A stretch of DNA of 64,000 nucleotides from an uncultured Phycisphaerae bacterium (GTDB lineage Bacteria; Planctomycetota; Phycisphaerae; Sedimentisphaerales; Anaerohalosphaeraceae), in NCBI GenBank assembly GCA_937949545.1, contig CALEDR010000018.1, forward strand, positions 1-64,000, in the 5' to 3' direction. Positions 1 through 64,000 of this stretch are shown one piece after another (position 1 is the first letter of the stretch; each line of letters starts with the position of its first letter). The notes beneath the pieces were generated by a model that was not told the DNA's origin, did no database searches, and saw nothing but the letters and a program-made list of their open reading frames with translations. The translations under genes were made by a program, and so were the position numbers.

Positions 1-172
1 GCTTGGCGGAGGAACTGTCCAGAGAGGCCACACAGTTTTCATAGAGGCCTTTGAGATTCTGGTGCTCCACTTCCAGTGCTTTGTATTTCTTTTCCCAGTT
101 TGTGCAGCCGCTCAGAAAAGAGACCGCCGCCGTCATCAAAACCACCCTCAACAACGCTGTTTTCTTTGCCAT
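1..172 (-). CDS. Lipoprotein, N-terminal part only (runs off window)
   Basis: An open frame starts at the ATG at 172 and continues past base 1. The first 23 residues form a lipoprotein signal peptide: a basic start (MAKK), a hydrophobic core and a lipobox LSGC at about residues 20-23. The following visible part (residues 24-57) is hydrophilic and rich in Glu and Lys, as in a coiled coil. The protein is therefore probably lipid-anchored in the cell envelope. OmpA-like lipoproteins often begin this way, but the diagnostic part lies outside the window. Function is not assigned. Confidence 0.7.
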   Translation of the reverse strand, partial: MAKKTALLRVVLMTAAVSFLSGCTNWEKKYKALEVEHQNLKGLYENCVASLDSSSAK

Positions 173-209
173 ACGTAACCTTCCTTTCGCTTCCTGTGCG
201 ATCCTCTTT

Positions 210-1379
210 TTATTCCAACCCGTAGAACTGATTCAGGTAAACCAAAATCCAATCGTGAAAAAGTATAACCAGCAAAACGGCACCTGACAAGAAAGGACCA
301 TAAGGAATTTGTCGGCTTTTTCTCAACAGCCATTGATAAAAAGCCCACAGCAGTCCGAAAAAAGGGGCTGTAAAAAAGGCCAAAAGGACCCAGCCGGGCC
401 CGATAACAGCCCCCGCCGCCCCCATCAGGTGAACATCCCCCAAGCCCATCGCTTCCCGTCCGAAAACCAGCGTCCCGATAATTCGGGTAGCCCAGACGAT
501 TCCCCCGCCGGCCAAGTAGCCGGACAAAGCTCCCATAAATCCATTGATAGGCTTTACTTGCAGCAATTTTTGCCACCCGTCCGCCACCGAAGGAAACCGA
601 AGCAAACCCCAGGCCGCAAGCGCGCCGATAAGAACCGGCATTAAAAATATAACCTCCTTACCAATCTCACGCCGGTCGTCATATTCCGGCTCTTTCTTGT
701 CCGGATTCTGGCCTTGCTGTTGCTCTTCGGCATAACTTGCCGGAATCCATCCTTTCTTCAGGGCCAACAGAGAACACAACAAGCCCGCTGCCGCTCCGAA
801 GGAAACCCCTGCCCAATTGGGGAAAACAGAAGGGAAAAGTCCCGCATTTATTCCCTCCGGATTGACCTGAATAATCCAGCCGGCAGCCGCCGAACTGAGC
901 AGCCCGACTGCCGTAACCACCCAGCAAAGCGAAAGCGGAATCAGCCACAATTCCAAATCAATCGCCGATGCCGCCAGAAAAGCGGCCGCCAGAACCATCA
1001 CATTCACATAAAAAAGCCAGCCGCCGGAGAAAAAAAAACGCTCCAGCGGTCCCTCTCCCGCCAGCCCTGTTTCCCGATACTCCCAGACAAAAAACCACAA
1101 ATAAACCCCGACAAACAAAACAGCCGTCAAGAATTCAATAATCGGATAGCGGATTGAAATCGGTGCCCGGCATCTGCGGCAGCGGCCGCGCAGCAGAATC
1201 CAGGAAATCACAGGGATATTGTCATAAAAGGCGATTCGCATCCCGCAGGAAGGACACGATGACGGCGGGCTTACAATTGATTTATCTAGCGGAAGTCGAT
1301 AAATCACCACATTCAGAAAACTGCCCACACAGGCCCCGAATGCAAACACAAAAACAAGCCAAATCCCTTCCGGCGTCAT
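210..1379 (-). CDS. Prepilin peptidase / N-methyltransferase (A24 family)
   Basis: Polytopic membrane aspartyl protease that cleaves and usually N-methylates type IV prepilin and type II secretion pseudopilin leaders at the inner membrane. Seen in the 389-residue sequence: N-terminal GACVGSFLNVVIYRLP typical of the family; two zinc-type CxxC pairs (Cys42/45 and Cys67/70) in the methyltransferase domain; and the two catalytic aspartates, Asp141 in AIDLELWLIP and Asp315 in the GLGD motif. It is longer than the usual 220-290 residues because about 170 residues, including a charged Gln/Asp/Glu stretch near 217-240, separate the two aspartates. No pilin gene is adjacent, so its substrates are encoded elsewhere. 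Confidence 0.93.
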   Translation of the reverse strand: MTPEGIWLVFVFAFGACVGSFLNVVIYRLPLDKSIVSPPSSCPSCGMRIAFYDNIPVISWILLRGRCRRCRAPISIRYPIIEFLTAVLFVGVYLWFFVWEYRETGLAGEGPLERFFFSGGWLFYVNVMVLAAAFLAASAIDLELWLIPLSLCWVVTAVGLLSSAAAGWIIQVNPEGINAGLFPSVFPNWAGVSFGAAAGLLCSLLALKKGWIPASYAEEQQQGQNPDKKEPEYDDRREIGKEVIFLMPVLIGALAAWGLLRFPSVADGWQKLLQVKPINGFMGALSGYLAGGGIVWATRIIGTLVFGREAMGLGDVHLMGAAGAVIGPGWVLLAFFTAPFFGLLWAFYQWLLRKSRQIPYGPFLSGAVLLVILFHDWILVYLNQFYGLE

Positions 1380-1402
1380 CTGTGCACCTTCCCTGAGGGG
1401 GA

Positions 1403-2656
1403 TTATCGCCCGCGTTTGGATTTTTTGGCCGGCTTTTCCGGATTCTGACGGCGGACCAGAGCGGCTGCCTTCATCGGCAGACCAAACAGACGGATAAAGC
1501 CGGTCGCATCCGTCGGATTGTATTCATCACCCATCGTAAAACTGGCCAGCTTCGGGTTATACAGGCTCTTCGGACTCTTCACACCCGCCAGTGTCGCCTG
1601 TCCCTTGAAGAGTTTCAGCCGCACTGTTCCCGTCACGGATTCCTGGGTGGCATTCACAAACGCATCCAGGGCCTCCCGCAGCGGCGAATACCACTGCCCG
1701 TAATAGACCAGTTCGGCATACCGCAGGGCCACCTGCTGCTTATAATGCATCGTTTCCCGCTCGAGCGTGAGCATCTCCAGGGCCCGATGCGCTGTCGACA
1801 GAATCGTTCCGCCCGGCGTCTCATACACCCCGCGGGATTTCATTCCAACCAGCCGATTCTCTACCAGATCTGCCTGGCCGATGCCGTGAAGCCCGCCGAT
1901 TTCATTGAGCATCTCAATCATCCGCACGCCGCCGACCGCCCGGCCGTTCAGTTTCACCGGAATCCCTTTTTCAAAATCAATCTGCACATAATCCGGCCGG
2001 TTGGGCGTTTTGGAAACCGGACGCGTCAGCACAAACAAATGCTCCTGCGGCTCATTCCACGGGTCTTCCAAATCCGCTCCCTCATGGCTGATATGCCACA
2101 GATTGCGGTCGCGCGAATAGATTTTTTTCTTGCTCTGCTGAATCGGGATATTGTGCTTTCGGGCGTACTCTACGGCCGCTTCCCGGCTGGTAAGCGTAAA
2201 ATTCGGGTCTTTCCACGGGGCAATAATCTTCAGCGTCGGGTCCAGAGCCATATAGGTCAGTTCGAACCGCACCTGGTCATTGCCCTTGCCGGTCGCCCCG
2301 TGCGCCACCGCCGTTGCACCGGTCTTGTGCGCCACATCGACCTGATGCTTGGCAATCAGCGGACGGGCAATGCTCGTTCCCAAAAGATATCCGTTCTCAT
2401 AAACCGCACCGGCCTTGAGCATCGGCCACAGAAAATCCTCCACAAACTCCTTCCGCAAATCGCGGACGATGCACTGCACCGCTCCCGTCGCCAGCGCCTT
2501 TTTCTGAATCCCTTTCAGTTCATCCCCCTGCCCCAGCTCGGCAGCAAACGCCACAACGTCATAGCCGTAGGTTTCCTTCAGCCACGGCAGAATTACACTC
2601 GTATCCAGTCCCCCGCTGTACGCCAGGACAACCTTTTCCGCTTTTTTCTGAGCCAT
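1403..2656 (-). CDS. argG: Argininosuccinate synthase
   Basis: Joins citrulline and aspartate using ATP to give argininosuccinate, the penultimate step of arginine synthesis in the cytoplasm. The 417-residue protein has the N-type ATP pyrophosphatase loop AYSGGLDTS at residues 12-20 and family blocks such as [14 protein letters not shown] short basic tail (KKSKRGR) ends it. A good ribosome site (AGGAAAAGG) precedes the ATG at 2656, and a plausible promoter lies at 2705-2733. Other arginine genes are not in the window. Confidence 0.97.
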
Positions 2657-2975
2657 TCTCGTTTCCTTTTCCTGTCAATTCCTTCATTTTGTTTGAAAAG
2701 GGGTATTCTACCGCTGGACATCCGTCCGAACAAGTCATTTTTCCGCATCGGAACCGGACGAAACCGAATCCAGCCCCAGACAGGCCGCCTCCTCCGACGG
2801 AATCGGACTTGAGGTTCTCATAAGTCTTTCGAACCTCATTTTGCAGACGGGTCCAATCGATTGACCATTTGCATACAGGGCATTCACACAGCGTTGGCCG
2901 AAATCAGAATTTTCATAGGCAAGCACATTCTGGCCTGAAGAGGAAGTTTTTCGAAAACGTGTGCCAACGCTGCGG
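2657..2975. other. 319-base gap between argG and aroDE; one doubtful small frame
   Basis: Apart from the argG promoter region, the only notable content is a leftward open frame ending at 2735 that could encode up to 93 residues and would begin inside the 3' end of aroDE (3016). It has no clear ribosome site and I recognise no domain. Its composition (Ser/Arg rich, five Cys or so) does not settle the matter. It may be a small lineage-specific gene or chance. Confidence 0.3.
2705..2733 (-). promoter_or_regulatory. Candidate sigma-70 promoter of argG
   Basis: On the minus strand TTGTTC (2728-2733) is followed after 17 nt by TAGAAT (2705-2710), about 50 nt before the argG start. The -10 matches 5 of 6 consensus bases and the -35 is weak. 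Inferred from position and spacing only. Confidence 0.4.
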
Positions 2976-4556
2976 CTATCTTGCCCTCCCGGCGGGATTG
3001 AGGCAATCCAAAACAATCTGCCGAATCCGTTCGGAATCCGGCTCTACGCCCGTTAGGTGCCGGTACTGTACAACGGCCTGTCGGATAAACATTTCCGCTC
3101 CGCTGACCACCCGGGCCCCAGCCGCTTTGGCCTCCCGAAGAAAGCGGGTTTCCAGCGGCACATACACGGTATCAAATGCGATCGAATCCGGTCCGAACAC
3201 CTCCGCCGGCACCGGCGTGGAATCCACATTCGGAATCATTCCCAAACTGGTGCAATTGACAAAAATTCGAGCCCGGCTGTTGCGAATCTCCTCCAGCGGC
3301 GCCGCCCGACAGCCGAACTCCTCCGCCAGGTCCTGGGCTTTTTTCAGCGTTCGGTTATACACCGTCACCCGACACCCGACATCTATCAGCCCCACAATGA
3401 CCGCCCGCGCCGCCCCGCCGGCCCCAATAACGGCCGCTTCCTGATTCCGCAGCTGTTTTTTTTCAATCCCAAGCGTTTGCGTCAGAGCGTCCAATGCCCC
3501 CGCACAATCGGTGTTATAGGCACTCAACTGACCGTTATGACCAATTTTGATTGTATTGGCCGCCCCAATTCGTTCCGCCATCGGCTCCAGATATCCCCCT
3601 TCCTGATGGACAAACTCAAGAGCCGAACTCTTATGCGGCAGTGTCACGCCGAATCCTCGAAAATCCAGCCAGGGACGCTGCAGCACCGATTCCAGAAAAA
3701 GATTGAATTCCGCCTGTTCCCCTCCTATCTCCAGCGGCAGATGCAGGGCGTTGCGGCTCTGGGTTTCGAAACAGCCGTTATACACCGCCGGACTGAGCGA
3801 ATGCCCAACCGGATTTCCGATGATTCCATACAGTTTAGTCTGCTGATTGAGAGCATCCCACCGATACAGCGTCTTCATTTTCCCAATCGGAATCTGTCCG
3901 GGTGCCGCCGCCGTTTCTTCTTCCGGGCAGGTAAAGGTTAGGAACCCGCCGAGCTTCTTCGCCAAAATCCGCGTCATCATCCCCGCCGAGCCCATGGCAA
4001 AGACAATCAAATCCTCCTTTTCCTGATACAGCAGGTCCATCGCCTCAAAACAATCGTTGATATGGCGGGCCGTATAGACCAGCTTCACAACCGCCCCCGG
4101 ACAAAGCGTCCGCATCGCTTCATAGCGAGCCGACAAATCTTCAAAAGGACCGTGAAAATCGTGAGCGGAAAGAATTAGACGGCACGCCTGGAAACGCCGC
4201 AAAGCCGCTGTGAGCATCTCCTGAACTGCGGGCTGAAGATACTGAGCAAATTCCCAATCAATAAAATCCGCTCCCGCCTCCATCGCCGCTGTCAGCACCT
4301 TCAGCCGTTTCTCCGTCGGCCAATCCGCCGCACCGCTTTCCGAAATATGTCGGCAGGTCGCAATTACTGGCAGATCTTTTTCTTTTACAAATTTCACCAA
4401 AAATGCGGCCGCTGCCTCATCCGGACTTTTCAGAAAGTCCAGACGCAGTTCAACCGCTTCCGCCCCCTGGCAGACCGAGCGGTCAATCTGCTCCTGGGCT
4501 TCTTCTACATTTGCTGCCGAAATAGAAACCGCCAGTATTGTCATAAATAATGACAA
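2976..4556 (-). CDS. aroDE: Bifunctional 3-dehydroquinate dehydratase / shikimate dehydrogenase
   Basis: Catalyses two consecutive steps of the shikimate pathway: dehydration of 3-dehydroquinate and NADPH-dependent reduction of 3-dehydroshikimate. Residues 1 to about 225 are a type I dehydroquinase with the catalytic His132 (SAHDF) and Schiff-base Lys158 (VVKLVYTA). Residues from about 235 onward are shikimate dehydrogenase with GNPVGHSLSP for substrate binding, the catalytic lysine in TLPHKSS and the nucleotide loop GAGGAARA. At 526 residues it has the length expected for a full AroD-AroE fusion, as seen in plants, chlamydiae and planctomycetes. A DAHP synthase for the same pathway is at 34714. 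Confidence 0.95.
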   Translation of the reverse strand: MSLFMTILAVSISAANVEEAQEQIDRSVCQGAEAVELRLDFLKSPDEAAAAFLVKFVKEKDLPVIATCRHISESGAADWPTEKRLKVLTAAMEAGADFIDWEFAQYLQPAVQEMLTAALRRFQACRLILSAHDFHGPFEDLSARYEAMRTLCPGAVVKLVYTARHINDCFEAMDLLYQEKEDLIVFAMGSAGMMTRILAKKLGGFLTFTCPEEETAAAPGQIPIGKMKTLYRWDALNQQTKLYGIIGNPVGHSLSPAVYNGCFETQSRNALHLPLEIGGEQAEFNLFLESVLQRPWLDFRGFGVTLPHKSSALEFVHQEGGYLEPMAERIGAANTIKIGHNGQLSAYNTDCAGALDALTQTLGIEKKQLRNQEAAVIGAGGAARAVIVGLIDVGCRVTVYNRTLKKAQDLAEEFGCRAAPLEEIRNSRARIFVNCTSLGMIPNVDSTPVPAEVFGPDSIAFDTVYVPLETRFLREAKAAGARVVSGAEMFIRQAVVQYRHLTGVEPDSERIRQIVLDCLNPAGRAR

Positions 4557-4596
4557 TAACCGGCGGTTCTGAGAAATTCAAGACAAAACGGAGCAG

Positions 4597-5298
4597 TTAA
4601 GCCCCCGCCTGCTTACTTGTCTCCTGCTGCAACGGGTATTTTACCGTACACCCGTACGGCTTGGTTTCCTTCACAGACGGTTCTTTCCCGGCCAGCAGGG
4701 CATCCAGCGCCTGTTCTACGTAATTGACATACTTTTCATTTTCGGGGACCTTGCCCAGAGGAGCATTGTCAATGGCCCCCTGATAGGCAATATGCCCTTT
4801 TAAATCAATGATGTACATATGCGGTGTATGGGTTGCCTTATACAGCCGGCCTACATGACCGGTCGGATCCGCCAGAATCGGATGCTTCAGCTGGTGCTCT
4901 TGGGCCCAGGCCTTGTGGTCCTCCGGCTTGGCATAGTGCGTGCTGTTTATCGTCAGCCACACCACCTTTTTCTCCGGTTCGCCTTCTTTGGCGTTTACAT
5001 ATTGGTCAATCAGCTTGGCGAATGTCTTATTCTGGTAATGCGGCTTGACAAACGGACAGTCCCAGTTGGCCCATTCGAGCACCACAATCTTTTTGCCGGC
5101 AAAATCCGATAATTTGACGTCTTTGCCGTCCAAATCTTTCAAAACAAAATCGGGAGCGGCACCCGGGCATTTTTCTGCACCGCACTGATGGCCCTCGGCT
5201 GCTTTCTGAGAATCATCCCCAGCCCAAACTCCCGGAACGGCCCAGAACACCAGAGCAGCCGTGGCCGCCGTCACCAAAATGTTCTTATAGGTCAACAT
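4597..5298 (-). CDS. Exported redoxin-family protein with one CPFV cysteine
   Basis: Thioredoxin-fold protein of the AhpC/TSA-redoxin group, probably periplasmic. The start at 5298 is chosen because GGAAAGGAG sits at the right distance; an upstream in-frame ATG at 5334 lacks this. Residues 1-26 form a cleavable signal peptide ending near VWA. A short segment with two Cys (CGAEKC) follows, then the redoxin fold with a single active-site cysteine, Cys81 in NWDCPFV, and the cis-proline region THTPHMYII. The absence of a CxxC suggests a peroxiredoxin-like or one-cysteine thiol reductase rather than a disulfide oxidase. The exact substrate is unknown. Confidence 0.82.
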   Translation of the reverse strand: MLTYKNILVTAATAALVFWAVPGVWAGDDSQKAAEGHQCGAEKCPGAAPDFVLKDLDGKDVKLSDFAGKKIVVLEWANWDCPFVKPHYQNKTFAKLIDQYVNAKEGEPEKKVVWLTINSTHYAKPEDHKAWAQEHQLKHPILADPTGHVGRLYKATHTPHMYIIDLKGHIAYQGAIDNAPLGKVPENEKYVNYVEQALDALLAGKEPSVKETKPYGCTVKYPLQQETSKQAGA

Positions 5299-5435
5299 GA
5301 TATAGGCTCCTTTCCAGAATTTCCTCTTTGACAAAAAAACCGTTCTTCGCTACGGTAATCAGAAAAATATACGTTGGAAACGGATAAAAGTTATTGTTTT
5401 TCTTAGATTTACCCATGAAATTTCCTATGAAACCG

Positions 5436-6200
5436 ATGAAAAACAAACAATGCATCGTCCCTGTGATCAGCCTGTTTTTCTTCACCATATTGCCCATGTT
5501 AACATCCGGCTGTCAACCCTGGCCGGATCATTATGCCCCAAAAATTGTCACTCCGGTTACGATAACCCCCTATTCTATCGGCACTTCCGTTGAAGGAAGG
5601 CCTATCGAATGCTTTCAGTTCGGCAGTACAGGTCCGACCGTTCTCGTGCTCGGGGCTATCCACGGAAATGAACCCGCCAGCCGCGTCCTGGCCGATACAC
5701 TCAAAGATTATTTAATCCGAAATCGGTATTTGTATGCTCGCCAACGAATTCTTCTGATTCCGGTTGCCAATCCGGACGGTTTGGCCGCGGGAATACGCGA
5801 TAATGCCCGAAAGGTTGATTTGAATCGCAATTTCCCGGCCGACAATCGGCTCAACAGCGAACGGTTCGGCCAGCAACCTCTCTCCGAACCCGAATCGCAG
5901 GCCCTTTATAACTTGATTGAAACGGAAAAACCTGTTCGAATCCTCAGTATTCACCAGCCCTACGGGTGCATCGATTATGACGGCCCGGGAAAATATCTGG
6001 CTCAGCGGATGGCCCTTTGGTGTCCGCTGCCCGTGGAACGCATCGGGGCACTGCCCGGTTCACTCGGTTCCTGGGCCGGCGAAACCAAGGGAATCCCCAC
6101 CATCACGTTTGAAATGAAGGCCGAAGACACCCTGCTGACTCAACAGCAGCTTTGGGACAAATACGGAAGGGCCGTCGTGGATTTCCTGATGGCCCCCTGA
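5436..6200 (+). CDS. Lipoprotein M14-family zinc carboxypeptidase (MpaA-like)
   Basis: Predicted zinc peptidase anchored in the envelope. The likely start at 5436 gives MKNK, a hydrophobic core and a lipobox TSGC (lipid Cys at about residue 26). Upstream in-frame ATGs at 5394, 5415 and 5427 are possible, and none has a clear ribosome site. The catalytic domain shows the M14 zinc ligands HGNE (about His76/Glu79), a later His in SIHQPYG, the substrate-binding RNFP and the catalytic Glu in TFEM. Best resemblance is to murein tripeptide amidases, which trim gamma-D-Glu-meso-DAP peptides during cell-wall recycling, but the substrate is inferred. It is transcribed divergently from the redoxin gene. 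Confidence 0.85.
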   Translation: MKNKQCIVPVISLFFFTILPMLTSGCQPWPDHYAPKIVTPVTITPYSIGTSVEGRPIECFQFGSTGPTVLVLGAIHGNEPASRVLADTLKDYLIRNRYLYARQRILLIPVANPDGLAAGIRDNARKVDLNRNFPADNRLNSERFGQQPLSEPESQALYNLIETEKPVRILSIHQPYGCIDYDGPGKYLAQRMALWCPLPVERIGALPGSLGSWAGETKGIPTITFEMKAEDTLLTQQQLWDKYGRAVVDFLMAP

Positions 6201-6204
6201 TAAA

Positions 6205-6825
6205 TTAATCGAAATCCGCCGGAATCGAGGGGTCCCGATACATCTGGAAAAACCGTTTGATTTCGTGAGGCAGCGTCCGCCCCTTCGACAGGGGTGGAAT
6301 CTCCTCCTCACCAAAAAACGCTGCATCCGTTGTCTCATGACTGGTTCTCGGCTCTCCGCCGATGATTTCACATAAGAAGAAAAGTTTATAAATATTAAAG
6401 GGATACGGCGGGGTATGACCCTGTCGGTCTCTGTCATACACGGCCAAAAGCCGAATGACCTTCGCTTCAAACCCTGACTCCTCCCGGATTTCCCGTACAC
6501 AGTTTTCACTGGCCGTCAAGCCCACATCACACCAGCCGCCCGGCAGTGTCCAGCCGCCGTCGGCCGACTCACGGACCAGTAAAATTTTGTTGTCTCGGAA
6601 ACAAACACCTCGACAATCTACCTTTGGTGTTGGATACCCTGTATCCTCCTGCAGCTGATAAATAATCTTCTCCGGCTCCATCCCTGTATAACCAGCCAGA
6701 ATCTCCGCACAAATCTGTTCAATTTCTTCGTGCCGCGCCCGCTCGTATTCGTTTTGAGCGAACGCCCGTCCTGCCTGGGAAATCGCCTTCAGCCGCCTGA
6801 CAACATCAAACCAGTCCAAAGCCAT
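6205..6825 (-). CDS. NUDIX hydrolase
   Basis: Hydrolyses a nucleoside diphosphate linked to another group, possibly ADP-ribose. An N-terminal helical region of about 60 residues, typical of YjhB-like NUDIX proteins, precedes the catalytic domain. The Nudix box is complete: a glycine in GGWCDVG followed by the REIREESGF core with its metal-binding glutamates. The start at 6825 (MALDWFDVV) is preceded by GAGG and fits the family better than the ATG at 6852. It converges with the M14 peptidase gene, with only 4 bases between their ends. Confidence 0.88.
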   Translation of the reverse strand: MALDWFDVVRRLKAISQAGRAFAQNEYERARHEEIEQICAEILAGYTGMEPEKIIYQLQEDTGYPTPKVDCRGVCFRDNKILLVRESADGGWTLPGGWCDVGLTASENCVREIREESGFEAKVIRLLAVYDRDRQGHTPPYPFNIYKLFFLCEIIGGEPRTSHETTDAAFFGEEEIPPLSKGRTLPHEIKRFFQMYRDPSIPADFD

Positions 6826-6901
6826 ATTTGCCTCATCTTTCCAAACAAGCATCCTGTTCAGAGACTACAGAATAAAACCGCGGCTCTTTAAAATCAATCG
6901 T

Positions 6902-9900
6902 TCATGGGTTCAACATTTTATTCTGTTTTTGTTCCGACCGAAGTGCAATTTGGCGGTGAAGCCGCATTTCTTGTATGGCACAATAAAGAACCGGCACGAT
7001 CAGCATCGTGAGAATTTCAATCAGCATTCCCCCAAAAGAAGGTATGGCCATTGGAATCATAACGTCCGCCCCCCTCCCCGTCGAGGTCAGCACAGGAATC
7101 AGAGCCAGAATAGTTGTCGCCGTTGTCATCAAACAGGGACGAACACGACGTTTTCCCGATTCAATCACACTCTGGCGAATCTCCTCGAAGGTGGCCGGCT
7201 GATTTCTGCGAAAAGTTTGCTGGAGATAGGTGCACATCACAACACCATCATCACTGGCAATGCCAAAAAGAGCCAGAAATCCTACCCAGATAGCCACACT
7301 GAGGTTGATAGGATGCACTTGAAACAAATCCCTCAGATTGGCTCCCAAAAAATGCACATTCAAAAACCACGACTGGGCATAAAGCCAAATCAACAAAAAT
7401 CCTCCGGACCATGCAACCAAAATGCCGCTGAAAACCAGTCCTGTCAAAAGTACGGAACGGAATTGAAGATAGAGAATCAGAAAAATAACAAACAAGGCCA
7501 GTGGGATAATTACAAATAAAGTCCTCTGAGCACGAACCTGGTTTTCATAACTGCCGGCAAAAGTATAGCTGACACCTGCAGGTATTTTCAAACGTCCTGC
7601 TTGGATCTGCTCTTCAAGATACCTCCTGCAGGCTTCCACAACTTCCACTTCAGAAGAACCTGCTTTTTTATCAAAAAGGACATACCCCACCAGAAATGTG
7701 TCTTCTCTTTTGATCTCCTGCGGCCCTCGAACATACTGGATAGCAGCCAATTGAATCAGCGGGATTTGCTGACCATCCGGCGTAGACACCAAAACCTTCT
7801 CGAGAGCATCAACTCGGTCGCGCAGCTCTCGCTGATAGCGTACCCTCACAGCATACCGCTGCCGCCCCTCGACTGTAGTTGTTAATTTGTTGCCGCCGAC
7901 AACCCCCTCAATAACATCCTGAACCTGACGAACTGTCAGACCATATCGAGCAATCAACCGACGATTAATCTCAATTTCCAGGTACGGTTTGCCGACAATC
8001 CGGTCGGCAATGACGGCAGAGGGTTCCACATTGGGGACTTCTTTTAATAATCGTTCTATTTCAAAACCGACTTGTTCGATTGTTTCAAGATCAGGCCCCT
8101 TAATTTTGATTCCCATTGGAGCCCGCATTCCGCTTTGAAGCATAACCATTCGGGCCGCAATGGGTTGAAGTTTTGGAGCACTGGTCACACCAGGAATTTG
8201 CGCCGCCTGAACAATCTCTTTCCATATATCATCAGGACTGTGAATATGACTGCGCCATTGACGATAGGGTCGTCCATGAGAATCTGGCACCAATCGCCCC
8301 TCTGCATCACGAACATATTGTTCCGTTTGACGGTCATACTTAAATTTTATCCGACGCCCCTTCGAATCCGTAATATATTCCGGTTTGTATTGAATCACCG
8401 TCTCAAACATTGACACAGGAGCCGGATCCAGAGGAGAATCCGCACGGCCCAGTTTTCCGACCACCGTTTCCACTTCCGGAATCGACTGGATAGCCGCGTC
8501 CTGCTGCTGAAGCAATTCGAGGGCTTGGCCGATAGAGGCATGAGGCATCGTGGTAGGCATATAAAGGAAAGTCCCTTCATCAAGAGGCGGCATAAACTCT
8601 CGCTCAAGATTCGACCAGATCCAAATGCCCATTATCAACAGCACCATCGGAAGACAAAGAAAGATTTTCTTATGAGCCAAGCACCACCCAAGCAGCCGAG
8701 GATATCCCCACCGGAAAATCTCAAAGAATGCCAAAAGTCCGCCGATTACAAGTCCGCCAAAAAGGAAATTCACCGCCAAAGACCGCCCAACCCCCAGCGG
8801 CATCCATTGCAGTGTCAGCAGCAAACCAATCACAAGAACAGCAAAAGCATTCCCAATAAACGGCCTAATTTGCTTCCCTCGCTCCCAAAAGCCGACCCCC
8901 CACAAGACCAATCCTCCCGCAATGAAAACCAAACCGACCCGCGGTTCTAACCAGAATCCAGCTGCTGCCGCCACAATTCCTATAATTCCTTCCCAAATAA
9001 TCCGTCGGGTCTTTTCCAAAGGGAAACGAAAAGTAAAAAGAGTATGAGCGGCCGGAGGAATAATCATCAAAGCTACCAAAATGGAAGCAATCAGCGCAAA
9101 AGTCTTGGTATAAGCCAACGGTTTGAAGAGCTTCCCTTCCGCACCTGTCATAAAAAAAACAGGAAGAAAACCAGCAACCGTTGTAGCAACAGCTGTCAAA
9201 ACCGCGTCTCCCACTTCGACCGCTGCGAGCCAGACAACCCGACGCTTATCAGCATCCTTCGGCGCCTCCCCTAAATGACGAATAATATTTTCGCAAACAA
9301 TAATCCCCATATCGACCATCGTTCCAATGGCAATAGCAATGCCGGACAAGGCCATGATATTGGCATCGACCCGGAACCATTTCATGGCTATAAAGCATAT
9401 AAAAACTGCCAAAGGCAGCAGGGCGCTGATCAGCAATGAACTGCGCAGATGCATCAGCATCACAACCACCACAAGGATGGTGACCAAAATTTGCTGCCCC
9501 AAAGCCGATTCAAGGGTCCCCAGCGTTTCATGGATTAAACCTGTTCGATCATAATAAGGAACGATCGTTACTTTTGAAACAGTGCCGTCGGCAAGTGTTT
9601 TAGAAGGCAGCCCGGGAGCAATTTCTGCAATCCGTTTCTGGATATTCTGAATGGCCTTCAGCGGATTGAAACCGAAACGGACAACGACGATCCCCCCACA
9701 GATTCGGCCCCGCTTTTGTCGAGCGCCCCTCCTCGCAGTGCCGGTCCACAAGAAATTGTTCCCAGTTCTCGAAGAGTAACCGGCACATTGTCTTGAACTT
9801 TCACCACAATGGATTCAATATCCGAAAGAGATTTCAGAAACCCCAGTCCCCGAATGATATACTCCACTCGATTGATTTCAATTGTGCGAGCCCCGACATC

Positions 9901-10638
9901 AATATTGGAATTCCGGACCGATTGAAACACCTCCTCTAAGGCAACACCGTAGGCCCGCAGGGCATCGGGGTCTAGATCAATCTGATATTCCCTTTGAAAT
10001 CCGCCGATTGAAGCCACTTCACTGATGCCCTCGACCCCCAGAAGTGCATAACGGACCTGCCAATCCTGTATGCTCCGCAGTTCATCCAGATCCCATCCCC
10101 CTGCCGGTCTTCCCTGCAGATCGCGTCCCTCAAGCGTATACCAGAACACCTGTCCCATCGCCGTGGCGTCCGGCCCGAGTACCGGACGAACCCCCTCCGG
10201 CAAAGCATCCTCAGGGAGAGAATTCAATTTTTCAAGCAGACGGCTTCTGGACCAGTAAAAATCGACTTTTTCATCAAAAATCACATAAATACTCGAAAAA
10301 CCGAACATCGAATAACTGCGAATGCTTTTGACCCCGGGAACCCCCAGCAGGACGGATGTCAATGGATAGGTGATTTGGTCATCCACATCCCGAGGAGACC
10401 GTCCCGGCCATTCGGTAAAAACAATCTGTTGATTTTCCCCTACGTCCGGAATGGCGTCTACGGTCACCGGATCTCGCGGAATCCACTCCGTCTTCCAGTC
10501 AAAAGGTGCATTTCTGATGCCCCACAACAAAATAAACAGAAAAACCAGAAACACAACCAGTTTATTTTCGAGACAGAAACGAAGCAGATAGGCTAATACT
10601 CCGGCGGGCGAGGATTCACTCGTCTTTTCCACTGTCAT
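6902..10638 (-). pseudogene. cusA: CusA/CzcA-type heavy-metal RND efflux pump, split by a one-base frameshift
   Basis: Inner-membrane proton-driven pump exporting monovalent (CusA) or divalent (CzcA) metals. Read leftward from 10638, the first frame gives about 310 residues of a normal N-terminus, then shifts and stops near 9658. The second frame continues the family sequence to 6902. The break falls in VGG|IVVVRF at a run of six G (plus-strand C run 9692-9697), where seven are needed to rejoin the frames. The joined protein is about 1,245 residues, longer than CusA (about 1,050), because extra membrane segments and a periplasmic insert (near KYDRQTEQYV) are present, as in some Bacteroidota and planctomycete homologues. 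The proton-relay segment GIAIAIGTMVDMG is intact. It may be a real lesion, a slippage switch or a sequence error. Confidence 0.88.
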
Positions 10639-10660
10639 AAAAAAGCCCTTTCCTCACAGA

Positions 10661-10965
10661 TTATTTCTGAAACTGCGGGAGCTTGGGCAGATACGCCTCA
10701 GGATTTTTCTGAAATTCATCCTTGCAGGAGGGACAGCAAAAATAAACCTTCTTTCCTTTATACTCCACAAAAATGTCTTTGTTAACAGGTCCCTCCATCA
10801 CGGGACAGGTTGTCTGTTCAACCGACTCTTCGGCTGTGGATAAATCAGAGGTTGTTGTCTGCTCTGCAGAAGAAGAACCAACCGGCTCTTCCTTTTTCGC
10901 ACATCCCCCAGCTGCAATCAGCACCGCTACGGCTGACAAAACAACGAAAAAATTCCTACTTTCAT
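10661..10965 (-). CDS. YHS-domain lipoprotein, start separated from body by a one-base homopolymer deficit
   Basis: Small putative metal-binding lipoprotein within the efflux operon. The body has a lipobox-like AAGGC, a low-complexity Ser/Thr/Glu linker and a C-terminal YHS domain with CPVMEGPV and FCCPSCKDEF. Such cysteine-rich domains bind heavy metals and often accompany Cus pumps. The only good start, the ATG at 10965 behind AAAGGAG, is out of frame with the body. Adding one T to the run of six T (plus-strand A run 10947-10952) gives a textbook signal peptide, MKVGIFFVVLSAVAV. Otherwise translation would have to begin at a TTG at 10939 with no basic start and no ribosome site. It starts 3 bases after the cusB stop. 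Confidence 0.75.
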
Positions 10966-10968
10966 CGT

Positions 10969-12471
10969 TTACTCCTTTCCTGAAAGAATATTGTCCTGCA
11001 TCGAATGGCCTTCATGACCTGACGGTATTTTCAAACCTTGCGGGTTCATCATACTCGGTTTTGCCTGAATCTGCAGGTCCGCATCGATCCGATAGGCCCC
11101 CTTCACAGCAACATGCTCTCCTTCCTGCAAACCTCCCAGGACAAGATAGAAATCTCCCGCACGAGGCCCAAGGATGATTTCCCGTCCCTCAAAGGTCGGG
11201 ACCATTTTGTCAGGAACACGCACATAAACAACCGCACGTCTTCCCGTCCAGAGGACAGAAGATGCCGGAACGACCAAAGGCAGCAGGGGAGAAGGGTTCG
11301 TTCGAATCCCGAGTTCCTCCGCTGGTAATAATTTCATCCCGCAGACAGGACACAAAGCCGGTCCGTCTGCAACAACATCCGGATGCATCGAACAAAGCCA
11401 TTTGCCGGCCATCTCCGGCATGGTCATTTGCCCTTGAGCATCTGGACGGACCCGCAGGGTTGCATGAACAAGCATTTCCGGTTTTAGCAAGTCTTCGCGA
11501 TTGTCCGTAATCACACGCAATTTGACCGTTCGGGTTTTCGAATTCAAAAAAGGGGCGATAAAACTGACCGTTCCCTGAAAGGCTCGACCGGGATAGGCCG
11601 CTACAAAAAACTCCACCAATTGACCATAAGAGACCCAGGGCAAATCGCTTTCATAGGCGTCCAGAAGAACCCAGAGTCTCGAAATATCCGCCACGGTGTA
11701 AATAGGCTGGCCCGTTTGAATATAAATTCCTTCCTGAACGTGCTTCTCTATGACCACCCCGCCGATCGGGGAATAAATGGTCAAGTGATCCATCACTTTC
11801 CCGGTTTCTTCGATGGTTCGAATCTGCTCCGGCTGTAACCCCAGAAGCCGTAATTTATCCCTCGCCGATTCCACTACATCTCGTGTGGATTGGGACAAAA
11901 GCCCCGCTGCATTGCCGCCCTGACGAGAGGATTGAAGGGCTTGGAGAAACTCTGCTTGACCGCTGATTAGTTCTGGACTGTATAATTCTACCAGATGTTC
12001 TCCTTTTCGGATCCGGACCCCGACAGTATCGGCATACAGCCGTTCGATTCTTCCAGGCACCCAGGCAGCAATCGTTCGAACACGGCTCTCATCATAATCC
12101 ACTTTCCCCACCATATTGACTTCAATTTCGACTGGTTTTCTCTCTGCTTGAGCCGTCTCGATTTCCATGAGTTTGACGGCTTCTTGTGTGTACACAATTT
12201 GTCGGGGGCCAACAGAAGAAGATGAAACAACTGGAACCAAATCCATAAAACAAATAGGACATTTCCCGGGTTTATTCTGTATAATTTGAGGATGCATCGA
12301 GCAAGTCCACAATGCGGCTTGCTGAGAAGAACGACTTTCCGCAACAGGGGAAGAAATCATCAAACATCCACGAAGGAAAAAACCAAATCCAATCCCCAAA
12401 AGAAGACAGACAAAAAACAGAATTCTCTTTACGAAAAACCTTTTTCGATCAGACTTTTCGCTCATTTTCAT
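10969..12471 (-). CDS. cusB: CusB-type periplasmic adaptor of a metal RND efflux system
   Basis: Membrane-fusion protein linking the inner-membrane pump to the outer-membrane channel. One N-terminal membrane anchor lies at about residues 12-32. Two heavy-metal-binding modules flank the adaptor core: WTCSMHPQI...CPICFMDL near residues 52-78 and WLCSMHPDV...CPVCGMKL near 358-385. Between them are the barrel-sandwich (lipoyl), hairpin and beta-barrel regions of HlyD/CusB proteins. Single copies of the CxMHP module are common in this family, and two are unusual. This is the only gene of the four-gene operon with an undisturbed frame (500 residues). Confidence 0.93.
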   Translation of the reverse strand: MKMSEKSDRKRFFVKRILFFVCLLLGIGFGFFLRGCLMISSPVAESRSSQQAALWTCSMHPQIIQNKPGKCPICFMDLVPVVSSSSVGPRQIVYTQEAVKLMEIETAQAERKPVEIEVNMVGKVDYDESRVRTIAAWVPGRIERLYADTVGVRIRKGEHLVELYSPELISGQAEFLQALQSSRQGGNAAGLLSQSTRDVVESARDKLRLLGLQPEQIRTIEETGKVMDHLTIYSPIGGVVIEKHVQEGIYIQTGQPIYTVADISRLWVLLDAYESDLPWVSYGQLVEFFVAAYPGRAFQGTVSFIAPFLNSKTRTVKLRVITDNREDLLKPEMLVHATLRVRPDAQGQMTMPEMAGKWLCSMHPDVVADGPALCPVCGMKLLPAEELGIRTNPSPLLPLVVPASSVLWTGRRAVVYVRVPDKMVPTFEGREIILGPRAGDFYLVLGGLQEGEHVAVKGAYRIDADLQIQAKPSMMNPQGLKIPSGHEGHSMQDNILSGKE

Positions 12472-12549
12472 TCCCTTATTCTATAGTCAATTTACTGCAT
12501 TAGTAGTATTTTCGTTCAGAAATTTGTTATACCACCCAATTTCCTGCTG

Positions 12550-13835
12550 TTATTGCTTCCTCTGCCCTTTCTCAAAAATACTGTCCCCGGACAAGCGTTC
12601 TATCCGAGCCTTTTGCTGGAGATGATCTGTGAGGGCACGTTCATAGGCGAGTTCATATTGAAGTTTCACTCTCTGGGCATCCAGAAGACTAAGAAAATCC
12701 ACTTGCCCCACCCGATAGGCCTCCTCTGAGGCTGCCACCATCTCTCCGGCCTTGGGAATCAAGATATCCCGATATAAAACGGCCTTCCTTCGGCTGTCTC
12801 CAAGCTCAAATACTGCCTGACTGATTTCCGAAGTCAAATCAAATTCCTTTTGTTCCATTTCTCGATGAATCCGGCGAACCTGTGCCTTTGCCTGGTTGAG
12901 ATTTTCTCTGTAACTATCAGCCCACAAAGGCAAACTGACGGACACCATGACCATAAGCGGATCATGACTCTCTGAGGTCATTCCGCTCCCTTGAAGTTCC
13001 ATCCACTCCAGACCTAAACTGACAGTGGGGTAAAAACGCTTCTCCGCAAGTTCAATCTGGTGGCGTGCGGCAGCCGCATCCATCTGAAGCGCCTTCAATT
13101 CAGGATTCTTGAAACGAAGCATCTGAACGAGTTCTTCTTCGCTCACATCTGCTAGTTCAAATTCCTCTACAACAGGCCATGGAAGGAGTGAAGGGGAGGA
13201 ACGATTGAGAAGAGAATTCAGCCCAGCCGAAACCGGAATTCTCATTTTTTCTAAACTAAGCAGGCTGTCTTCCATCTGAGCCAGTTCCATCTGAGCACGC
13301 AGAATATCCGGATGTCGGCCGACAGACGTCCGGTAGCGGATTTGAGCCGTTTGCTCAAACGATTTCAGAAGATCCAAATGCTGACGGGCAATCTCGACCG
13401 CACGCGCCAAATAAGCATATTCATAAAATGCCCGTCGAACTTGCCAGACCAACTCCAAATAGGCCGATTCATACCGTTCTCGAGCCGCTCTGGCAGCCGC
13501 CGCCGCTTCATCCTTCCGACTTTCCAAGACTCCAAACCATGGGAAAGTCTGCATGAATTTCAGTCGATATCGATCCCCCATCGGAGTTTGATAAAGGAAA
13601 TAATCAAATTCGAATTGGGGGTCCTCCAATGTGCCGGCAGGACGAATTGCAAACACAGCGCTTCGCCATTGTTCAAAGGAACTTTTCAGCCCGGCATTAT
13701 GAGAAAGTGCATACCGAATATATTCCTCCAAACGTTGCGGGGCATTGGGTTCTTTTTCTTCCTGCGCTCCCTGCAAAGATAAGGGAAAAAAATGAGAATC
13801 AGAAATGCAGAAATTCTGCTCCAGATTGAATGCAT
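12550..13835 (-). CDS. TolC-family outer-membrane efflux channel, signal peptide out of frame by one base
   Basis: Trimeric outer-membrane duct for the Cus-type pump. The body (from about 13776) shows two repeated long helical regions typical of the family, with YALSHNAGLK near the start and SEEAYRVGQVDFLSLLDAQR near the end. The ATG at 13835, behind GGAAAGGAA, opens a signal peptide (MHSIWSRISAFLILI) but is out of frame with the body. One extra T in the run of seven T (plus-strand A run 13786-13792) would restore a signal peptide continuing into PLSLQGAQEEK. First gene of the operon, 36 nt after a strong promoter. Without the repair the protein could not be exported. Confidence 0.85.
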
Positions 13836-13865
13836 TCTGGTTTCCTTTCCTTTATTAGGATTTTC

Positions 13866-13893
13866 ATTATACCTGGGCAGAAATCGAATTCAA
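13866..13893 (-). promoter_or_regulatory. Sigma-70 promoter of the metal-efflux operon
   Basis: Minus-strand TTGAAT (13888-13893), a 16-nt spacer and a perfect TATAAT (13866-13871) lie about 30 nt before the tolC ATG. No obvious metal-regulator dyad (MerR-like) fills the spacer, and no regulator gene is next to the operon. Confidence 0.7.
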
Positions 13894-14041
13894 TACTTAA
13901 AAGGATCATCTCATGAGGGGGCTATTCTTTCCAGCCGTCAAGAACCTACAGAGAAGATAAGATAGAATAGATCGAATTCACATCCAATTCACCTGGAGTT
14001 GATCCGGGCAAATCGTTTCAAGATGGTTCGACCAGAGCGAC

Positions 14042-14757
14042 TTAAGGTTCTTCCCCGTCGGGAGCATCCAAAATCTTTAGATCACCGAAAAACTGCACTT
14101 CTGCGACATTGCCATATCCGCCGGCAGGAGACAAATAACGTACATATCGAAACCAATGCGGGTTGGAAATGGATTGAGAAGACAGAACGCCCTGCGGCGG
14201 TTGGGTCTGAATGGTAAACAAATCGACAACACCGCGGCCGAAATCCGGCGTATCAGAGCCCTGAAATTTGCCGCCCACCATGCGCTGGCTGAACCCGGAA
14301 CGAGGGCAGTATTTCACCTCCTGAATTCGAGCCCTCCGCCCTTCTCCAAAATCCAAACCAACCCAGGCCGTATTTTCTGAAGCATCAAAAAAGTTTTTCA
14401 GCGAACCGTCAAAAGCCGCTTCTTTTCCAGCACCTAAGTTTTTGTACGAACTGTCTGTACCGATTATGATCCCCCAAAGCTGTGGATCTGCTTTCACCGA
14501 CACTTGTGCACTGGTGTCCGTTTCGCCGTCCGGTGTATTTGCAGAGACTACATAATAATAAACAGTTTTCGGTGTCAGACCTGAGTCAATGAAATCGGTC
14601 GATTTTGTCAGAGCGATGGTCGCATAAGGCCCCCCGCTGACGGTGCTGCGTTTGACATTGTAGTTTTGGGCATACGCCGAACCGACCCAAGAGAGAGCAA
14701 TCTGGCGGCCTAGAACAACTGTCCGCAGCCCAGAGGGAACGGCCCCGACCGCCGCGT
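14042..14757 (-). pseudogene. 5'-truncated secreted protein: fibronectin III plus F5/8C-like domain
   Basis: The C-terminal part of what was probably a secreted carbohydrate-active protein. Visible domains are one fibronectin type III repeat (from PSGL...IALSW to VYYYVVSA) and a terminal discoidin-like jelly roll (FDASENTAW, VGLDFG, FRYVRYL) of the kind found at the end of planctomycete glycosidases. The open frame extends further right to 15010, but there it is antisense to the phosphodiester glycosidase fragment and has no signal peptide, so real homology seems to end near 14757. The catalytic N-terminus is missing. Probably a dead remnant. Confidence 0.65.
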
Positions 14758-15022
14758 GAATCGGGACGGCACTCATTTGTATCTGGCGGCGGCCGACGGC
14801 AGACAGCTCGGATTCAGCGAAGGAATGACCCTCGAGGAGCTGGCACATTTTATGAAGGAGCTCGGCTACTGGGACGCCGCAAACATGGACGGCGGAGGCA
14901 GCACCATCCTGGGCATCATCAATCCTGAAGGACAAATCCAAATCCTCAACAATCCCTCCGGTCCCGTGCGGGCACTGCCGGTGATACTGACGGTTCGCCT
15001 TAAACCCCAATCAAGCTCATAA
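14756..15022 (+). pseudogene. 5'-truncated phosphodiester glycosidase (NAGPA domain) fragment
   Basis: About 88 residues matching the C-terminal end of the NAGPA/DUF2233 phosphodiester glycosidase domain: NRDGTHLYLAAADGR, then GMTLEELAHFM and the conserved NMDGGGSTIL. In intact proteins several hundred residues come before this, including a signal peptide. Here an in-frame TAG lies at 14711-14713, and the only start is a GTG at 14756 without a ribosome site. It abuts head-to-head the truncated fibronectin-III gene, as expected if one deletion removed the 5' ends of two divergent genes. Confidence 0.7.
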
Positions 15023-15209
15023 CTTATTAATAATCAGCCACTTAAAGAATTTTTGCCCTTCGGTCTCTCCCGTCTTGAGTAAAAAAATTTTTGGGGCGGT
15101 TCCTATAAAATGGCCATCGGTGGATAAACAGCCCGGTCGGACAGCCAAAAACGGCCGGAAATGAGGCGGAAGAAGCCTCCGTAACAGCTTTTTTGCTACA
15201 ATACGATTG

Positions 15210-15302
15210 ATGGCTTCGGGGGAAGAAAACAAAAAATATATTGGCCCGCTACAAGCCAAGCCGCTGGCTTCGGGGAAACAACAAGGACTGTTTTGGGGGT
15301 GA
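15210..15302 (+). CDS. Possible 30-residue leaderless peptide upstream of the coiled-coil gene
   Basis: ATG at 15210 opens a 30-residue frame (MASGEENKKY...) ending TGA, 3 bases before the next gene's ATG. An extended -10 element, TGCTACAAT (15194-15202), sits only 7 nt before this ATG, so transcription would begin at or next to the start codon. There is no recognisable domain and no signal peptide. It could be a leader peptide coupled to the next gene, or chance. Confidence 0.3.
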   Translation: MASGEENKKYIGPLQAKPLASGKQQGLFWG

Positions 15303-15305
15303 ACT

Positions 15306-15563
15306 ATGTTCGAATCCAATTTTGAAAAGAAGTTCCAGGAACTGCTCAACGAGGTGGACCTGCCGCAGCCGCAAAAGGACAAACTGTTCCTGCTGGCTCG
15401 CCGAAATCGGGAGAATCATCAGAAACTTCAGGCTCAGTTCAGCAATCTTCAGCAGTCGCTGGACTACCTGCGGCTGGGGATTAAGTATCTGATATTTGAT
15501 CTGGAGGCGACGCGGCGGGAAAATCAGGCGCTTCGCGAAAAACTCAATCAGGAAATGCAATAA
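15306..15563 (+). CDS. Small coiled-coil protein of unknown function
   Basis: An 85-residue cytoplasmic protein with a GGGGGTGA ribosome site before ATG 15306. It is almost entirely helical, with heptad-like spacing of Leu across about residues 8-80 and a charged C-terminal end (RRENQALREKLNQ). No signal peptide or membrane segment. I do not recognise a family. Its neighbours (a tiny PEP-CTERM-like protein downstream and truncated genes upstream) give no clear role. Confidence 0.6.
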   Translation: MFESNFEKKFQELLNEVDLPQPQKDKLFLLARRNRENHQKLQAQFSNLQQSLDYLRLGIKYLIFDLEATRRENQALREKLNQEMQ

Positions 15564-15618
15564 TAATGGTTTCAGGCGGGTCCAGTACAGACCTCACACA
15601 CCGCTTTAGGAACAAAAC

Positions 15619-15768
15619 ATGATGAAGAAATCACTCGGCTGGATTCTTCTGGGGCTGGTCAACAGCCTGGCTGTCGGCATCCCGTCTTCGGTGCCGGCAG
15701 CTCCGTCGGCGGCGACAATGCTGATGCTCAGCACGGGAGCCGTCTTACTCGGTCTGCTGAGAAAATAG
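15619..15768 (+). CDS. 49-residue secreted peptide: signal sequence joined to a PEP-CTERM-like tail
   Basis: Tandem ATGs at 15619 and 15622 open a 49-residue frame ending TAG at 15766. The first half is a signal peptide (MMKKSLGWILLGLV). The second half, VPAAPSAATMLMLSTGAVLLGLLRK, read here as short blocks, has the shape of a PEP-CTERM exosortase signal: a proline-containing motif, a membrane span and basic end residues. The Pro-Glu-Pro core itself is degenerate (Pro-Ala-Ala-Pro). There is almost no cargo between the two halves. A terminator follows at 15811. Too short for routine gene calling. Confidence 0.45.
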   Translation: MMKKSLGWILLGLVNSLAVGIPSSVPAAPSAATMLMLSTGAVLLGLLRK

Positions 15769-15810
15769 TCCTCTTCCTCTCTCCACCTTGATTGGATGGA
15801 AAGCGCGGCG

Positions 15811-15842
15811 GGGAGCTGCAGCAGCTCCCTGCCTTCTTTTTA
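15811..15842 (+). terminator. Rho-independent terminator after the small-gene cluster
   Basis: Stem GGGAGCT/AGCTCCC with a five-base loop, followed by CTTCTTTTT, just downstream of the 49-residue gene. Confidence 0.7.
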
Positions 15843-15883
15843 AAAAAGAAAAGGGACATTCTGACGGACGGTCAGAGCATCCC
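15841..15883 (-). terminator. Rho-independent terminator of the hydrogenase operon
   Basis: On the minus strand GGGATGCTCTGAC pairs imperfectly with GTCAGAATGTCCC and is followed by TTTTCTTTTTT. It lies about 40 bases after the stop of the receiver gene, the last gene of the leftward operon. Confidence 0.7.
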
Positions 15884-15922
15884 TTAGGAGGAGGTGTTCT
15901 GCTGCAAGATGCGGTTCCTTTT

Positions 15923-16306
15923 TTATTGAATATAGTCCGCTACGGCCTTCAGAAGAGTTTCCGGCTTAATCGGTTTTTCCAGCACCTGCTTGACAGGCAG
16001 CCAGATCTGGTCAGGCTCAAAGCCGAACGGCAGGTTCATCTCCCGCCGTACCCCCGTCACCATCACAACCGGCGTCCCCTTGACCCCTTCCAGTTCATTC
16101 AGCTGGCGGGCAACATTAAATCCCTCATCTTTGGTCGTCATCATCACGTCGAGGATAATCAGGTTGGGCTTTTCCTTTTTGGCAGCCTCTACGCCCTCTT
16201 TTCCATTGGAAGCAGAAACCACCTCATATCCGCGGGCTTCCAGCAGATTCTCAACGCTTTCCACAAAATCCGCATCATCATCGATAATCAGTACTTTTTT
16301 CGCCAT
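15923..16306 (-). CDS. Stand-alone response-regulator receiver (CheY-like)
   Basis: A 127-residue receiver domain with nothing attached. The acidic pocket Asp9-Asp10-Asp11 (IIDDDAD), the phosphoacceptor Asp53 (LIILDVMM) and the C-terminal Lys in EKPIKPE are all present. It lies 27 bases after hndA and before a terminator, so it is the last gene of the rex-kinase-hydrogenase operon. The kinase at 20831-22660 has no receiver of its own and is the natural partner. With no output domain it should act by protein contact. Pairing is inferred from operon membership. Confidence 0.9.
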   Translation of the reverse strand: MAKKVLIIDDDADFVESVENLLEARGYEVVSASNGKEGVEAAKKEKPNLIILDVMMTTKDEGFNVARQLNELEGVKGTPVVMVTGVRREMNLPFGFEPDQIWLPVKQVLEKPIKPETLLKAVADYIQ

Positions 16307-16333
16307 GTGCAGTCTCCCTTTTCAACGGTTTCT

Positions 16334-16870
16334 TCAAGGTTTCCCACGTCGAGCTTCCGCCCCGACAGCCGATTTTTCCTCCGCGGCGGCCTTGCGGTAC
16401 TGGTTAATTATATCAATTGTTTTTTTACTATCCAGTTGTCCGTAAATCTTTTCGCCAATCATCATCACCGGGGCAATCCCGCAGGCCCCTAGACAGCGGG
16501 CTTCCTGAAGGGTAAACAGACCGTCGGACGTCGTCTTGCCGACTTCAACACCCAGCTCTTTTTTGAGGGTTTCCAGGACGCCGGCGGCTCCTTTCACATA
16601 ACAGGCCGTTCCCATACAGACACTGACCACATACCGTCCGATGGGCTCCAGATTAAAGTAATGGTAAAAGGTCGCCACCCCCCAGATGTGGGCGGTCGGA
16701 ATCTCGAGCGTCTGAGCGACTTCATCCATCATCTCACGAGGCAGGTAGCCGAAAATCTCCTGAACCTTATGCAGAATCCCGATCAAATAAGATTCCGGAT
16801 GAGCATCATTTCGGGCCGCCTGCATGGCCTCCCGAAGGGTCTGAAGTTTTTCCGTTTGAACCTGAGTCAT
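16334..16870 (-). CDS. hndA: NADH-dependent hydrogenase subunit HndA (NuoE-like 2Fe-2S protein)
   Basis: Thioredoxin-like [2Fe-2S] subunit passing electrons between the flavin subunit and the hydrogenase. The four ligands are present: Cys85 and Cys90 (VCMGTACY) and Cys126 and Cys130 (CLGACG). At 178 residues it matches NuoE/HndA length; a helical bundle precedes the cluster domain. Its ATG overlaps the hndD stop by 4 bases (ATGA), indicating translational coupling. Confidence 0.93.
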   Translation of the reverse strand: MTQVQTEKLQTLREAMQAARNDAHPESYLIGILHKVQEIFGYLPREMMDEVAQTLEIPTAHIWGVATFYHYFNLEPIGRYVVSVCMGTACYVKGAAGVLETLKKELGVEVGKTTSDGLFTLQEARCLGACGIAPVMMIGEKIYGQLDSKKTIDIINQYRKAAAEEKSAVGAEARRGKP

Positions 16871-18657
16871 TTTGAATCTCCCGACATGGTGCGTTCTTTT
16901 TTCGGAATAATCCCCGCCGGCGTCTTGGCCTTATAATGGGTATGCAGGTACTGATGAGACACCGGACTGAGCGGGCTCTGGAGAAACTCCTTATACAGCT
17001 TCTGCACATCCGGATTGTCATGACTTCGCCGGATGGTCTTGGCCTTGTCCAAATCATACAGGGCCTGCGCCCGTTTCCGCAGATTGTCATCATCCAGAGG
17101 GATAGAATTAATCTGGGCATAGGGCTGCCCCCCGCCGCCGACACAGCCGCCCGGACAGCCCATAATCTCGATGAAGTGATACCGGGACGGGTCTTGCCGA
17201 ACCCGTTCCAGCAGCCGACAGGCATTGCCCAGACCATGGGCTACGGCAACTCGAATCTCTTTGCCGTCCATGGTAATGCTTCCCTCCTTAATGCCCTTAA
17301 GTCCTCGAACGGCCTCTACTTCGATATCCACGAGGGTCTCGCCGGTATAAAGCTCATACGCCGTTCGAATGGCGGCTTCCATCACACCGCCTGTCGTGCC
17401 GAAAATCGCACCGGCACCGCTGGAAATCCCGAGCGGATGGTCCGGCTCTTCGGGCTGAATATGAACCAAATCGATCCCGGCGGATTTGATCATCCAGGCA
17501 GCCTCACGGGTCGTGACAACAATATCCACCCCCCGCATCCCGTCGAACATCAGTTCGGGCCGTGCGGCCTCATATTTCTTGGCCGTACAGCACATTACAG
17601 CGACACTGAGGATTTTGCGGGGGTCAATTTTCTTCTTCTTGGCAAAATAGGTCTTGGTCACCGCTCCCTGCATGGACATCGGCGACTTGCACGTGGAAAC
17701 GTTCGGAATCAGGTCCGGATAAAACTGCTCCAGACATTTCATCCAGGCGCTGGAGCAGGAGGTAATCATCGGCAGGACACCGCCGTTCTGCAGCCGCTCA
17801 AGAAACTCGCTGGCCTCTTCCATAATCGTCAAATCTGCTGCAAACTGCGTATCAAACACATAATCGAAACCGAGTTTGCGAAGCGAGGCAATCAGCTGCC
17901 CTTCCATATTCAGACCGGGCTCCAGCCCGAAGGCCTCTCCGATGGCCGCCCGCACGGACGGCGCAAACTGAACGACCTTCACCAGATTCGGGTCGTTGAG
18001 CTTTTCGAAAAGTTCCTGCGTATAATTCTTTTCCAGGAACGCCGCCGTCGGACAGACATTGATGCACTGGCCGCAGGCGGTGCAGACGCTTTCTCCCATC
18101 GGCATATTGTAGGCGGGCATGACAACGGTATGAAACCCGCGATGGGCCTGCGTCAGATTGTGGACCTGCTGAATCTCCGAACACATTCGCACGCAACGTC
18201 CGCACAAAATGCACTTTTCGGGGTCTCGAATCACAGCCTCGCTGGACAGGTCTTTTTCATAGCGCTTCCGCTCGCCCTCAAAATGCCGGGCTCGAATGCC
18301 CATCGAAGCTGCCAGCCGCTGCAGTTCACAGTTCCCGTCGCGTTCACAGGTGTGGCAATCCTGAGGATGATTATCGAGAATCAATTCGATAATATCCCGC
18401 CGGGCTGTCCGCAGGGTCGGAGTATTTGTGCGGATTTTCATCCCGTCGCTGACGGGAAAGGCACAGGATGCCACATAATTCCTCATTCCTTCCACTTCTA
18501 CAATGCAAACCCGGCAGGCCCCCTCAATCGACAGTTTGGGGTGATAGCAAAGCCGGGGAATATGAAACCCGAGTTTGTCGGCCGCCTGCATGATGGTCTG
18601 GTTCGGCTCGACCTGATAGGGTTTATCGTTGATGGTAATGGTAATCAATCGGCTCAT
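16867..18657 (-). CDS. hndD: [FeFe] hydrogenase catalytic subunit (HndD/HydA)
   Basis: Makes or oxidises H2 in a cytoplasmic multimer with HndA-B-C, probably electron-bifurcating between NADH and ferredoxin. With the start at 18657 (behind GAGG) it has 596 residues: an N-terminal [2Fe-2S] domain (Cys37/48/51/65), a His-Cys3 [4Fe-4S] motif (DNHPQDCHTC...C), two ferredoxin clusters (near 149-159 and 192-202), then the H-cluster domain. H-cluster motifs read TSCSSAW, MCCTAKKYE and IMGCPGGCVGGGG. All cluster cysteines are kept, but prolines in the first two motifs and alanine in the third are replaced relative to common versions. The C-terminal SHDNPDVQKLY is conserved. It overlaps hndA by 4 bases. 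Confidence 0.95.
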   Translation of the reverse strand: MSRLITITINDKPYQVEPNQTIMQAADKLGFHIPRLCYHPKLSIEGACRVCIVEVEGMRNYVASCAFPVSDGMKIRTNTPTLRTARRDIIELILDNHPQDCHTCERDGNCELQRLAASMGIRARHFEGERKRYEKDLSSEAVIRDPEKCILCGRCVRMCSEIQQVHNLTQAHRGFHTVVMPAYNMPMGESVCTACGQCINVCPTAAFLEKNYTQELFEKLNDPNLVKVVQFAPSVRAAIGEAFGLEPGLNMEGQLIASLRKLGFDYVFDTQFAADLTIMEEASEFLERLQNGGVLPMITSCSSAWMKCLEQFYPDLIPNVSTCKSPMSMQGAVTKTYFAKKKKIDPRKILSVAVMCCTAKKYEAARPELMFDGMRGVDIVVTTREAAWMIKSAGIDLVHIQPEEPDHPLGISSGAGAIFGTTGGVMEAAIRTAYELYTGETLVDIEVEAVRGLKGIKEGSITMDGKEIRVAVAHGLGNACRLLERVRQDPSRYHFIEIMGCPGGCVGGGGQPYAQINSIPLDDDNLRKRAQALYDLDKAKTIRRSHDNPDVQKLYKEFLQSPLSPVSHQYLHTHYKAKTPAGIIPKKERTMSGDSK

Positions 18658-18665
18658 GGAATTCC

Positions 18666-20459
18666 TCACACTTTCGCAATCGCGTTAAACTTGCAGGCAT
18701 CATAGCATTGCCCGCATTTGATGCACAGTTTCGGATCAATCGTATGTTTTTCTTTTCGATTTCCGGACACCGCATTGACCGGACAGACCCGCTTGCAGGC
18801 CCCACAGCCCACACAATTGTCCTGAACCACATAGGTCAGAAGGGCTGTGCATTCATGCGATCGGCACTTCTTCTGATGAATATGCTCTTCATACTCCTCC
18901 CGGAAATTCCGAAGGGTGCTCAGCACCGGATTGGGGGCGGACTGTCCCAGTCCGCACAGGGAGGCCTTCTGGATCATCGTGCCCAGCCGCTCGAGTTTCT
19001 CGATGTCGCCGGGGCGGCCCTGACCGCGGGTGATTCGGGTCAGAATTTCGAGCATCCGTTTGGTCCCTTCCCGGCACGGTGTGCATTTGCCGCAGGATTC
19101 ATCCTGGGTGAACTCGACAAAGAATCGGGCCATTCGAACCATACAGGAATCTTCATCAATCACAATCATCCCCCCGGAGCCCATAATCGAGCCGGCCTTG
19201 GCGAGCGATTCATAATCAATCTGCGTATCCAGATATTGTTCGGGAAGGCATCCGCCGCTCGGACCGCCGGTCTGAACGGCCTTGAACTTTTTGCCGTTGG
19301 GAATGCCGCCGCCGATGCCGAATACGATGTCCCGCAGCGTCGTGCCCATCGGCGTTTCCACCAGACCGGTATTGCGAACCTTGCCGGCCAGCGCAAAGAC
19401 CTTGGTGCCTTTGCTGGTAGCCGTACCGATGCGGCTGAACCAGTCGGCTCCGTCAATAATAATCACCGGAATATTGGCCCAGGTTTCAACGTTGTTAATT
19501 AACGTCGGCTTGCCGAACAGTCCGCTGACGGACGGATACGGGGGACGCGGACGGGGCATACCGCGGGCCCCTTCGATGGAGTAAATCAGCGCCGTTTCTT
19601 CCCCGCAGACAAAGGCGCCGGCTCCCAGGCAAATCCGAATATCAAAGGAAAAATCCGTTCCGAGGATTCGCTCCCCGAGAAATCCCTCCCGCCGGGCATC
19701 TTCAATCGCCTTTTTCAGCCGCTGAACCGCCAGCGGATACTCCGCCCGGATGTAAATGATGCCCTGACGAGACCCGATTGCATAGCCGCCGATAATCATT
19801 CCTTCCAGCACCGTATGCGGGTCCCCTTCAATCGCACTGCGGTCCATAAACGCCCCGGGGTCTCCTTCATCGGCGTTGCAGATGACATATTTCTCCGGAT
19901 CGGACTGTTTGGCAGTGTATTCCCACTTAAGCCCTGTGGGGAAACCCGCACCGCCGCGGCCGCGCAGACCGCTTTTCTTGACTTCTTCAATCACCTGCTG
20001 CGGGGTCATTTCCGTAAGCACTTTGGCCAGGGCCTCGTATCCCCGCATCGCCAGATAATCATCAATCTTTTCCGGGTCAATCACACCGCAATTGCGAAGG
20101 GCAATTCGCATCTGCCGGCCGAAAAACTCCGAATCCCCGAAAATCCGGAAAAACCGATTATACAAATGGTCCTCCTGAATAATCAGACGAGAAACCGGCC
20201 GGCCGTTCACCAGATGCTCCCGAACGATTTCTGACGCATCCTCCAGACGGAGATGACCGTACATAATATAGCCCGGATTGACAATCAGAATCGGTCCCTT
20301 GCCGCACATGCCCAGGCAGCCGCTCAGATGCATCTGAACATTCTGCTGGAGCTGCTGCCGCTGAAGTTCTTCTTCAAAAACCCGACGAAACTCCCTCGCC
20401 TGATTTTTCAGGCACCCGGAGCCGTCGCAAAACGTCAATTTATACTGCTTGTCCGACAC
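18666..20459 (-). CDS. hndC: NADH-binding hydrogenase subunit HndC (NuoF-like)
   Basis: Diaphorase subunit that oxidises NAD(P)H through FMN. Domains in order over 597 residues: an N-terminal [2Fe-2S] thioredoxin-like domain (CDGSGC, SGCLGMCGKGP); the NuoF core with GLRGRGGAGFP for nucleotide and FMN binding and SCGKCTPCREG for the N3-type [4Fe-4S] cluster; and a C-terminal two-cluster ferredoxin (CVGCGACKRVCP, CIKCGQCYDACK). This is the layout of bifurcating HndC/HydB proteins. The start is GTG at 20459 behind AAAGGAAC. It ends 8 bases before the hndD start. Confidence 0.95.
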   Translation of the reverse strand: MSDKQYKLTFCDGSGCLKNQAREFRRVFEEELQRQQLQQNVQMHLSGCLGMCGKGPILIVNPGYIMYGHLRLEDASEIVREHLVNGRPVSRLIIQEDHLYNRFFRIFGDSEFFGRQMRIALRNCGVIDPEKIDDYLAMRGYEALAKVLTEMTPQQVIEEVKKSGLRGRGGAGFPTGLKWEYTAKQSDPEKYVICNADEGDPGAFMDRSAIEGDPHTVLEGMIIGGYAIGSRQGIIYIRAEYPLAVQRLKKAIEDARREGFLGERILGTDFSFDIRICLGAGAFVCGEETALIYSIEGARGMPRPRPPYPSVSGLFGKPTLINNVETWANIPVIIIDGADWFSRIGTATSKGTKVFALAGKVRNTGLVETPMGTTLRDIVFGIGGGIPNGKKFKAVQTGGPSGGCLPEQYLDTQIDYESLAKAGSIMGSGGMIVIDEDSCMVRMARFFVEFTQDESCGKCTPCREGTKRMLEILTRITRGQGRPGDIEKLERLGTMIQKASLCGLGQSAPNPVLSTLRNFREEYEEHIHQKKCRSHECTALLTYVVQDNCVGCGACKRVCPVNAVSGNRKEKHTIDPKLCIKCGQCYDACKFNAIAKV

Positions 20460-20474
20460 AACAGGTTCCTTTCC

Positions 20475-20828
20475 CTAAATCACCCATTCCTGAATTATTT
20501 CGCCTTTTTTCAGATGCCGTTCAATGATTTCACGGGCTCGCTCGGGGGTCACCAGACCGTATTTAACCGGGACTTTGCCTTCCTCAACCACCTCCACCGT
20601 CGGCTCCAGGTTGCAGCGGCCGGCACAGCCCTTCTGGCTCAGATACACATCGGTTAATCCCTTCGCAATGGCATCCTGAAAAATCGCCATCACCTCCTTG
20701 GAGCCGGCGGCGATTTCACAGGTCGCCATCCCGACATAAACACGTTTGGTGGACAGGTACCCTTTGCTGATAATGCGGTTCACCGCTTCCGCACGCTTTT
20801 TTCGGATTAAATCCATCGGCGTAACCAC
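20475..20828 (-). CDS. hndB: Hydrogenase accessory ferredoxin-like subunit HndB
   Basis: A 117-residue thioredoxin-fold [2Fe-2S] ferredoxin-like subunit found next to hndC in NADP-reducing hydrogenases. Cysteines at about 37 (GMATCEIAAG), 68 and 72 (KGCAGRCNLEP) mark the cluster site, followed by EGKVPVKYGLVTPERA typical of the family. GTG at 20828 is preferred because AAAGGG lies upstream; the ATG at 20816 lacks a site. It begins 2 bases after the kinase stop, so the genes are co-transcribed. Confidence 0.88.
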   Translation of the reverse strand: MVTPMDLIRKKRAEAVNRIISKGYLSTKRVYVGMATCEIAAGSKEVMAIFQDAIAKGLTDVYLSQKGCAGRCNLEPTVEVVEEGKVPVKYGLVTPERAREIIERHLKKGEIIQEWVI

Positions 20829-20830
20829 GT

Positions 20831-22660
20831 TTAAGCCCTTTCAATATCAAAAATAAATGCGTTTCCTCCGCCCCTCGGCTCCACTCGAATCTGGCCGCCG
20901 TGGGCCTCTATAATCTGTTTGGTTATATACAATCCCAAACCGGTTCCTTTGACCTTCTTCTTGTCCGGATTGTCCAACCGGGAGAATTTCTTGAACAGCA
21001 TCGGCAATTCATGCGGTTCAATCGGACGACCGTCATTATAGACTTCTATCTCCACCCGCCCGTCCGGCACCCGGGCCGACAATTCGATTCGCCCCCCTTC
21101 GGCACCGTATTTGGCGGCATTGCTGATCAGATTATTAGCCACAATCTGGAGCAGGTCCGGATCGGCATTCACCCGCAAACCCGGATCAATCCGATTGACA
21201 ATGGACATCTGCTTATTTTCGAACATTTTCGAAAACGTCTGCACGGAAACATCCACAATATCCTTCCGCAGACAAACCGGCTGCTTGTTGATTTCAAGCT
21301 TTTCCCGCTCAATCCGGCTTAAGTTCAGAAACTTCTTGACCGTGGCGTCCAAATAATCCAGATTCCGGCAAATCGAATCAATGGCCCGTTTCTGCTTGAA
21401 ATTCAGCATCCCCAGCAGGCCGTCCCGCAGCGAATACGCATTGATGACGGCAGACGCCAGCATCCCTTTCAATTCATGAGCCACAAAACCGATTAGATCC
21501 AGATAACTTTTATTCAGTTCGGCCAGTTTTTCATTGCTGATTTTCAGAGACAGTTCCCGCTGCCGCAGCTGACCGCTCATTTCGTTGAACGACTTGGCCA
21601 GATGATCCAGTTCCTCCACAGAAGTCTCCGCCGGCACTTCATGGCCCCATTCTCCTTTGGCCAATCTTCGCGTAGCTTCCAGCAGCAGCGTAATCGGGTG
21701 CAGGATAGATCCCGTCAGAACAAAAGCGACAACACCCGCCAGCAGAAGAGCCGCCGAAACGGCCAGCAAAAACAGCAGCAGAATCTTGGCGACAATATCG
21801 GTCAGCTGTTCCTCCAGAATCCCGACATACAAAATTCCAATAATGTTTCCATCCAGGTCGCGAATCGGTTCATAAGCAGAACGGTACCAGTTGCCCACGA
21901 CTTCCGCCCGGTCATGCCAGCGCTTGCCCTCCCGAATGACACTGTCATAAACAACCTGGGAAACATACGTCCCCACAGCCCGCCGGCCTTCTTGATCCAG
22001 AACATTCGTGGCAATCCGGATGCCGTCCTGAAAAATAGTTACCGTCCCGACCGGTTTGCCTCGATATTGCTCGTCCCCGAAAACAAGAAGTCGAAGTTTA
22101 TCCACAAATGTATAATCCTGATTCACTAAACGGCCGCCGTAAATAACCCCATCCAGCTCGCCTTTTGAAGACAAAAGCGGCAAAGCATATTCTTTGACAA
22201 TTCCGACTTCAGTAAAAAGCTTCTCGTTCGTTGAACTCTTGATAGGAATTCGGGCTCTTTGCTGAACAGCCTCCGGCATCCGAGCTAATTCTTCCGGCCC
22301 GACTAATCTTGTCCCCCCCAGGGAAGTTCTGCTTTCAAGAACTTGCTGGACAATTCGGCTCGCGGAGATGGCGGCTTCATTCGATGATAAGCGGAAAAGA
22401 TAATCCAGATCCAGATTTTTTCTCAGGGTTTCAAGGTCTTGATTGTAGGAAACCAGCTTCATCCGAGTGCCGATATTCTCTATTTCACTGTTGTAAAACA
22501 GCCGAGCACTGTCCAAATAGCGGTTCACCTGTTTTTGGGTCCGCTCAAAAAGCTGCTGCTGAATGACCCAATATCCAAGGCAAAAAACACTGACTGCCAA
22601 GACGAGATTGACCGTCAGGAATGAGAACAGCAGACGATTTTTGAGGGTTTTAATTTTCAT
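20831..22660 (-). CDS. Cache-domain sensor histidine kinase
   Basis: Membrane sensor kinase, 609 residues: membrane segment at about 9-31, a large extracytoplasmic cache-type sensor domain to about 285 (KEYALPLLSSKGELDGVI and DGNIIGILYVGI are typical cache blocks), a second membrane segment at about 290-312, HAMP, then the kinase core. The phosphoacceptor is about His394 in FVAHELKG; the ATPase shows the N box (NNLISNAAKY) and G boxes (GTGLGLYI). Its ATG overlaps the rex stop by 4 bases, placing it in the hydrogenase operon. The signal it senses is unknown. The receiver at 15923 is its likely partner. Confidence 0.92.
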   Translation of the reverse strand: MKIKTLKNRLLFSFLTVNLVLAVSVFCLGYWVIQQQLFERTQKQVNRYLDSARLFYNSEIENIGTRMKLVSYNQDLETLRKNLDLDYLFRLSSNEAAISASRIVQQVLESRTSLGGTRLVGPEELARMPEAVQQRARIPIKSSTNEKLFTEVGIVKEYALPLLSSKGELDGVIYGGRLVNQDYTFVDKLRLLVFGDEQYRGKPVGTVTIFQDGIRIATNVLDQEGRRAVGTYVSQVVYDSVIREGKRWHDRAEVVGNWYRSAYEPIRDLDGNIIGILYVGILEEQLTDIVAKILLLFLLAVSAALLLAGVVAFVLTGSILHPITLLLEATRRLAKGEWGHEVPAETSVEELDHLAKSFNEMSGQLRQRELSLKISNEKLAELNKSYLDLIGFVAHELKGMLASAVINAYSLRDGLLGMLNFKQKRAIDSICRNLDYLDATVKKFLNLSRIEREKLEINKQPVCLRKDIVDVSVQTFSKMFENKQMSIVNRIDPGLRVNADPDLLQIVANNLISNAAKYGAEGGRIELSARVPDGRVEIEVYNDGRPIEPHELPMLFKKFSRLDNPDKKKVKGTGLGLYITKQIIEAHGGQIRVEPRGGGNAFIFDIERA

Positions 22661-23289
22661 TCAATTTGTCCGGTTTTCTGCATCGCATTGACAAAGTAAA
22701 TCAGGTTTTCCAGCTCGACTTCAAGATTAATGTTGTTAATAATGACCTTGTCCGCCCCTCGAAGCTGAATCGGAGCGAAATTCAGAATCCCCATGATCCC
22801 CGAGCGAATCATCAATTCGGAAACATGGTGAGCGGCAATATCCGGTACGGCCAGAATTCCGACCCGAACGGAGTTTTGCTTGACAAAATCGGCAAACTCC
22901 TCCAGCGGCAGAACCGGCAGTTCTGATCGCCGATTGATTTTTTCCGGGTCAATGTCAAAGGCCGCGACGATTTTAATTCCGCCCGATTCAAACCCTTTAT
23001 ACCGCATCAAGGCAGTTCCGATATTCCCCGCCCCTACTAAAACCACCCGCTGGAGCTCATTCTTTCCGAGGATCTCAAGGATTTTGGCAATCAGTTCATC
23101 AACACTGTAGCCCCCCCTTCGATTGCCCGTAATTCCAAAGAGGGAAAAGTCCTTGCGAACCTGAGAGGAAGTCACGCCGGCCGCATCCGCCAGATTGCCC
23201 GAAAAAACCTTCACAAAACCGAGGGCTTTTAGACGCTGAAGAGCACTTTTATAACGCGACAATCGAATTATGCATTTCTTGTTCACCAT
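22657..23289 (-). CDS. rex: Redox-sensing transcriptional repressor Rex
   Basis: Binds DNA when NADH/NAD+ is low and lets go when NADH rises. The 210-residue protein has an N-terminal winged helix (SSQVRKDFSLFG recognition region), the Rossmann loop GAGNIG at 86-91 with the following acidic strand (AAFDIDPEKI), and a C-terminal swapped helix. First gene of the hydrogenase operon. Two Rex-like palindromes lie upstream (23397-23435), so autoregulation and NADH-driven control of the hydrogenase are likely. Confidence 0.95.
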   Translation of the reverse strand: MVNKKCIIRLSRYKSALQRLKALGFVKVFSGNLADAAGVTSSQVRKDFSLFGITGNRRGGYSVDELIAKILEILGKNELQRVVLVGAGNIGTALMRYKGFESGGIKIVAAFDIDPEKINRRSELPVLPLEEFADFVKQNSVRVGILAVPDIAAHHVSELMIRSGIMGILNFAPIQLRGADKVIINNINLEVELENLIYFVNAMQKTGQIE

Positions 23290-23362
23290 GAACTTCCCCT
23301 TCTTTTCTTTTAGTTCTCCAAAAATAACATTTATGTTTCCTTACTTCTCATTACTTCATAAA

Positions 23363-23390
23363 AATATAAAATGATTAAAAAAGAAGTCAA
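23363..23390 (-). promoter_or_regulatory. Sigma-70 promoter of the rex-hydrogenase operon
   Basis: Minus-strand TTGACT (23385-23390), 16-nt spacer, TATATT (23363-23368). Strong match within an AT-rich region, about 75 nt before the rex ATG. Confidence 0.75.
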
Positions 23391-23396
23391 GAGTAT

Positions 23397-23435
23397 TTGA
23401 TATTTTTTTCACAACAATTTTTGCCTTTTTCACAA
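23397..23435. promoter_or_regulatory. Two tandem Rex-like operators
   Basis: Two 18-base sites with the Rex half-site TTCACAA lie at 23397-23414 (TTGATATTTTTTTCACAA) and 23418-23435 (TTTTTGCCTTTTTCACAA). By eye they match about 13 and 12 of 18 positions of the classical TTGTGAAATATTTCACAA form. Their 21-base spacing is two helical turns, so dimers would bind the same face. They lie directly upstream of the -35 rather than over it. Confidence 0.5.
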
Positions 23436-23472
23436 ATAAAAAATAATCGTATCTTTTATAAGGGCTTATCGA

Positions 23473-25017
23473 TTACAAATGATTCCAGGAGTGTCCTGTC
23501 TTTTGAATGAGCTGTTCGGCAGGGAGAATTGTGGATGTTCCGGATTTGTAAATAAATATATCCTCTTCTTGTGATTCCCATCTGTCCAAAACAGGTTCAA
23601 GGAGCTGCCATGCCAGAAAGATGCTGTCTTGACGTGTAAAAAGTGTCTGGTCACCAACCAAACAATCCAAAAGAAGATGCTGATAGGCCTCCGGCATTTG
23701 AAAACCAAAGATTCCCTGATAATCAACAGCCATTTCAAGCGTTGCAAGGTCCAGTTTCGAACCCGGTCTTTTGGCCTGAAACTGCAGAAAAATGCCCTCC
23801 TGCGGTTGAATTTGAAATCTGAGGATATTCACGGGGTTGGGTGTTATCGAAACCGATTGCCGAAAGAGAAGGTGAGGAACAGATCGGAAATAAACGACAA
23901 TCTCGGTCAGCTTTTGCGGAAGACGTTTGCCTGTCCGCAAATAAAAGGGAACCCCATTCCAACGCCAATTCTCAATCATAATGCGAGCTGCCACAAACGT
24001 CTCCGTCATGGAGTCCGGCCGGATCCCTTTCTCCTCCCGATACCCACAGACAGCTTTGCCGTCAATCTCCCCGGGACCGTATTGAGCACGAACCACGGAA
24101 GGGTTCGAAGGCTCTGCCGATAACGGAGCAATCGAGCGCAGCACTTTGGCCTTTTCATCCCGAACGGCCTCGGCACTCAGCGAACTGGGAGGCTCCATGG
24201 CAACCAGAGACAAAATTTGGAGCATGTGGTTTTGAAACATATCCCGCAGGGCCCCCGTCTGGTCATAATAGCCCCCTCGATGCTCCACGCCGATAGACTC
24301 GGCGATTGTAATCTGGACATGGTCGATATAATTGCGGTTCCAAATGGGCTCAAACAGACTGTTGGCAAACCGAAAAACCAGAATATTCTGGACTGTATCT
24401 TTGCCGAGATAATGATCCAGCCGATAGATTTGGGATTCATGAAAGCAGCGATGCAGGACCCGCTCCAGCTCCGCTCCGGAGGCCGTATCTGTGCCGAACG
24501 GCTTCTCCAGAACCAGTCGTATCTGCTGAAAGCGTCCTGTGGAAGCTGGACAGGTCAGTTTGGTTTCCGCCAGCCGTTCAACGATCGGTTTAACCACATT
24601 CGGCGGCACAGCCAGATAAAACAAACGCACCCCCTCGATGTTGAAGCGGCTGTCCAGATCCGTCAACCGCCGCTGAAGTGTTTCATAGAGGTCGTTGGAC
24701 TGATAATCCCCCGCCGCATAAAAACACCGTTCCAGAAAAGCCGCTTTTGAAGAAACCTTCCCGGCTGTTTCTGCCGGGAGATTTTTCTCAATGCCCGCCC
24801 GAAACGACTCATCGGTCATCTCCGTCCGTCCGCAGCCGAGCAGATAAAATGACTGACTCATCAGGCCGGAGGAAAAAAGGGCATACAGACTCGGATACAG
24901 TTTCCGATGGGCCAGGTCTCCGGAAGCCCCAAAGACGACAACAGAAGAAGGACCGGCGGCCGTTTCCACGCAGAAAATAGGACCGCTTTCCTGAAGTTTG
25001 GGAACAATTTTTTCCAT
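23473..25017 (-). CDS. zwf: Glucose-6-phosphate 1-dehydrogenase
   Basis: Oxidises glucose-6-phosphate to 6-phosphogluconolactone, producing NADPH for biosynthesis and for reductive peroxide defence. 514 residues with the coenzyme loop FGASGDLAHRKLYP near residue 29 and the active-site signature YRLDHYLGKDTVQN. The family's conserved C-terminal blocks (FYLRTGKRLP) are present. It follows the rubredoxin gene by about 75 bases in the same direction and ends 184 bases before rex, so it is separate from the hydrogenase operon. Confidence 0.96.
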   Translation of the reverse strand: MEKIVPKLQESGPIFCVETAAGPSSVVVFGASGDLAHRKLYPSLYALFSSGLMSQSFYLLGCGRTEMTDESFRAGIEKNLPAETAGKVSSKAAFLERCFYAAGDYQSNDLYETLQRRLTDLDSRFNIEGVRLFYLAVPPNVVKPIVERLAETKLTCPASTGRFQQIRLVLEKPFGTDTASGAELERVLHRCFHESQIYRLDHYLGKDTVQNILVFRFANSLFEPIWNRNYIDHVQITIAESIGVEHRGGYYDQTGALRDMFQNHMLQILSLVAMEPPSSLSAEAVRDEKAKVLRSIAPLSAEPSNPSVVRAQYGPGEIDGKAVCGYREEKGIRPDSMTETFVAARIMIENWRWNGVPFYLRTGKRLPQKLTEIVVYFRSVPHLLFRQSVSITPNPVNILRFQIQPQEGIFLQFQAKRPGSKLDLATLEMAVDYQGIFGFQMPEAYQHLLLDCLVGDQTLFTRQDSIFLAWQLLEPVLDRWESQEEDIFIYKSGTSTILPAEQLIQKTGHSWNHL

Positions 25018-25092
25018 TCGCCGCTTCCCCCGGCCGTTTCAAGGGAAAAAACCCCCAGAACATTTCTTAGGGCTTTTCTCAACACCCCATCA

Positions 25093-25254
25093 TCAGCGAA
25101 CTTCTTCAAATTCTTCTTTGCCGGCACCGCACTCCGGACAGACCCAGTCTTCCGGCAGGTCTTCGAATGCCGTTCCGGGCTGAACACCGTTATCCGGGTC
25201 TCCCTTTTTGGGGTCATAAATATAACCGCACATCAGACAGCGATACTTTTTCAT
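25093..25254 (-). CDS. Rubredoxin
   Basis: A 53-residue iron-only electron carrier, identified by direct translation: [19 protein letters not shown] at the start and [13 protein letters not shown] near the end, giving the four CxxC cysteines that hold one iron. Typically donates electrons to rubrerythrin or flavodiiron proteins, both encoded 5-8 kb upstream in the same direction. It sits between the unknown 151-residue gene and zwf. Confidence 0.93.
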
Positions 25255-25285
25255 CGTAAACATCCTTTCGAATCAAAAAACCGTT

Positions 25286-25741
25286 TTAATCAAAGAGAAC
25301 CCGTACCAGGTCCTCGGGTTCCAAACGATAAGAAGCCCCCTTTCCTTCAAAAAACCCGTGGGCCTCAATCAGGTGGATATTCAAATCCGACCAGACAATC
25401 TCGCGTCCCGTATCGAGGCGGCGGCAGACAGTCAGCCGTTTGGGAAAACGGCCCGGATGCGGCCACGGACAGATCAGTCCCCCCTTCCACTCTTCACAGT
25501 GGACCTCAAATTTTCCCTCCAGCTGAACGGAACTGCCCAAAGCGGCGGATGCCGCTTCCGTCAGCATCCGCATCCGTTCGGCAATCTGAGCCGCTGTTTT
25601 GCCCAGCCGTTCCAGACAGGCGGCATCCTCCCGAATTACTTCCTCCGGCGGGCGCGGATCATCCCCCATAAACCCGCCGGCAGCAAGCTTGGAGCTTCGG
25701 AGCAGTTTTTCCAATCGAATGTCCGAAGGCGAACGCTTCAT
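25286..25741 (-). CDS. Conserved-looking protein of unknown function after nqrF
   Basis: A 151-residue soluble protein starting at the ATG at 25741, 9 bases after the nqrF stop and so probably in the nqr operon. N-terminal basic and helical part; the C-terminal half has alternating strands with two Cys (VHCEEW, LICPWPH) and an acidic end. No signal peptide, membrane span or metal motif that I can name. Codon use matches its neighbours. It could be an Nqr assembly or electron-transfer accessory, but that is only a guess from position. Confidence 0.65.
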   Translation of the reverse strand: MKRSPSDIRLEKLLRSSKLAAGGFMGDDPRPPEEVIREDAACLERLGKTAAQIAERMRMLTEAASAALGSSVQLEGKFEVHCEEWKGGLICPWPHPGRFPKRLTVCRRLDTGREIVWSDLNIHLIEAHGFFEGKGASYRLEPEDLVRVLFD

Positions 25742-25750
25742 ACCCTCTCT

Positions 25751-26854
25751 CTATGCAAATTTATCATAATAAATCTTCTCGTCGGGTATCCCCATCTGCC
25801 GGAGGACCCGCATGGCCGCTTCAATCATACCTGGACCGCCGCACAGATACCCCTCCCAGCCGTCCAGCCGTTCAAAACTGCGCTGAACCGCTTCAGTCAC
25901 CAGCCCGGTCTGACCGGACCAGCGGCTTTCGGAAGCCGGCTTGGCCACTACCGGCACAAAACGAAAGTTCGGCAGGGCCTGCTCAAATGCCTTCATTTCA
26001 TCCAGCAGACACAAATCCTCCATCCGGTTTCCGCCGAAAAAGAAGACCGTCTGACGGCCGTCAGCGGCATGTTTCATTTGCCAAAGAATCGAGACAAACG
26101 GCGCTAGGCCGCTGCCGCCGGCAATAAACAGTTTCGGTGTCTGCGTATCCCGAAGATAAAAATCGCCGAAAGGCCCGGTAAAGGAAACAGGGTCACCCTC
26201 GCGAAGGTACTCAAAGCACCAGGTGGTACAAATGCCTTTCGGGACACGGCGGATAATCAAATCAATCCGTCGATTCTCGAGCGGATCGGAGGCGATGGAA
26301 TACGCCCGCGATACTTCTTCCCGGCTGCCCTTATAAGGCGGACAGCGAAGCTGAACATATTGGCCGGCTGTAAATGAAATCGTCTCCGGCTCGGTCAGTT
26401 CAAAGGTAAACCGCTTCATATCATAAGTCAGATCTTCGATTCGGCTGCATCGGGCCCGATACTGATGCATCCGGAAGAACTCCTCCGGAATTTCAATCGC
26501 CAGCGGCCCGCGCACTTTGACCTGGCAAGACAGCCGGACGCTGGCCTGCTGCTCCCGTTGAGTCAAAAGCGGTGTTTCCGTCGGCAGGAGCGGCCCGCCG
26601 CCTTCGAGGACCTTCACTTTGCACACACCGCAGGTGCCCCGCCCGCCGCAGGCACTTGGAATAAAAATCTTCTTTTCCTGCAGAGACAACAAAAGAGATT
26701 TTCCGCCCTGAACCGTCTCTTTTCGGGAACCGTTCAGGGTCACCTCGCAGGGACCGTAGTTTGAAATCATCCCTTCACAGAGAATCAAAACCAGCGTCAA
26801 GAACGCTGCCACGGTACTGACCGCCAGAACATCTCGGATAATCTCAAGCACCAT
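25751..26854 (-). CDS. nqrF: NADH:quinone reductase (Na+-translocating) subunit F
   Basis: Entry point for NADH electrons in the Nqr sodium pump. 367 residues: an N-terminal membrane anchor (about 5-27), a plant-type [2Fe-2S] ferredoxin domain with Cys69, Cys75, Cys78 and Cys110, then an FNR-like domain with RAYSIAS for FAD and [12 protein letters not shown] and [10 protein letters not shown] for NADH. The ferredoxin-FNR fusion separates Nqr from Rnf, which uses RnfB/RnfC. Its start codon touches the nqrE stop. Confidence 0.94.
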
Positions 26855-27453
26855 CAGGACAGCACCCCTGTAAAGCCGATAAAAGCCAATGCCATCAGGC
26901 CCGCTATAATCAGAGTAATTCCAGGCCCCTGAAGCCCTGCCGGAACCCGGGATTCACTAAACCGCTGACGAATTCCCGCCATGGCCAGGATGGCCAGAAG
27001 CCAGCCCAGCCCGCTGCCGAAACCGTACCCGATGGTCACAATCAGGGAATACTCACGGATGACCATAAAGAGCGAGGCGCCCAAAATCGCACAGTTCACT
27101 GTAATCAGCGGCAGAAAGATGCCCAGATTCTGATAGAGCCGCGGTGAAAATCGGTCCAGAATCATCTCCACAACCTGCACAAACGCCGCAATGATGATAA
27201 TAAACAGAATAAATCGGAAAAACTCCAGCCCCAGCGGAACCAGAATCCAGTGATAGGCCATCCAGTTCAGCAGACAGGTAAACGTCATCACAAAGACTAC
27301 CGCCCCGCCCAGCCCGGCGGCGGTTCGCACTTCGCGGGATACGGACGTAAACGGGCACATCCCCAAAAATGTTGTCAGCAGGATGTTGTTGGTAAACACT
27401 GCGGCAAAGCAAACCACAACCGCCTGCCAGATTTCCGCGCCAAGACCGTTCAT
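26854..27453 (-). CDS. nqrE: Na+-translocating NADH:quinone reductase subunit E
   Basis: Integral membrane subunit, about six helices in 199 residues. Conserved NNILLTTFLGMCPF near the start and a GFGSGLGWLLAI block near residue 150, as in NqrE/RnfA, which share a membrane-embedded iron site with NqrD. Overlaps nqrD by 4 bases. Confidence 0.93.
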   Translation of the reverse strand: MNGLGAEIWQAVVVCFAAVFTNNILLTTFLGMCPFTSVSREVRTAAGLGGAVVFVMTFTCLLNWMAYHWILVPLGLEFFRFILFIIIIAAFVQVVEMILDRFSPRLYQNLGIFLPLITVNCAILGASLFMVIREYSLIVTIGYGFGSGLGWLLAILAMAGIRQRFSESRVPAGLQGPGITLIIAGLMALAFIGFTGVLS

Positions 27454-28073
27454 TTTTTAACCTCCCTAGGCCGAATCGACCGGCAGACCCAGATCACACA
27501 GGCCAGTACAAAAAATCCGCCCGGCGGCATCACCATAATAATCCACTTATCCCAATGCGTGGAGAAATACGGCAGCGGCCAGCCGCAGAAAGTCCCCATC
27601 CCCAGCCCTTCTCGAATGACCGCAATCACAAGCAAAACGGCGGAATACCCCAATCCGTTAAAAAAGCCGTCCCAGAAAGCCGACATTGGCGGATTCGAAC
27701 CGGCAAACGCCTCGCAGCGGCCCATCACGATGCAGTTGGTGATAATCAGCCCTACATACGGACCCAAACTGCGGTTCATATCCGGCCAATAGGCCTTCAG
27801 AACCACATCCACAATGATCACATAAAAGGCGATAATCAGCGTCTGCACCATCATCCGGATATTGCGGGGCGTCCAGTTTCGCAGCAGAGAAACCGTCCAG
27901 CAACTCAGGGCCGTTACAAGGGTCAGAGCCGTACACATCACAAACGTGTTCAGCACCAGATTGGTGACGGCCAGCGTACTGCAAATCCCCAGAATCTGGC
28001 GAAAGATAGGATTGTCCTTCCACAGCCCGTCGCGAAGGATCTCCTGCATGGGTTTGACCGATGCTGTCTTCAC
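27450..28073 (-). CDS. nqrD: Na+-translocating NADH:quinone reductase subunit D
   Basis: Integral membrane subunit paired with NqrE. 207 residues with the family blocks NPIFRQILGICSTLAVTN, LIITNCIVMGRCEAFA and FWDGFFNGLGYS; cysteines in the first two are in the usual iron-ligand positions. Overlaps nqrC and nqrE by 4 bases each. Confidence 0.93.
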   Translation of the reverse strand: MKTASVKPMQEILRDGLWKDNPIFRQILGICSTLAVTNLVLNTFVMCTALTLVTALSCWTVSLLRNWTPRNIRMMVQTLIIAFYVIIVDVVLKAYWPDMNRSLGPYVGLIITNCIVMGRCEAFAGSNPPMSAFWDGFFNGLGYSAVLLVIAVIREGLGMGTFCGWPLPYFSTHWDKWIIMVMPPGGFFVLACVIWVCRSIRPREVKK

Positions 28074-28678
28074 AATCGCCCCTCCCTGCGCATCGTGTCC
28101 AGCCAGTCTTTCAGCTGTTCATTCAGAATTGCCTCCAGACGCACACAGGTCTGTGTGGCTCCGCTGATGGCGTGCACCTGTCCTTCCGACAAAACTGTCC
28201 CTTCCGGCTTCAGCTCCAGCAGCCCCTCCGAGCGAAGCCGCAGCCCATCGAACTGACGGCGGAAAAACGGCTCCGCAATCCGGGCTCCCAGACCCGGCGT
28301 TTCATTGACCTCATAAAAAGCCAATCCCAGCAGGGTTCGACCGTCCGAAGAAACAGCCGCCACCCCTTTGATGGGGGCCCAGAATCCCTTTCCTTCAAAC
28401 GGCAGAGCAAATCCGACAAGAACCCCGTCTTTTCGATAAACCCACGCCTTGCCGTATTCGGGACTCTGGGCAAGATGCTCCTGAAACAGCCGGTTGACCT
28501 CGGCATCCGTCCGATACGAGAAATTTCCGAAAGATGTCAAAACTGCCTTTTCAAAGGCCAAACGCTCATTGACCAGAACGCGATTCTGGGTCCCCCGCGC
28601 AAACCCGATAATCAGCGTGCTGAAAAACGCCGTAATCAGAAACATATATCCGACGGCATAGAAAGAGCGAGAGGTCAT
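28070..28678 (-). CDS. nqrC: Na+-translocating NADH:quinone reductase subunit C
   Basis: FMN-carrying subunit with one N-terminal membrane span (about 7-27) and a periplasmic domain. The covalent FMN site SGAT is in HAISGATQTC. At 202 residues it is shorter than the about 260 typical of marine proteobacterial NqrC. Overlaps neighbours by 4 bases on each side. Confidence 0.9.
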   Translation of the reverse strand: MTSRSFYAVGYMFLITAFFSTLIIGFARGTQNRVLVNERLAFEKAVLTSFGNFSYRTDAEVNRLFQEHLAQSPEYGKAWVYRKDGVLVGFALPFEGKGFWAPIKGVAAVSSDGRTLLGLAFYEVNETPGLGARIAEPFFRRQFDGLRLRSEGLLELKPEGTVLSEGQVHAISGATQTCVRLEAILNEQLKDWLDTMRREGRL

Positions 28679-29736
28679 ACAGCCGCCTCCCGGGCCTGTT
28701 TGCTTCGCTGCTGCCAGGCATTCACCGTCACATCCAGAATCGGAGCAAACATATTGCCCAGCAGAACGGCAAACATCAGACCGCCGTTAAAAATGGAAAA
28801 GTTCCGAATGACCAGGGTGCAGGTCCCGACGAGAATGCCGTAAATGATTTTGGCCGGTTCCGTTCGGGGCGAGGTGACGGGGTCTGTCGCCATAAAAAAG
28901 GCACCGAACAAAAATCCTCCTCCGAGCACCGCCATCAAAGCGCCGGGCACCGGCTGAACACCCAGTTGATACAGAATTTCGTTCAGAACAGCGTAGGAGC
29001 CGACCGTGGAGAGGATGATGGTCCGGCTGGCTGTTTTGGTGAGAAAGAGATACAGTCCACCTATCAAAATCAGCAGGGCGCTGGTTACCCCTGCCGAACC
29101 GCCGATGCGTCCGAAGAAAAGCCCTTTGAATACCGTCCATTTCGAAACAGTAACAGACTGTTTTTCATCAATTTGGAAAGGAATATCTCCAGGCGGCTCT
29201 GTCCAGGTTCCCAGCTGAAGCCTGCCGGCTTTTTTATGTGCCATCGGAGTCGCACTGGTTACGGTCAGCACCCCGTCCGGTCCGACGGCAGTTGACCATT
29301 GCCGCAGCGCCCCAAAGGGCCCCTGCGCCGGCGGCGGCCAGATGCCGGTCATCGCCACAGGAAAACAGACATAGACAAAACAGCGTCCGGCCATCGCAGG
29401 ATTAAAAAAATTCCTGCCGAATCCGCCGAAAACCTCCTTGCTGAAAATGATCGCAAAGGCCATTCCGACCGCCAAAACATGCCAGCCCACTGTCGGCGGC
29501 ATAATCAGGGCAAAAAGAACTGCGGTTACAAAGACCGCTTCGCTGACCGGCTCGTTTCGGCGGCGGCAGAAAAGCCATTCGAGAAAAAAACCCCACACGC
29601 AGCAAAAGGCCGCCGTCACGATGATTCGAAAACCGAAATAATACCAGCCGCCCAGCAGACAGGGCACCAGCGCCAGCAGCACTTTTCGCATTGCCGGCTG
29701 CCTGCGGAGCCAAGACTGTCGGGCCTGCGGGGTCAT
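28675..29736 (-). CDS. nqrB: Na+-translocating NADH:quinone reductase subunit B
   Basis: Large polytopic membrane subunit that holds covalent FMN and riboflavin and forms the sodium channel. 353 residues, somewhat shorter than typical NqrB (about 400), mainly at the N-terminus. Seen: FSKEVFGGFGRNFFNPAMAG, the flavinylation-type SATPM, and FATDPVTSP-like FMATDPVTSP near the end. First gene of the nqr run in the transcription direction; nqrA, which normally precedes it, is absent. Confidence 0.92.
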   Translation of the reverse strand: MTPQARQSWLRRQPAMRKVLLALVPCLLGGWYYFGFRIIVTAAFCCVWGFFLEWLFCRRRNEPVSEAVFVTAVLFALIMPPTVGWHVLAVGMAFAIIFSKEVFGGFGRNFFNPAMAGRCFVYVCFPVAMTGIWPPPAQGPFGALRQWSTAVGPDGVLTVTSATPMAHKKAGRLQLGTWTEPPGDIPFQIDEKQSVTVSKWTVFKGLFFGRIGGSAGVTSALLILIGGLYLFLTKTASRTIILSTVGSYAVLNEILYQLGVQPVPGALMAVLGGGFLFGAFFMATDPVTSPRTEPAKIIYGILVGTCTLVIRNFSIFNGGLMFAVLLGNMFAPILDVTVNAWQQRSKQAREAAV

Positions 29737-29783
29737 CGAGTGTCTCTTGCCTCCCTGCCGCTCCGGGTCAAAAATCCGTTCTG

Positions 29784-30272
29784 CTACAAAGACTGGAGTT
29801 TTGCCCCCAGTGCCGTTACGTGGGACATCTCCTCGACAATAATTTTTTCAATCTTGTCTTTGCCGGATTTTGTCGGCACGAGCCCCTTGATGCCGACATA
29901 GAATGCTATGGAATCTTTTTCAGCATTGATTGCAATTTTCAGCAGCTCCGCCATCGACTCTTTGCCGGTCAGTTTTTCCATCGGGCCGGCCTTGCCTTCC
30001 GTGCCGTGAAAATCCGCCATCGTTTTAAGGTATTGAGCCGCCTCGCCGTCCGGGTCATAGACAGCCGTATCTTTTTCTGAAGGCGACAAGTCCTTCCGCA
30101 TCAGCGCGAAGGTCTTTTCATGCCCCTCTTCCATGACCGCCAGGTCCAGCAGCATCTTTTTCAAATCAGGTTTGGCGGCCTTGCCGGCTGCTTCCCGATA
30201 AAACTGGGCCGCATTGCTCTCAATCCGTTCTGCAATTTCAAAAATCTCGTCAGCATTAAAAGTAATGGCCAT
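29784..30272 (-). CDS. Ferritin-like / rubrerythrin-type diiron protein
   Basis: About 162 residues, four-helix bundle without a rubredoxin domain. The ferritin-like motifs are ESNAAQFYREAA and EEGHEKTF in the first pair and NAEKDSIAFY and EEMSHV in the second, supplying the two ExxH half-sites of a diiron centre. The start at 30272 is chosen for its GGAGA site. Likely handles peroxide or iron; the partner is unknown. It lies between the ferritin gene and nqrB. Confidence 0.85.
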   Translation of the reverse strand: MAITFNADEIFEIAERIESNAAQFYREAAGKAAKPDLKKMLLDLAVMEEGHEKTFALMRKDLSPSEKDTAVYDPDGEAAQYLKTMADFHGTEGKAGPMEKLTGKESMAELLKIAINAEKDSIAFYVGIKGLVPTKSGKDKIEKIIVEEMSHVTALGAKLQSL

Positions 30273-30276
30273 AATT

Positions 30277-30774
30277 TTAGTCTCCCGCACCACGCTGTCC
30301 CATTTCCTTATCGAGCATATACAAGCCGCCTTGGCTGTCCTGAACCATTCTGATTTTCACCAAAACCAGTTCAGCAGCAGCTTCTTCTTCCACCTGTTCA
30401 CTGACAAACCACTGGAGGAACACCCCGGCGGCATAATCTTTTTCCTGGGCAGCCGTTTCAACCAGTTTATGAATCAGAGAAGTCACATGCCGTTCATGCT
30501 TGAGAACATCTTCAAACATTTTCGCCGGAGATTCCCAGTCGGTCGGGGGAGCAGCAATGGCCCCCAGTTTGACCCGGCCGCCCCGTTCAACAAGATGGCG
30601 GTAAAACTTCATGGCATGGGCCATCTCTTCCTGAGCCTGGACCCGCATCCAGTGTGCAAAACCGGGCATCTGCATCTCCTCCAGAGCCGCTGACATAGAC
30701 CAGTATAAATAAGCCGAATAGGTCTCCGCGGCCAGCTGGTCATTGAAGGCCCTTTCGACAGCTTTGGAAATCAT
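30277..30774 (-). CDS. Ferritin
   Basis: Iron-storage protein of 165 residues. Ferroxidase ligands are visible in AAETYSAYLYWSM, AQEEMAHAMKFY and FVSEQVEEEA. Matches prokaryotic non-heme ferritin (FtnA) length. It has its own promoter (30828-30855) and is followed after 4 bases by the ferritin-like diiron gene. Confidence 0.93.
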   Translation of the reverse strand: MISKAVERAFNDQLAAETYSAYLYWSMSAALEEMQMPGFAHWMRVQAQEEMAHAMKFYRHLVERGGRVKLGAIAAPPTDWESPAKMFEDVLKHERHVTSLIHKLVETAAQEKDYAAGVFLQWFVSEQVEEEAAAELVLVKIRMVQDSQGGLYMLDKEMGQRGAGD

Positions 30775-30827
30775 AACATACTCCCCTTTCCTTTTTCGGT
30801 TTTTACAGACCGCTTTTATGTACTGCT

Positions 30828-30855
30828 ATTGTACGGCTGTCTGTTTTTTTTGCAA
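30828..30855 (-). promoter_or_regulatory. Candidate promoter of the ferritin gene
   Basis: Minus-strand TTGCAA (30850-30855), 16-nt spacer, TACAAT (30828-30833), about 55 nt before the ferritin ATG. Confidence 0.55.
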
Positions 30856-30871
30856 TCTGTTGTTTTTTGAT

Positions 30872-32053
30872 TTATTGGCAAAGGCCCGCCTGGCGGTGGC
30901 GATTTAAAATGGTCTCCGCCAGTTCATCGAGGGCGGCAAAGACAGCTTCCGTTGGATACCCTTTCGCAATGACCGGCGGCAGCATGTCCGCCTTCAGCCC
31001 GCTCAGCAGAGACATGATTTGTTCAGGCATTTTGCCGGCCCAGCCGTACGAACCGAGCAAGCCGAGAAACCGGGTTTTCGGCCGCAATGCATTCACCAGC
31101 ATCGCCGCATAGGCCGCACTGGGATGAGGTCCCGTCAGAACCGTCGGCGTAGCCAGAACCACCGTCGCCGCATCTACCAGAGAAATCGCCAGCTTTCCGA
31201 TATCTCCGCCGGTAATATTGAACAGCTGCACCCGGATATTTCTGGATGCCAGAGCCTCTGTGAAATACTCCGCCATTCGACGGGTGCTGTCGTGCATCGA
31301 CACGAATGCGAGCACCGCTTCATTCTTAACATCATCACTGATCCAGTCGCGATAAGCATCCATAATAAAGGACGGCCTCGGATAGACCGGTCCGTGGCTG
31401 GGAGCAATCAGACGAATATCGAGAGATTCTATCTTCTTCAGATTGCCGCGAATGGCCGAACGAAACGGCATCATAATCTCTGCATAGTAGCGCTTGGCCG
31501 CCTCATAAACCGTCGGTTCGTCCTCCACAAAAAGCCGGCTGGCCGCCTGATGCGAACCGAAAAAGTCGCAGCTGAATAAAATCCGGTCCTCCGGCAGCCA
31601 TGTGCACATCGTCTCCGGCCAGTGCACCCACGGGGTATAGATGAACCGAAGGGTTTTATCGCCCAACGACAGCTCCTGACCGTCTTCAACAGTGATAAAC
31701 TGCTCTTCTTCCAGCCGCAAGTGGTCCATCAGCATCGATTTGCACTTCGGATTGGTCACCACTTTGGCTTCCGGATACATCAAAAGCACATCAGGAATGC
31801 TGCCGGAATGGTCTTGTTCGGCGTGATGGCTGATAACGTAATCCAGCTTTTCAATTCCTGCCTGGACCAAATGGTCAATCAGCTCAGAGGTTTTGGCCGG
31901 ATCAACTGTATCCAGTAAAGCGGTTTTCTGGCTGCCTTTAACCAGATAGGCATTGTAGCTGGTTCCGTCCGGAAGCGGAATCAGTTCATCAAAAAGCCGT
32001 CGGTCCCAATGCTGGACCCCGACAGCATATACATGTTCAGCCAGGGTATTCAT
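30872..32053 (-). CDS. Flavodiiron protein (oxygen / nitric oxide reductase, FprA/Roo type)
   Basis: Reduces O2 to water (or NO to N2O) with electrons from rubredoxin, protecting anaerobes. N-terminal metallo-beta-lactamase-like domain with the diiron ligand set HHAEQDHSG and later WVHWPETM, followed by a flavodoxin domain binding FMN (VSMHDSTRRMAEY, then GSYGWAGKMP). The start at 32053 has AGGAG at the right distance. 393 residues, standard length for the two-domain type with no fused rubredoxin; a separate rubredoxin is at 25093. Confidence 0.95.
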   Translation of the reverse strand: MNTLAEHVYAVGVQHWDRRLFDELIPLPDGTSYNAYLVKGSQKTALLDTVDPAKTSELIDHLVQAGIEKLDYVISHHAEQDHSGSIPDVLLMYPEAKVVTNPKCKSMLMDHLRLEEEQFITVEDGQELSLGDKTLRFIYTPWVHWPETMCTWLPEDRILFSCDFFGSHQAASRLFVEDEPTVYEAAKRYYAEIMMPFRSAIRGNLKKIESLDIRLIAPSHGPVYPRPSFIMDAYRDWISDDVKNEAVLAFVSMHDSTRRMAEYFTEALASRNIRVQLFNITGGDIGKLAISLVDAATVVLATPTVLTGPHPSAAYAAMLVNALRPKTRFLGLLGSYGWAGKMPEQIMSLLSGLKADMLPPVIAKGYPTEAVFAALDELAETILNRHRQAGLCQ

Positions 32054-32080
32054 CGGATTTCTCCTGAAAAGCAAAACATC

Positions 32081-32671
32081 TTATCGCATCATAGACAAAG
32101 CATTCAGCACCGCATCATAATCCGGTTCGGTCGCCACTTCCGGCACCAGCTGGATATAGACAACTTTGCCGTTCTTGTCGGCAATGATAACAGAACGAGC
32201 CAGCAGATGCAGCTCTTTTATCAGCAAACCGGCTGCTTGGGCGAACGCCGCTTCTTTATAATCGGAGGCCACCCGTACATGCTCTGCACCGGCGGCGCCG
32301 CACCATCGTTTCTGGGCAAACGGAAGGTCCATGCTCACCGTCAGAACAACAGCCCTGCCGGCGAGTTTTTTGGCTTCTTCATTAAAACGCCTTGTCTGCA
32401 AATCGCAGATGCCGGTATCCAGAGAAGGTACGGTAGAAACTATCAGAGTCCGACCGCGAAAATCAGACAGTCTGACATCCGACAAATCCGGTGCCGTCAA
32501 CACCGCATCCGGCAGCGGGTCATTCACTTTCAATTCCTTGCCCACCAGCGTCAAAGGAGCCCCCTTAAATGTAATCAACCCTTTTCGTTCCTGCATAATT
32601 TCATCCCTTTCCGTTCTGCAGCCGGATCCGAGCAGAACAAGCAACATAAGTGCCGCAATCTTTTTTTTCAT
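32081..32671 (-). CDS. tpx: Thiol peroxidase (Tpx) as a lipoprotein
   Basis: Two-cysteine peroxiredoxin removing H2O2 and organic peroxides. 196 residues. The peroxidatic Cys89 lies in SLDTGICDLQ and the resolving Cys124 in RWCGAAG, the Tpx arrangement. Unlike the usual cytoplasmic Tpx, it begins with a lipoprotein signal (MKKKIAALMLLVLLGSGC, lipid Cys18), so it should sit in the envelope. Preceded by GGAGGGAGG. Sits between rubrerythrin and the flavodiiron gene. Confidence 0.92.
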   Translation of the reverse strand: MKKKIAALMLLVLLGSGCRTERDEIMQERKGLITFKGAPLTLVGKELKVNDPLPDAVLTAPDLSDVRLSDFRGRTLIVSTVPSLDTGICDLQTRRFNEEAKKLAGRAVVLTVSMDLPFAQKRWCGAAGAEHVRVASDYKEAAFAQAAGLLIKELHLLARSVIIADKNGKVVYIQLVPEVATEPDYDAVLNALSMMR

Positions 32672-32697
32672 TTTTTTCCTCCCTCCAGGAAGTCCGA

Positions 32698-32725
32698 CCG
32701 ACTGGGGGTCGGTCAGTCGGCCGGA
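32698..32725. other. GC-rich hairpin between rubrerythrin and tpx
   Basis: GACCGAC and GTCGGTC form a perfect stem around a short G-rich loop, with further pairing outside. There is no T run, so it is more likely an mRNA processing or stability element in the 98-base gap than a terminator. Confidence 0.4.
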
Positions 32726-32769
32726 ACGTTCCTGAAAGGCAAACCGTCCCCTCCGGCTTGGTTATGTCA

Positions 32770-33342
32770 TTAGTAATTCACCGCTTCCAGTTCGAAGAAC
32801 GCCTGCGGATGAGCACAAGCCGGGCAGATTCCCGGCGCCTCAAGGCCTTCGTGGACGTATCCGCAGTTCCTGCATACCCAGTGCTGAGGCTTGGAGCGTT
32901 TGAAAACCTTTCCTTCTTTCACATTGGCCTGCAAAGCCAGATAACGATCGCGATGTCTGGCTTCCGCAACCGCTATCTTGCGGAACACACCGGCAATTTC
33001 CTTAAATCCTTCCTGTTCCGCCGTTTTGGCAAATTCCGGATACATAACTGTTGTCTCATAATTTTCCCCATGGGCTGCATGGGCCAGATTTTGTTCGGTC
33101 GTCCCAATCACACCGGCCGGAAATGCGGCGCAAATCTCCACCTCGCCGCCTTCCAAAAACTTGAACAGCCGTTTGGCGTGCTCTTTTTCCTGTTCAGCCG
33201 TTTCCAGAAAGATGGCGGCTATCTGCTCATAGCCTTCCTTCTTGGCCTGACTGGCAAAATACGTGTAGCGATTTCGAGCCTGAGATTCTCCTGAAAATGC
33301 TGTCAACAAGTTCTTTTCCGTCTTGGTTCCTTTTACTGACAT
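32770..33342 (-). CDS. rbr: Rubrerythrin
   Basis: Peroxide reductase of anaerobes. 190 residues from the ATG at 33342 (GGGAG upstream; the open frame reaches further but into perR). Diiron four-helix domain with [20 protein letters not shown] and AEARHRDRY, then a C-terminal rubredoxin-type iron site (WVCRNCGY...CPACAHPQ). Directly follows perR, 19 bases after its stop, and so is probably co-regulated by it. Confidence 0.95.
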
Positions 33343-33361
33343 ACTGGATTTCTCCCTTCTT

Positions 33362-33805
33362 CTAACTGTTCCTTTTTTCCAAACAACGCTTACAAATTCC
33401 TTCCAAATAAACGCTTTTTCGCAAAACCGTACACTGGTCCGCCAAACAGGACGGAACCTCAATTTTCTCGAATGGTTCATATTGGAAATCGATGATGGTG
33501 CCGCACCGCAGACACCGAAAATGCTGGTGGTCTTCCAGCCCGCCGTCATAACGTTTCGGCTGACCGGTACCTTCCACCAAAAAAGCCGCTCCGATTTGCA
33601 GGAGCGTATTGAGAGTTCGATTGACTGTATCCAGGGAAATGCTCGGCATCTGCTGACGGACCTGCCGATAAACCTCCTCGGCCGTCGGGTGCTCTTTGGA
33701 TTCGAGCAAAACCCTGAAAACTCCCGATCGCTGCGGGGTGACTTTTAACCCTTTTAACCGGCAGAGGGCTTCGAAATCTTTTAACCTTTCTTCTATTGTT
33801 TTCAC
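33362..33805 (-). CDS. perR: Fur-family repressor, PerR-like
   Basis: 147-residue metal-dependent repressor. N-terminal winged helix with [14 protein letters not shown] and [12 protein letters not shown], then the dimer/metal domain with [11 protein letters not shown] and a second CxxC (ICKRCLEK) that would hold structural zinc. It is the first gene of a peroxide/oxygen-defence run (rubrerythrin, Tpx, flavodiiron, ferritins), which argues for PerR over Fur. Start is GTG at 33805 with no obvious ribosome site. Confidence 0.88.
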
Positions 33806-33835
33806 AATTTTTTCAGATATCGATTTTATATTTTC

Positions 33836-33864
33836 AACTAAATAGTATATGTTCTTATTTAGTT
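33836..33864. promoter_or_regulatory. Perfect inverted repeat upstream of perR, candidate PerR box
   Basis: AACTAAATA and TATTTAGTT form a 9-base perfect dyad with an 11-base centre, 30-60 bases before the perR start. AT-rich dyads of this size are typical Fur/PerR operators, though the sequence is not the Bacillus Per box. Autoregulation is inferred. Confidence 0.5.
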
Positions 33865-33916
33865 TTTGTTCTTATGCACGTTAGATTTTTGTTAAAAAAG
33901 AAAAGAGCCTGTCTAT

Positions 33917-34564
33917 TCAAATGGAGTTGAACTGGATATCAACACAAGTCCCTTCTAATTCGGCAGTTGCGTAAAATCCATTTTTAAAGGGACCGGGATT
34001 CACAAGAACCGTTCTGCCGATTTTGTCTTTAGATACAGCTTCATGGATATGCCCCGAAACCGCAAGAATCGGTTCAGTTTCCTCGATGAAAGCCCGCAAG
34101 GCACGACTTCCTGTATGCTGTCCTTGTGCAAATTGGTCCACAGATGTATTGAATGCGGGCTGATGAGAAACAAATACAAAGGGAAGTTCAGGTTTCATTG
34201 AAGATTTTAACTTTTGTAGAGTTTTCAGAAAGGGAGAATTTGGATATTCTTTTTCTCGATTGAACGCAGACGGCTCCGTGCCGCTTATCCCTGCAAAAGC
34301 AAGATTTCGATATTCAATAACATTTCCTTCAAGCAAAGCCCCCCTCTCTTGCAACAAGTCCCCCACACCCGAAGGGTCACAATTTCCCAAAACACCCAAA
34401 ACGAGCGGACAATACTCCTCCAGAATAGTGAGTATTTGTTCCACTTTTTCCAATCCGCCGAAATTGGCGATATCACCCGCCAGAAGCACAGCATCATGGC
34501 CCCCCGCGATGCGTTCCAGCCCCTCGACTCTGTTATGCAAATCTGCTAACAGTAAAAGTTTCAC
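33917..34564 (-). CDS. Calcineurin-like metallophosphoesterase
   Basis: About 215 residues. Metal-binding motifs in order: LLADLHNR, LAGDIANFGG, GNCDPSG, SHQPAF and SGHIHE, the complete calcineurin-like dimetal set. The start is probably the GTG at 34564, just before KLLLLADLH, behind GAGTGGGG; an upstream TTG at 34618 would add 18 residues without family similarity. Substrate unknown; resembles YfcE-type phosphodiesterases. Confidence 0.87.
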   Translation of the reverse strand: MKLLLLADLHNRVEGLERIAGGHDAVLLAGDIANFGGLEKVEQILTILEEYCPLVLGVLGNCDPSGVGDLLQERGALLEGNVIEYRNLAFAGISGTEPSAFNREKEYPNSPFLKTLQKLKSSMKPELPFVFVSHQPAFNTSVDQFAQGQHTGSRALRAFIEETEPILAVSGHIHEAVSKDKIGRTVLVNPGPFKNGFYATAELEGTCVDIQFNSI

Positions 34565-34713
34565 AGTAACCCCACTCTTTTGTATCAGGATTCTATCCTG
34601 CCGAAAGGTCAGGGTCAAAATCTTTCTAACCCTTTTGCTTTCTTGAAAAAACTTTCTGCAGATGTTAGATTTCCTTTTTCTAACGAGACTACGATTCCGG
34701 AAAGAAAAACAAT

Positions 34714-35733
34714 ATGATTGTTGTAATGAAGCCAGGGGCTGCAGAAGCCCAGATTCAGCACGTCGTCAAATTAATCCGAGAATACGGTCTGAAAGAACAT
34801 ATTATTTACGGGACGGACCGCACCGTGATTGCCTGTCTGGGCGATAAACGAATGGTGGACAAAGGAGCCATCGAAAATGCACCGATGGTGGAAAAGATTG
34901 TGCCGATTCTGGCTCCCTACAAAATGGCTTCTCTGGAAGTCAAAAAAGAACGCACCGTTATCTCGATCGGTCCAAAGCGGTTTCCTGTCGGGGGAACGAA
35001 AATCGGCGTCATCGCTGGTCCGTGCGCCGTGGAAAGCCGAGAACAGGTTCTTCAGACCGCTCGTCAGGCCGCTGCGGCCGGCTGCATCGGCTTTCGCGGC
35101 GGTGCCTTCAAACCGCGGACAAGTCCTTACAGCCCTCAGGGACTGGGCAAAAAGGGCCTGGAACTGCTTGCAGAAACCAGACAGGAAACCGGATTGGCGA
35201 TCGTAACCGAAGTGATCGGACTGGAGCAAATCGAAGAGGTTCTTCCGGTGGCCGATGTTCTGCAAATCGGCGCCCGCAATATGCAGCATTATCCGCTGCT
35301 GGAAGCCGTCGGCCAAACCCAAAAGCCGGTTCTGCTCAAACGGGGGATGAGCGCCACGCTGGATGAGTTTCTACTGGCCGCCGAGTATATTATCAACGCC
35401 GGCAATCCGAACGTGATTCTCTGCGAGCGCGGCATTCGAACGTTTGAAACCTATGTTCGCAATACGCTTCCGCTGGCGGTCATTCCGGCTTTGCGGGAAC
35501 GGACCCACCTGCCGATTGTCATAGACCCCTCCCATGGAACAGGACATGCCTATATGGTGTCCTCGATGAGTCTGGCCGCCGTGGCCGCCGGGACCGACGG
35601 ACTGCTGATTGAGTGCCATCCTGACCCGGAACATGCTGTATCCGACGGGGCCCAGTCCATCACTCCGGAAACACTGCACCGCCTGATGATTCAGCTTCGG
35701 AGAGTCGCCCAGGCCGTTGACCGGGACTTATAA
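34714..35733 (+). CDS. aroF: 3-deoxy-7-phosphoheptulonate (DAHP) synthase
   Basis: First step of the shikimate pathway, condensing PEP and erythrose-4-phosphate. 339 residues. The N-terminal about 70 residues form the small ferredoxin-like regulatory domain ([13 protein letters not shown]), followed by the Ibeta-type barrel with [32 protein letters not shown] and DPSHGTGH. The N-terminal domain type usually mediates feedback inhibition by aromatic amino acids. Ribosome site GGAAAG. Its 3' end overlaps the convergent response-regulator gene by 6 bases. Confidence 0.95.
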
Positions 35734-37176
35734 GTTGTATTCTTTGATTTTTCGGTAGAGGGTGCGCTCCCCGATTTTCAAAATCCGCGCCGCTTCTGCG
35801 CGGTTGTGTCCGGTCCTCTCGAGAGTCCGCCGGATGTGCTCCCGTTCGACCTCCTCCAGCGATTTGCCGGACATTTCCTCAAAAAAGGAATCTCCTCCGG
35901 AAGCATTCGAGGCAAAGGCATTTAGAATCACCGATTCTTCCGGAGAATTTTTTCCGACCGGCAGCGGCGTCTCCGGAGACGATTCGCGGACGGTTGAAGC
36001 CGGCGCTTCCAGCTGCTTCAATCGGGAAATTTCCGGGGGCAAATCCTGCAAATCGAGAATATCCTTTTCACAGAGAACCACCATGGTTCGCACCACATTC
36101 CGCAGCTGGCGAATATTCCCCGGCCAAGGATAGGCCATCAAGGCCCGCATCGCCGGTTCAGTAATCAGATGAATATCCCGCCCCGTATCTTCGCAGGCTT
36201 CTTTGAGAAAGTAGCCGAACAATTCCGGGATATCCTGCGGGCGTTTGCGCAGCGGAGGCAGCGTGACCGCCGCTTCTTTGATGCGGAAATACAAATCCTG
36301 ACGAAATTTCTTCTGCTCGACCAGGGCCGCCAGGTCATGATTGGTGGCACTGATGACTCGAACATCCACGACAATGGAATGGCTGGCTCCCACCGGACGA
36401 ATGACTCCGTCTTCGAGAACGCGAAGCAGTTTGGCCTGCATCGGCAAGGGCATATCGCCGATTTCATCCAGAAAAAGGGTTCCGCCGTCGGCAATCTGAA
36501 AGAGCCCTTTCCGGTCGCTGGTCGCCCCCGTAAAAGCCCCCTTGACATGGCCGAACAGTTAACTTTCCAAAAGCGTTTCCGCCAGACCGGCACAGTTAAT
36601 CGGACAAAAAGGACCGTCCTTTCGCCGGGAATTTTCATGCAGGGCTCGTGCCGTCAGCTCCTTGCCGGTGCCGGATTCCCCTTCAATCAGAACGCTCAAA
36701 TCCGTAGGGGCCACACGGCGGAGAATCCGATAGACACTCTGCATCAGAGGGCTTCGGCTGTGCACGCCGGGGAAAACAAAGTCATCAACCCAGCGAGTCT
36801 GCAGCGCATCCGGAACGGCCTGTTCCACCAGAGCACGCAGCTGTTCCGGCACAATGGGTTTAACCAGAAAGTCCCAAGCGCCTCTTCGCATGGCCTGCTT
36901 GCAGGCATCTATAGAAGCGGAAGAGGTCGTAATGACAACCGGTATGCCGGCACGGCGGGCCCTCACAGCTTCCAGCGGGACAAAACCGTCCGTTCCTCCG
37001 TTCAGATTGAGGTCGCACAGTACCAGACAGATGTTCCCCTCGTTTTGAAGGGCATCGAGGGCCTGCCGGGTCGTCTGTGCCCAGAGAACCCGCAGCGTAT
37101 CCGGAAACAGTTCCTGAAGCTGCTCTGCCTGCCGGCGATCTTCATCCGCAACCAAAATAACCGGCTTTTTGCCCAT
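35728..37176 (-). pseudogene. Sigma-54-dependent response regulator interrupted by one in-frame TAA
   Basis: NtrC-type activator: receiver (residues 1 to about 120), AAA+ domain with Walker [15 protein letters not shown] loop and Walker B LFLDEIGD, and a C-terminal Fis-type helix-turn-helix ([21 protein letters not shown]). The frame is intact over 483 codons except for TAA at 36559-36561, where the family has Glu in LLESELFGH; GAA to TAA is one base change. As written, only a receiver plus a partial AAA+ domain (about 205 residues) would be made. Everything after the stop remains well conserved, so the lesion is recent, polymorphic or a base error. No histidine kinase is adjacent. Confidence 0.9.
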
Positions 37177-37191
37177 TGTGCATTCGGAAAA

Positions 37192-37467
37192 TTACTTCTC
37201 TTTCCTTTCCTGCAATGACTTCGGAACGGCCTTTTCAGATGCCGGCGCTTTGTCTTTGAGGACCGGTTTGCCGATCACGCGAACGTTTCGCCCCTGAAAA
37301 CCTTTGGGGGTCTGAACCAATTCATATTCAACCTGCTGGTCATGAACCAGACGCCGATATCCTTCCTGCCGTATCGCAGTATAATGGACAAACACATCGT
37401 TCCCGTCCGGTCCGTAAATAAAACCGAATCCTTTGACAGGATCAAACCACTTCACCGTCCCTGTCAT
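37192..37467 (-). CDS. Cold-shock domain protein
   Basis: Single-strand RNA/DNA chaperone. The start at 37467 follows AAGGAGGG. The CSD has both RNA-binding motifs, here KGFGFIYG and VFVHYTAI, over about residues 1-65, then a 25-residue Lys/Ala/Pro tail absent from minimal Csp proteins. Lies between pnp and the response-regulator gene, 15 bases from the latter. Confidence 0.93.
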   Translation of the reverse strand: MTGTVKWFDPVKGFGFIYGPDGNDVFVHYTAIRQEGYRRLVHDQQVEYELVQTPKGFQGRNVRVIGKPVLKDKAPASEKAVPKSLQERKEK

Positions 37468-37590
37468 TCTTGTCCCTCCTTCTGCGCACACAAAAAGGTC
37501 TTAGGTTATTGAGCCCGATTGTCTCTGCCGCAACAACCCCTAAAAGAGCGGCACCGCTGCTCTTTCCGGAACGGCAGACCTTCACCGAAT

Positions 37591-39705
37591 CTATTTTTTC
37601 TCGCTGATTCCTTTTTCCTGCAGGACAGCTTTCCGACTCAACTTAAACCGCCCCTGCTCATCAATCGAAATCAGTTTGACATCAATGGTATCTCCGACCT
37701 TGCAGACGTCCTGCACATTCTTGACATACCCGTCCGACAATTCGCTGATATGGCAGAGTCCTTCAACGCCGGGGGTAATCTCGACAAAGACGCCGAAATC
37801 CTTGGCCGCCACAACTTTGGCATTGCGGTAAATACGTCCGACCTGCGGCGGGGTCGTCATCGCCTCGATAATATCCCGCGCGACCAGATGTCCGTCGCCG
37901 CCGACACAGCTGATGGAAATCGTACCGTCCTCTTCAATTTCAATCAACGAACCGGTTTGCTCCTGAATGCTCTTAACCATCTTGCCGGACGGCCCGATGA
38001 CCTTGCCGATGTATTCCGGATCAATCTTGATGGTAATAATCTTCGGAGCGTAAGGACTTAAGGCCGGACGCGGTTTTTCAATTGTCTGCTTCATAATCTC
38101 CAGAATCTGCAGCCGTGCCTGACGGGCCCGCTCCATCGCCGCCACCATAATCTCATGCGGAAGTCCTTCGGCTTTGATGTCGAGCTGGATGGCGGTAATT
38201 CCCGTATCCGTTCCGGCAATCTTGAAATCCATATCGCCGTAATGGTCTTCGTCCCCGATAATATCGGTCAGAAGCTCGTAGCGAGTCCCTTCCGTAACCA
38301 GTCCAATGGAGATACCGGCCACCGGTTTAAGAATCGGCACTCCCGCATCCATTAGAGCCAGCGTGCCGCCGCAGACAGAGGCCATCGAGCTGGAGCCGTT
38401 CGACTCGGTAATATCCGAGACGATTTTGATGGTATAGGGAAAATCTTCCTCTTTGGGCTTGACCTGTTCGAGAGCCTTCTCCGCCAGAGCGCCGTGTCCG
38501 ATTTCCCGACGGCTGGGGCCGCGCACCGGACGCACTTCGCCCACACAAAACGGCGGAAAATTGTAATGAAGCATAAAACTTTGTGCATATTCCTCCGTCA
38601 GGCCGTCAATGGTCTGCTCATCCCGCCCGGTTCCGAGCGTGCAGGTAACCAGCGCCTGGGTTTCTCCGCGGGTAAAGAGGGCAGAGCCGTGGGAGCGAGG
38701 CAGGAGACCGACCTGACAAGAAATCGGGCGGAGCTCCGTAAAACTGCGTCCATCGGGGCGTTTGCCCTCCAGCAGAAGCTTGCGGACTTCGGCCCGCTGA
38801 ACCTTTTCGAGAATGCGTTTGACATCCCGAAGGGTTGCCCGCGGTTCCGCATTTTCCGGCATGACGTATTCGGCGACAATCTGCTCCGCAATCGCCTCAA
38901 GGGCCTGCTTGCGATCTGCCTTTTGGCGAATCTGATAGGCCTGACGATATGCCGAGGCGGTTTTTTCCGTAATTTCCGAAACCAGCTGCGGGTCCAGCTC
39001 CGAGACCGTCATCTCCTTTTCCTGTCCGCAGCGGGCTGCCAGCTCGTCAATCAAATCACAAACCTGACGTACCGCCTGATGTGCCTGTGCAATGGCTTCG
39101 GCAGCCTCGTTTTCGGGAATCTGTTTGGCATCCACCTCAATCATATTCACCGCTTCCCGACGTCCGGCCAGAACGAGGTTGAAATCGCTTTTTTCCCGCT
39201 CATCATAGGTTGGGAAGAAGACATATTTTCCATCCACGCGGCTCAGACGGCAGGCCCCTACCGGCCCCAGGAAGGGCACTTCGCTGATCGCCAGCGCTGC
39301 ACTGGAAGCAATCATCGCCAGCACATCGGGGTCATAGAGAGGGTCGGCACTGAGAACTGTGGCAATAATCTGAACTTCGTTGAAATACCCGTCCGGGAAC
39401 AAAGGCCGAATCGGGCGGTCAATCATCCGGGCCGTCAAAATCTCTTTGGTCGTCGGGCGGCCTTCTCGTTTAATGAAACCGCCGGGGAATCGGCCTGCCG
39501 CACTGTATTTTTCCCGGTACTCCACATTCAAGGGAAAATAGTCAATATCCTCTGACCGCTGTTCTGCTGAAACGACTGTGGACAAGACCATCGTTTGGCC
39601 GATTTGAGCGACAACCGCCCCGTGGGCCTGGCGGGCAATCTGGCCGGTTTCCAGTGAAAGCATCTTGCCGCCGATTAACTTTTCAACTCTATGGATTGAG
39701 AACAT
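37591..39705 (-). CDS. pnp: Polyribonucleotide nucleotidyltransferase
   Basis: 3'-5' phosphorolytic exoribonuclease of the degradosome. 704 residues: two RNase PH domains separated by a helical domain (FTRGETQALVTCTLGT; DHYGDMDFKIAGT), then KH (GKVIGPSGKMVKSI near residue 565) and S1 domains (GVFVEITPGVEGLCHISEL near 640). Follows rpsO by about 110 bases, the classical rpsO-pnp arrangement. Confidence 0.97.
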   Translation of the reverse strand: MFSIHRVEKLIGGKMLSLETGQIARQAHGAVVAQIGQTMVLSTVVSAEQRSEDIDYFPLNVEYREKYSAAGRFPGGFIKREGRPTTKEILTARMIDRPIRPLFPDGYFNEVQIIATVLSADPLYDPDVLAMIASSAALAISEVPFLGPVGACRLSRVDGKYVFFPTYDEREKSDFNLVLAGRREAVNMIEVDAKQIPENEAAEAIAQAHQAVRQVCDLIDELAARCGQEKEMTVSELDPQLVSEITEKTASAYRQAYQIRQKADRKQALEAIAEQIVAEYVMPENAEPRATLRDVKRILEKVQRAEVRKLLLEGKRPDGRSFTELRPISCQVGLLPRSHGSALFTRGETQALVTCTLGTGRDEQTIDGLTEEYAQSFMLHYNFPPFCVGEVRPVRGPSRREIGHGALAEKALEQVKPKEEDFPYTIKIVSDITESNGSSSMASVCGGTLALMDAGVPILKPVAGISIGLVTEGTRYELLTDIIGDEDHYGDMDFKIAGTDTGITAIQLDIKAEGLPHEIMVAAMERARQARLQILEIMKQTIEKPRPALSPYAPKIITIKIDPEYIGKVIGPSGKMVKSIQEQTGSLIEIEEDGTISISCVGGDGHLVARDIIEAMTTPPQVGRIYRNAKVVAAKDFGVFVEITPGVEGLCHISELSDGYVKNVQDVCKVGDTIDVKLISIDEQGRFKLSRKAVLQEKGISEKK

Positions 39706-39797
39706 TCGATTTATCCTAACAAATACCCTACTTTTTCTTGTCTATCTACAAACTCCACTTTCTCCGCGAGACAAAACTGTCTTTTAGAGATACCCTA

Positions 39798-39830
39798 AAA
39801 AACAGAAAAGGGCCCTATTTTCGGAGCCCC
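39798..39830 (-). terminator. Terminator or attenuator overlapping the rpsO stop
   Basis: Minus-strand GGGCTC pairs with GGGCCC across an AT loop that contains the rpsO stop codon, followed by TTTTCTGTTTTTT. It would limit read-through from rpsO into pnp. Confidence 0.55.
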
Positions 39831-40081
39831 AGACGTGAAATGATATTGCGGTAACGGTTGATATCCTTGTTCCGGATATACTTGAGCAAAGAAGACCGTG
39901 TCCCAACCATTTTCAAAAGTCCTCGCCGGGACGAGTGATCTTTTGGATGAGTTTTCAGATGTTCCGTCAGTTCGTTGATGCGTCCTGTCAAAATGGCAAT
40001 CTGGACTTCCGGCGAACCTGTGTCTTTCTCATTCGTTTTGTACTCAGAGATGATTTTTCCCTTCATTTCTTTTGTTAACAT
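39815..40081 (-). CDS. rpsO: 30S ribosomal protein S15
   Basis: 88 residues, exact family length, with [32 protein letters not shown] and the C-terminal LGLRK. Binds 16S rRNA early in small-subunit assembly. A repeat-rich AT leader precedes it. Confidence 0.98.
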
Positions 40082-40268
40082 CTTCGTCTTTGCCTTTCTA
40101 CTGCGACCCGGAGCCCCAATAGCTCCTTAAGTCTTTTCTCTCACTTATCTTACATCCATTTTCTCGTTCGTCTCGAAGCGACATTATAACAAATTAAATG
40201 GAATTATCAACCGTTTTTTAACCGAGGGAGTTTTTTCGAGAAGAACTTTCAACTTTTTGAGGGGCCGA

Positions 40269-40274
40269 TATAAT
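40269..40274 (+). promoter_or_regulatory. -10 element placed for a (nearly) leaderless nnr mRNA
   Basis: A perfect TATAAT ends 10 nt before the nnr ATG, so the transcript should start within a few bases of the start codon. The possible -35 (TTTCAA at 40248-40253) is weak. Confidence 0.5.
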
Positions 40275-40284
40275 TGAGGCTTAT

Positions 40285-41010
40285 ATGATTCGTCTTTGGA
40301 ACGGAACCAACACGGATGAATTGGGCGTGATAAGCCGTCAGGAGGTGCGGGCATTCGACCGCTGGGCCATCGAACAGATGCATATCCCCGGGGTCGTGCT
40401 GATGGAAAATGCCGGCCGAGGCGCTGCAGAGTGCCTCCTGGGAAAACTGGAGAAAAAACCGTCCAATCATGTCGTAATTTTCTGCGGGTCGGGCAATAAC
40501 GGGGGAGACGGTTTCGTAATCGCCCGTCATCTGGCCAATTCCGGCGTAAGAACCTCCGTAATTCTCTGCGGGCGGCCGGAACGTATAGGGACAGATGCGA
40601 AACTGCATCTGGAGATTATCGAGGCAATGGGACTGGAAATCCGCTCCCTCCAGCGGACTGTCGGAATCCATAAGCAGGTAAAGGCCTTTACGGAAAAAAC
40701 AGACTGGATTGTCGATGCGCTTTTGGGAACCGGCCTGGAGGGAACGCTGGGAGAAGAGACCGCTGAACTGATCACCTCCATCAATGCCGCCGGCAAACCC
40801 ATTCTGGCCGTCGACATCCCATCGGGTTTGGATTGTGACGAAGGAATTCCTCTGCCGGTCTGTATAGAAGCAACGGTAACTGTGACGTTTGCGGCTCTCA
40901 AACGCGGCTTTGTCCAATGCCCGGAAAGCAGGCGGGCAACCGGCGAGGTTTATACCGCCTCCATCGGCATCACCCCAACCTTGTGGAAACAGCAAACGAA
41001 ACTACCCTGA
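40285..41010 (+). CDS. nnr: NAD(P)H-hydrate epimerase
   Basis: Repairs the R form of damaged NAD(P)H hydrates. 241 residues comprising only the YjeF N-terminal domain: MENAGRGAAEC, GSGNNGGDGFVIARHL, DALLGTGLEG and DIPSGLDCDEG. The ATP/ADP-dependent dehydratase domain often fused at the C-terminus is absent, so that activity must be a separate gene. Probably translated from a leaderless or very short-leader mRNA. Convergent with the coiled-coil gene downstream. Confidence 0.93.
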   Translation: MIRLWNGTNTDELGVISRQEVRAFDRWAIEQMHIPGVVLMENAGRGAAECLLGKLEKKPSNHVVIFCGSGNNGGDGFVIARHLANSGVRTSVILCGRPERIGTDAKLHLEIIEAMGLEIRSLQRTVGIHKQVKAFTEKTDWIVDALLGTGLEGTLGEETAELITSINAAGKPILAVDIPSGLDCDEGIPLPVCIEATVTVTFAALKRGFVQCPESRRATGEVYTASIGITPTLWKQQTKLP

Positions 41011-41027
41011 AGCCCCCTTGCACTCCA

Positions 41028-42458
41028 TTAATTCCTTGACGCAAGGGTTTCGTAGCCGAGCAGATAATAAAACTGTTTCAGATTAAAGACAGGAATTGAG
41101 AGCAGTTCGGCTTTTTTCAGCAGCACATCATATTGGGCCGCACGCGTCTGCGACTCTTCGTACCGCTGCTGAGCCGCCGGATTCATATCCAGTTCAACCT
41201 GAGACGGACGCGGGAGGCGGCGCGGGGGGTCTCCCATAATAATAAAATCTGTATTGACCGTTACTTCTTCCTCCAGCGTGCCGCCCCAGCGGAGAATCAT
41301 TTCGCGAATTCTATCCACCCCGTCTGCATCCGGAGTCCCATCCCCATTCAAATCAAATTCCCCGGATACATAAAAGCGGTTGCTGGTTTTGGGATCCCAA
41401 ATCAGGTTGGCGACAATGTCATCCAGAACAATCGGGTTTTTGACGGAGGAACGGAGGATGCGGGCGGCGGAGACGTTGGGACTGACCTGAAAGACCTCAA
41501 TTTCCGCTTTGCCCTTGCCGTCTTCCGGCAGCGGTGCATTCCGGTCATAAACGGCAAAGGTCAGACCCCGATAAACATGGTCTTCCATCCCGACATTCAG
41601 ATAAAGCACGCCGTTCTGGAAATCAATCTGCAGAATGCGTGCATCGGGTTTGAAGGCCGCCACCGCAACATTCGGACGCGGCTTGATGCCTTCAATCTTC
41701 TCCATAGCAGTCCGCAAAGCGGTTTCCGTCTCTTTGAGTTCTTCCTGCAGCTCCACCAGGTCCAGCTGTTTCTGCCGGAGTTTGGCTTGTTCTTCCTCCA
41801 GCCGATTCCGAAGCGCCTGGAGCTGCTGGTCCGCCGTCATTTCAATCATCTTTTTCAGTTCATCATAGCGAGACTGAACGTCGTTGGCATTCTTCTGATA
41901 AAGCAGAGCCTCCTGACGGAGCTTTTCCTCCCGGATAAGGGCCTGCTGAGAAGCCATCGTAAAATCGTTCTGAAGTTTCTGATACTGCTGGCGGAGGGTT
42001 TCCATCTCCTGACGGGTCAGGTCCAGCGTCTTTTTGAGGTGGGCGATGGTTTGAAGCAGAGCGATTCCGTCCGGCCCGTAAGCGGGGCTCAAGTCCGTCC
42101 CCAGATACTCCTGCAGTTCGGTGATTTTCATCGCAATCAGATTCAGTTTCACGGTAGCCGGAGTATTTTCATCCGGCTCCACCCCGAGAATCGTCCGAAC
42201 CAGCTGGTTAAACAGATTGTTCATGGTCGCTAAATAACTTTTTCCGGACTCGGGTTTGCCGACAATTCGGCTGACGGCATTCTGTTCTGCCGGCGTAGCG
42301 AATTTGGCCAGTTCGGTCCGGGCGGCGGATTCGGCCCCTTGATATTCTTCGGCCTGGAGATAAAAAATTACCGCCAGGGTGGCCGCAATCAGAAACAAAA
42401 CCACAAACGTTACCAAGGCGATCTTCATCGCATTACTTTGTCCGGCTCGCACAGCCAT
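41028..42458 (-). CDS. Membrane-anchored coiled-coil protein with a BRCT-like C-terminal segment
   Basis: 476 residues of unknown function. One N-terminal membrane span (about 12-33) is followed by helical sequence; a long coiled coil runs about residues 130-250 (many EEEQAKLRQK-like heptads). The C-terminal half is globular with a small strand-rich region, then FYVSGEFDLNGDG and an IREMILRWGGTL...TDFIIMGDPP stretch that resembles a BRCT fold (Gly-Gly turn followed by T/D-hhhhG). I do not recognise the whole family. It may be an envelope or division structural protein; this is inference. Confidence 0.75.
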   Translation of the reverse strand: MAVRAGQSNAMKIALVTFVVLFLIAATLAVIFYLQAEEYQGAESAARTELAKFATPAEQNAVSRIVGKPESGKSYLATMNNLFNQLVRTILGVEPDENTPATVKLNLIAMKITELQEYLGTDLSPAYGPDGIALLQTIAHLKKTLDLTRQEMETLRQQYQKLQNDFTMASQQALIREEKLRQEALLYQKNANDVQSRYDELKKMIEMTADQQLQALRNRLEEEQAKLRQKQLDLVELQEELKETETALRTAMEKIEGIKPRPNVAVAAFKPDARILQIDFQNGVLYLNVGMEDHVYRGLTFAVYDRNAPLPEDGKGKAEIEVFQVSPNVSAARILRSSVKNPIVLDDIVANLIWDPKTSNRFYVSGEFDLNGDGTPDADGVDRIREMILRWGGTLEEEVTVNTDFIIMGDPPRRLPRPSQVELDMNPAAQQRYEESQTRAAQYDVLLKKAELLSIPVFNLKQFYYLLGYETLASRN

Positions 42459-42606
42459 GCCTAAAACTCCTTATCCAAAGGTTCTTTCATCGCCTCACCG
42501 CCCCGCTCGGGGGAAGAAATATAAGCAAGATAATATCACGTCTCCGAAACCGTCTGTCAATAAAAAAGGAGCCCAAGCGGAGTTTTTCGCCGGCCCCGTC
42601 TTTCCG

Positions 42607-42635
42607 TTGAAAAGCAGCCGCCGGTGTGGTATAGT
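42607..42635 (+). promoter_or_regulatory. Promoter giving a leaderless pseudouridine-synthase mRNA
   Basis: TTGAAA (42607-42612), 17-nt spacer, TATAGT (42630-42635), then only 9 nt to the ATG at 42645. The start of transcription should fall at or just before the start codon, and no ribosome site is present. Confidence 0.6.
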
Positions 42636-42644
42636 ACTCAATCT

Positions 42645-43502
42645 ATGGGAAAGAAAAGAAGACAACAGACAAACCGGGAAAGCGGTTCGCCCAAGCCGGG
42701 GCAGCAGCGTCTGCAGCGCATTCTGGCGGCGGCAGGGATTGATTCCCGCCGAAAATGTGAAGCCCTGATTCTGGAAGGCGCCGTCACCGTCAACGGCCAG
42801 GTGGTCAACCTGATGCCGGCCTTTGCGGATCCGGAAAAAGACGATATTCGGGTTTACGGGCAGCGAATCCGCCAGCCGGAAAAATGCTACTTTCTCCTGA
42901 ACAAGCCCAAAAATGTCATCTGCACCAATTATGACCCGCTCGGACGCCGTCAGGCGGTCGATTTAATCCCCTGCAACAAACGGATTGTCTGCGTCGGCCG
43001 CCTGGATGCCGACACAACCGGGGCTTTGCTGCTGACCAACGACACGGAATTGGTTAACCGGCTCACACACCCGAGTTTCAAAGTCCCGAAAACGTATGAA
43101 GTGGAAGTGAACGGGAGAATGGAGAGCCAGCATATCGAGAAACTAAAGAAAGGAGTCTGGCTGGCGGAAGGAAAAACGGCGGGCGCAGCCGTCAAGGTGC
43201 TTCGGCGAACCAACTTTGAAACCACCTTGGAAGTCACCATCAAGCAAGGCCTCAACCGCCAAATCCGCCGGTCTTTTGCCCGGCTCGGTTTTAAGGTCAA
43301 ATCCTTAAAACGCACCAAAATAGGCAACCTGAGTATCAAAGGCGTTCCCATTGGGGGCTACAAAGAGCTGACCATCGGACATATCAAGGGCCTTTTGCGG
43401 AGCTGTTCCCAACCCAAACCCTCTTCAAAGCCCGCAAAGGCTGAGCCAAACACAGAACCCCCATCAGAGCCCCTGGAACCCGCCGAACAGCCGGACGTGT
43501 AA
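42645..43502 (+). CDS. rRNA pseudouridine synthase (RsuA/RluB family)
   Basis: Isomerises a specific rRNA uridine. 285 residues: basic N-terminus, S4 RNA-binding domain (QRILAAAGIDSRRKCEALI), then the catalytic domain with the active-site Asp in GRLDADTTGALLLTND and the conserved KQGLNRQIRRSF. RsuA and RluB cannot be told apart with certainty here; the fusion of S4 and this motif set fits RluB/E/F-like enzymes. A Pro/Glu/Lys-rich tail of about 35 residues ends it. An upstream ATG at 42624 lies within the promoter, so 42645 is preferred. Confidence 0.9.
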   Translation: MGKKRRQQTNRESGSPKPGQQRLQRILAAAGIDSRRKCEALILEGAVTVNGQVVNLMPAFADPEKDDIRVYGQRIRQPEKCYFLLNKPKNVICTNYDPLGRRQAVDLIPCNKRIVCVGRLDADTTGALLLTNDTELVNRLTHPSFKVPKTYEVEVNGRMESQHIEKLKKGVWLAEGKTAGAAVKVLRRTNFETTLEVTIKQGLNRQIRRSFARLGFKVKSLKRTKIGNLSIKGVPIGGYKELTIGHIKGLLRSCSQPKPSSKPAKAEPNTEPPSEPLEPAEQPDV

Positions 43503-43634
43503 AGGCCGTTTGCTTTTGGAGCCGTTATTTTCTATCTTTTAAATAGCCCGAAACGGGGGATTGGCCTGTTATCGGAGAGAACACCGACAAGCGATTCCTG
43601 AAATATCTCTGCCTCGTTACCTCGTTTCGCCTGG

Positions 43635-43677
43635 TCCGGGCCGGTTTGACCCATCGCCGGTCCGGATTTTTTTATAA
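43635..43677 (+). terminator. Rho-independent terminator after the pseudouridine synthase
   Basis: TCCGGGCCGG pairs with CCGGTCCGGA around a 13-base loop, followed by seven T. The rest of the 43503-43671 gap shows nothing I can name. Confidence 0.75.
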
Positions 43678-44019
43678 AGGCAGTCCGAGCCGGGCAAGAA
43701 CCTGACCGATGCGGTCAAAATTCATTTTGTTGCAGACATCGCTGGCCCCGGCGGCCAGCAGCAGCTCATTGGCCTCATCTTTGGCGGAAATGCCGATAAT
43801 CGGGATTTCATAGCCGGACTTCCGAATATATTTAATCAATTCGCTGCCCTTTCGGTCCGCCAGGTCGTAATCCACCATCACCACATCAAAACCGCCTATG
43901 TCAAACTCATGCTGGGCATCGACAACCAGAGAACGGATGACCACCTCGTGTTCCTTCAAAAACGCCCCTACCACAACCCGGGCAAAGGTTTCATGACTTT
44001 CGACCAGCAAGATTCGCAT
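43672..44019 (-). CDS. Stand-alone receiver-like protein
   Basis: 115 residues from the ATG at 44019 (GGGG upstream). Receiver fold with phosphoacceptor Asp50 (VVMVDYDLAD) and the C-terminal region in place, but the usual Asp-Asp acidic pair is Glu-Ser-His (VESHE), and the conserved Lys of the last strand is not obvious. It may be a pseudo-receiver. Lies 45 bases after rsmD in the same direction; no kinase is nearby. Confidence 0.8.
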   Translation of the reverse strand: MRILLVESHETFARVVVGAFLKEHEVVIRSLVVDAQHEFDIGGFDVVMVDYDLADRKGSELIKYIRKSGYEIPIIGISAKDEANELLLAAGASDVCNKMNFDRIGQVLARLGLPL

Positions 44020-44064
44020 CGTGTCAGCCCCGCAGAACGAATTCTCCAAATAACGGATTCGTGC

Positions 44065-44673
44065 TTACTGAATTATTTTTTCGATATCTTCAAGAAGTTT
44101 CTCACGTGTCTGTTTTTTAAAGAAGAGGACTTTCATATTACCCCACTCGCGTTTGTCAATCATCTCCAGCTGCCCGTACAATTCGAGCACAATCGAGCGC
44201 AGGTGAGTGCGCAGGACGACAATGGCCCCGTCTTTAACCTGGAGATTAATTTGCTTCATCAGATTATAAACATCGCTGGCCATATCGCAGTTTCTGCTCA
44301 CTTCATAGGGCGGGTCCACAAAGACCAAATCGTACATTTCCTCCTGGACGGCAGCCCCGATTTTCAACACATTGTAGCAAATCGTGCGGGAAGATTTGAG
44401 AAAGCCGGCTTTGGCGATATTCCTATCCAGAATCTCCACAGTTTTGCGGTCCTTCTCGATAAACGTCACCCACTTCGCCCCCCGACTGAGGGCTTCAAGA
44501 CCGAACGAGCCGGTCCCGCAGAAAAGGTCGGCCACCACGGCATCCGCCGGGAGGTTCCACTTCATCATGATATTGAAGATCGATTCTTTAACACGGTCAG
44601 TGATGGGGCGGGTATTGGTTCCAATGGGAGAAAAAAGCCGCATTCCGCGCCGTGAACCTGCTATGATTCTCAT
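44065..44673 (-). CDS. rsmD: 16S rRNA (guanine-N2)-methyltransferase RsmD
   Basis: Methylates G966 (E. coli numbering) of 16S rRNA. About 202 residues from the ATG at 44673 (GAGG upstream). MRIIAGSRRG start, SAM loop VVADLFCGTGSFGLEALSRG, and the catalytic DPPY motif in FVDPPYEV. Divergent from the FHA-GAF gene. Confidence 0.95.
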   Translation of the reverse strand: MRIIAGSRRGMRLFSPIGTNTRPITDRVKESIFNIMMKWNLPADAVVADLFCGTGSFGLEALSRGAKWVTFIEKDRKTVEILDRNIAKAGFLKSSRTICYNVLKIGAAVQEEMYDLVFVDPPYEVSRNCDMASDVYNLMKQINLQVKDGAIVVLRTHLRSIVLELYGQLEMIDKREWGNMKVLFFKKQTREKLLEDIEKIIQ

Positions 44674-44783
44674 CGCAAACCTCGTCAAGGGGTTTCATGT
44701 CCCATATTCCAACCCGCCATTTTATCTGTTTTGGAAACCTTGACAATAAAAAGGTTAAAAATGCTCATCCGGTAAGCGGTTCG

Positions 44784-44813
44784 TTGACAAAAAGATTTCG
44801 ACTGCGGTATAAT
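44784..44813 (+). promoter_or_regulatory. Consensus sigma-70 promoter of the FHA-GAF gene
   Basis: TTGACA (44784-44789), 18-nt spacer, TATAAT (44808-44813). Both hexamers are perfect, about 33 bases before the start. Confidence 0.8.
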
Positions 44814-44846
44814 AATTTCTGTCATCAATACAAGGAGCAGGCGGTT

Positions 44847-45725
44847 ATGAAACTACTGGTCAGTTTGAGCGGAAGCAGCGTTAACGAACTGACATTTGAC
44901 CGCGGACCCATCTACGTCGGACGCCAGAAAGGCAGCCAGGTTTTTCTGCCGGATCCAGCCGTTTCCCGTCAGCATGCCGTTTTTTACACAACCAAAGACG
45001 GAACCTGGATTCTTGAAGACCTCGGATCGGCAAACAAAACCTTTCTGAATCGCGTCGCTATTCATAAGGCCGAAATTAAAAACGGAGACACCATTCAGAT
45101 TGCCGATTTTCAGATTCTTGTGCAGCTGGATGAAGAAAGCAGTTCCCAGGCTTCCTTCGCTGAAAAGGATGATACGCTGGTCGGTACCCAAATTCGCAAA
45201 GAACTGCATACCGTCGAGCGGAATCTGGATGCGGCGGATGCCCCGCCGATTCGTTTTCCGGCCAAACGCGTCCGACAGCTTACGGAGGTGATTGATCAAA
45301 TCTGCCGCGAACGCTCTCTGAGCAAACTTCACAAAATTCTGCAGGAAATTTTGCTCCGACAGTTTGCCGGTCTGCATGTCTGGATTGCTCTGCGCCGGGA
45401 GCCCAGCGGGCCGATGGAGGCCGAAGCAGGCCGCAAAATCACCACAGAAACCGTCCAGCGCGTTGATTTAGCCGTCCCGAACAGTCTGGAGGAAGCACTC
45501 GAGAAGCATAAATATATGCTGATTCACCAGCTGCCACGTCCGGTTATCAATCGAGGGATCCGTTCAGTGCTGATTGCTCCGGTGATGTACCAAAAAGACT
45601 GCTTCGGGATTTTCTACATCGAAAACTCCACAGAGCATTCCCATTACAGTCTGATGGACTTGGATTATCTGGTGCTTTTGGCTCTTTATACCGGCATCCT
45701 GATTCAGCGTCTGCGGGAGACCTAA
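44847..45725 (+). CDS. FHA-GAF domain protein
   Basis: 292 residues from the ATG at 44847 behind AAGGAG. N-terminal forkhead-associated domain (about 1-95) with the phosphothreonine-binding core GRQKGSQVFLPDPAVSRQHA and the following GSANKTFLNR; such domains bind phosphothreonine peptides from Ser/Thr kinases, which planctomycetes have in abundance. A linker leads to a GAF-like domain (about 165-285, ending IFYIENSTEHSHYSLMDLDYL). There is no catalytic output domain, so it is probably a phosphorylation-dependent adaptor. Transcribed from a consensus promoter. Confidence 0.9.
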   Translation: MKLLVSLSGSSVNELTFDRGPIYVGRQKGSQVFLPDPAVSRQHAVFYTTKDGTWILEDLGSANKTFLNRVAIHKAEIKNGDTIQIADFQILVQLDEESSSQASFAEKDDTLVGTQIRKELHTVERNLDAADAPPIRFPAKRVRQLTEVIDQICRERSLSKLHKILQEILLRQFAGLHVWIALRREPSGPMEAEAGRKITTETVQRVDLAVPNSLEEALEKHKYMLIHQLPRPVINRGIRSVLIAPVMYQKDCFGIFYIENSTEHSHYSLMDLDYLVLLALYTGILIQRLRET

Positions 45726-45740
45726 ACCCGTTTCCCCGTC

Positions 45741-46202
45741 TTACCGCCGCCGAGCATATTTTCCCATCAATTGGGCCTGCCCGAGTATCCGGCCTTTCAT
45801 GGCTTTTTCCAATTGAGCCCGCCCGGACCCCGCCGGCAGGTCAAGGACGGTATGCAGTGCGTACAATCGGAAAAAATACCGGTGCGTCCCGCTGGGAGGA
45901 GCCGGGCCCCCATAGCCAATCCTGCCGAAGTCGTTCACTCCCTGCCGTGCTCCAGTCGCCAGCTGCTTTTGCATCGGCACATTCTCGGGCAGAGAGCTGA
46001 CATCCCTGGGAATATTCCACATCAGCCAATGAACCCATGTGCCGACCGGGGCATCCGGGTCATCGCAAATCAAAGCAAGACACTGAGTCTCCTGCGGCAG
46101 TCCTTCCCAAGCCAGCGGCGGCGAAATGTCCTCCCCGTCGGCTGTGTATTTCGGCGGAATCATCTGACCGTCGGCAAAAGCAGGACTCGATAATTTGAAC
46201 AT
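45741..46202 (-). CDS. YbhB/YbcL-family PEBP-like protein
   Basis: 153 residues from the ATG at 46202 behind AGGAG. Family blocks include GEDISPPLAWEGLP, LICDDPDAPVGTWVHW and YGGPAPPSGTHRYFFRLYAL, forming the anion-binding pocket of phosphatidylethanolamine-binding proteins. Cytoplasmic; the biological role is unknown in most bacteria. Confidence 0.93.
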   Translation of the reverse strand: MFKLSSPAFADGQMIPPKYTADGEDISPPLAWEGLPQETQCLALICDDPDAPVGTWVHWLMWNIPRDVSSLPENVPMQKQLATGARQGVNDFGRIGYGGPAPPSGTHRYFFRLYALHTVLDLPAGSGRAQLEKAMKGRILGQAQLMGKYARRR

Positions 46203-46334
46203 GGCCTGTTCTCCTGATTCGGACCGCTTTTTTTGCAAATTTCGTCGGCCTGCTTACCTTGCTGTATAGAATGGATTATATTGTCTGGTATCCAGGGGAG
46301 AAAGGAAAAAACTATCGGAGCTGAAAAGGAGAGG

Positions 46335-49196
46335 ATGATGCCGCTCGATTCAAAAAGATGGCATGTCGTCATTGTGGGTCTTTTAACGGCGGTTTTTGGG
46401 GGTTCCTGCCAACAGCAGACCGTCCCGCCCTCTGTCTCCGGAACAGTAAAAGTTCTCCACAATGGAATTGAATGGACGAACGGACAATCCTTCACACGAA
46501 TCAGTTTTTACGGAGACAACAAAGTTCGGGTGATAAAATGGGTAAAACCTGCAGCACCCGAACCCAACAGTTTGGTTGTTATTGCTTCCAAACCGGAGCG
46601 GGTAAAGCTGTCTCTGGCTGAAGATGCTTTTCAGTTTGTTCTCTGCACTAACAAGCTCACAGTCCGCCTGTCCAAAGAAGACGGCACAATCGAATATCAG
46701 GATGCCGCCGGACAAACCCTGTTAAAGGAGCAAGGCCCCCCCGCTATTCATCCGGTTGAGATTCCCTATGAAACAAACGTATTCAGTCTGGAACAGCGGT
46801 TCACCCTGCGGCCGGAGGAGGGTTTATATGGTCTCGGCCAGCATCAGGACGGGATGATGAACTATCGGGGGCGGACAGTAACGCTGGTTCAATCCAACAC
46901 CGAAGCCGCCATTCCGTTTCTGATTTCTACCGGCGGATGGGGCATTCTTTGGGACAACTATTCGAAAACCGTTTTTTCTGATGGGACCGGCGGGATGTCA
47001 TTCCATTCGGAAGTCGGCCGTCAGATGGATTATTATTTCATCACAGGCCGCACGATGGATGAGGTGATCGCAGGGTATCGAGATCTGACCGGACAGGCCC
47101 CGCTGTACGGACGATGGGCCTACGGCTACTGGCAAAGCAAAGAACATTACAAGACCCGCCAGGAGCTGCTGGGGGTGGCGGAGGAATACCGCCGGCGTCA
47201 AATCCCGATTGACAATCTCATCCAGGACTGGAATTACTGGGGCGGGACTAACAACTGGGGCGGATTGTTTTTCGACGAAAGCCGCTATCCGAATCCCAAT
47301 CAGATGGTGGACCTGCTCCATCAGATGAATTATCACCTGATGATTTCCATCTGGCCGGGATTGGGACCGGATACAGCTGTTTTCAGAGAAATGGACCAAC
47401 GCGGTTATCTGTATCCGCCGTTCGGCTGGGCCGGCTTTAAATACTATGATGCCTACAACCCACAGGCCAATGCCGTGTATTGGAACTATCTGAAAGAAGG
47501 GCTCGTTTCCAAAGGGATTGACGGCTGGTGGATTGATTCGACGGAACCGGATGTGATTAACGCCCTCACCAAAGAGGGAACGGAGGCGTGGCTGAAAACT
47601 ATCGGCAGGAACCATCGCGGTTCTTTCGCCCGCTATCTGAACACGTATTCGCTGGTTATGACGGACGCACTTTACCAAAACTTACGAAAAGAAAATGAAC
47701 AGAAACGGGTCTATATCCTGACACGTTCAACTTTTGCAGGCCAGCAGCGAAACGCTGCGACAACCTGGTCGGGGGATATCGGAGCCAGCTGGGAGACGTA
47801 TCGCAAACAGATTTCCGCCGGCTTAAATCACTGCATGGCCGGGGTGCCTTACTGGACCTTTGACATCGGCGGCTTTGTGATTGGAAGTTACGGCGGGGTC
47901 TTCTCCAACGGCGGCAAAGACCCGGCCTACCAGGAACTCTATACACGAATGTTTCAGTTTGGGGCCTTTTGTCCGATTTTCCGGGCCCACGGCTCAGAGA
48001 CCCCGCGGGAAATCTGGGAGTTTGGGGACTTTACCGATACACTGATTCAGTTTGACCGGCTTCGGTATCGGCTCCTGCCTTATATCTATTCGCTGGCCTG
48101 GCGCATCACCCGTGAGGGCTATACCCTGATGCGGGGACTGCCGATGGATTTTGCCGACGACCGGCGAACCTACTCGATAACGGATGAATTTATGTTTGGC
48201 CCGGCCCTTCTGGTCTGCCCGGTTACGGAGTATATGCAGCATCGTCCGCCGGAAGACAGCATTTTGATTGGTCCCGAGCATTTCCGCACCCCGGACGGCA
48301 AACGCGGACTGAAAGCGACCTACTGCAACGATGCAAACTTCCAGCAGGTCTGCCGGGAACAAATCGAACCAAATATCAATCTGTTCTGGTACACCGGCTG
48401 GCCGGACTTTATTGAGGACGAGACCTTTTCTATGCGGTGGGAAGGCAAACTGATTCCGACGCAAACCGGGCCGCATCGGTTTCATATGAAAAGTTTCGGA
48501 CCCAAACGGCTGTTTCTGGACGGGAAAGAGGTGCCCTGCAATTATTGGTCGGTGGAGTTTTACACGGTTCCGGTCGAACTGGAAGCAGGCAGGGCCTATG
48601 ATTTTGCCTTTGAAACCTCCAATTCTGTCTTAGGGGCCTTTCGGGCTCAGCTGTACTGGAAAACTCCGGATATTCACCATCGCGAAAAACAAACGGAACC
48701 GCGAAAGCAGACCCGTGCGGTTTACCTGCCGACGGGAACGGAGTGGGTGGACTTCTGGACGGGAAAAAGGGTTGCAGGCGGACAAACGATCGAAGCTGAT
48801 GCGCCGATTGACAAAATCCCGCTGTATGTCCGCGCCGGTTCCATTATCCCAATGGGGCCGTTTATCCAGTATGCCGCGGAAAAACCGGCGGACCCGATTG
48901 AGCTTCGAATCTACCCGGGCGCTGACGGCTCTTTTGTCCTCTATGAGGACGAAAACGACGGATATGATTATGAAAAAGGAGCGTACAGCACCATCGAGTT
49001 TCGATGGAACGAACAGAAAAAGACCCTGACGATTGGGGAACGAAAAGGCAGCTTCGACGGAATGCTCGAAAACCGAACCTTTCAGGTTGTCTTTGTCCGG
49101 GACAATCACGGAACCGGCATAGACATCACGAAACAGCCGGATGCCCTCATCTACTACAGCGGAGCCCCGCGGCAGTACGTCTGGAAAAAGCCGTGA
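46335..49196 (+). CDS. Secreted GH31 alpha-glycosidase with PA14 domain (alpha-xylosidase-like)
   Basis: Lipoprotein glycosidase of about 953 residues. Start at ATG-ATG 46335 (AAGGAGAGG upstream); lipobox-like FGGSC near residue 25. Order: N-terminal sandwich, catalytic barrel with nucleophile Asp near 400 (WWIDSTEPDV) and acid/base Asp near 481 (WSGDIGASWE), then a PA14 domain at about 650-775 set into the C-terminal sandwich region, then the rest of that region. GH31 with PA14 includes xyloglucan-acting alpha-xylosidases. Sugar specificity is inferred, not proven. First gene of the glycan region. Confidence 0.92.
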   Translation: MMPLDSKRWHVVIVGLLTAVFGGSCQQQTVPPSVSGTVKVLHNGIEWTNGQSFTRISFYGDNKVRVIKWVKPAAPEPNSLVVIASKPERVKLSLAEDAFQFVLCTNKLTVRLSKEDGTIEYQDAAGQTLLKEQGPPAIHPVEIPYETNVFSLEQRFTLRPEEGLYGLGQHQDGMMNYRGRTVTLVQSNTEAAIPFLISTGGWGILWDNYSKTVFSDGTGGMSFHSEVGRQMDYYFITGRTMDEVIAGYRDLTGQAPLYGRWAYGYWQSKEHYKTRQELLGVAEEYRRRQIPIDNLIQDWNYWGGTNNWGGLFFDESRYPNPNQMVDLLHQMNYHLMISIWPGLGPDTAVFREMDQRGYLYPPFGWAGFKYYDAYNPQANAVYWNYLKEGLVSKGIDGWWIDSTEPDVINALTKEGTEAWLKTIGRNHRGSFARYLNTYSLVMTDALYQNLRKENEQKRVYILTRSTFAGQQRNAATTWSGDIGASWETYRKQISAGLNHCMAGVPYWTFDIGGFVIGSYGGVFSNGGKDPAYQELYTRMFQFGAFCPIFRAHGSETPREIWEFGDFTDTLIQFDRLRYRLLPYIYSLAWRITREGYTLMRGLPMDFADDRRTYSITDEFMFGPALLVCPVTEYMQHRPPEDSILIGPEHFRTPDGKRGLKATYCNDANFQQVCREQIEPNINLFWYTGWPDFIEDETFSMRWEGKLIPTQTGPHRFHMKSFGPKRLFLDGKEVPCNYWSVEFYTVPVELEAGRAYDFAFETSNSVLGAFRAQLYWKTPDIHHREKQTEPRKQTRAVYLPTGTEWVDFWTGKRVAGGQTIEADAPIDKIPLYVRAGSIIPMGPFIQYAAEKPADPIELRIYPGADGSFVLYEDENDGYDYEKGAYSTIEFRWNEQKKTLTIGERKGSFDGMLENRTFQVVFVRDNHGTGIDITKQPDALIYYSGAPRQYVWKKP

Positions 49197-49203
49197 GGAC
49201 AGA

Positions 49204-49764
49204 CTACGAAACCGGCGCCCACTCGACCAGCATGGCGGCAGCTACTTTTTCCGCTGCGTTCCGGCCGTGCAGCCGTGAAACCAGCTCCAATGCAAAGGGA
49301 ATAGCCGTCCCCGGCCCCTGGCTGGTGATGCAGTTTTTATCCACGACTACCGGAGCCGAGTGGGCGGAAGGCAGTTTATCCTGCATCGAAGGATAGCAGG
49401 TCGCCCGACAATCACCCAGAAGTCCGTGATGAGCCAGCACCACCGCAGGAGATGCACAAATTGCAGCGACCCAGCGGCCTTCTTTTTTCTGCTTTTTGAG
49501 CAGTTCAGTCAGGACTGCACAATCACGCAGATGTTCGGCACCGGGCATTCCTCCAGGCAGAGCAATTAAATCATAGGTTTTGCCCTGGCAATCCCCTATC
49601 AGGCAATCCGCCGACAAGTTCACATCTCGAGAGGCCTTGATTTGGAGAGACTGTACGGACGCGACGGTCACCTGCACGCCTCCCCGGCGAAGGACATCAA
49701 TAATTGTAACGGCTTCAAGTTCCTCTGTTCCGTCTGCAATGGGTACCAGCGCTGTTTTGGGCAT
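49204..49764 (-). CDS. DJ-1/PfpI family protein
   Basis: 186 residues, with nucleophile-elbow Cys103 (AAICASPAVV) and its partner Glu15 (EELEAV), plus the PGGMPGAEHLRD block. Closest in look to DJ-1/YajL, which act in protein or nucleotide glycation and oxidative-stress protection. Converges with the GH31 gene, 7 bases apart. Confidence 0.92.
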   Translation of the reverse strand: MPKTALVPIADGTEELEAVTIIDVLRRGGVQVTVASVQSLQIKASRDVNLSADCLIGDCQGKTYDLIALPGGMPGAEHLRDCAVLTELLKKQKKEGRWVAAICASPAVVLAHHGLLGDCRATCYPSMQDKLPSAHSAPVVVDKNCITSQGPGTAIPFALELVSRLHGRNAAEKVAAAMLVEWAPVS

Positions 49765-49895
49765 ATCTTTACTCCTGTTTTGCGTTCATCAGAATGATAG
49801 CACAGGAAAACTTTTAGGCAAGCCCCAACAAAAATACGATAAATGGATATACATAGTCCTATAAGATTTTCTCGTGAAATTTTGCCGGAAAAAAA

Positions 49896-49926
49896 TTGAC
49901 AAAAAGGAGCAAGGAGTTTTTATTAT
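49896..49926 (+). promoter_or_regulatory. Promoter of tRNA-Asp
   Basis: TTGACA at 49896-49901 with a T/A-rich -10 (TTTATT at 49919-49924 or TATTAT at 49921-49926), 14-20 bases before the tRNA. The preceding gap from 49765 is AT-rich and otherwise empty. Confidence 0.6.
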
Positions 49927-49939
49927 GAAGTCTCGATGT

Positions 49940-50013
49940 GGGGCCGTAGCTCAATTGGTTAGAGCATCGGACTGTCGATCCGAAGGTTGAGGGTTCGAGC
50001 CCCTTCGGCCTCG
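49940..50013 (+). tRNA. tRNA-Asp (GTC)
   Basis: 74 nt cloverleaf: acceptor GGGGCCG/CGGCCTC with one G-T pair, D arm GCTCAATTGGTTAGAGC, anticodon loop CTGTCGA reading GTC, T arm with TTCGAGC. CCA is not encoded (TCGCG follows). Confidence 0.96.
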
Positions 50014-50020
50014 CGTGCTA

Positions 50021-50060
50021 AAACCCTGCAAAAGCCGTTTTTGCAGGGTTTTTCTTTTTT
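50021..50060 (+). terminator. Terminator after tRNA-Asp
   Basis: AACCCTGCAAAA pairs with TTTTTGCAGGGTT around GCCG, followed by TTCTTTTTTT. Twelve-base stem 8 bases after the tRNA. Confidence 0.85.
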
Positions 50061-50100
50061 TCTCCCACCGCTCCGATACAATGAAAAAGAAGGAGGTTTT

Positions 50101-50742
50101 ATGAGCAGGCGAAAAAAGATTCCTTATGCAATGAGCCGCCGAAGAAAAAGCGTTCTGTTGCTTTTCTGGCTCCTTCTCATTCCGGCTGGACTTGTGATTA
50201 TCGACCATCGTCTTGGGGAGCCGTTGCGGTCAGCTGTTCAGAAGCATTTCTTTTACAGCCCTGACCAAAAACGATTTCACCTGCAAACCTTTCCTGTAAC
50301 CGAGGTCATCGATGGAGATACTCTGGATATCCGCACAGACAATGGAGAAACTGTCCGCGTCCGGCTGCTTGGGGTGGACACTCCGGAAACCAAACACCCC
50401 ACCGTCGGCGTGATGTACTATGGACCGGAGGCGCCCGATTTCGTCCGGCAGCTCATCGGCACCGGTGCGGTCACCCTCCTGCTGGACAACGTCGGCGACC
50501 AGCGGGATTTATACGGCCGTCTTTTGGCGTATGTCCGTCTGGAGGATGGACGAATCGTCAATGAAGAAATCATTCGAAACGGCTGGGGGTATGCAGACCT
50601 GCGGTTTGAACATTCCCGATTTGCTCAATACGAAAAATGGATGGAAGAAGCCCGCGAACAAAAACGAGGACTCTGGAAAGAAGTCCGGCGGGAGCAGCTT
50701 CCGCAATGGCTGCGGGACAAACAGCCCCTGCTGCTTCGATAA
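50101..50742 (+). CDS. Membrane-anchored thermonuclease (SNase-like)
   Basis: 213 residues from the ATG at 50101 behind a full AAGGAGG. A very basic N-terminus (MSRRKK...MSRRRK) leads into one membrane span at about 18-35; the SNase domain follows with VIDGDTLDIR, VRLLGVDTPE (Arg88, Asp93, Glu96) and the later Arg in DLYGRLLAYV, the complete catalytic set. Likely a calcium-dependent DNA/RNA nuclease facing outside the cytoplasm, for nutrient nucleic acids or defence. A TACAAT -10 lies just upstream. Confidence 0.9.
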   Translation: MSRRKKIPYAMSRRRKSVLLLFWLLLIPAGLVIIDHRLGEPLRSAVQKHFFYSPDQKRFHLQTFPVTEVIDGDTLDIRTDNGETVRVRLLGVDTPETKHPTVGVMYYGPEAPDFVRQLIGTGAVTLLLDNVGDQRDLYGRLLAYVRLEDGRIVNEEIIRNGWGYADLRFEHSRFAQYEKWMEEAREQKRGLWKEVRREQLPQWLRDKQPLLLR

Positions 50743-50750
50743 AAATCTCC

Positions 50751-53543
50751 TCAGGGCAGCCTTGACCGAAACCGATATTGCCCGGATGGAACAAGAATCA
50801 CCGCACGGCCGCTCTGAATCCGAAGGAAAGAAACGGCTTTGGAATGCCGTAGGGAACTTCCATTCAGGCAGATTTCATCCGGACTGTCTGCCGGCAGTGC
50901 CGCCTCCGCTGTGGTATTGCAGGGGACCGTCAGGTCAAGAACAAACTCTTTTTCCCTGCAAGACCAGATGACTTCAATCAGGCCGTACAGCGAGCGGTAC
51001 GTCCCGCTGCACCATTGCAGGTCCTCAACCGGTTCCGGCCAAATAAGAAACGTGCGAAAACCGGGCTCCTCCGGATGCGGACGAATCCCGACAAGACCCT
51101 GCCCAAACCACTGCTGGATATGGCCCAACATCAGATGATTCATCGAGGAGGTTGTTGTCGCATCCCAGGCCTCCGGCAGGGAAGTCCAGCCCTGCTGAAG
51201 AATCCAGCCGTAGCTCCCCACGTCCGTGCGGCTCGCGATCCGATACAGAACATCAGAACGTCCGGCCTCCATCAATGCACGCACAAGATAATGAAACCCG
51301 ATATCGCCGGCGGTCTGCTGCCAGTTTCGCTGCCGAAGGTCCTCGATAAGCGTTTCCAGAACCGACGAGCGGGCCTCCTGCGGCGGCAGAGAGAACACCA
51401 GAGCCATTGCATTGGCCGTCTGGGGGCTTCCCGAGTTCCGATAGACCGCCGTGCCGTCGAAAAATTCGCTGTTGAAACGACTTCTTATTTTTTCGCAAAG
51501 GCCGCTGTACCGGCGGACATCCTCTGGTTTTCCGAGCACCTTGGCGGCTTCGGCAAGCACCTGCGCACAGCCGGCAAAGGTTGCCGCAGCCGTCAGCGTT
51601 TTCGGCGTAAAGCGGGACGGCCCCAGCGATTGGCCGTGCCCATAATCATACCAATCCCCCAAACCCGGAATGGGAATCAGGTTGTCGGAAGTCGCCTCCA
51701 TCCAATCGACAAACCGCTTCATCATTTCGTAGTTCTCTTCGAGGATGCGCCGGTCTTCATACCATTGAAATGTCAGCCAGGGTACAAAAACACCTGCGGC
51801 CCCCCACTCGGGGCTGTACTGGTAGGCCCCTTCAAAAACAGGAAAACCGGGAGCTACGGTGAAAATCTGCCCGCTTGAGTCCTGCGAATCCCGGATATCT
51901 CGTACGATTTTTCCGAAGTATGCCGCCGCATCATAATTCCCGAAAATCGACGGCCCCATCAAATAGGCCTGTTCGAGCCAGCCGAGTTTCTCCCGTTGGG
52001 GGCAATCCGTCAGGACATGAGCCATATTGCTCTGCACAGCCCAGTCAATCAGACGGTCAATATCGTTGAAAAGGGGCTTGGAGCAGGCGAATGTGCCGAC
52101 CCGCTCGGAAGCATTCCGCACCTGCACGGCCGACAAGTCCTTAACAACAGGCAGACCCGACGGATTTGGAAATCCCTCCGGAACAGCACCGGAGATTTCC
52201 AAATACTGAAAGCCGGTATAACAAAAGGCATCCGTCCAGATTTCTTCCCCATCCCCCCGCAGGGTATATTCCCAATAATTTGGTCTGCCCAGGCCCGCCT
52301 GATTAACACGGCCCCTGCCGTTGTTGGTGTTACCGGTCTGTCCGTGCCGCTGCTCCGCAGGTGTCATCCGCACCGTCGATCCAGCGGGCCCCGAGACGGT
52401 AATCTGCGGCACAAAGGAGGCATTTTGTCCGAAATCATATACAAAAAATCCCGGCTCCGGCTCCTCAATCTTAACCGGTTTAAAGACTCGTACAGCCTTC
52501 ATCGGAGGAAACATGGAGGCGGATAACCGACCGCCCGGGCCGTCAGTCCGCTCAGCCGAAGACCACTGGGAATCATCAAACCCCGGCTCCGCCCAGCCGG
52601 CCGGAAGACGTCGGGCGTCATAGCTGCTGCCGCCGAGAATGGCGTTGTGAACATAAGGACCGCCCGTCCATTTCCAGGAATCATCCGAACAAACAATCTG
52701 TTCCGAACCGTCTTTGTAAACAATCCGGGCCTGTAAAATGAATTTTAAAGGACCATTCTTTTTGACAAAATGAATGCGGCGGTCTCCTTGAGTATTGTAA
52801 AAGCCCTTCCCGAGCATCAGGCCAAAGGCATTTTGCCCTTCGCGAAGAGATTTGGTAATATCGAATGTATTGTAATAGACTGTCTTTTTATAAACCGACC
52901 AAGCTGGATCCAGAAAATGGTCGCCAACTTTGCCGCCGTTCAGATACAGCTCATAATGTCCCAGCCCGCTGACAAAGACAAAGGCCTTTTGAATGCCGGC
53001 TTTTACGACAAAAGGTCTTCGGAAAATCGGCAGCGGATAAAGCGAAGATTGAGGCTGTGAGGCCTGAATCCATTCGGCCTTCCAATCTTGGTCATTCAGA
53101 AGACCCGTCGTCCAGCGAGCCGGCCGGCTCCAAGCGGAGCGGCGGCCCTTTCGGTCCCAGACCCGCACCGTCCAAAAATAGGAAGTGGCAGACTTGAGCG
53201 GCGGGCCTGCATACTCCACATTCACAGACTGACCGGACTGAACCTTTCCGCTGTCCCAGATATCTGCTCGACCCTCCGCCAGGTTTTGTTCAGACGAAGC
53301 AACACGCATCTGATAAGCAGACTGGAAAACCCCCTGCCGTGCCGAATGGATAACCCAGCTTAGACGAGGTCTGGGTGTATCGATTCCCAGCGGGTCAGCC
53401 AGATACTCGCATCGCAAAGAATCAACCGTAAAACCAGTCTGGTCAGAAGAGCCCAGAAAAAGCTGACAGCCCCCGAAAAAGAGGCCTGTTAAAACAGCAA
53501 GCCAGCAGCCCCAAAAAGTCCATTTTTCGAATGGAACAATCAT
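50751..53543 (-). CDS. Secreted GH78 alpha-L-rhamnosidase
   Basis: 930-residue lipoprotein (lipobox FFGGC near residue 26) predicted to release L-rhamnose from pectin side chains or glycosides. Domains: Ig-like start (LRCEYLADPLGIDTPRPRLSW), beta-sandwich carbohydrate modules, and an (alpha/alpha)6 catalytic barrel with the GH78 signature TDCPQREKLGWLEQ, whose acidic residues carry catalysis. A C-terminal sandwich follows. Its ATG overlaps the esterase stop by 4 bases, so esterase and rhamnosidase are co-translated. Confidence 0.94.
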   Translation of the reverse strand: MIVPFEKWTFWGCWLAVLTGLFFGGCQLFLGSSDQTGFTVDSLRCEYLADPLGIDTPRPRLSWVIHSARQGVFQSAYQMRVASSEQNLAEGRADIWDSGKVQSGQSVNVEYAGPPLKSATSYFWTVRVWDRKGRRSAWSRPARWTTGLLNDQDWKAEWIQASQPQSSLYPLPIFRRPFVVKAGIQKAFVFVSGLGHYELYLNGGKVGDHFLDPAWSVYKKTVYYNTFDITKSLREGQNAFGLMLGKGFYNTQGDRRIHFVKKNGPLKFILQARIVYKDGSEQIVCSDDSWKWTGGPYVHNAILGGSSYDARRLPAGWAEPGFDDSQWSSAERTDGPGGRLSASMFPPMKAVRVFKPVKIEEPEPGFFVYDFGQNASFVPQITVSGPAGSTVRMTPAEQRHGQTGNTNNGRGRVNQAGLGRPNYWEYTLRGDGEEIWTDAFCYTGFQYLEISGAVPEGFPNPSGLPVVKDLSAVQVRNASERVGTFACSKPLFNDIDRLIDWAVQSNMAHVLTDCPQREKLGWLEQAYLMGPSIFGNYDAAAYFGKIVRDIRDSQDSSGQIFTVAPGFPVFEGAYQYSPEWGAAGVFVPWLTFQWYEDRRILEENYEMMKRFVDWMEATSDNLIPIPGLGDWYDYGHGQSLGPSRFTPKTLTAAATFAGCAQVLAEAAKVLGKPEDVRRYSGLCEKIRSRFNSEFFDGTAVYRNSGSPQTANAMALVFSLPPQEARSSVLETLIEDLRQRNWQQTAGDIGFHYLVRALMEAGRSDVLYRIASRTDVGSYGWILQQGWTSLPEAWDATTTSSMNHLMLGHIQQWFGQGLVGIRPHPEEPGFRTFLIWPEPVEDLQWCSGTYRSLYGLIEVIWSCREKEFVLDLTVPCNTTAEAALPADSPDEICLNGSSLRHSKAVSFLRIQSGRAVILVPSGQYRFRSRLP

Positions 53544-54454
53544 TTTGGCTTTCCAGAATTGTCGTTTTTTCCCTGTAGGTGCTTTTCGAGGAATTCTCGG
53601 GTCAGCCGCGGAACATTCGGGTCGCGAAAGGTACCATGGCCGCCTCCTTTGACGGTATAGAAAATCACCGGTACCCCCGCCTGTCGAAGGGCCTCATCCA
53701 GCAGAATGCTCTGATGATAAGGCACAACCGGGTCCTGGTCGCCGTGGACAATCAGGAACGGGGGATCTTTCGGGGACACATAGGTGATTGGATTGGCTTT
53801 CTGGACCTTGTCCTTATTTTCCTGAATCGGTCCGCCGATGAGCAGCGAGGCCGGCGAATCAGGGGAATTGTGAACCATCCCGCCCGGCAGGCGGTGGTCG
53901 TCCATCTGCAGAAAATCCGTCGGCCCGAAATAATCGACAACGGCCTGCACCGCACTGGAAAACTCAAGATGCTCTCCCTTGTCGAACTCTTTCGTATCGC
54001 CGGTTACGCCCAGCATAGCCGCCAGATACCCACCGGCCGAAGGCCCCCAGGCGGCGATATGATTGGGGTCTATCCGGTAGTCCCCTGCATGGCGTCGAAG
54101 CCAGCGGACCGCCGCCTTACAGTCCTCAATCTGGGCCGGAAATTTGGCGTGCTGACTGAGACGATAATTGATCGACGCAACGGCATAGCCGTCCCTGACA
54201 TACTCCAGCGGAACTCCCTGTTCCTTGCTGCCCGCCAGAAAGGCCCCGCCGTGAATATAGACAATCAGGGGAAAATTCTCTCCTTCGGCGGGCAGATACA
54301 AATCCAGCTTCTGCCGTTCGTGACCGCCGGCCACGTAAGCCAAATCCCGATAAACCGGTCCGGCCTTCTTATCAGAAAGGTCAGAGGGAGAGCCGGCCAT
54401 ACCAAGGGAAAAAACCAGCCACGGTGTAAGAAGAACAAAATAACGGAAAGACAT
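53540..54454 (-). CDS. Secreted carbohydrate esterase (alpha/beta hydrolase)
   Basis: 304 residues with signal peptide (about 1-21). HGG oxyanion motif (VYIHGGAFLAG), nucleophile Ser139 in GPSAGG, Asp in HGDQDPVVP and His in GGGHGTF complete the triad. It resembles BD-FAE and acetyl-esterase-like hydrolases that strip acetyl or feruloyl groups from plant polysaccharides. Coupled to the downstream rhamnosidase, suggesting they act on the same decorated substrate. Confidence 0.9.
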   Translation of the reverse strand: MSFRYFVLLTPWLVFSLGMAGSPSDLSDKKAGPVYRDLAYVAGGHERQKLDLYLPAEGENFPLIVYIHGGAFLAGSKEQGVPLEYVRDGYAVASINYRLSQHAKFPAQIEDCKAAVRWLRRHAGDYRIDPNHIAAWGPSAGGYLAAMLGVTGDTKEFDKGEHLEFSSAVQAVVDYFGPTDFLQMDDHRLPGGMVHNSPDSPASLLIGGPIQENKDKVQKANPITYVSPKDPPFLIVHGDQDPVVPYHQSILLDEALRQAGVPVIFYTVKGGGHGTFRDPNVPRLTREFLEKHLQGKNDNSGKPK

Positions 54455-54482
54455 AATCAGACCCCTTTCTATAAATCAAAAT

Positions 54483-54656
54483 CGGAGAGGGCGGGATTCA
54501 CTTCGCGGCTCCTTCGATGTCGAACCCGCCTCATGACGCACCTGCATCCTGCGGGTTCTCATCCCACCGGGAGAAAATTAAGTCGATTCCCCTGTCGAGA
54601 ACACATACCCTTTTCCCCTATGCCAACCGCCCGACAAACCGGAGAGGGCGGGATTC
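54483..54656. repeat. 17-base direct repeat of the tRNA-Ser 3' end
   Basis: CGGAGAGGGCGGGATTC occurs at 54483-54499 and again at 54640-54656, the second being the 3' end of tRNA-Ser (minus strand). After the first copy, 22 bases intervene and then GAACCCGC, also found in the tRNA T arm, appears. The segment between (about 140 bases) has GC-rich inverted pieces and no gene. It looks like a degenerate partial tRNA copy, possibly left by an integrating element. Confidence 0.6.
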
Positions 54657-54727
54657 GAACCCGCGGTAGAGACAAGCCCTACACAGCCTTTCCAAGGCTG
54701 CTCGATCAGCCACTCCGACACCTCTCC
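54641..54727 (-). tRNA. tRNA-Ser (GGA)
   Basis: 87-nt type II tRNA: acceptor GGAGAGG/CCTCTCC, anticodon loop TTGGAAA reading GGA, a long variable arm, and T arm GGGTTCGAATCCC. CCA is not encoded. Confidence 0.96.
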
Positions 54728-54784
54728 AAACACTCGGGCTATCTTACCGGTAAAAAGGACGGGATGCAACCGGAAAAATCCGGT

Positions 54785-55264
54785 TTATCGCTCGATGTTT
54801 TCGCTTCTCCGGCGGTGGAAAAAGGCCTGCAGCTGCGCCCGGCAGTCGTCGGCCAAAATTCCGGAGGTCACTTCGAGGCGGTGATTCAGACGCGGGTCCT
54901 GAACAAGATTGTACAGACTGCGGACGGCTCCGGTCTTCGGGTCATCTGTTCCGTAAACCAGCCGGTCCAGTCGGGCCAGCACCAACGCCCCCGCACACAT
55001 CGGACACGGCTCGAGCGTCACATAAATCGTACAGCCGTTCAGCCGCCAGTTGCCGATGTATTCAGCCGCCTGCGTCAGAGCGATGATTTCCGCATGAGCC
55101 GTCGGGTCGTTGAGCTGCTCCCGCTGATTATAGGCCCGTGCAATCACACGGTCTTCATACACAATCACACAGCCGATCGGCACATCGCCGTTTTCTTCGG
55201 CAATATAGGCCTGGTCAATGGCCATCCGCATATACTGTTCATCTTTGGACAAGGGACCTTCCAT
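54785..55264 (-). CDS. tadA: tRNA-specific adenosine-34 deaminase
   Basis: Converts A34 of tRNA-Arg to inosine. 159 residues; zinc site His57, Cys87, Cys90 with catalytic Glu59 ([16 protein letters not shown]). [10 protein letters not shown] matches the family. Lies 13 bases after the stop-side neighbour at 55278 and before tRNA-Ser, in the same direction. Confidence 0.95.
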
Positions 55265-55277
55265 TCTTTGCCCTTCG

Positions 55278-58200
55278 TCAGTTCAGCCGAATTGTCAGGG
55301 GCTCCAGATTTTCCGAGGCGGCGATTTTACAGCCGTCCAAATAGACAGACAAGCCCTTTCCCCGCCCATACCGCAGGCCCGTTCGGTCCCACAGAATCGT
55401 CAGGGTATGTCCTCGGAAGGGAACCTTGTCCAGGCAGAACCAATCCCAGCGTTCCTGCGGGACAAGCGGGTCAATCAGAATATCTTCTCCTTCCGAAGGC
55501 ACCAGTCCCGCCAGACCGGTGATGACCAGGTCGCAGAAGGTCGAATGATTGTAAAAGCGGCTTCGGTTGGTATCCGGCGTCAGCCAGGCGCCTGTCTTTT
55601 CGTCGAGATATTCCCCGATATAGGGCTTGCCGTCGCGGCGGTGACTTCGGGCATATGTAAGCATGGCCTCGAAGAAATCTTTTCGACTGACATAAGACTG
55701 CGAATAACAACGAAGCAGATTCGCCATCGCCGTTAACGTTTGACTGGTCGCAAACGGCCAGACAGCCCCGTCCCATTCGCAGGTGCCGACCCCATGACTG
55801 CGAAAAGCCGGGTGCCGCCGCTCGGCTGTCGTAAGCCCGAAGGGAGCCCAGAAGCCCTCCGGATCGGTCAGCTGCCGCCAGGCCTCCTCAAATCCGGCAT
55901 CCGGCAGATTAAAATACCAGGGAATAAACCCGATGGCCTCGCGAACATCCGCCGGCGTCATATCAGGACGAAGAACCTTAAAAAACTTCGCCTGAGGGTC
56001 CCACAGATGCTTCTGAATCAGTTCTTTGAGCCGGGCGGCCTGTTCCGCATATTCACGGGCCAAAGAGTCACGTCCCGCCATCTGGGCGATTTTCGAGACC
56101 GCCAGCATATCGGCGTACAAATAGCAGTTCAGCGGGGGACGAATGTTTTTCTCTTTTCGAGAGCCGCTGATGGATTCCTCCATCCCATCCCGTACATCAA
56201 ACTGCCAAAAAAGACCGTTCTCCAGACCCTTTTCCTTTCGCCAGCGCTCCACGTCCTCGACAAATGCATCCAGCAGGCCGATCAGAAAATCTCTGTCCCG
56301 ATGAACCCAATACCGCCGATACAGTGCCCATGTGGCCCAGTTGCTGTATTTGTGAAAATGAGGCTGAAGGGAGCCGTTGTGTCCGGTGTACCAAAACCGG
56401 GCATAGTCATCGAGAAGCCGCTGGTCCCGCAGCCACGTTCCCTCATAAATATGATGTCCGACGGCACAGCTGATGGTATTGAAAGATCCGCTGTGGCTGA
56501 CCTTATCGAGAAACTCCGTAAGCACAAAACCGCCCGGCGTCTGCTTAATATGCTTGCGGAAGGTCCACCAGCGGAAATAGTAAATCTCCTCCAGTTCCTT
56601 GTCGGGACATTCGAAAAAAGGGATATTCCGGTTCATCCATTCCCAGGCCTGCGCATTCGAAACCGCATTGACAATCGGTTCCTCGTCCGTTTGATTGAAG
56701 ACATCGACATAGCGGCGAAAGGAGTCCGGATTCAGGACAGACTCCGCCATAGTCTCTGTCCGAAAATCCCGGAGATAAAAGACGGCCGGCGCAACCGGCT
56801 CATCTGCTCCGGGTTCATCCCAGCCGGGAATGAATTCGCTGCCGCTTTTGTACTTCTGGACATCGTCCGTCAGCCGATACCGACCTGTGCGAAACTCAAT
56901 TCGATGAGGAGCCCCTTCCGGCATTCCGAACGAGATTTTTTGCAGAAGAGGTTTCTCATCCAAGAAGAAATCAAAACAACGGTTTTTCGAATCGATTTGA
57001 AACCGGAATGTATGCCATTGCTCTTGAACCAATTTGACAAAAGAACGGTATTCTCCGGATTCCGGATTGAAAAGAAGACCGTTCCGCTGCGTATCGATTC
57101 GCAGCGGAATCAGCCGCTCCCCTTTTTCGGAAAGGATTTCAATATCCAGCTCCTCCCGCGGAGACTGGACATACAAACGGAAGGAAAGCGAAAGGCGGGG
57201 GCTTTTCTGAAAGACCCGGACCGCCTTGGCATAATCATAGGGGTCCGTGTCCTTGAGCATCAGGCTTTTTTCCGTCCGGCTCGGAAACTCTGCGATTTCT
57301 ACCGGGCACCACTGGGGCGAATAAATGTTCCAGTCCGGGACATATCCGCCGGTCTCCATTCGGCTGAAATCATCAAAAACCGGTCCTTCGACCCGCCCTT
57401 TGATCGGAACAGGAATGCGGGCAATCCAGATGTCTTCTTTGTTGACGGAGTACACAACCCAAAGGTCATCGCCCGGAGGGTTGCCGTTGCCCTCAACAAT
57501 CCCGCGAACGTACTGCGGGCCGGGCCGCTTTTCCCGGCCCCAATACCGCTTGGGAGGCACTTCCCCATGCACCACAAGGAGATTGTCAAAATGAATTCCA
57601 TCCTCCCCTGTTGCGACACACAGCGGATGACGCGCCTCGCTGCCCGTCGGATTATAAACCAGCGCATACCGCCCGTCATCCGTGCGCTGCCCCCAGATTT
57701 TGGCCCCGCCATAGGTGAGCGTTTCGCAGCGAACCGGATAGGACCACGTCTCGCCCTGGTCGCGGCTGATGGTAACCCAGCGGTCTTTGAAAAACCCTAC
57801 AATCACTCCGTCCGGACGGGTATAAAAGCAGAAGGCCTTGCCGGGCTTGTTGCGTCCCTGAGGCGGAGGCCACGTCACCCGATAAAATTCGTCGCGGTCC
57901 TGCGCAAACTGGTCTTCCTCCCACCACTGGAGACGGCGAACCTTGTCTTCCAAAAAAGCCTTGCACCCAAAAACAAAACCGACATCATTTGATTCCGTAT
58001 AAAGCGGATACAACAAGGGTCCTTTCCAGTTGTCATTGACCCGAATGAAGTAAATCGGACCTAACGAATCATCCGGACGGATTTCGCGAACCACCCTGCC
58101 GATGCCGTCGCCGTACGGCGAGCCGTAAAAGCCCATCGTCAGAAACCGCCCGTTGGGAGCGATGTAAAACCCCATCCTCTGATGCATATAGGGATAGGTG

Positions 58201-58655
58201 ATTTGAGCTTTTTCATCCGCCAGCGGATAGATGGGAAACAAAACCTGCGGGCGGCTCCAGTGCCGGCCGTCTTTGGAACGGACAAGCATCGTGGCCCCGG
58301 GCGGGATATGCTCTCCAAAAGGATTGTTCAAATACTGACAATAAAACTGTCCGTTCGCATAGGCCAGCATCGGCGCATGATTGTACGTCCAGCCCAGCCC
58401 GTCTGACCATTCCGGATGGCTTCGATTGGCCCGCAGAATCTGATAATTATGAACCCCGACGGCGGGCGGCAGTTGACCGTCGTGGTAGCCGGTTTTGTAG
58501 TCGCTGTTGGAGGTTTTTACCGCTCCGACAAAGCGAACCGGCTCCTGTTCATCCCCCGCCGACCAGAGCAGTCCGGACAGAAACAGAACAAAACCGGTCA
58601 AGAGTCGGAAATAATTCCCCGAATTTTTGATTGACAGGCCGGATGATTTGAACAT
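55278..58655 (-). CDS. Secreted multidomain glycan hydrolase: sialidase-like propeller, jelly roll and (alpha/alpha)6 barrel
   Basis: 1,125 residues with an N-terminal signal. Residues about 40-430 look like a BNR/sialidase-type beta-propeller (repeats such as [34 protein letters not shown]). About 440-640 resembles a concanavalin-like sandwich ([18 protein letters not shown]). About 680-1080 is an (alpha/alpha)6 barrel resembling GH63/MGH1-like hydrolases ([14 protein letters not shown]; acidic [10 protein letters not shown]). I do not know a characterised enzyme with this order. It lies in a rhamnosidase/xylosidase neighbourhood, so a plant or algal polysaccharide is likely. Linkage is unknown. 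Confidence 0.8.
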
Positions 58656-58704
58656 AAGGCAAAACCGCTCTCTTTCTCCAGATTAAATTGTGCTTCAAAA
58701 CCTT

Positions 58705-61700
58705 TTATCTCTTGAGTATCCAATACAAAGCAGGGGGTTCCGTCGTCCATTCCGTCTGCTTGGTCGTGTGAACAGAAGCGATCTGACCGGCTTCCAAATC
58801 AACTCGGCGGATTTCAAACGTTTCTCCCTCCTTTGGCACAGGCAAAGGCAGTTCCTTTCCTTCCGCCACATAAACCAGATATTGTTTCGGCACTTCAGCC
58901 AGAGCAAAACAGCGGGCCGAATCCCCGGGCCAATCGAACGGCTTCATTTTAACAACCGCCTCCAAAAGCGAAGGTTCGGTCTTCGGCGGCAGCGGAGGCA
59001 GAGAACCGCCTCCCAGCAGCACAGCCCATCCGAAACGGCTGTCCGCTGAATAAATAACCGCTTTGTCCGGATACCGCTCTCGATATTCCCGAACCGCCCG
59101 AAGGGTCTGCTCAAAGGAGGTCGGCTTGGGGTTGAGCAGGCGGGCATGCTGTCGAGGCGCCAACTGTCTGCCCCCCTGCGGAGCATACAGCACTCCGTTT
59201 GACTGATACCACCAATACCGTATATCAATCACAGAAACGAGTTCTCGATATTGCGGTTCGGACAAAATCACATCCTGAACGTCTTTAGTGCAGCTCAGAG
59301 CAATCAGCGGATTTTTCCGCTTTTCCTCTTTCCATTGCCGGATTGTATCCAGCCAAAAACGGACAAACTCCGCCGGACCTGTATATTCCGCCGACGTCAT
59401 CTGAACCACATTTGTATGGTCCGCAAACGCATCCAGACATTGGCGGATATACGCCTGATGCAGGGCACGACGGCCGGGATGACTGACATCATAAAACAGA
59501 TGTGCCAGAAAGATCCGCTTATCACCGGCATACGGCGGCGGCTCCGGAAAACCTGTGTCGTTGATGTTGTTGGCCGGCCGCCACGGAAAATCCGCCCAAT
59601 GGGCCCCGGCCTCCAGCACATTGTGCTGAAAATAGTTGTGGTGCAGCAGAACCAGCCCCTTTTGCTCGCACAAATCCGCAAACTCTTCCAGACGGGCCCA
59701 ATACCAGGCGTTATAGCGGGTCAAATCATACCGGCTCAGTCCGTCCCAGGCAGTCCCGATTCCGCTGCGGTCAAAGGGCTGTTCGTAAAACGGCGGACGG
59801 ACATCCCCATTCATCCGGCGGATACGCTGATGGTCATCCCGCCGCCGGTCGTACCAAAGGCCGTAATTGTAATCCAGCACCGTTTTGCCGGATGCCGCCA
59901 TTTCAGATGTCAATTCCTCCAAATCATCCGTAAACCCCCGGCCGATTCGGCCCGGAACAAACCGGGTAATCCCGATGCCGAAAGACGGGGCCTCATCCGG
60001 ACGCGTTGTCCCCCTCCACCAGGCAACCCCCGTGCTGGCACCGGCCAGCAGACGCCCTCGACAGACAATCCGTCCGTTAACAAGGGAAATCCGCTTGTCC
60101 GGCGGATTGGCGGAAACAGTTCGGTTCGTCGTTTCATCCCAAACCTGCTCCAGCGGCTGTGCAGCGGAAATGTCGGAGACAATCGGATATTCCTCCGTCA
60201 ATTTCCAAATAAACTCCGCCAGGGTCGGCATCGGTTTTGAAGAGGCAGCCGCCAGTTCCGCCGCTAATTCATAAGAAGGGTTTGTCGTACCGGATGTGTC
60301 AATTTTCCACAGACGAATCCGATTTGCCGCCTCTTTGCCCAGCCGCCGGGCCAACTGGGCCTGATAGAGACTGTCGGGCTTGACAAAGCTGTTGGACTGC
60401 TCCCACCAGCCGTCACCTTCGAATTCCGCCCAGCATCCGAACGCCCAGTTCCAGGCGGTCGGGGGTTTGGCGCATTCGATGATCGCCGCCTCACACTGCC
60501 AGAGAACACAATTCGCACCGCTCCACCCAATCCCCTCACCTCGGCTGCCGCGATGGCCTACCCGCAGGGCGTTCCCGTCAATTCGGACATTGTCGTAGAG
60601 AACGCCGCAGGCCCAGCTTTCCAGCGGCCCGCTGTCTTCCAGCGGCTCCTTCGCCCAGCATTGCACGAATGCATTCGGCCCCGGTGCACAATGCCCGACG
60701 GAAAAATCGTGCCGCCCCCGCTCAGACCAGCACCGAAGAAAAAGGGTCATCTGCCCCATGGTAAAAAAGGGATTCCTTCGCCAGCCGCCTTCCTCGGATA
60801 CGGGCTCCAGAGACAGGCAATCCTCCACCGTAACCCATTTGGCGGTTTCCCACACCGCCGCCAGCGAACCGGCAAAATGAACAGCCGTCAAGCGGCGAAC
60901 CCAGACGTTTTCCGCATTCTCAATCGTAACGACCATCCAGGAATGATTCTCATCCTTCGGGTTGGCCCGATTGTATTCCGAAACACAGCGGAGATTTTCC
61001 ACCCCGACATGATGAATCCGTCCGGGCCATTGGTATTTCTGCACGGTGCCGCCGCCCCACCGCTGCTCGAGGGCCGCCGTCAGCGGGGCATCCAGAACGA
61101 CCCGCCCGCCGTCAACGGCACGAATCACCCGATCCCACCGAATATCCCGAGAGCCGGCCTTCCAGGCAAACTGGCCTTTGAGCCCGCCGCCGAACCGATT
61201 CATTCCGATATGCTCAATCCATTCCGGCGTGCTGGGTCGGGTAATCACCACCGGATCCCCGACGGAAAGCCCCTCCGTATTCTCCAGACGAAGAGAATAT
61301 GAGCCGACTGGGACAATTTCATCCTGAACCCGAACCGCCTGCCCCGCTCCGCACCGGTCATTCTTTCCTGCAATCCGGATAAAAGTTCTGCGGTCCGTGC
61401 CGGCGGCAATCAGGACCGTGCCATCCTCGTCCATTCCCTCGCCGCGCAAAACCACACCGGACGAGCGCAGAATCAAGCCGCCCTGCAGGATATATCGCCC
61501 CCGACGCAGAAGCACAGCTCCCCGAAAGCCGTCTGCATTCAAGGGAAGCAAAGACACATAATCAACGGCCGCCTGAACCCGTGCGGTATTATCCCCCTCA
61601 ACGGGTTCGACAATGACTCGTACAGGCACATTGGGAATCGGCTTATCCCCCCCTTCATACCCGCAGTGAGAAAAATCCGGAATCCGATTGCCCTGCGAAT

Positions 61701-61851
61701 CGGTGCCGCACTGAAGGGTTTCATTCGAATCAATTTTAAGGAAAAACTCAGGCGCTTGATTCTCTGCTCCGGCAGCTGTCCATGACAAAAAAACCAGCTG
61801 AAGCAGAAAACCACCGGCCGAGGCGGAAAAAAATTTCTTCATCGAAAACAA
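58705..61851 (-). CDS. Secreted beta-helix plus barrel-like protein (resembles DUF6298 proteins)
   Basis: 1,048 residues, signal peptide ending near AAGA. About 60-560: right-handed parallel beta-helix of the pectate-lyase type (GAVLLRRGRYILQGGL, SSGVVLRGEGMDEDGTVLIAAG, and many short V-x-N/C-x-F turns). About 590-960: a barrel-like region with conserved GITRFVPGRIGRGF, DYNYGLWYDRRRDDHQR and many aromatic and acidic residues, like a glycoside-hydrolase TIM barrel; I associate it with DUF6298, from memory. A small sandwich ends it. Activity unknown. Probably co-transcribed with the 1,125-residue hydrolase downstream (49-base gap). Confidence 0.78.
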   Translation of the reverse strand: MFSMKKFFSASAGGFLLQLVFLSWTAAGAENQAPEFFLKIDSNETLQCGTDSQGNRIPDFSHCGYEGGDKPIPNVPVRVIVEPVEGDNTARVQAAVDYVSLLPLNADGFRGAVLLRRGRYILQGGLILRSSGVVLRGEGMDEDGTVLIAAGTDRRTFIRIAGKNDRCGAGQAVRVQDEIVPVGSYSLRLENTEGLSVGDPVVITRPSTPEWIEHIGMNRFGGGLKGQFAWKAGSRDIRWDRVIRAVDGGRVVLDAPLTAALEQRWGGGTVQKYQWPGRIHHVGVENLRCVSEYNRANPKDENHSWMVVTIENAENVWVRRLTAVHFAGSLAAVWETAKWVTVEDCLSLEPVSEEGGWRRNPFFTMGQMTLFLRCWSERGRHDFSVGHCAPGPNAFVQCWAKEPLEDSGPLESWACGVLYDNVRIDGNALRVGHRGSRGEGIGWSGANCVLWQCEAAIIECAKPPTAWNWAFGCWAEFEGDGWWEQSNSFVKPDSLYQAQLARRLGKEAANRIRLWKIDTSGTTNPSYELAAELAAASSKPMPTLAEFIWKLTEEYPIVSDISAAQPLEQVWDETTNRTVSANPPDKRISLVNGRIVCRGRLLAGASTGVAWWRGTTRPDEAPSFGIGITRFVPGRIGRGFTDDLEELTSEMAASGKTVLDYNYGLWYDRRRDDHQRIRRMNGDVRPPFYEQPFDRSGIGTAWDGLSRYDLTRYNAWYWARLEEFADLCEQKGLVLLHHNYFQHNVLEAGAHWADFPWRPANNINDTGFPEPPPYAGDKRIFLAHLFYDVSHPGRRALHQAYIRQCLDAFADHTNVVQMTSAEYTGPAEFVRFWLDTIRQWKEEKRKNPLIALSCTKDVQDVILSEPQYRELVSVIDIRYWWYQSNGVLYAPQGGRQLAPRQHARLLNPKPTSFEQTLRAVREYRERYPDKAVIYSADSRFGWAVLLGGGSLPPLPPKTEPSLLEAVVKMKPFDWPGDSARCFALAEVPKQYLVYVAEGKELPLPVPKEGETFEIRRVDLEAGQIASVHTTKQTEWTTEPPALYWILKR

Positions 61852-62481
61852 CCCTGGCTGTCCTTATGAATTTGTTAACACACAACGAGTCCATTCGGCT
61901 CCTCAAAGCCGTCTGCCCTCCCTAACCTTCCGAGCAGCTGGAAAAAAATAACAGACCCTTCTTGTCCGAATCCTGTCTGCACGGAGCAAAAAAGTTCGAA
62001 AAACAAGCTGCTCCCGGGGCTATAAAACCGTCTTCAAAACCGAATTATCGACATTCCGGGGAAATGAACAAGACAATATTGCGCCTAAGAAAAGAGCATT
62101 TTGCGCAAAACATTCCCGCTTCTTAATTTTCTCTCCGCCTCAGGAACCCAAACCGGCCCTTCCAACCCCGCCGCTGGAGCACAGGCCGGTATCTAACCGG
62201 CCAAACAGTACCGTCGGAATAGAGATATGATTTTTTCAAAAAACCGTCGGCAGCATCGATTGCACTTATATTGCAGGCAAATTCCCCGAAATGCCAACAA
62301 TATCTTTCCAACCCTTTTAGGATAATGCGGAAACATCATTTCCAACGAAAGAATCGGCGGTATAACATCCAGAGCCTATGGAAAAGCAATATGTTGCAGA
62401 TCTCAGTCCGGGAGGATTCCCCCACCCCAAAAGAGTATGCCTATGGGGGCCCAAATACTTCCCCGCAATCCCAAAAGCTTC
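61852..62481. other. 630-base region without a confident gene
   Basis: Contains the promoter region of the beta-helix gene. A 7-base perfect hairpin (GGCCGGT/ACCGGCC) sits at 62184-62202 without a T run. A leftward frame at 62123-62311 ends in a YLYSDGTVWPV segment that faintly recalls planctomycete prepilin C-termini, but there is no N-terminal methylation motif and stops lie upstream. Possibly a decayed gene; otherwise nothing seen. Confidence 0.4.
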
Positions 62482-63255
62482 TCAGCGTTTGTGGGTAATA
62501 AAAAACATCGCAACAGCCAGAGCAAACACGGGCATGGAACGCGGTTCGGGAACGGAAGGATAGGCCAAAGCCATTGCCGCTGCTTCTAGGGGATGCACCG
62601 CCGCCGTTTCCTCCCATCGGGACGAATAGCCGTACATAGCCAAACGCTCATTCCCTTCCCCCATCCACTCCTCCCATCCCTTCCGGCCCGGATTGTACAC
62701 ATCCCGCAGGCCGAACAGATGGCCGATTTCGTGCAAAGCGACCCGCTCCACCCAAAACCCCCCTTCTTCCCCGTCACTGCCCGTCCTCCAGCGGACGGAC
62801 ACATCATTAAAGTACAAATCCCTCTCGATCACACGATTGGTTATCGGCTCTACCCATACCTTTACAACCGCCAGAAAAGCATTCGGCAGGTTCAAGACAT
62901 GTTTCCACGGGTTCGGTTCTTTTTCCGTCGGACTTATCCAGGCAATTTCATTCCGGCCGTTCCTGCGACCGGGTGTAAAGTCCCCTTTTGACGGCACTTC
63001 CACTGCCCAAAGGGACGAATTTGCGCAAGTCCATTTCTGAAAGGCATTTTGTACGGCCTGATAATCGCTGCCGTCGGTGATATATCTTGAACCCCTGATA
63101 AAAGAGTAGGTATATCCGCTTGGAACAAGCAGGCCGTTCATCCGCATATTCTTCAAAAACACTTCCTCTTTTTGAACATCCAAAATCGCAATCCCCCCAA
63201 ACGCAGCTCCCCCGAAAACTCCGAGTGAAAAAACCAACTTTCTAAATAGATTCAT
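62482..63255 (-). CDS. PEP-CTERM-sorted zinc metallopeptidase (matrixin-like)
   Basis: 257 residues. Signal peptide (about 1-20), then a protease domain with HEIGHLFGLRD: zinc ligands His175 and His179, catalytic Glu176, and Asp185 where most metzincins have a third His. The C-terminal 26 residues carry VPEP (235-238), a hydrophobic span and the basic end HKR, an exosortase PEP-CTERM signal, so it should be cleaved and attached at the surface by an exosortase encoded elsewhere. Its own substrate is unknown. Confidence 0.88.
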   Translation of the reverse strand: MNLFRKLVFSLGVFGGAAFGGIAILDVQKEEVFLKNMRMNGLLVPSGYTYSFIRGSRYITDGSDYQAVQNAFQKWTCANSSLWAVEVPSKGDFTPGRRNGRNEIAWISPTEKEPNPWKHVLNLPNAFLAVVKVWVEPITNRVIERDLYFNDVSVRWRTGSDGEEGGFWVERVALHEIGHLFGLRDVYNPGRKGWEEWMGEGNERLAMYGYSSRWEETAAVHPLEAAAMALAYPSVPEPRSMPVFALAVAMFFITHKR

Positions 63256-63574
63256 ATATTATTGTCTCCAAAAAAACTTTTCAGGCGACAAATCGTCTTG
63301 AACGGAGAAGGTCTTAAGCAAAGATTTCAAAAAGGAAGGAATTAAAAAAAGAAAGCGTCTTACCAACCGGATGTTAAGGCCGATAAACCCTGCATGTTCA
63401 TTAAAACAAATTCCGTTTATCTATTCATAACATATTAACATATAAAGATATTGCCTGTCTTTATTGTGAAACAGTTTTTTGTCATTTTCCTCTGTATTTT
63501 CAAAGGAAAAAAAGATATGTTATTAACGGATAAAACTCTGGATTGTCGTTACTTAGGGTTTTTCAGGATAGACA
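63256..63574. other. 319-base AT-rich gap with a possible 22-residue upstream frame
   Basis: Divergent control region between the metallopeptidase and proA. A short frame at 63517-63585 (ATG behind AAAGGAAA, reading MLLTDKTLDCRY...) overlaps the proA start by 11 bases and could couple translation. No palindromes or other features stand out. Confidence 0.35.
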
Positions 63575-64000
63575 ATGACCATTGAAAATCTTGCTTTGAA
63601 AGCCCAGGAATCTTCTTTGGCGCTTTCCTCTCTGTCTTCGGCACAGAAAAACCATGCCCTGGCCTGCATTCGAAACGCCCTGCAGGCACACGCTGAAAAA
63701 ATCATCGCCGCCAATCGGCAGGACCTGCAGAAAGCTGAACAGGAAAAACTAGCCGCCCCGCTCTTGAAACGTCTCAAATTCGATCAAAAGAAAATTGAAG
63801 ACGTCTGCAAAGGCATCGACAGTTTAATCGCCCTGCCGGACCCGGTCGGAGCGACTCTGAGTGCAACGGAACTGGACAAGGGACTGGAACTGTACAAGGT
63901 GACCTGCCCGATCGGCGTCATCGGCGTCATTTTTGAATCCAGACCGGATGCCCTCGTGCAGATTTCCACGCTCTGTCTGAAAAGCGGCAATGCCGTGCTG
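63575..64000 (+). CDS. proA: Glutamate-5-semialdehyde dehydrogenase (partial, runs off window)
   Basis: Second step of proline synthesis, NADPH reduction of gamma-glutamyl phosphate. The visible 142 residues from ATG 63575 include ALACIRNALQ, AANRQDL and PIGVIGVIFESRPDALVQI, characteristic of ProA; the catalytic Cys lies beyond the window. proB is not immediately upstream. Confidence 0.94.
   Translation, partial: MTIENLALKAQESSLALSSLSSAQKNHALACIRNALQAHAEKIIAANRQDLQKAEQEKLAAPLLKRLKFDQKKIEDVCKGIDSLIALPDPVGATLSATELDKGLELYKVTCPIGVIGVIFESRPDALVQISTLCLKSGNAVL

Follow-up and report, generated by a model that had tools for sequence, protein, structure and literature searches.

The 64,000-nt stretch of DNA analysed here (the window; contig CALEDR010000018.1 of an uncultured Phycisphaerae bacterium) carries a gene for a bimodular protein that is very likely a planctomycete GH143-GH142 enzyme working like BT_1020 of Bacteroides thetaiotaomicron, with chain D of RG-II as its most likely substrate. 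We observed that the protein has the BT_1020 architecture, is homologous to BT_1020 from end to end, keeps most of the published pocket residues and is encoded in a pectin-related genomic setting. The enzyme is of a known type, and what is new here is its planctomycete member; since it shares ~50% identity with one characterised enzyme, its specificity may have changed.

Architecture and relation to BT_1020

The gene is a single frame of 1125 aa with an ATG start and no internal stop, spanning exactly 55278-58655 on the minus strand (Table 1), and the genome search found one copy. In two congeneric genomes, G042 and G081, the frame is likewise uninterrupted, at 92 and 93% identity, so that it is a real gene and not a chance ORF. 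The closest named record is a Planctomycetota MAG (L001) with a 93% identical protein. Antisense frames at 53579-55522 (+), of 647 aa, and at 55740-57992 (+), of 750 aa, were regarded as shadows. By eye, a hydrophobic stretch at about residues 15-33 resembled a Sec signal peptide, and the protein looks secreted as judged from its N-terminus. Pfam placed Beta-prop_BT_1020 (PF24067) at residues 51-258 (E 1.3e-81), BNR_2 at residues 291-363 (E 5.7e-8) and MGH1-like_GH (PF22422) at residues 726-1038 (E 3.6e-82). This confirmed the bimodular order, with GH143 first, the Sialidase-like_CBM between, and GH142 in the same chain. A propeller and an (alpha/alpha)6 barrel within one secreted-looking protein had been proposed by the sequence-only reading, and the intact ORF, the Pfam domains and the BT_1020 match bore this out.

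Table 1. Positions in the window of the fused gene, its domains and the neighbouring genes.
Feature	Positions	Strand	Evidence or remark
GH143-GH142 fusion gene, BT_1020-like, 1125 aa	55278..58655	(-)	ORF; phmmer; Foldseek
Probable Sec signal peptide, residues 1-33	58557..58655	(-)	sequence reading; low-confidence model helix 12-36
GH143-type sialidase-like beta-propeller, ~residues 51-415, predicted Dha hydrolase module	57411..58505	(-)	Pfam, BT_1020 alignment
Sialidase-like_CBM beta-sandwich, residues 442-599	56859..57332	(-)	PF22585, E 6.9e-27
GH142-type (alpha/alpha)6 barrel, ~residues 640-1045, predicted beta-L-arabinofuranosidase module	55521..56738	(-)	PF22422, BT_1020 alignment
C-terminal beta-sandwich behind barrel, residues 1059-1108	55332..55481	(-)	PF03633 Glyco_hydro_65C, E 2.2e-7
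Upstream same-strand neighbour, 1048 aa, beta-helix-like N-terminal half, then DUF6298	58705..61851	(-)	PF19815
DUF6298 domain of this neighbour, residues 481-969	58945..60411	(-)	PF19815, E 4.6e-214
tadA	54785-55264	(-)	13 bases downstream of fused gene
tRNA-Ser	54639-54728	(-)	
BD-FAE type alpha/beta-hydrolase, possible acetyl or feruloyl esterase	53540..54454	(-)	PF20434, E 3.3e-72
GH78-type alpha-L-rhamnosidase	50751..53543	(-)	PF17389, E 4.7e-87, and four more rhamnosidase domains
GH31 protein	46233-49196		MalA 221.9 bits (cut-off 800); alpha-xylosidase 215.7 bits (cut-off 606)

The best phmmer match among solved structures was BT_1020 (5mqr/5mqs; 5mqr_A), which aligned end to end over residues 55-1117 with E 4.5e-300. 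Taken separately, the propeller matched BT_1020 with E 1.6e-107 (194 of 365 aligned residues identical, 53%) and the barrel half with E 7.8e-170 (query 6-478 of 486; 240 of 472 aligned residues identical, 51%), so that the GH143 homology covers the whole propeller and the GH142 homology the whole barrel and C-terminal sandwich. Structure prediction, proposed earlier as a check, gave the same answer: with the AF2 model of the fused protein (18 alignment rows, mean pLDDT 75.7, pTM 0.61), Foldseek returned 5mqr, titled 'Sialidase BT_1020', in first place (E 3.5e-96). In the sequence-match record the same chain carries the label beta-L-arabinobiosidase. The sequence-only reading had called the specificity unknown, had known of no characterised match, and had named a close characterised homologue as refuting evidence; BT_1020 is such a homologue. 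We found no point in favour of a protein that lacks both a characterised relative and a known specificity, and the sequence and Foldseek matches to BT_1020 refute that reading.

Besides domain order (propeller, Sialidase-like_CBM, barrel, C-terminal sandwich), the two proteins share about half of their residues over almost the full length, as well as the pocket Glu, Gly, Trp and His. They differ in that the gene described here is planctomycete, has His721 for the BT Tyr702, carries insertions and deletions in the propeller, adjoins the DUF6298 gene and tadA, and belongs to a separate fused lineage. The second Foldseek match was the GH121 beta-L-arabinobiosidase HypBA2 (6m5a; E 2.2e-19), with which the GH142 barrel of BT_1020 has also been compared (PMC7263609). 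HypBA2 has a related barrel and C-domain, including a stretch similar to the C-terminal sandwich, but only 15% identity in the Foldseek alignment, and its sole significant sequence match was at residues 1044-1117. GH63 and MGH1-like barrels are of the same kind, and Pfam calls the domain MGH1-like; membership of GH63 itself was rejected, since YgjK (GH63) matched only with E 9.4e-10 and 13% identity by Foldseek, and the family is GH142. The propeller shares its sialidase-like fold with the retaining sialidases of Trypanosoma and Akkermansia (Foldseek matches), and PMC6811678 states a Tyr/Glu pair for GH143 like that of retaining sialidases; in contrast to these, GH143 is described there as having a five-fold propeller and the seven-carbon acid Dha as its substrate.

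In B. thetaiotaomicron, BT_1020 is described as first removing L-arabinofuranose from chain D of RG-II and next releasing Dha from the backbone (PMC6811678), chain D being a disaccharide with a beta-1,5-Araf terminus (PMC12282258). By analogy with BT_1020, on which both activities, their order and their mechanism are modelled, the C-terminal GH142 barrel would remove the terminal beta-1,5-linked L-arabinofuranose of chain D, and the GH143 propeller would then, once the arabinose is gone, free Dha from the RG-II backbone. An earlier guess that the protein cuts two linkages of one glycan agrees with these published activities, and, among the substrates then listed, the relationship to BT_1020 supports rhamnogalacturonan in the form of RG-II; none of the matches led to ulvan or fucoidan.

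Conserved residues and substrate specificity

Five residues of BT_1020 have been reported near bound beta-L-Araf, given as close to the ligand and not as catalytic (Glu694, Tyr702, Gly805, Trp943 and His1019), in the study that characterised the GH142 barrel and the residues around the bound arabinose (PMC7263609). Four of the five are kept in the fused protein (E714, G824, W961 and H1037); the exception is BT Tyr702, which corresponds to H721. A chain index shifted by +1 fitted four of the published labels, and Glu694 fitted only without the shift, which points to a one-position error in either one published label or the numbering. Across the alignment of 38 GH142 rows, E714, W961, H1037, D823 and E826 were invariant, and the G824 position was Gly in 34 rows and Ala in 4. 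At position 721 we found His in 26 rows, Trp in 7 and Tyr in 5, with Tyr confined to Bacteroidota rows; a residue other than Tyr is thus common to planctomycete and acidobacterial rows and is no defect of this gene. Among 27 GH143 rows, H93, E115 (one gap), R160, D224, K273, K290, K319, R342, D352, R370, Y382, R384 and K406 were invariant, the Tyr, Arg, Asp and Glu positions agreeing with BT_1020 and the stand-alone GH143 genes being included. As far as could be tested, a loss of catalytic residues from both modules, which the sequence-only reading had listed as evidence against it, was not seen.

Beta-propellers can be lectins, and on this general ground the barrel alone might be catalytic, with the propeller as its binding module. 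We regard such a bind-and-cut protein as highly improbable: the propeller of BT_1020 is itself described as a Dha hydrolase (PMC6811678), and the Arg, Tyr, Asp and Glu positions of the propeller were invariant in all 27 rows but for the gap at Glu.

The variation at position 721 raises another possibility, namely that the planctomycete branch, with His or Trp for the BT Tyr702, acts within the same family on a related but different linkage, for example that of a beta-L-arabinofuranoside carried by a different 3-deoxy-ulosonic acid or by an algal glycan. Dha is not confined to the RG-II of land plants and is also present in some green algae. GH142 modules moreover occur without GH143, joined to GH127 in L009 and to a GH43-like domain in L043, indicating that they serve more than one context. 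However, the fused propeller groups with the BT-like GH143 sequences, away from a distant GH143 group, and the locus of a relative (L014) is RG-II-like in its gene content (DUF6298, GH140-type apiosidase, GH143, GH142 and GH141). We consider a shifted specificity unlikely.

Fusion history of GH143 and GH142

We searched 397 genomes of the class, taken from a larger group, and found a GH142 or GH143 match at E <= 1e-30 in 54. Both halves occurred together in 10 of these (G000, G042, G081, G087, G210, G253, G390, G222, G035 and G324), including G222, whose C-terminus lies at a contig end, G035, whose N-terminus is cut by a contig end, and G324, which is split over two frames. The other 44 had one half per gene; the weakest matches among them (G370 and G382, 29 and 32% identity) may belong to other families. 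Relatives in both phyla also have GH143 and GH142 as two genes. Stand-alone GH143 frames of the BT_1020 kind (L011, L014, L041 and L042) consisted of propeller and CBM, and stand-alone GH142 frames of barrel and sandwich; in the distant GH143 group, 5 of 7 rows had no CBM match.

Phylogenies were built from 38 GH142 and 27 GH143 rows, with fused rows named before tree building; L015, L016, L022 and L048 (a fragment or duplicates), identical rows and rows covering <75% of the domain were left out. By starred branches, the fused or split label changed at least 4 times on the GH142 tree and at least 2 times on the GH143 tree, and a constraint placing all fused rows in one clade was rejected for the barrel (AU p 3.9e-9) and for the propeller (AU p 4.0e-10). 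Simple descent of one fused gene was thereby discarded for both domains. As the trees are unrooted, they fit separate fusion events as well as an old fusion that split repeatedly. All nine planctomycete fused propeller rows fell into one clade (100/100); the barrels of two of them, L023 and L024, were not in the starred set, which comprises the other nine fused barrels (two nearly identical) and seven split ones. This displacement of barrels relative to their propeller clade suggests an exchange of the barrel half.

Several further arrangements were seen among the loci. In L009:7844-11458 (+), a single frame of 1205 aa encodes a GH127 module followed by GH142, and a GH43-like C-terminal module follows GH142 in L043:1354-3930 (+) by Pfam and in L039, L044 and L045 by length, these four rows having Trp at the place of BT Tyr702. 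Three adjacent GH143-type genes occur in each of two planctomycete genomes (L061:1880-7890 and L060:2-5966), the outer two of the L060 run being cut by the locus ends. The fused gene of L006:2603-6024, found again in L025, breaks into two overlapping frames within the CBM, which looks like a frameshift or an assembly error; this copy was labelled fused by hand in the trees. Near GH142, two Bacteroidota loci (L011:14537-15685 and L014:11465-12568) carry a single-domain BNR_2 sialidase-like protein (~298 bits), a possible Kdo or Dha hydrolase.

Genomic setting and the DUF6298 neighbour

On the minus strand the genes run in the order DUF6298, GH143-GH142, tadA, tRNA-Ser, BD-FAE esterase and GH78. 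The neighbourhood had been described as one of rhamnosidases and xylosidases: the GH78-type rhamnosidase stands, but a xylosidase is unestablished, as the GH31 protein scores nearly equally as alpha-glucosidase MalA and as alpha-xylosidase. The window order is kept in L058, from the same genus, and in L001, where extra unannotated ORFs (~14.0-19.2 kb of L001) lie between tadA and the tRNA; both retain GH78 and the BD-FAE esterase. DUF6298 and the fused gene are separated in L002 and L003 by an apiosidase-like gene (DUF5060/PF13204/DUF5605), and a GH78-like gene comes next (by Pfam in L003; by blastp, 31% identity, in L002). The Bacteroidales locus L014 reads DUF6298, GH140-type apiosidase (392 bits), GH143, a gene without clear family, and GH142, and continues with BNR_2, an esterase/isomerase-like gene, GH141 and a DHDPS-family gene. 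tadA also adjoins the fused gene in a Prevotella MAG (L012:701-1168 (+)), there on the upstream side; its adjacency in both places is probably a coincidence. A scan for promoters and terminators stayed near chance (8 vs 5.6 +/- 2.8 and 18 vs 17.0 +/- 5.0).

The window's genome also carries GH78, GH95, GH2 and PL1-type genes, and we counted five GH127, two GH106, two apiosidase-like and two GH141-like genes; a search for GH115 gave 0 matches. One stretch of contig C21 (~87-128 kb) holds GH95, PL1-type, apiosidase-like, GH127, GH2, GH78, sugar kinase, transketolase, L-fucose-isomerase-like, GH141-like, SSF transporter, rhamnose mutarotase and GH65 genes, GH106 and the second GH141-like gene being on other contigs. 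The fused gene, on contig C18, lies apart from most other pectin genes found (C21, C9 and C25). B. thetaiotaomicron uses several of these families on RG-II, and likewise GH137, GH138 and GH139.

In planctomycetes of several families, and in one locus from Bacteroidales, DUF6298 lies near GH142/GH143. Strong matches (E <= 1e-140, a cut-off chosen after the list had been inspected) were present in 17 of the 397 class genomes, and all 17 were within the 54 with GH142/GH143 (hypergeometric 1.6e-16); the 17 come from families f1, f2, f4, f13 and f16, and their shared ancestry inflates this and the other DUF6298 p-value. Most strong frames were ~1000 aa or longer; that of G363 had only 561 aa and that of G324 was broken by a contig end, and without G363 the count was 16 of 16. 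Looser matches gave lower shares: 6 of 7 genomes in a middle group (E ~1e-122 to 1e-128) were among the 54, as were 15 of 47 with weak partial matches only, and at E <= 0.001 GH142/GH143 accompanied DUF6298 in 37 of 70 genomes. The converse was weak, with a strong match in 17 of the 54 GH142/GH143 genomes. As a control, GH106 (E <= 1e-30) was present in 94 genomes, of which 36 belong to the 54, and the association of strong DUF6298 exceeded that of GH106 (Fisher p 7e-7). GH106 itself was enriched, and 14 of the 17 strong-DUF6298 genomes also carried it; a shared pectin lifestyle thus accounts for part of the DUF6298 link. The distance to GH142/GH143 was <=10 kb in 11 of the 17 genomes; in 4 the genes were on different contigs and in 2 on the same contig, 62.7 kb and 4.0 Mb apart.

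The N-terminal half of the DUF6298 neighbour was weakly similar to beta-helix pectin lyases (7chu, E 1.8e-4; NF058554, E 4.7e-6) and is probably a beta-helix. Its AF2 model, from 7 sequences with a mean pLDDT of 50.6, matched GH5-like barrels, BT_1012 (5msy_B, E 2.7e-6) and beta-helix lyases, matches that are hints only at such model quality. BT_1012 is the apiosidase of PMC7939467. No sequence relation of the neighbour to GH140 apiosidases emerged: no PF13204 match at E <= 1 was found in 7 DUF6298 members, and hhalign of DUF6298 against five apiosidase-like proteins gave a non-significant probability of 5.3%. In the literature searched we found no mention of DUF6298. We regard the neighbour as a candidate unrecognised RG-II enzyme. 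We tentatively propose, giving the whole slightly less than an even chance, that this protein, with its probable beta-helix and DUF6298, is an RG-II enzyme partnering the chain D enzymes, and that the GH143-GH142 fusion has been repeatedly made or broken in two phyla, its two reactions being sequential on one disaccharide. The DUF6298 link and the non-monophyletic two-enzyme fusion together offer a concrete lead, open to testing, towards a pectin enzyme that may be missing.

RG-II ranks with the most complex glycans of plants, and the RG-II enzymes of the literature cited here come from gut Bacteroides; PMC7922503 assigns its RG-II group E chiefly to Acidobacteria and Bacteroidetes. With a full-length chain D enzyme of the predicted kind in a 2.8-Mb planctomycete that carries further pectin-related genes, this capacity would reach another phylum.
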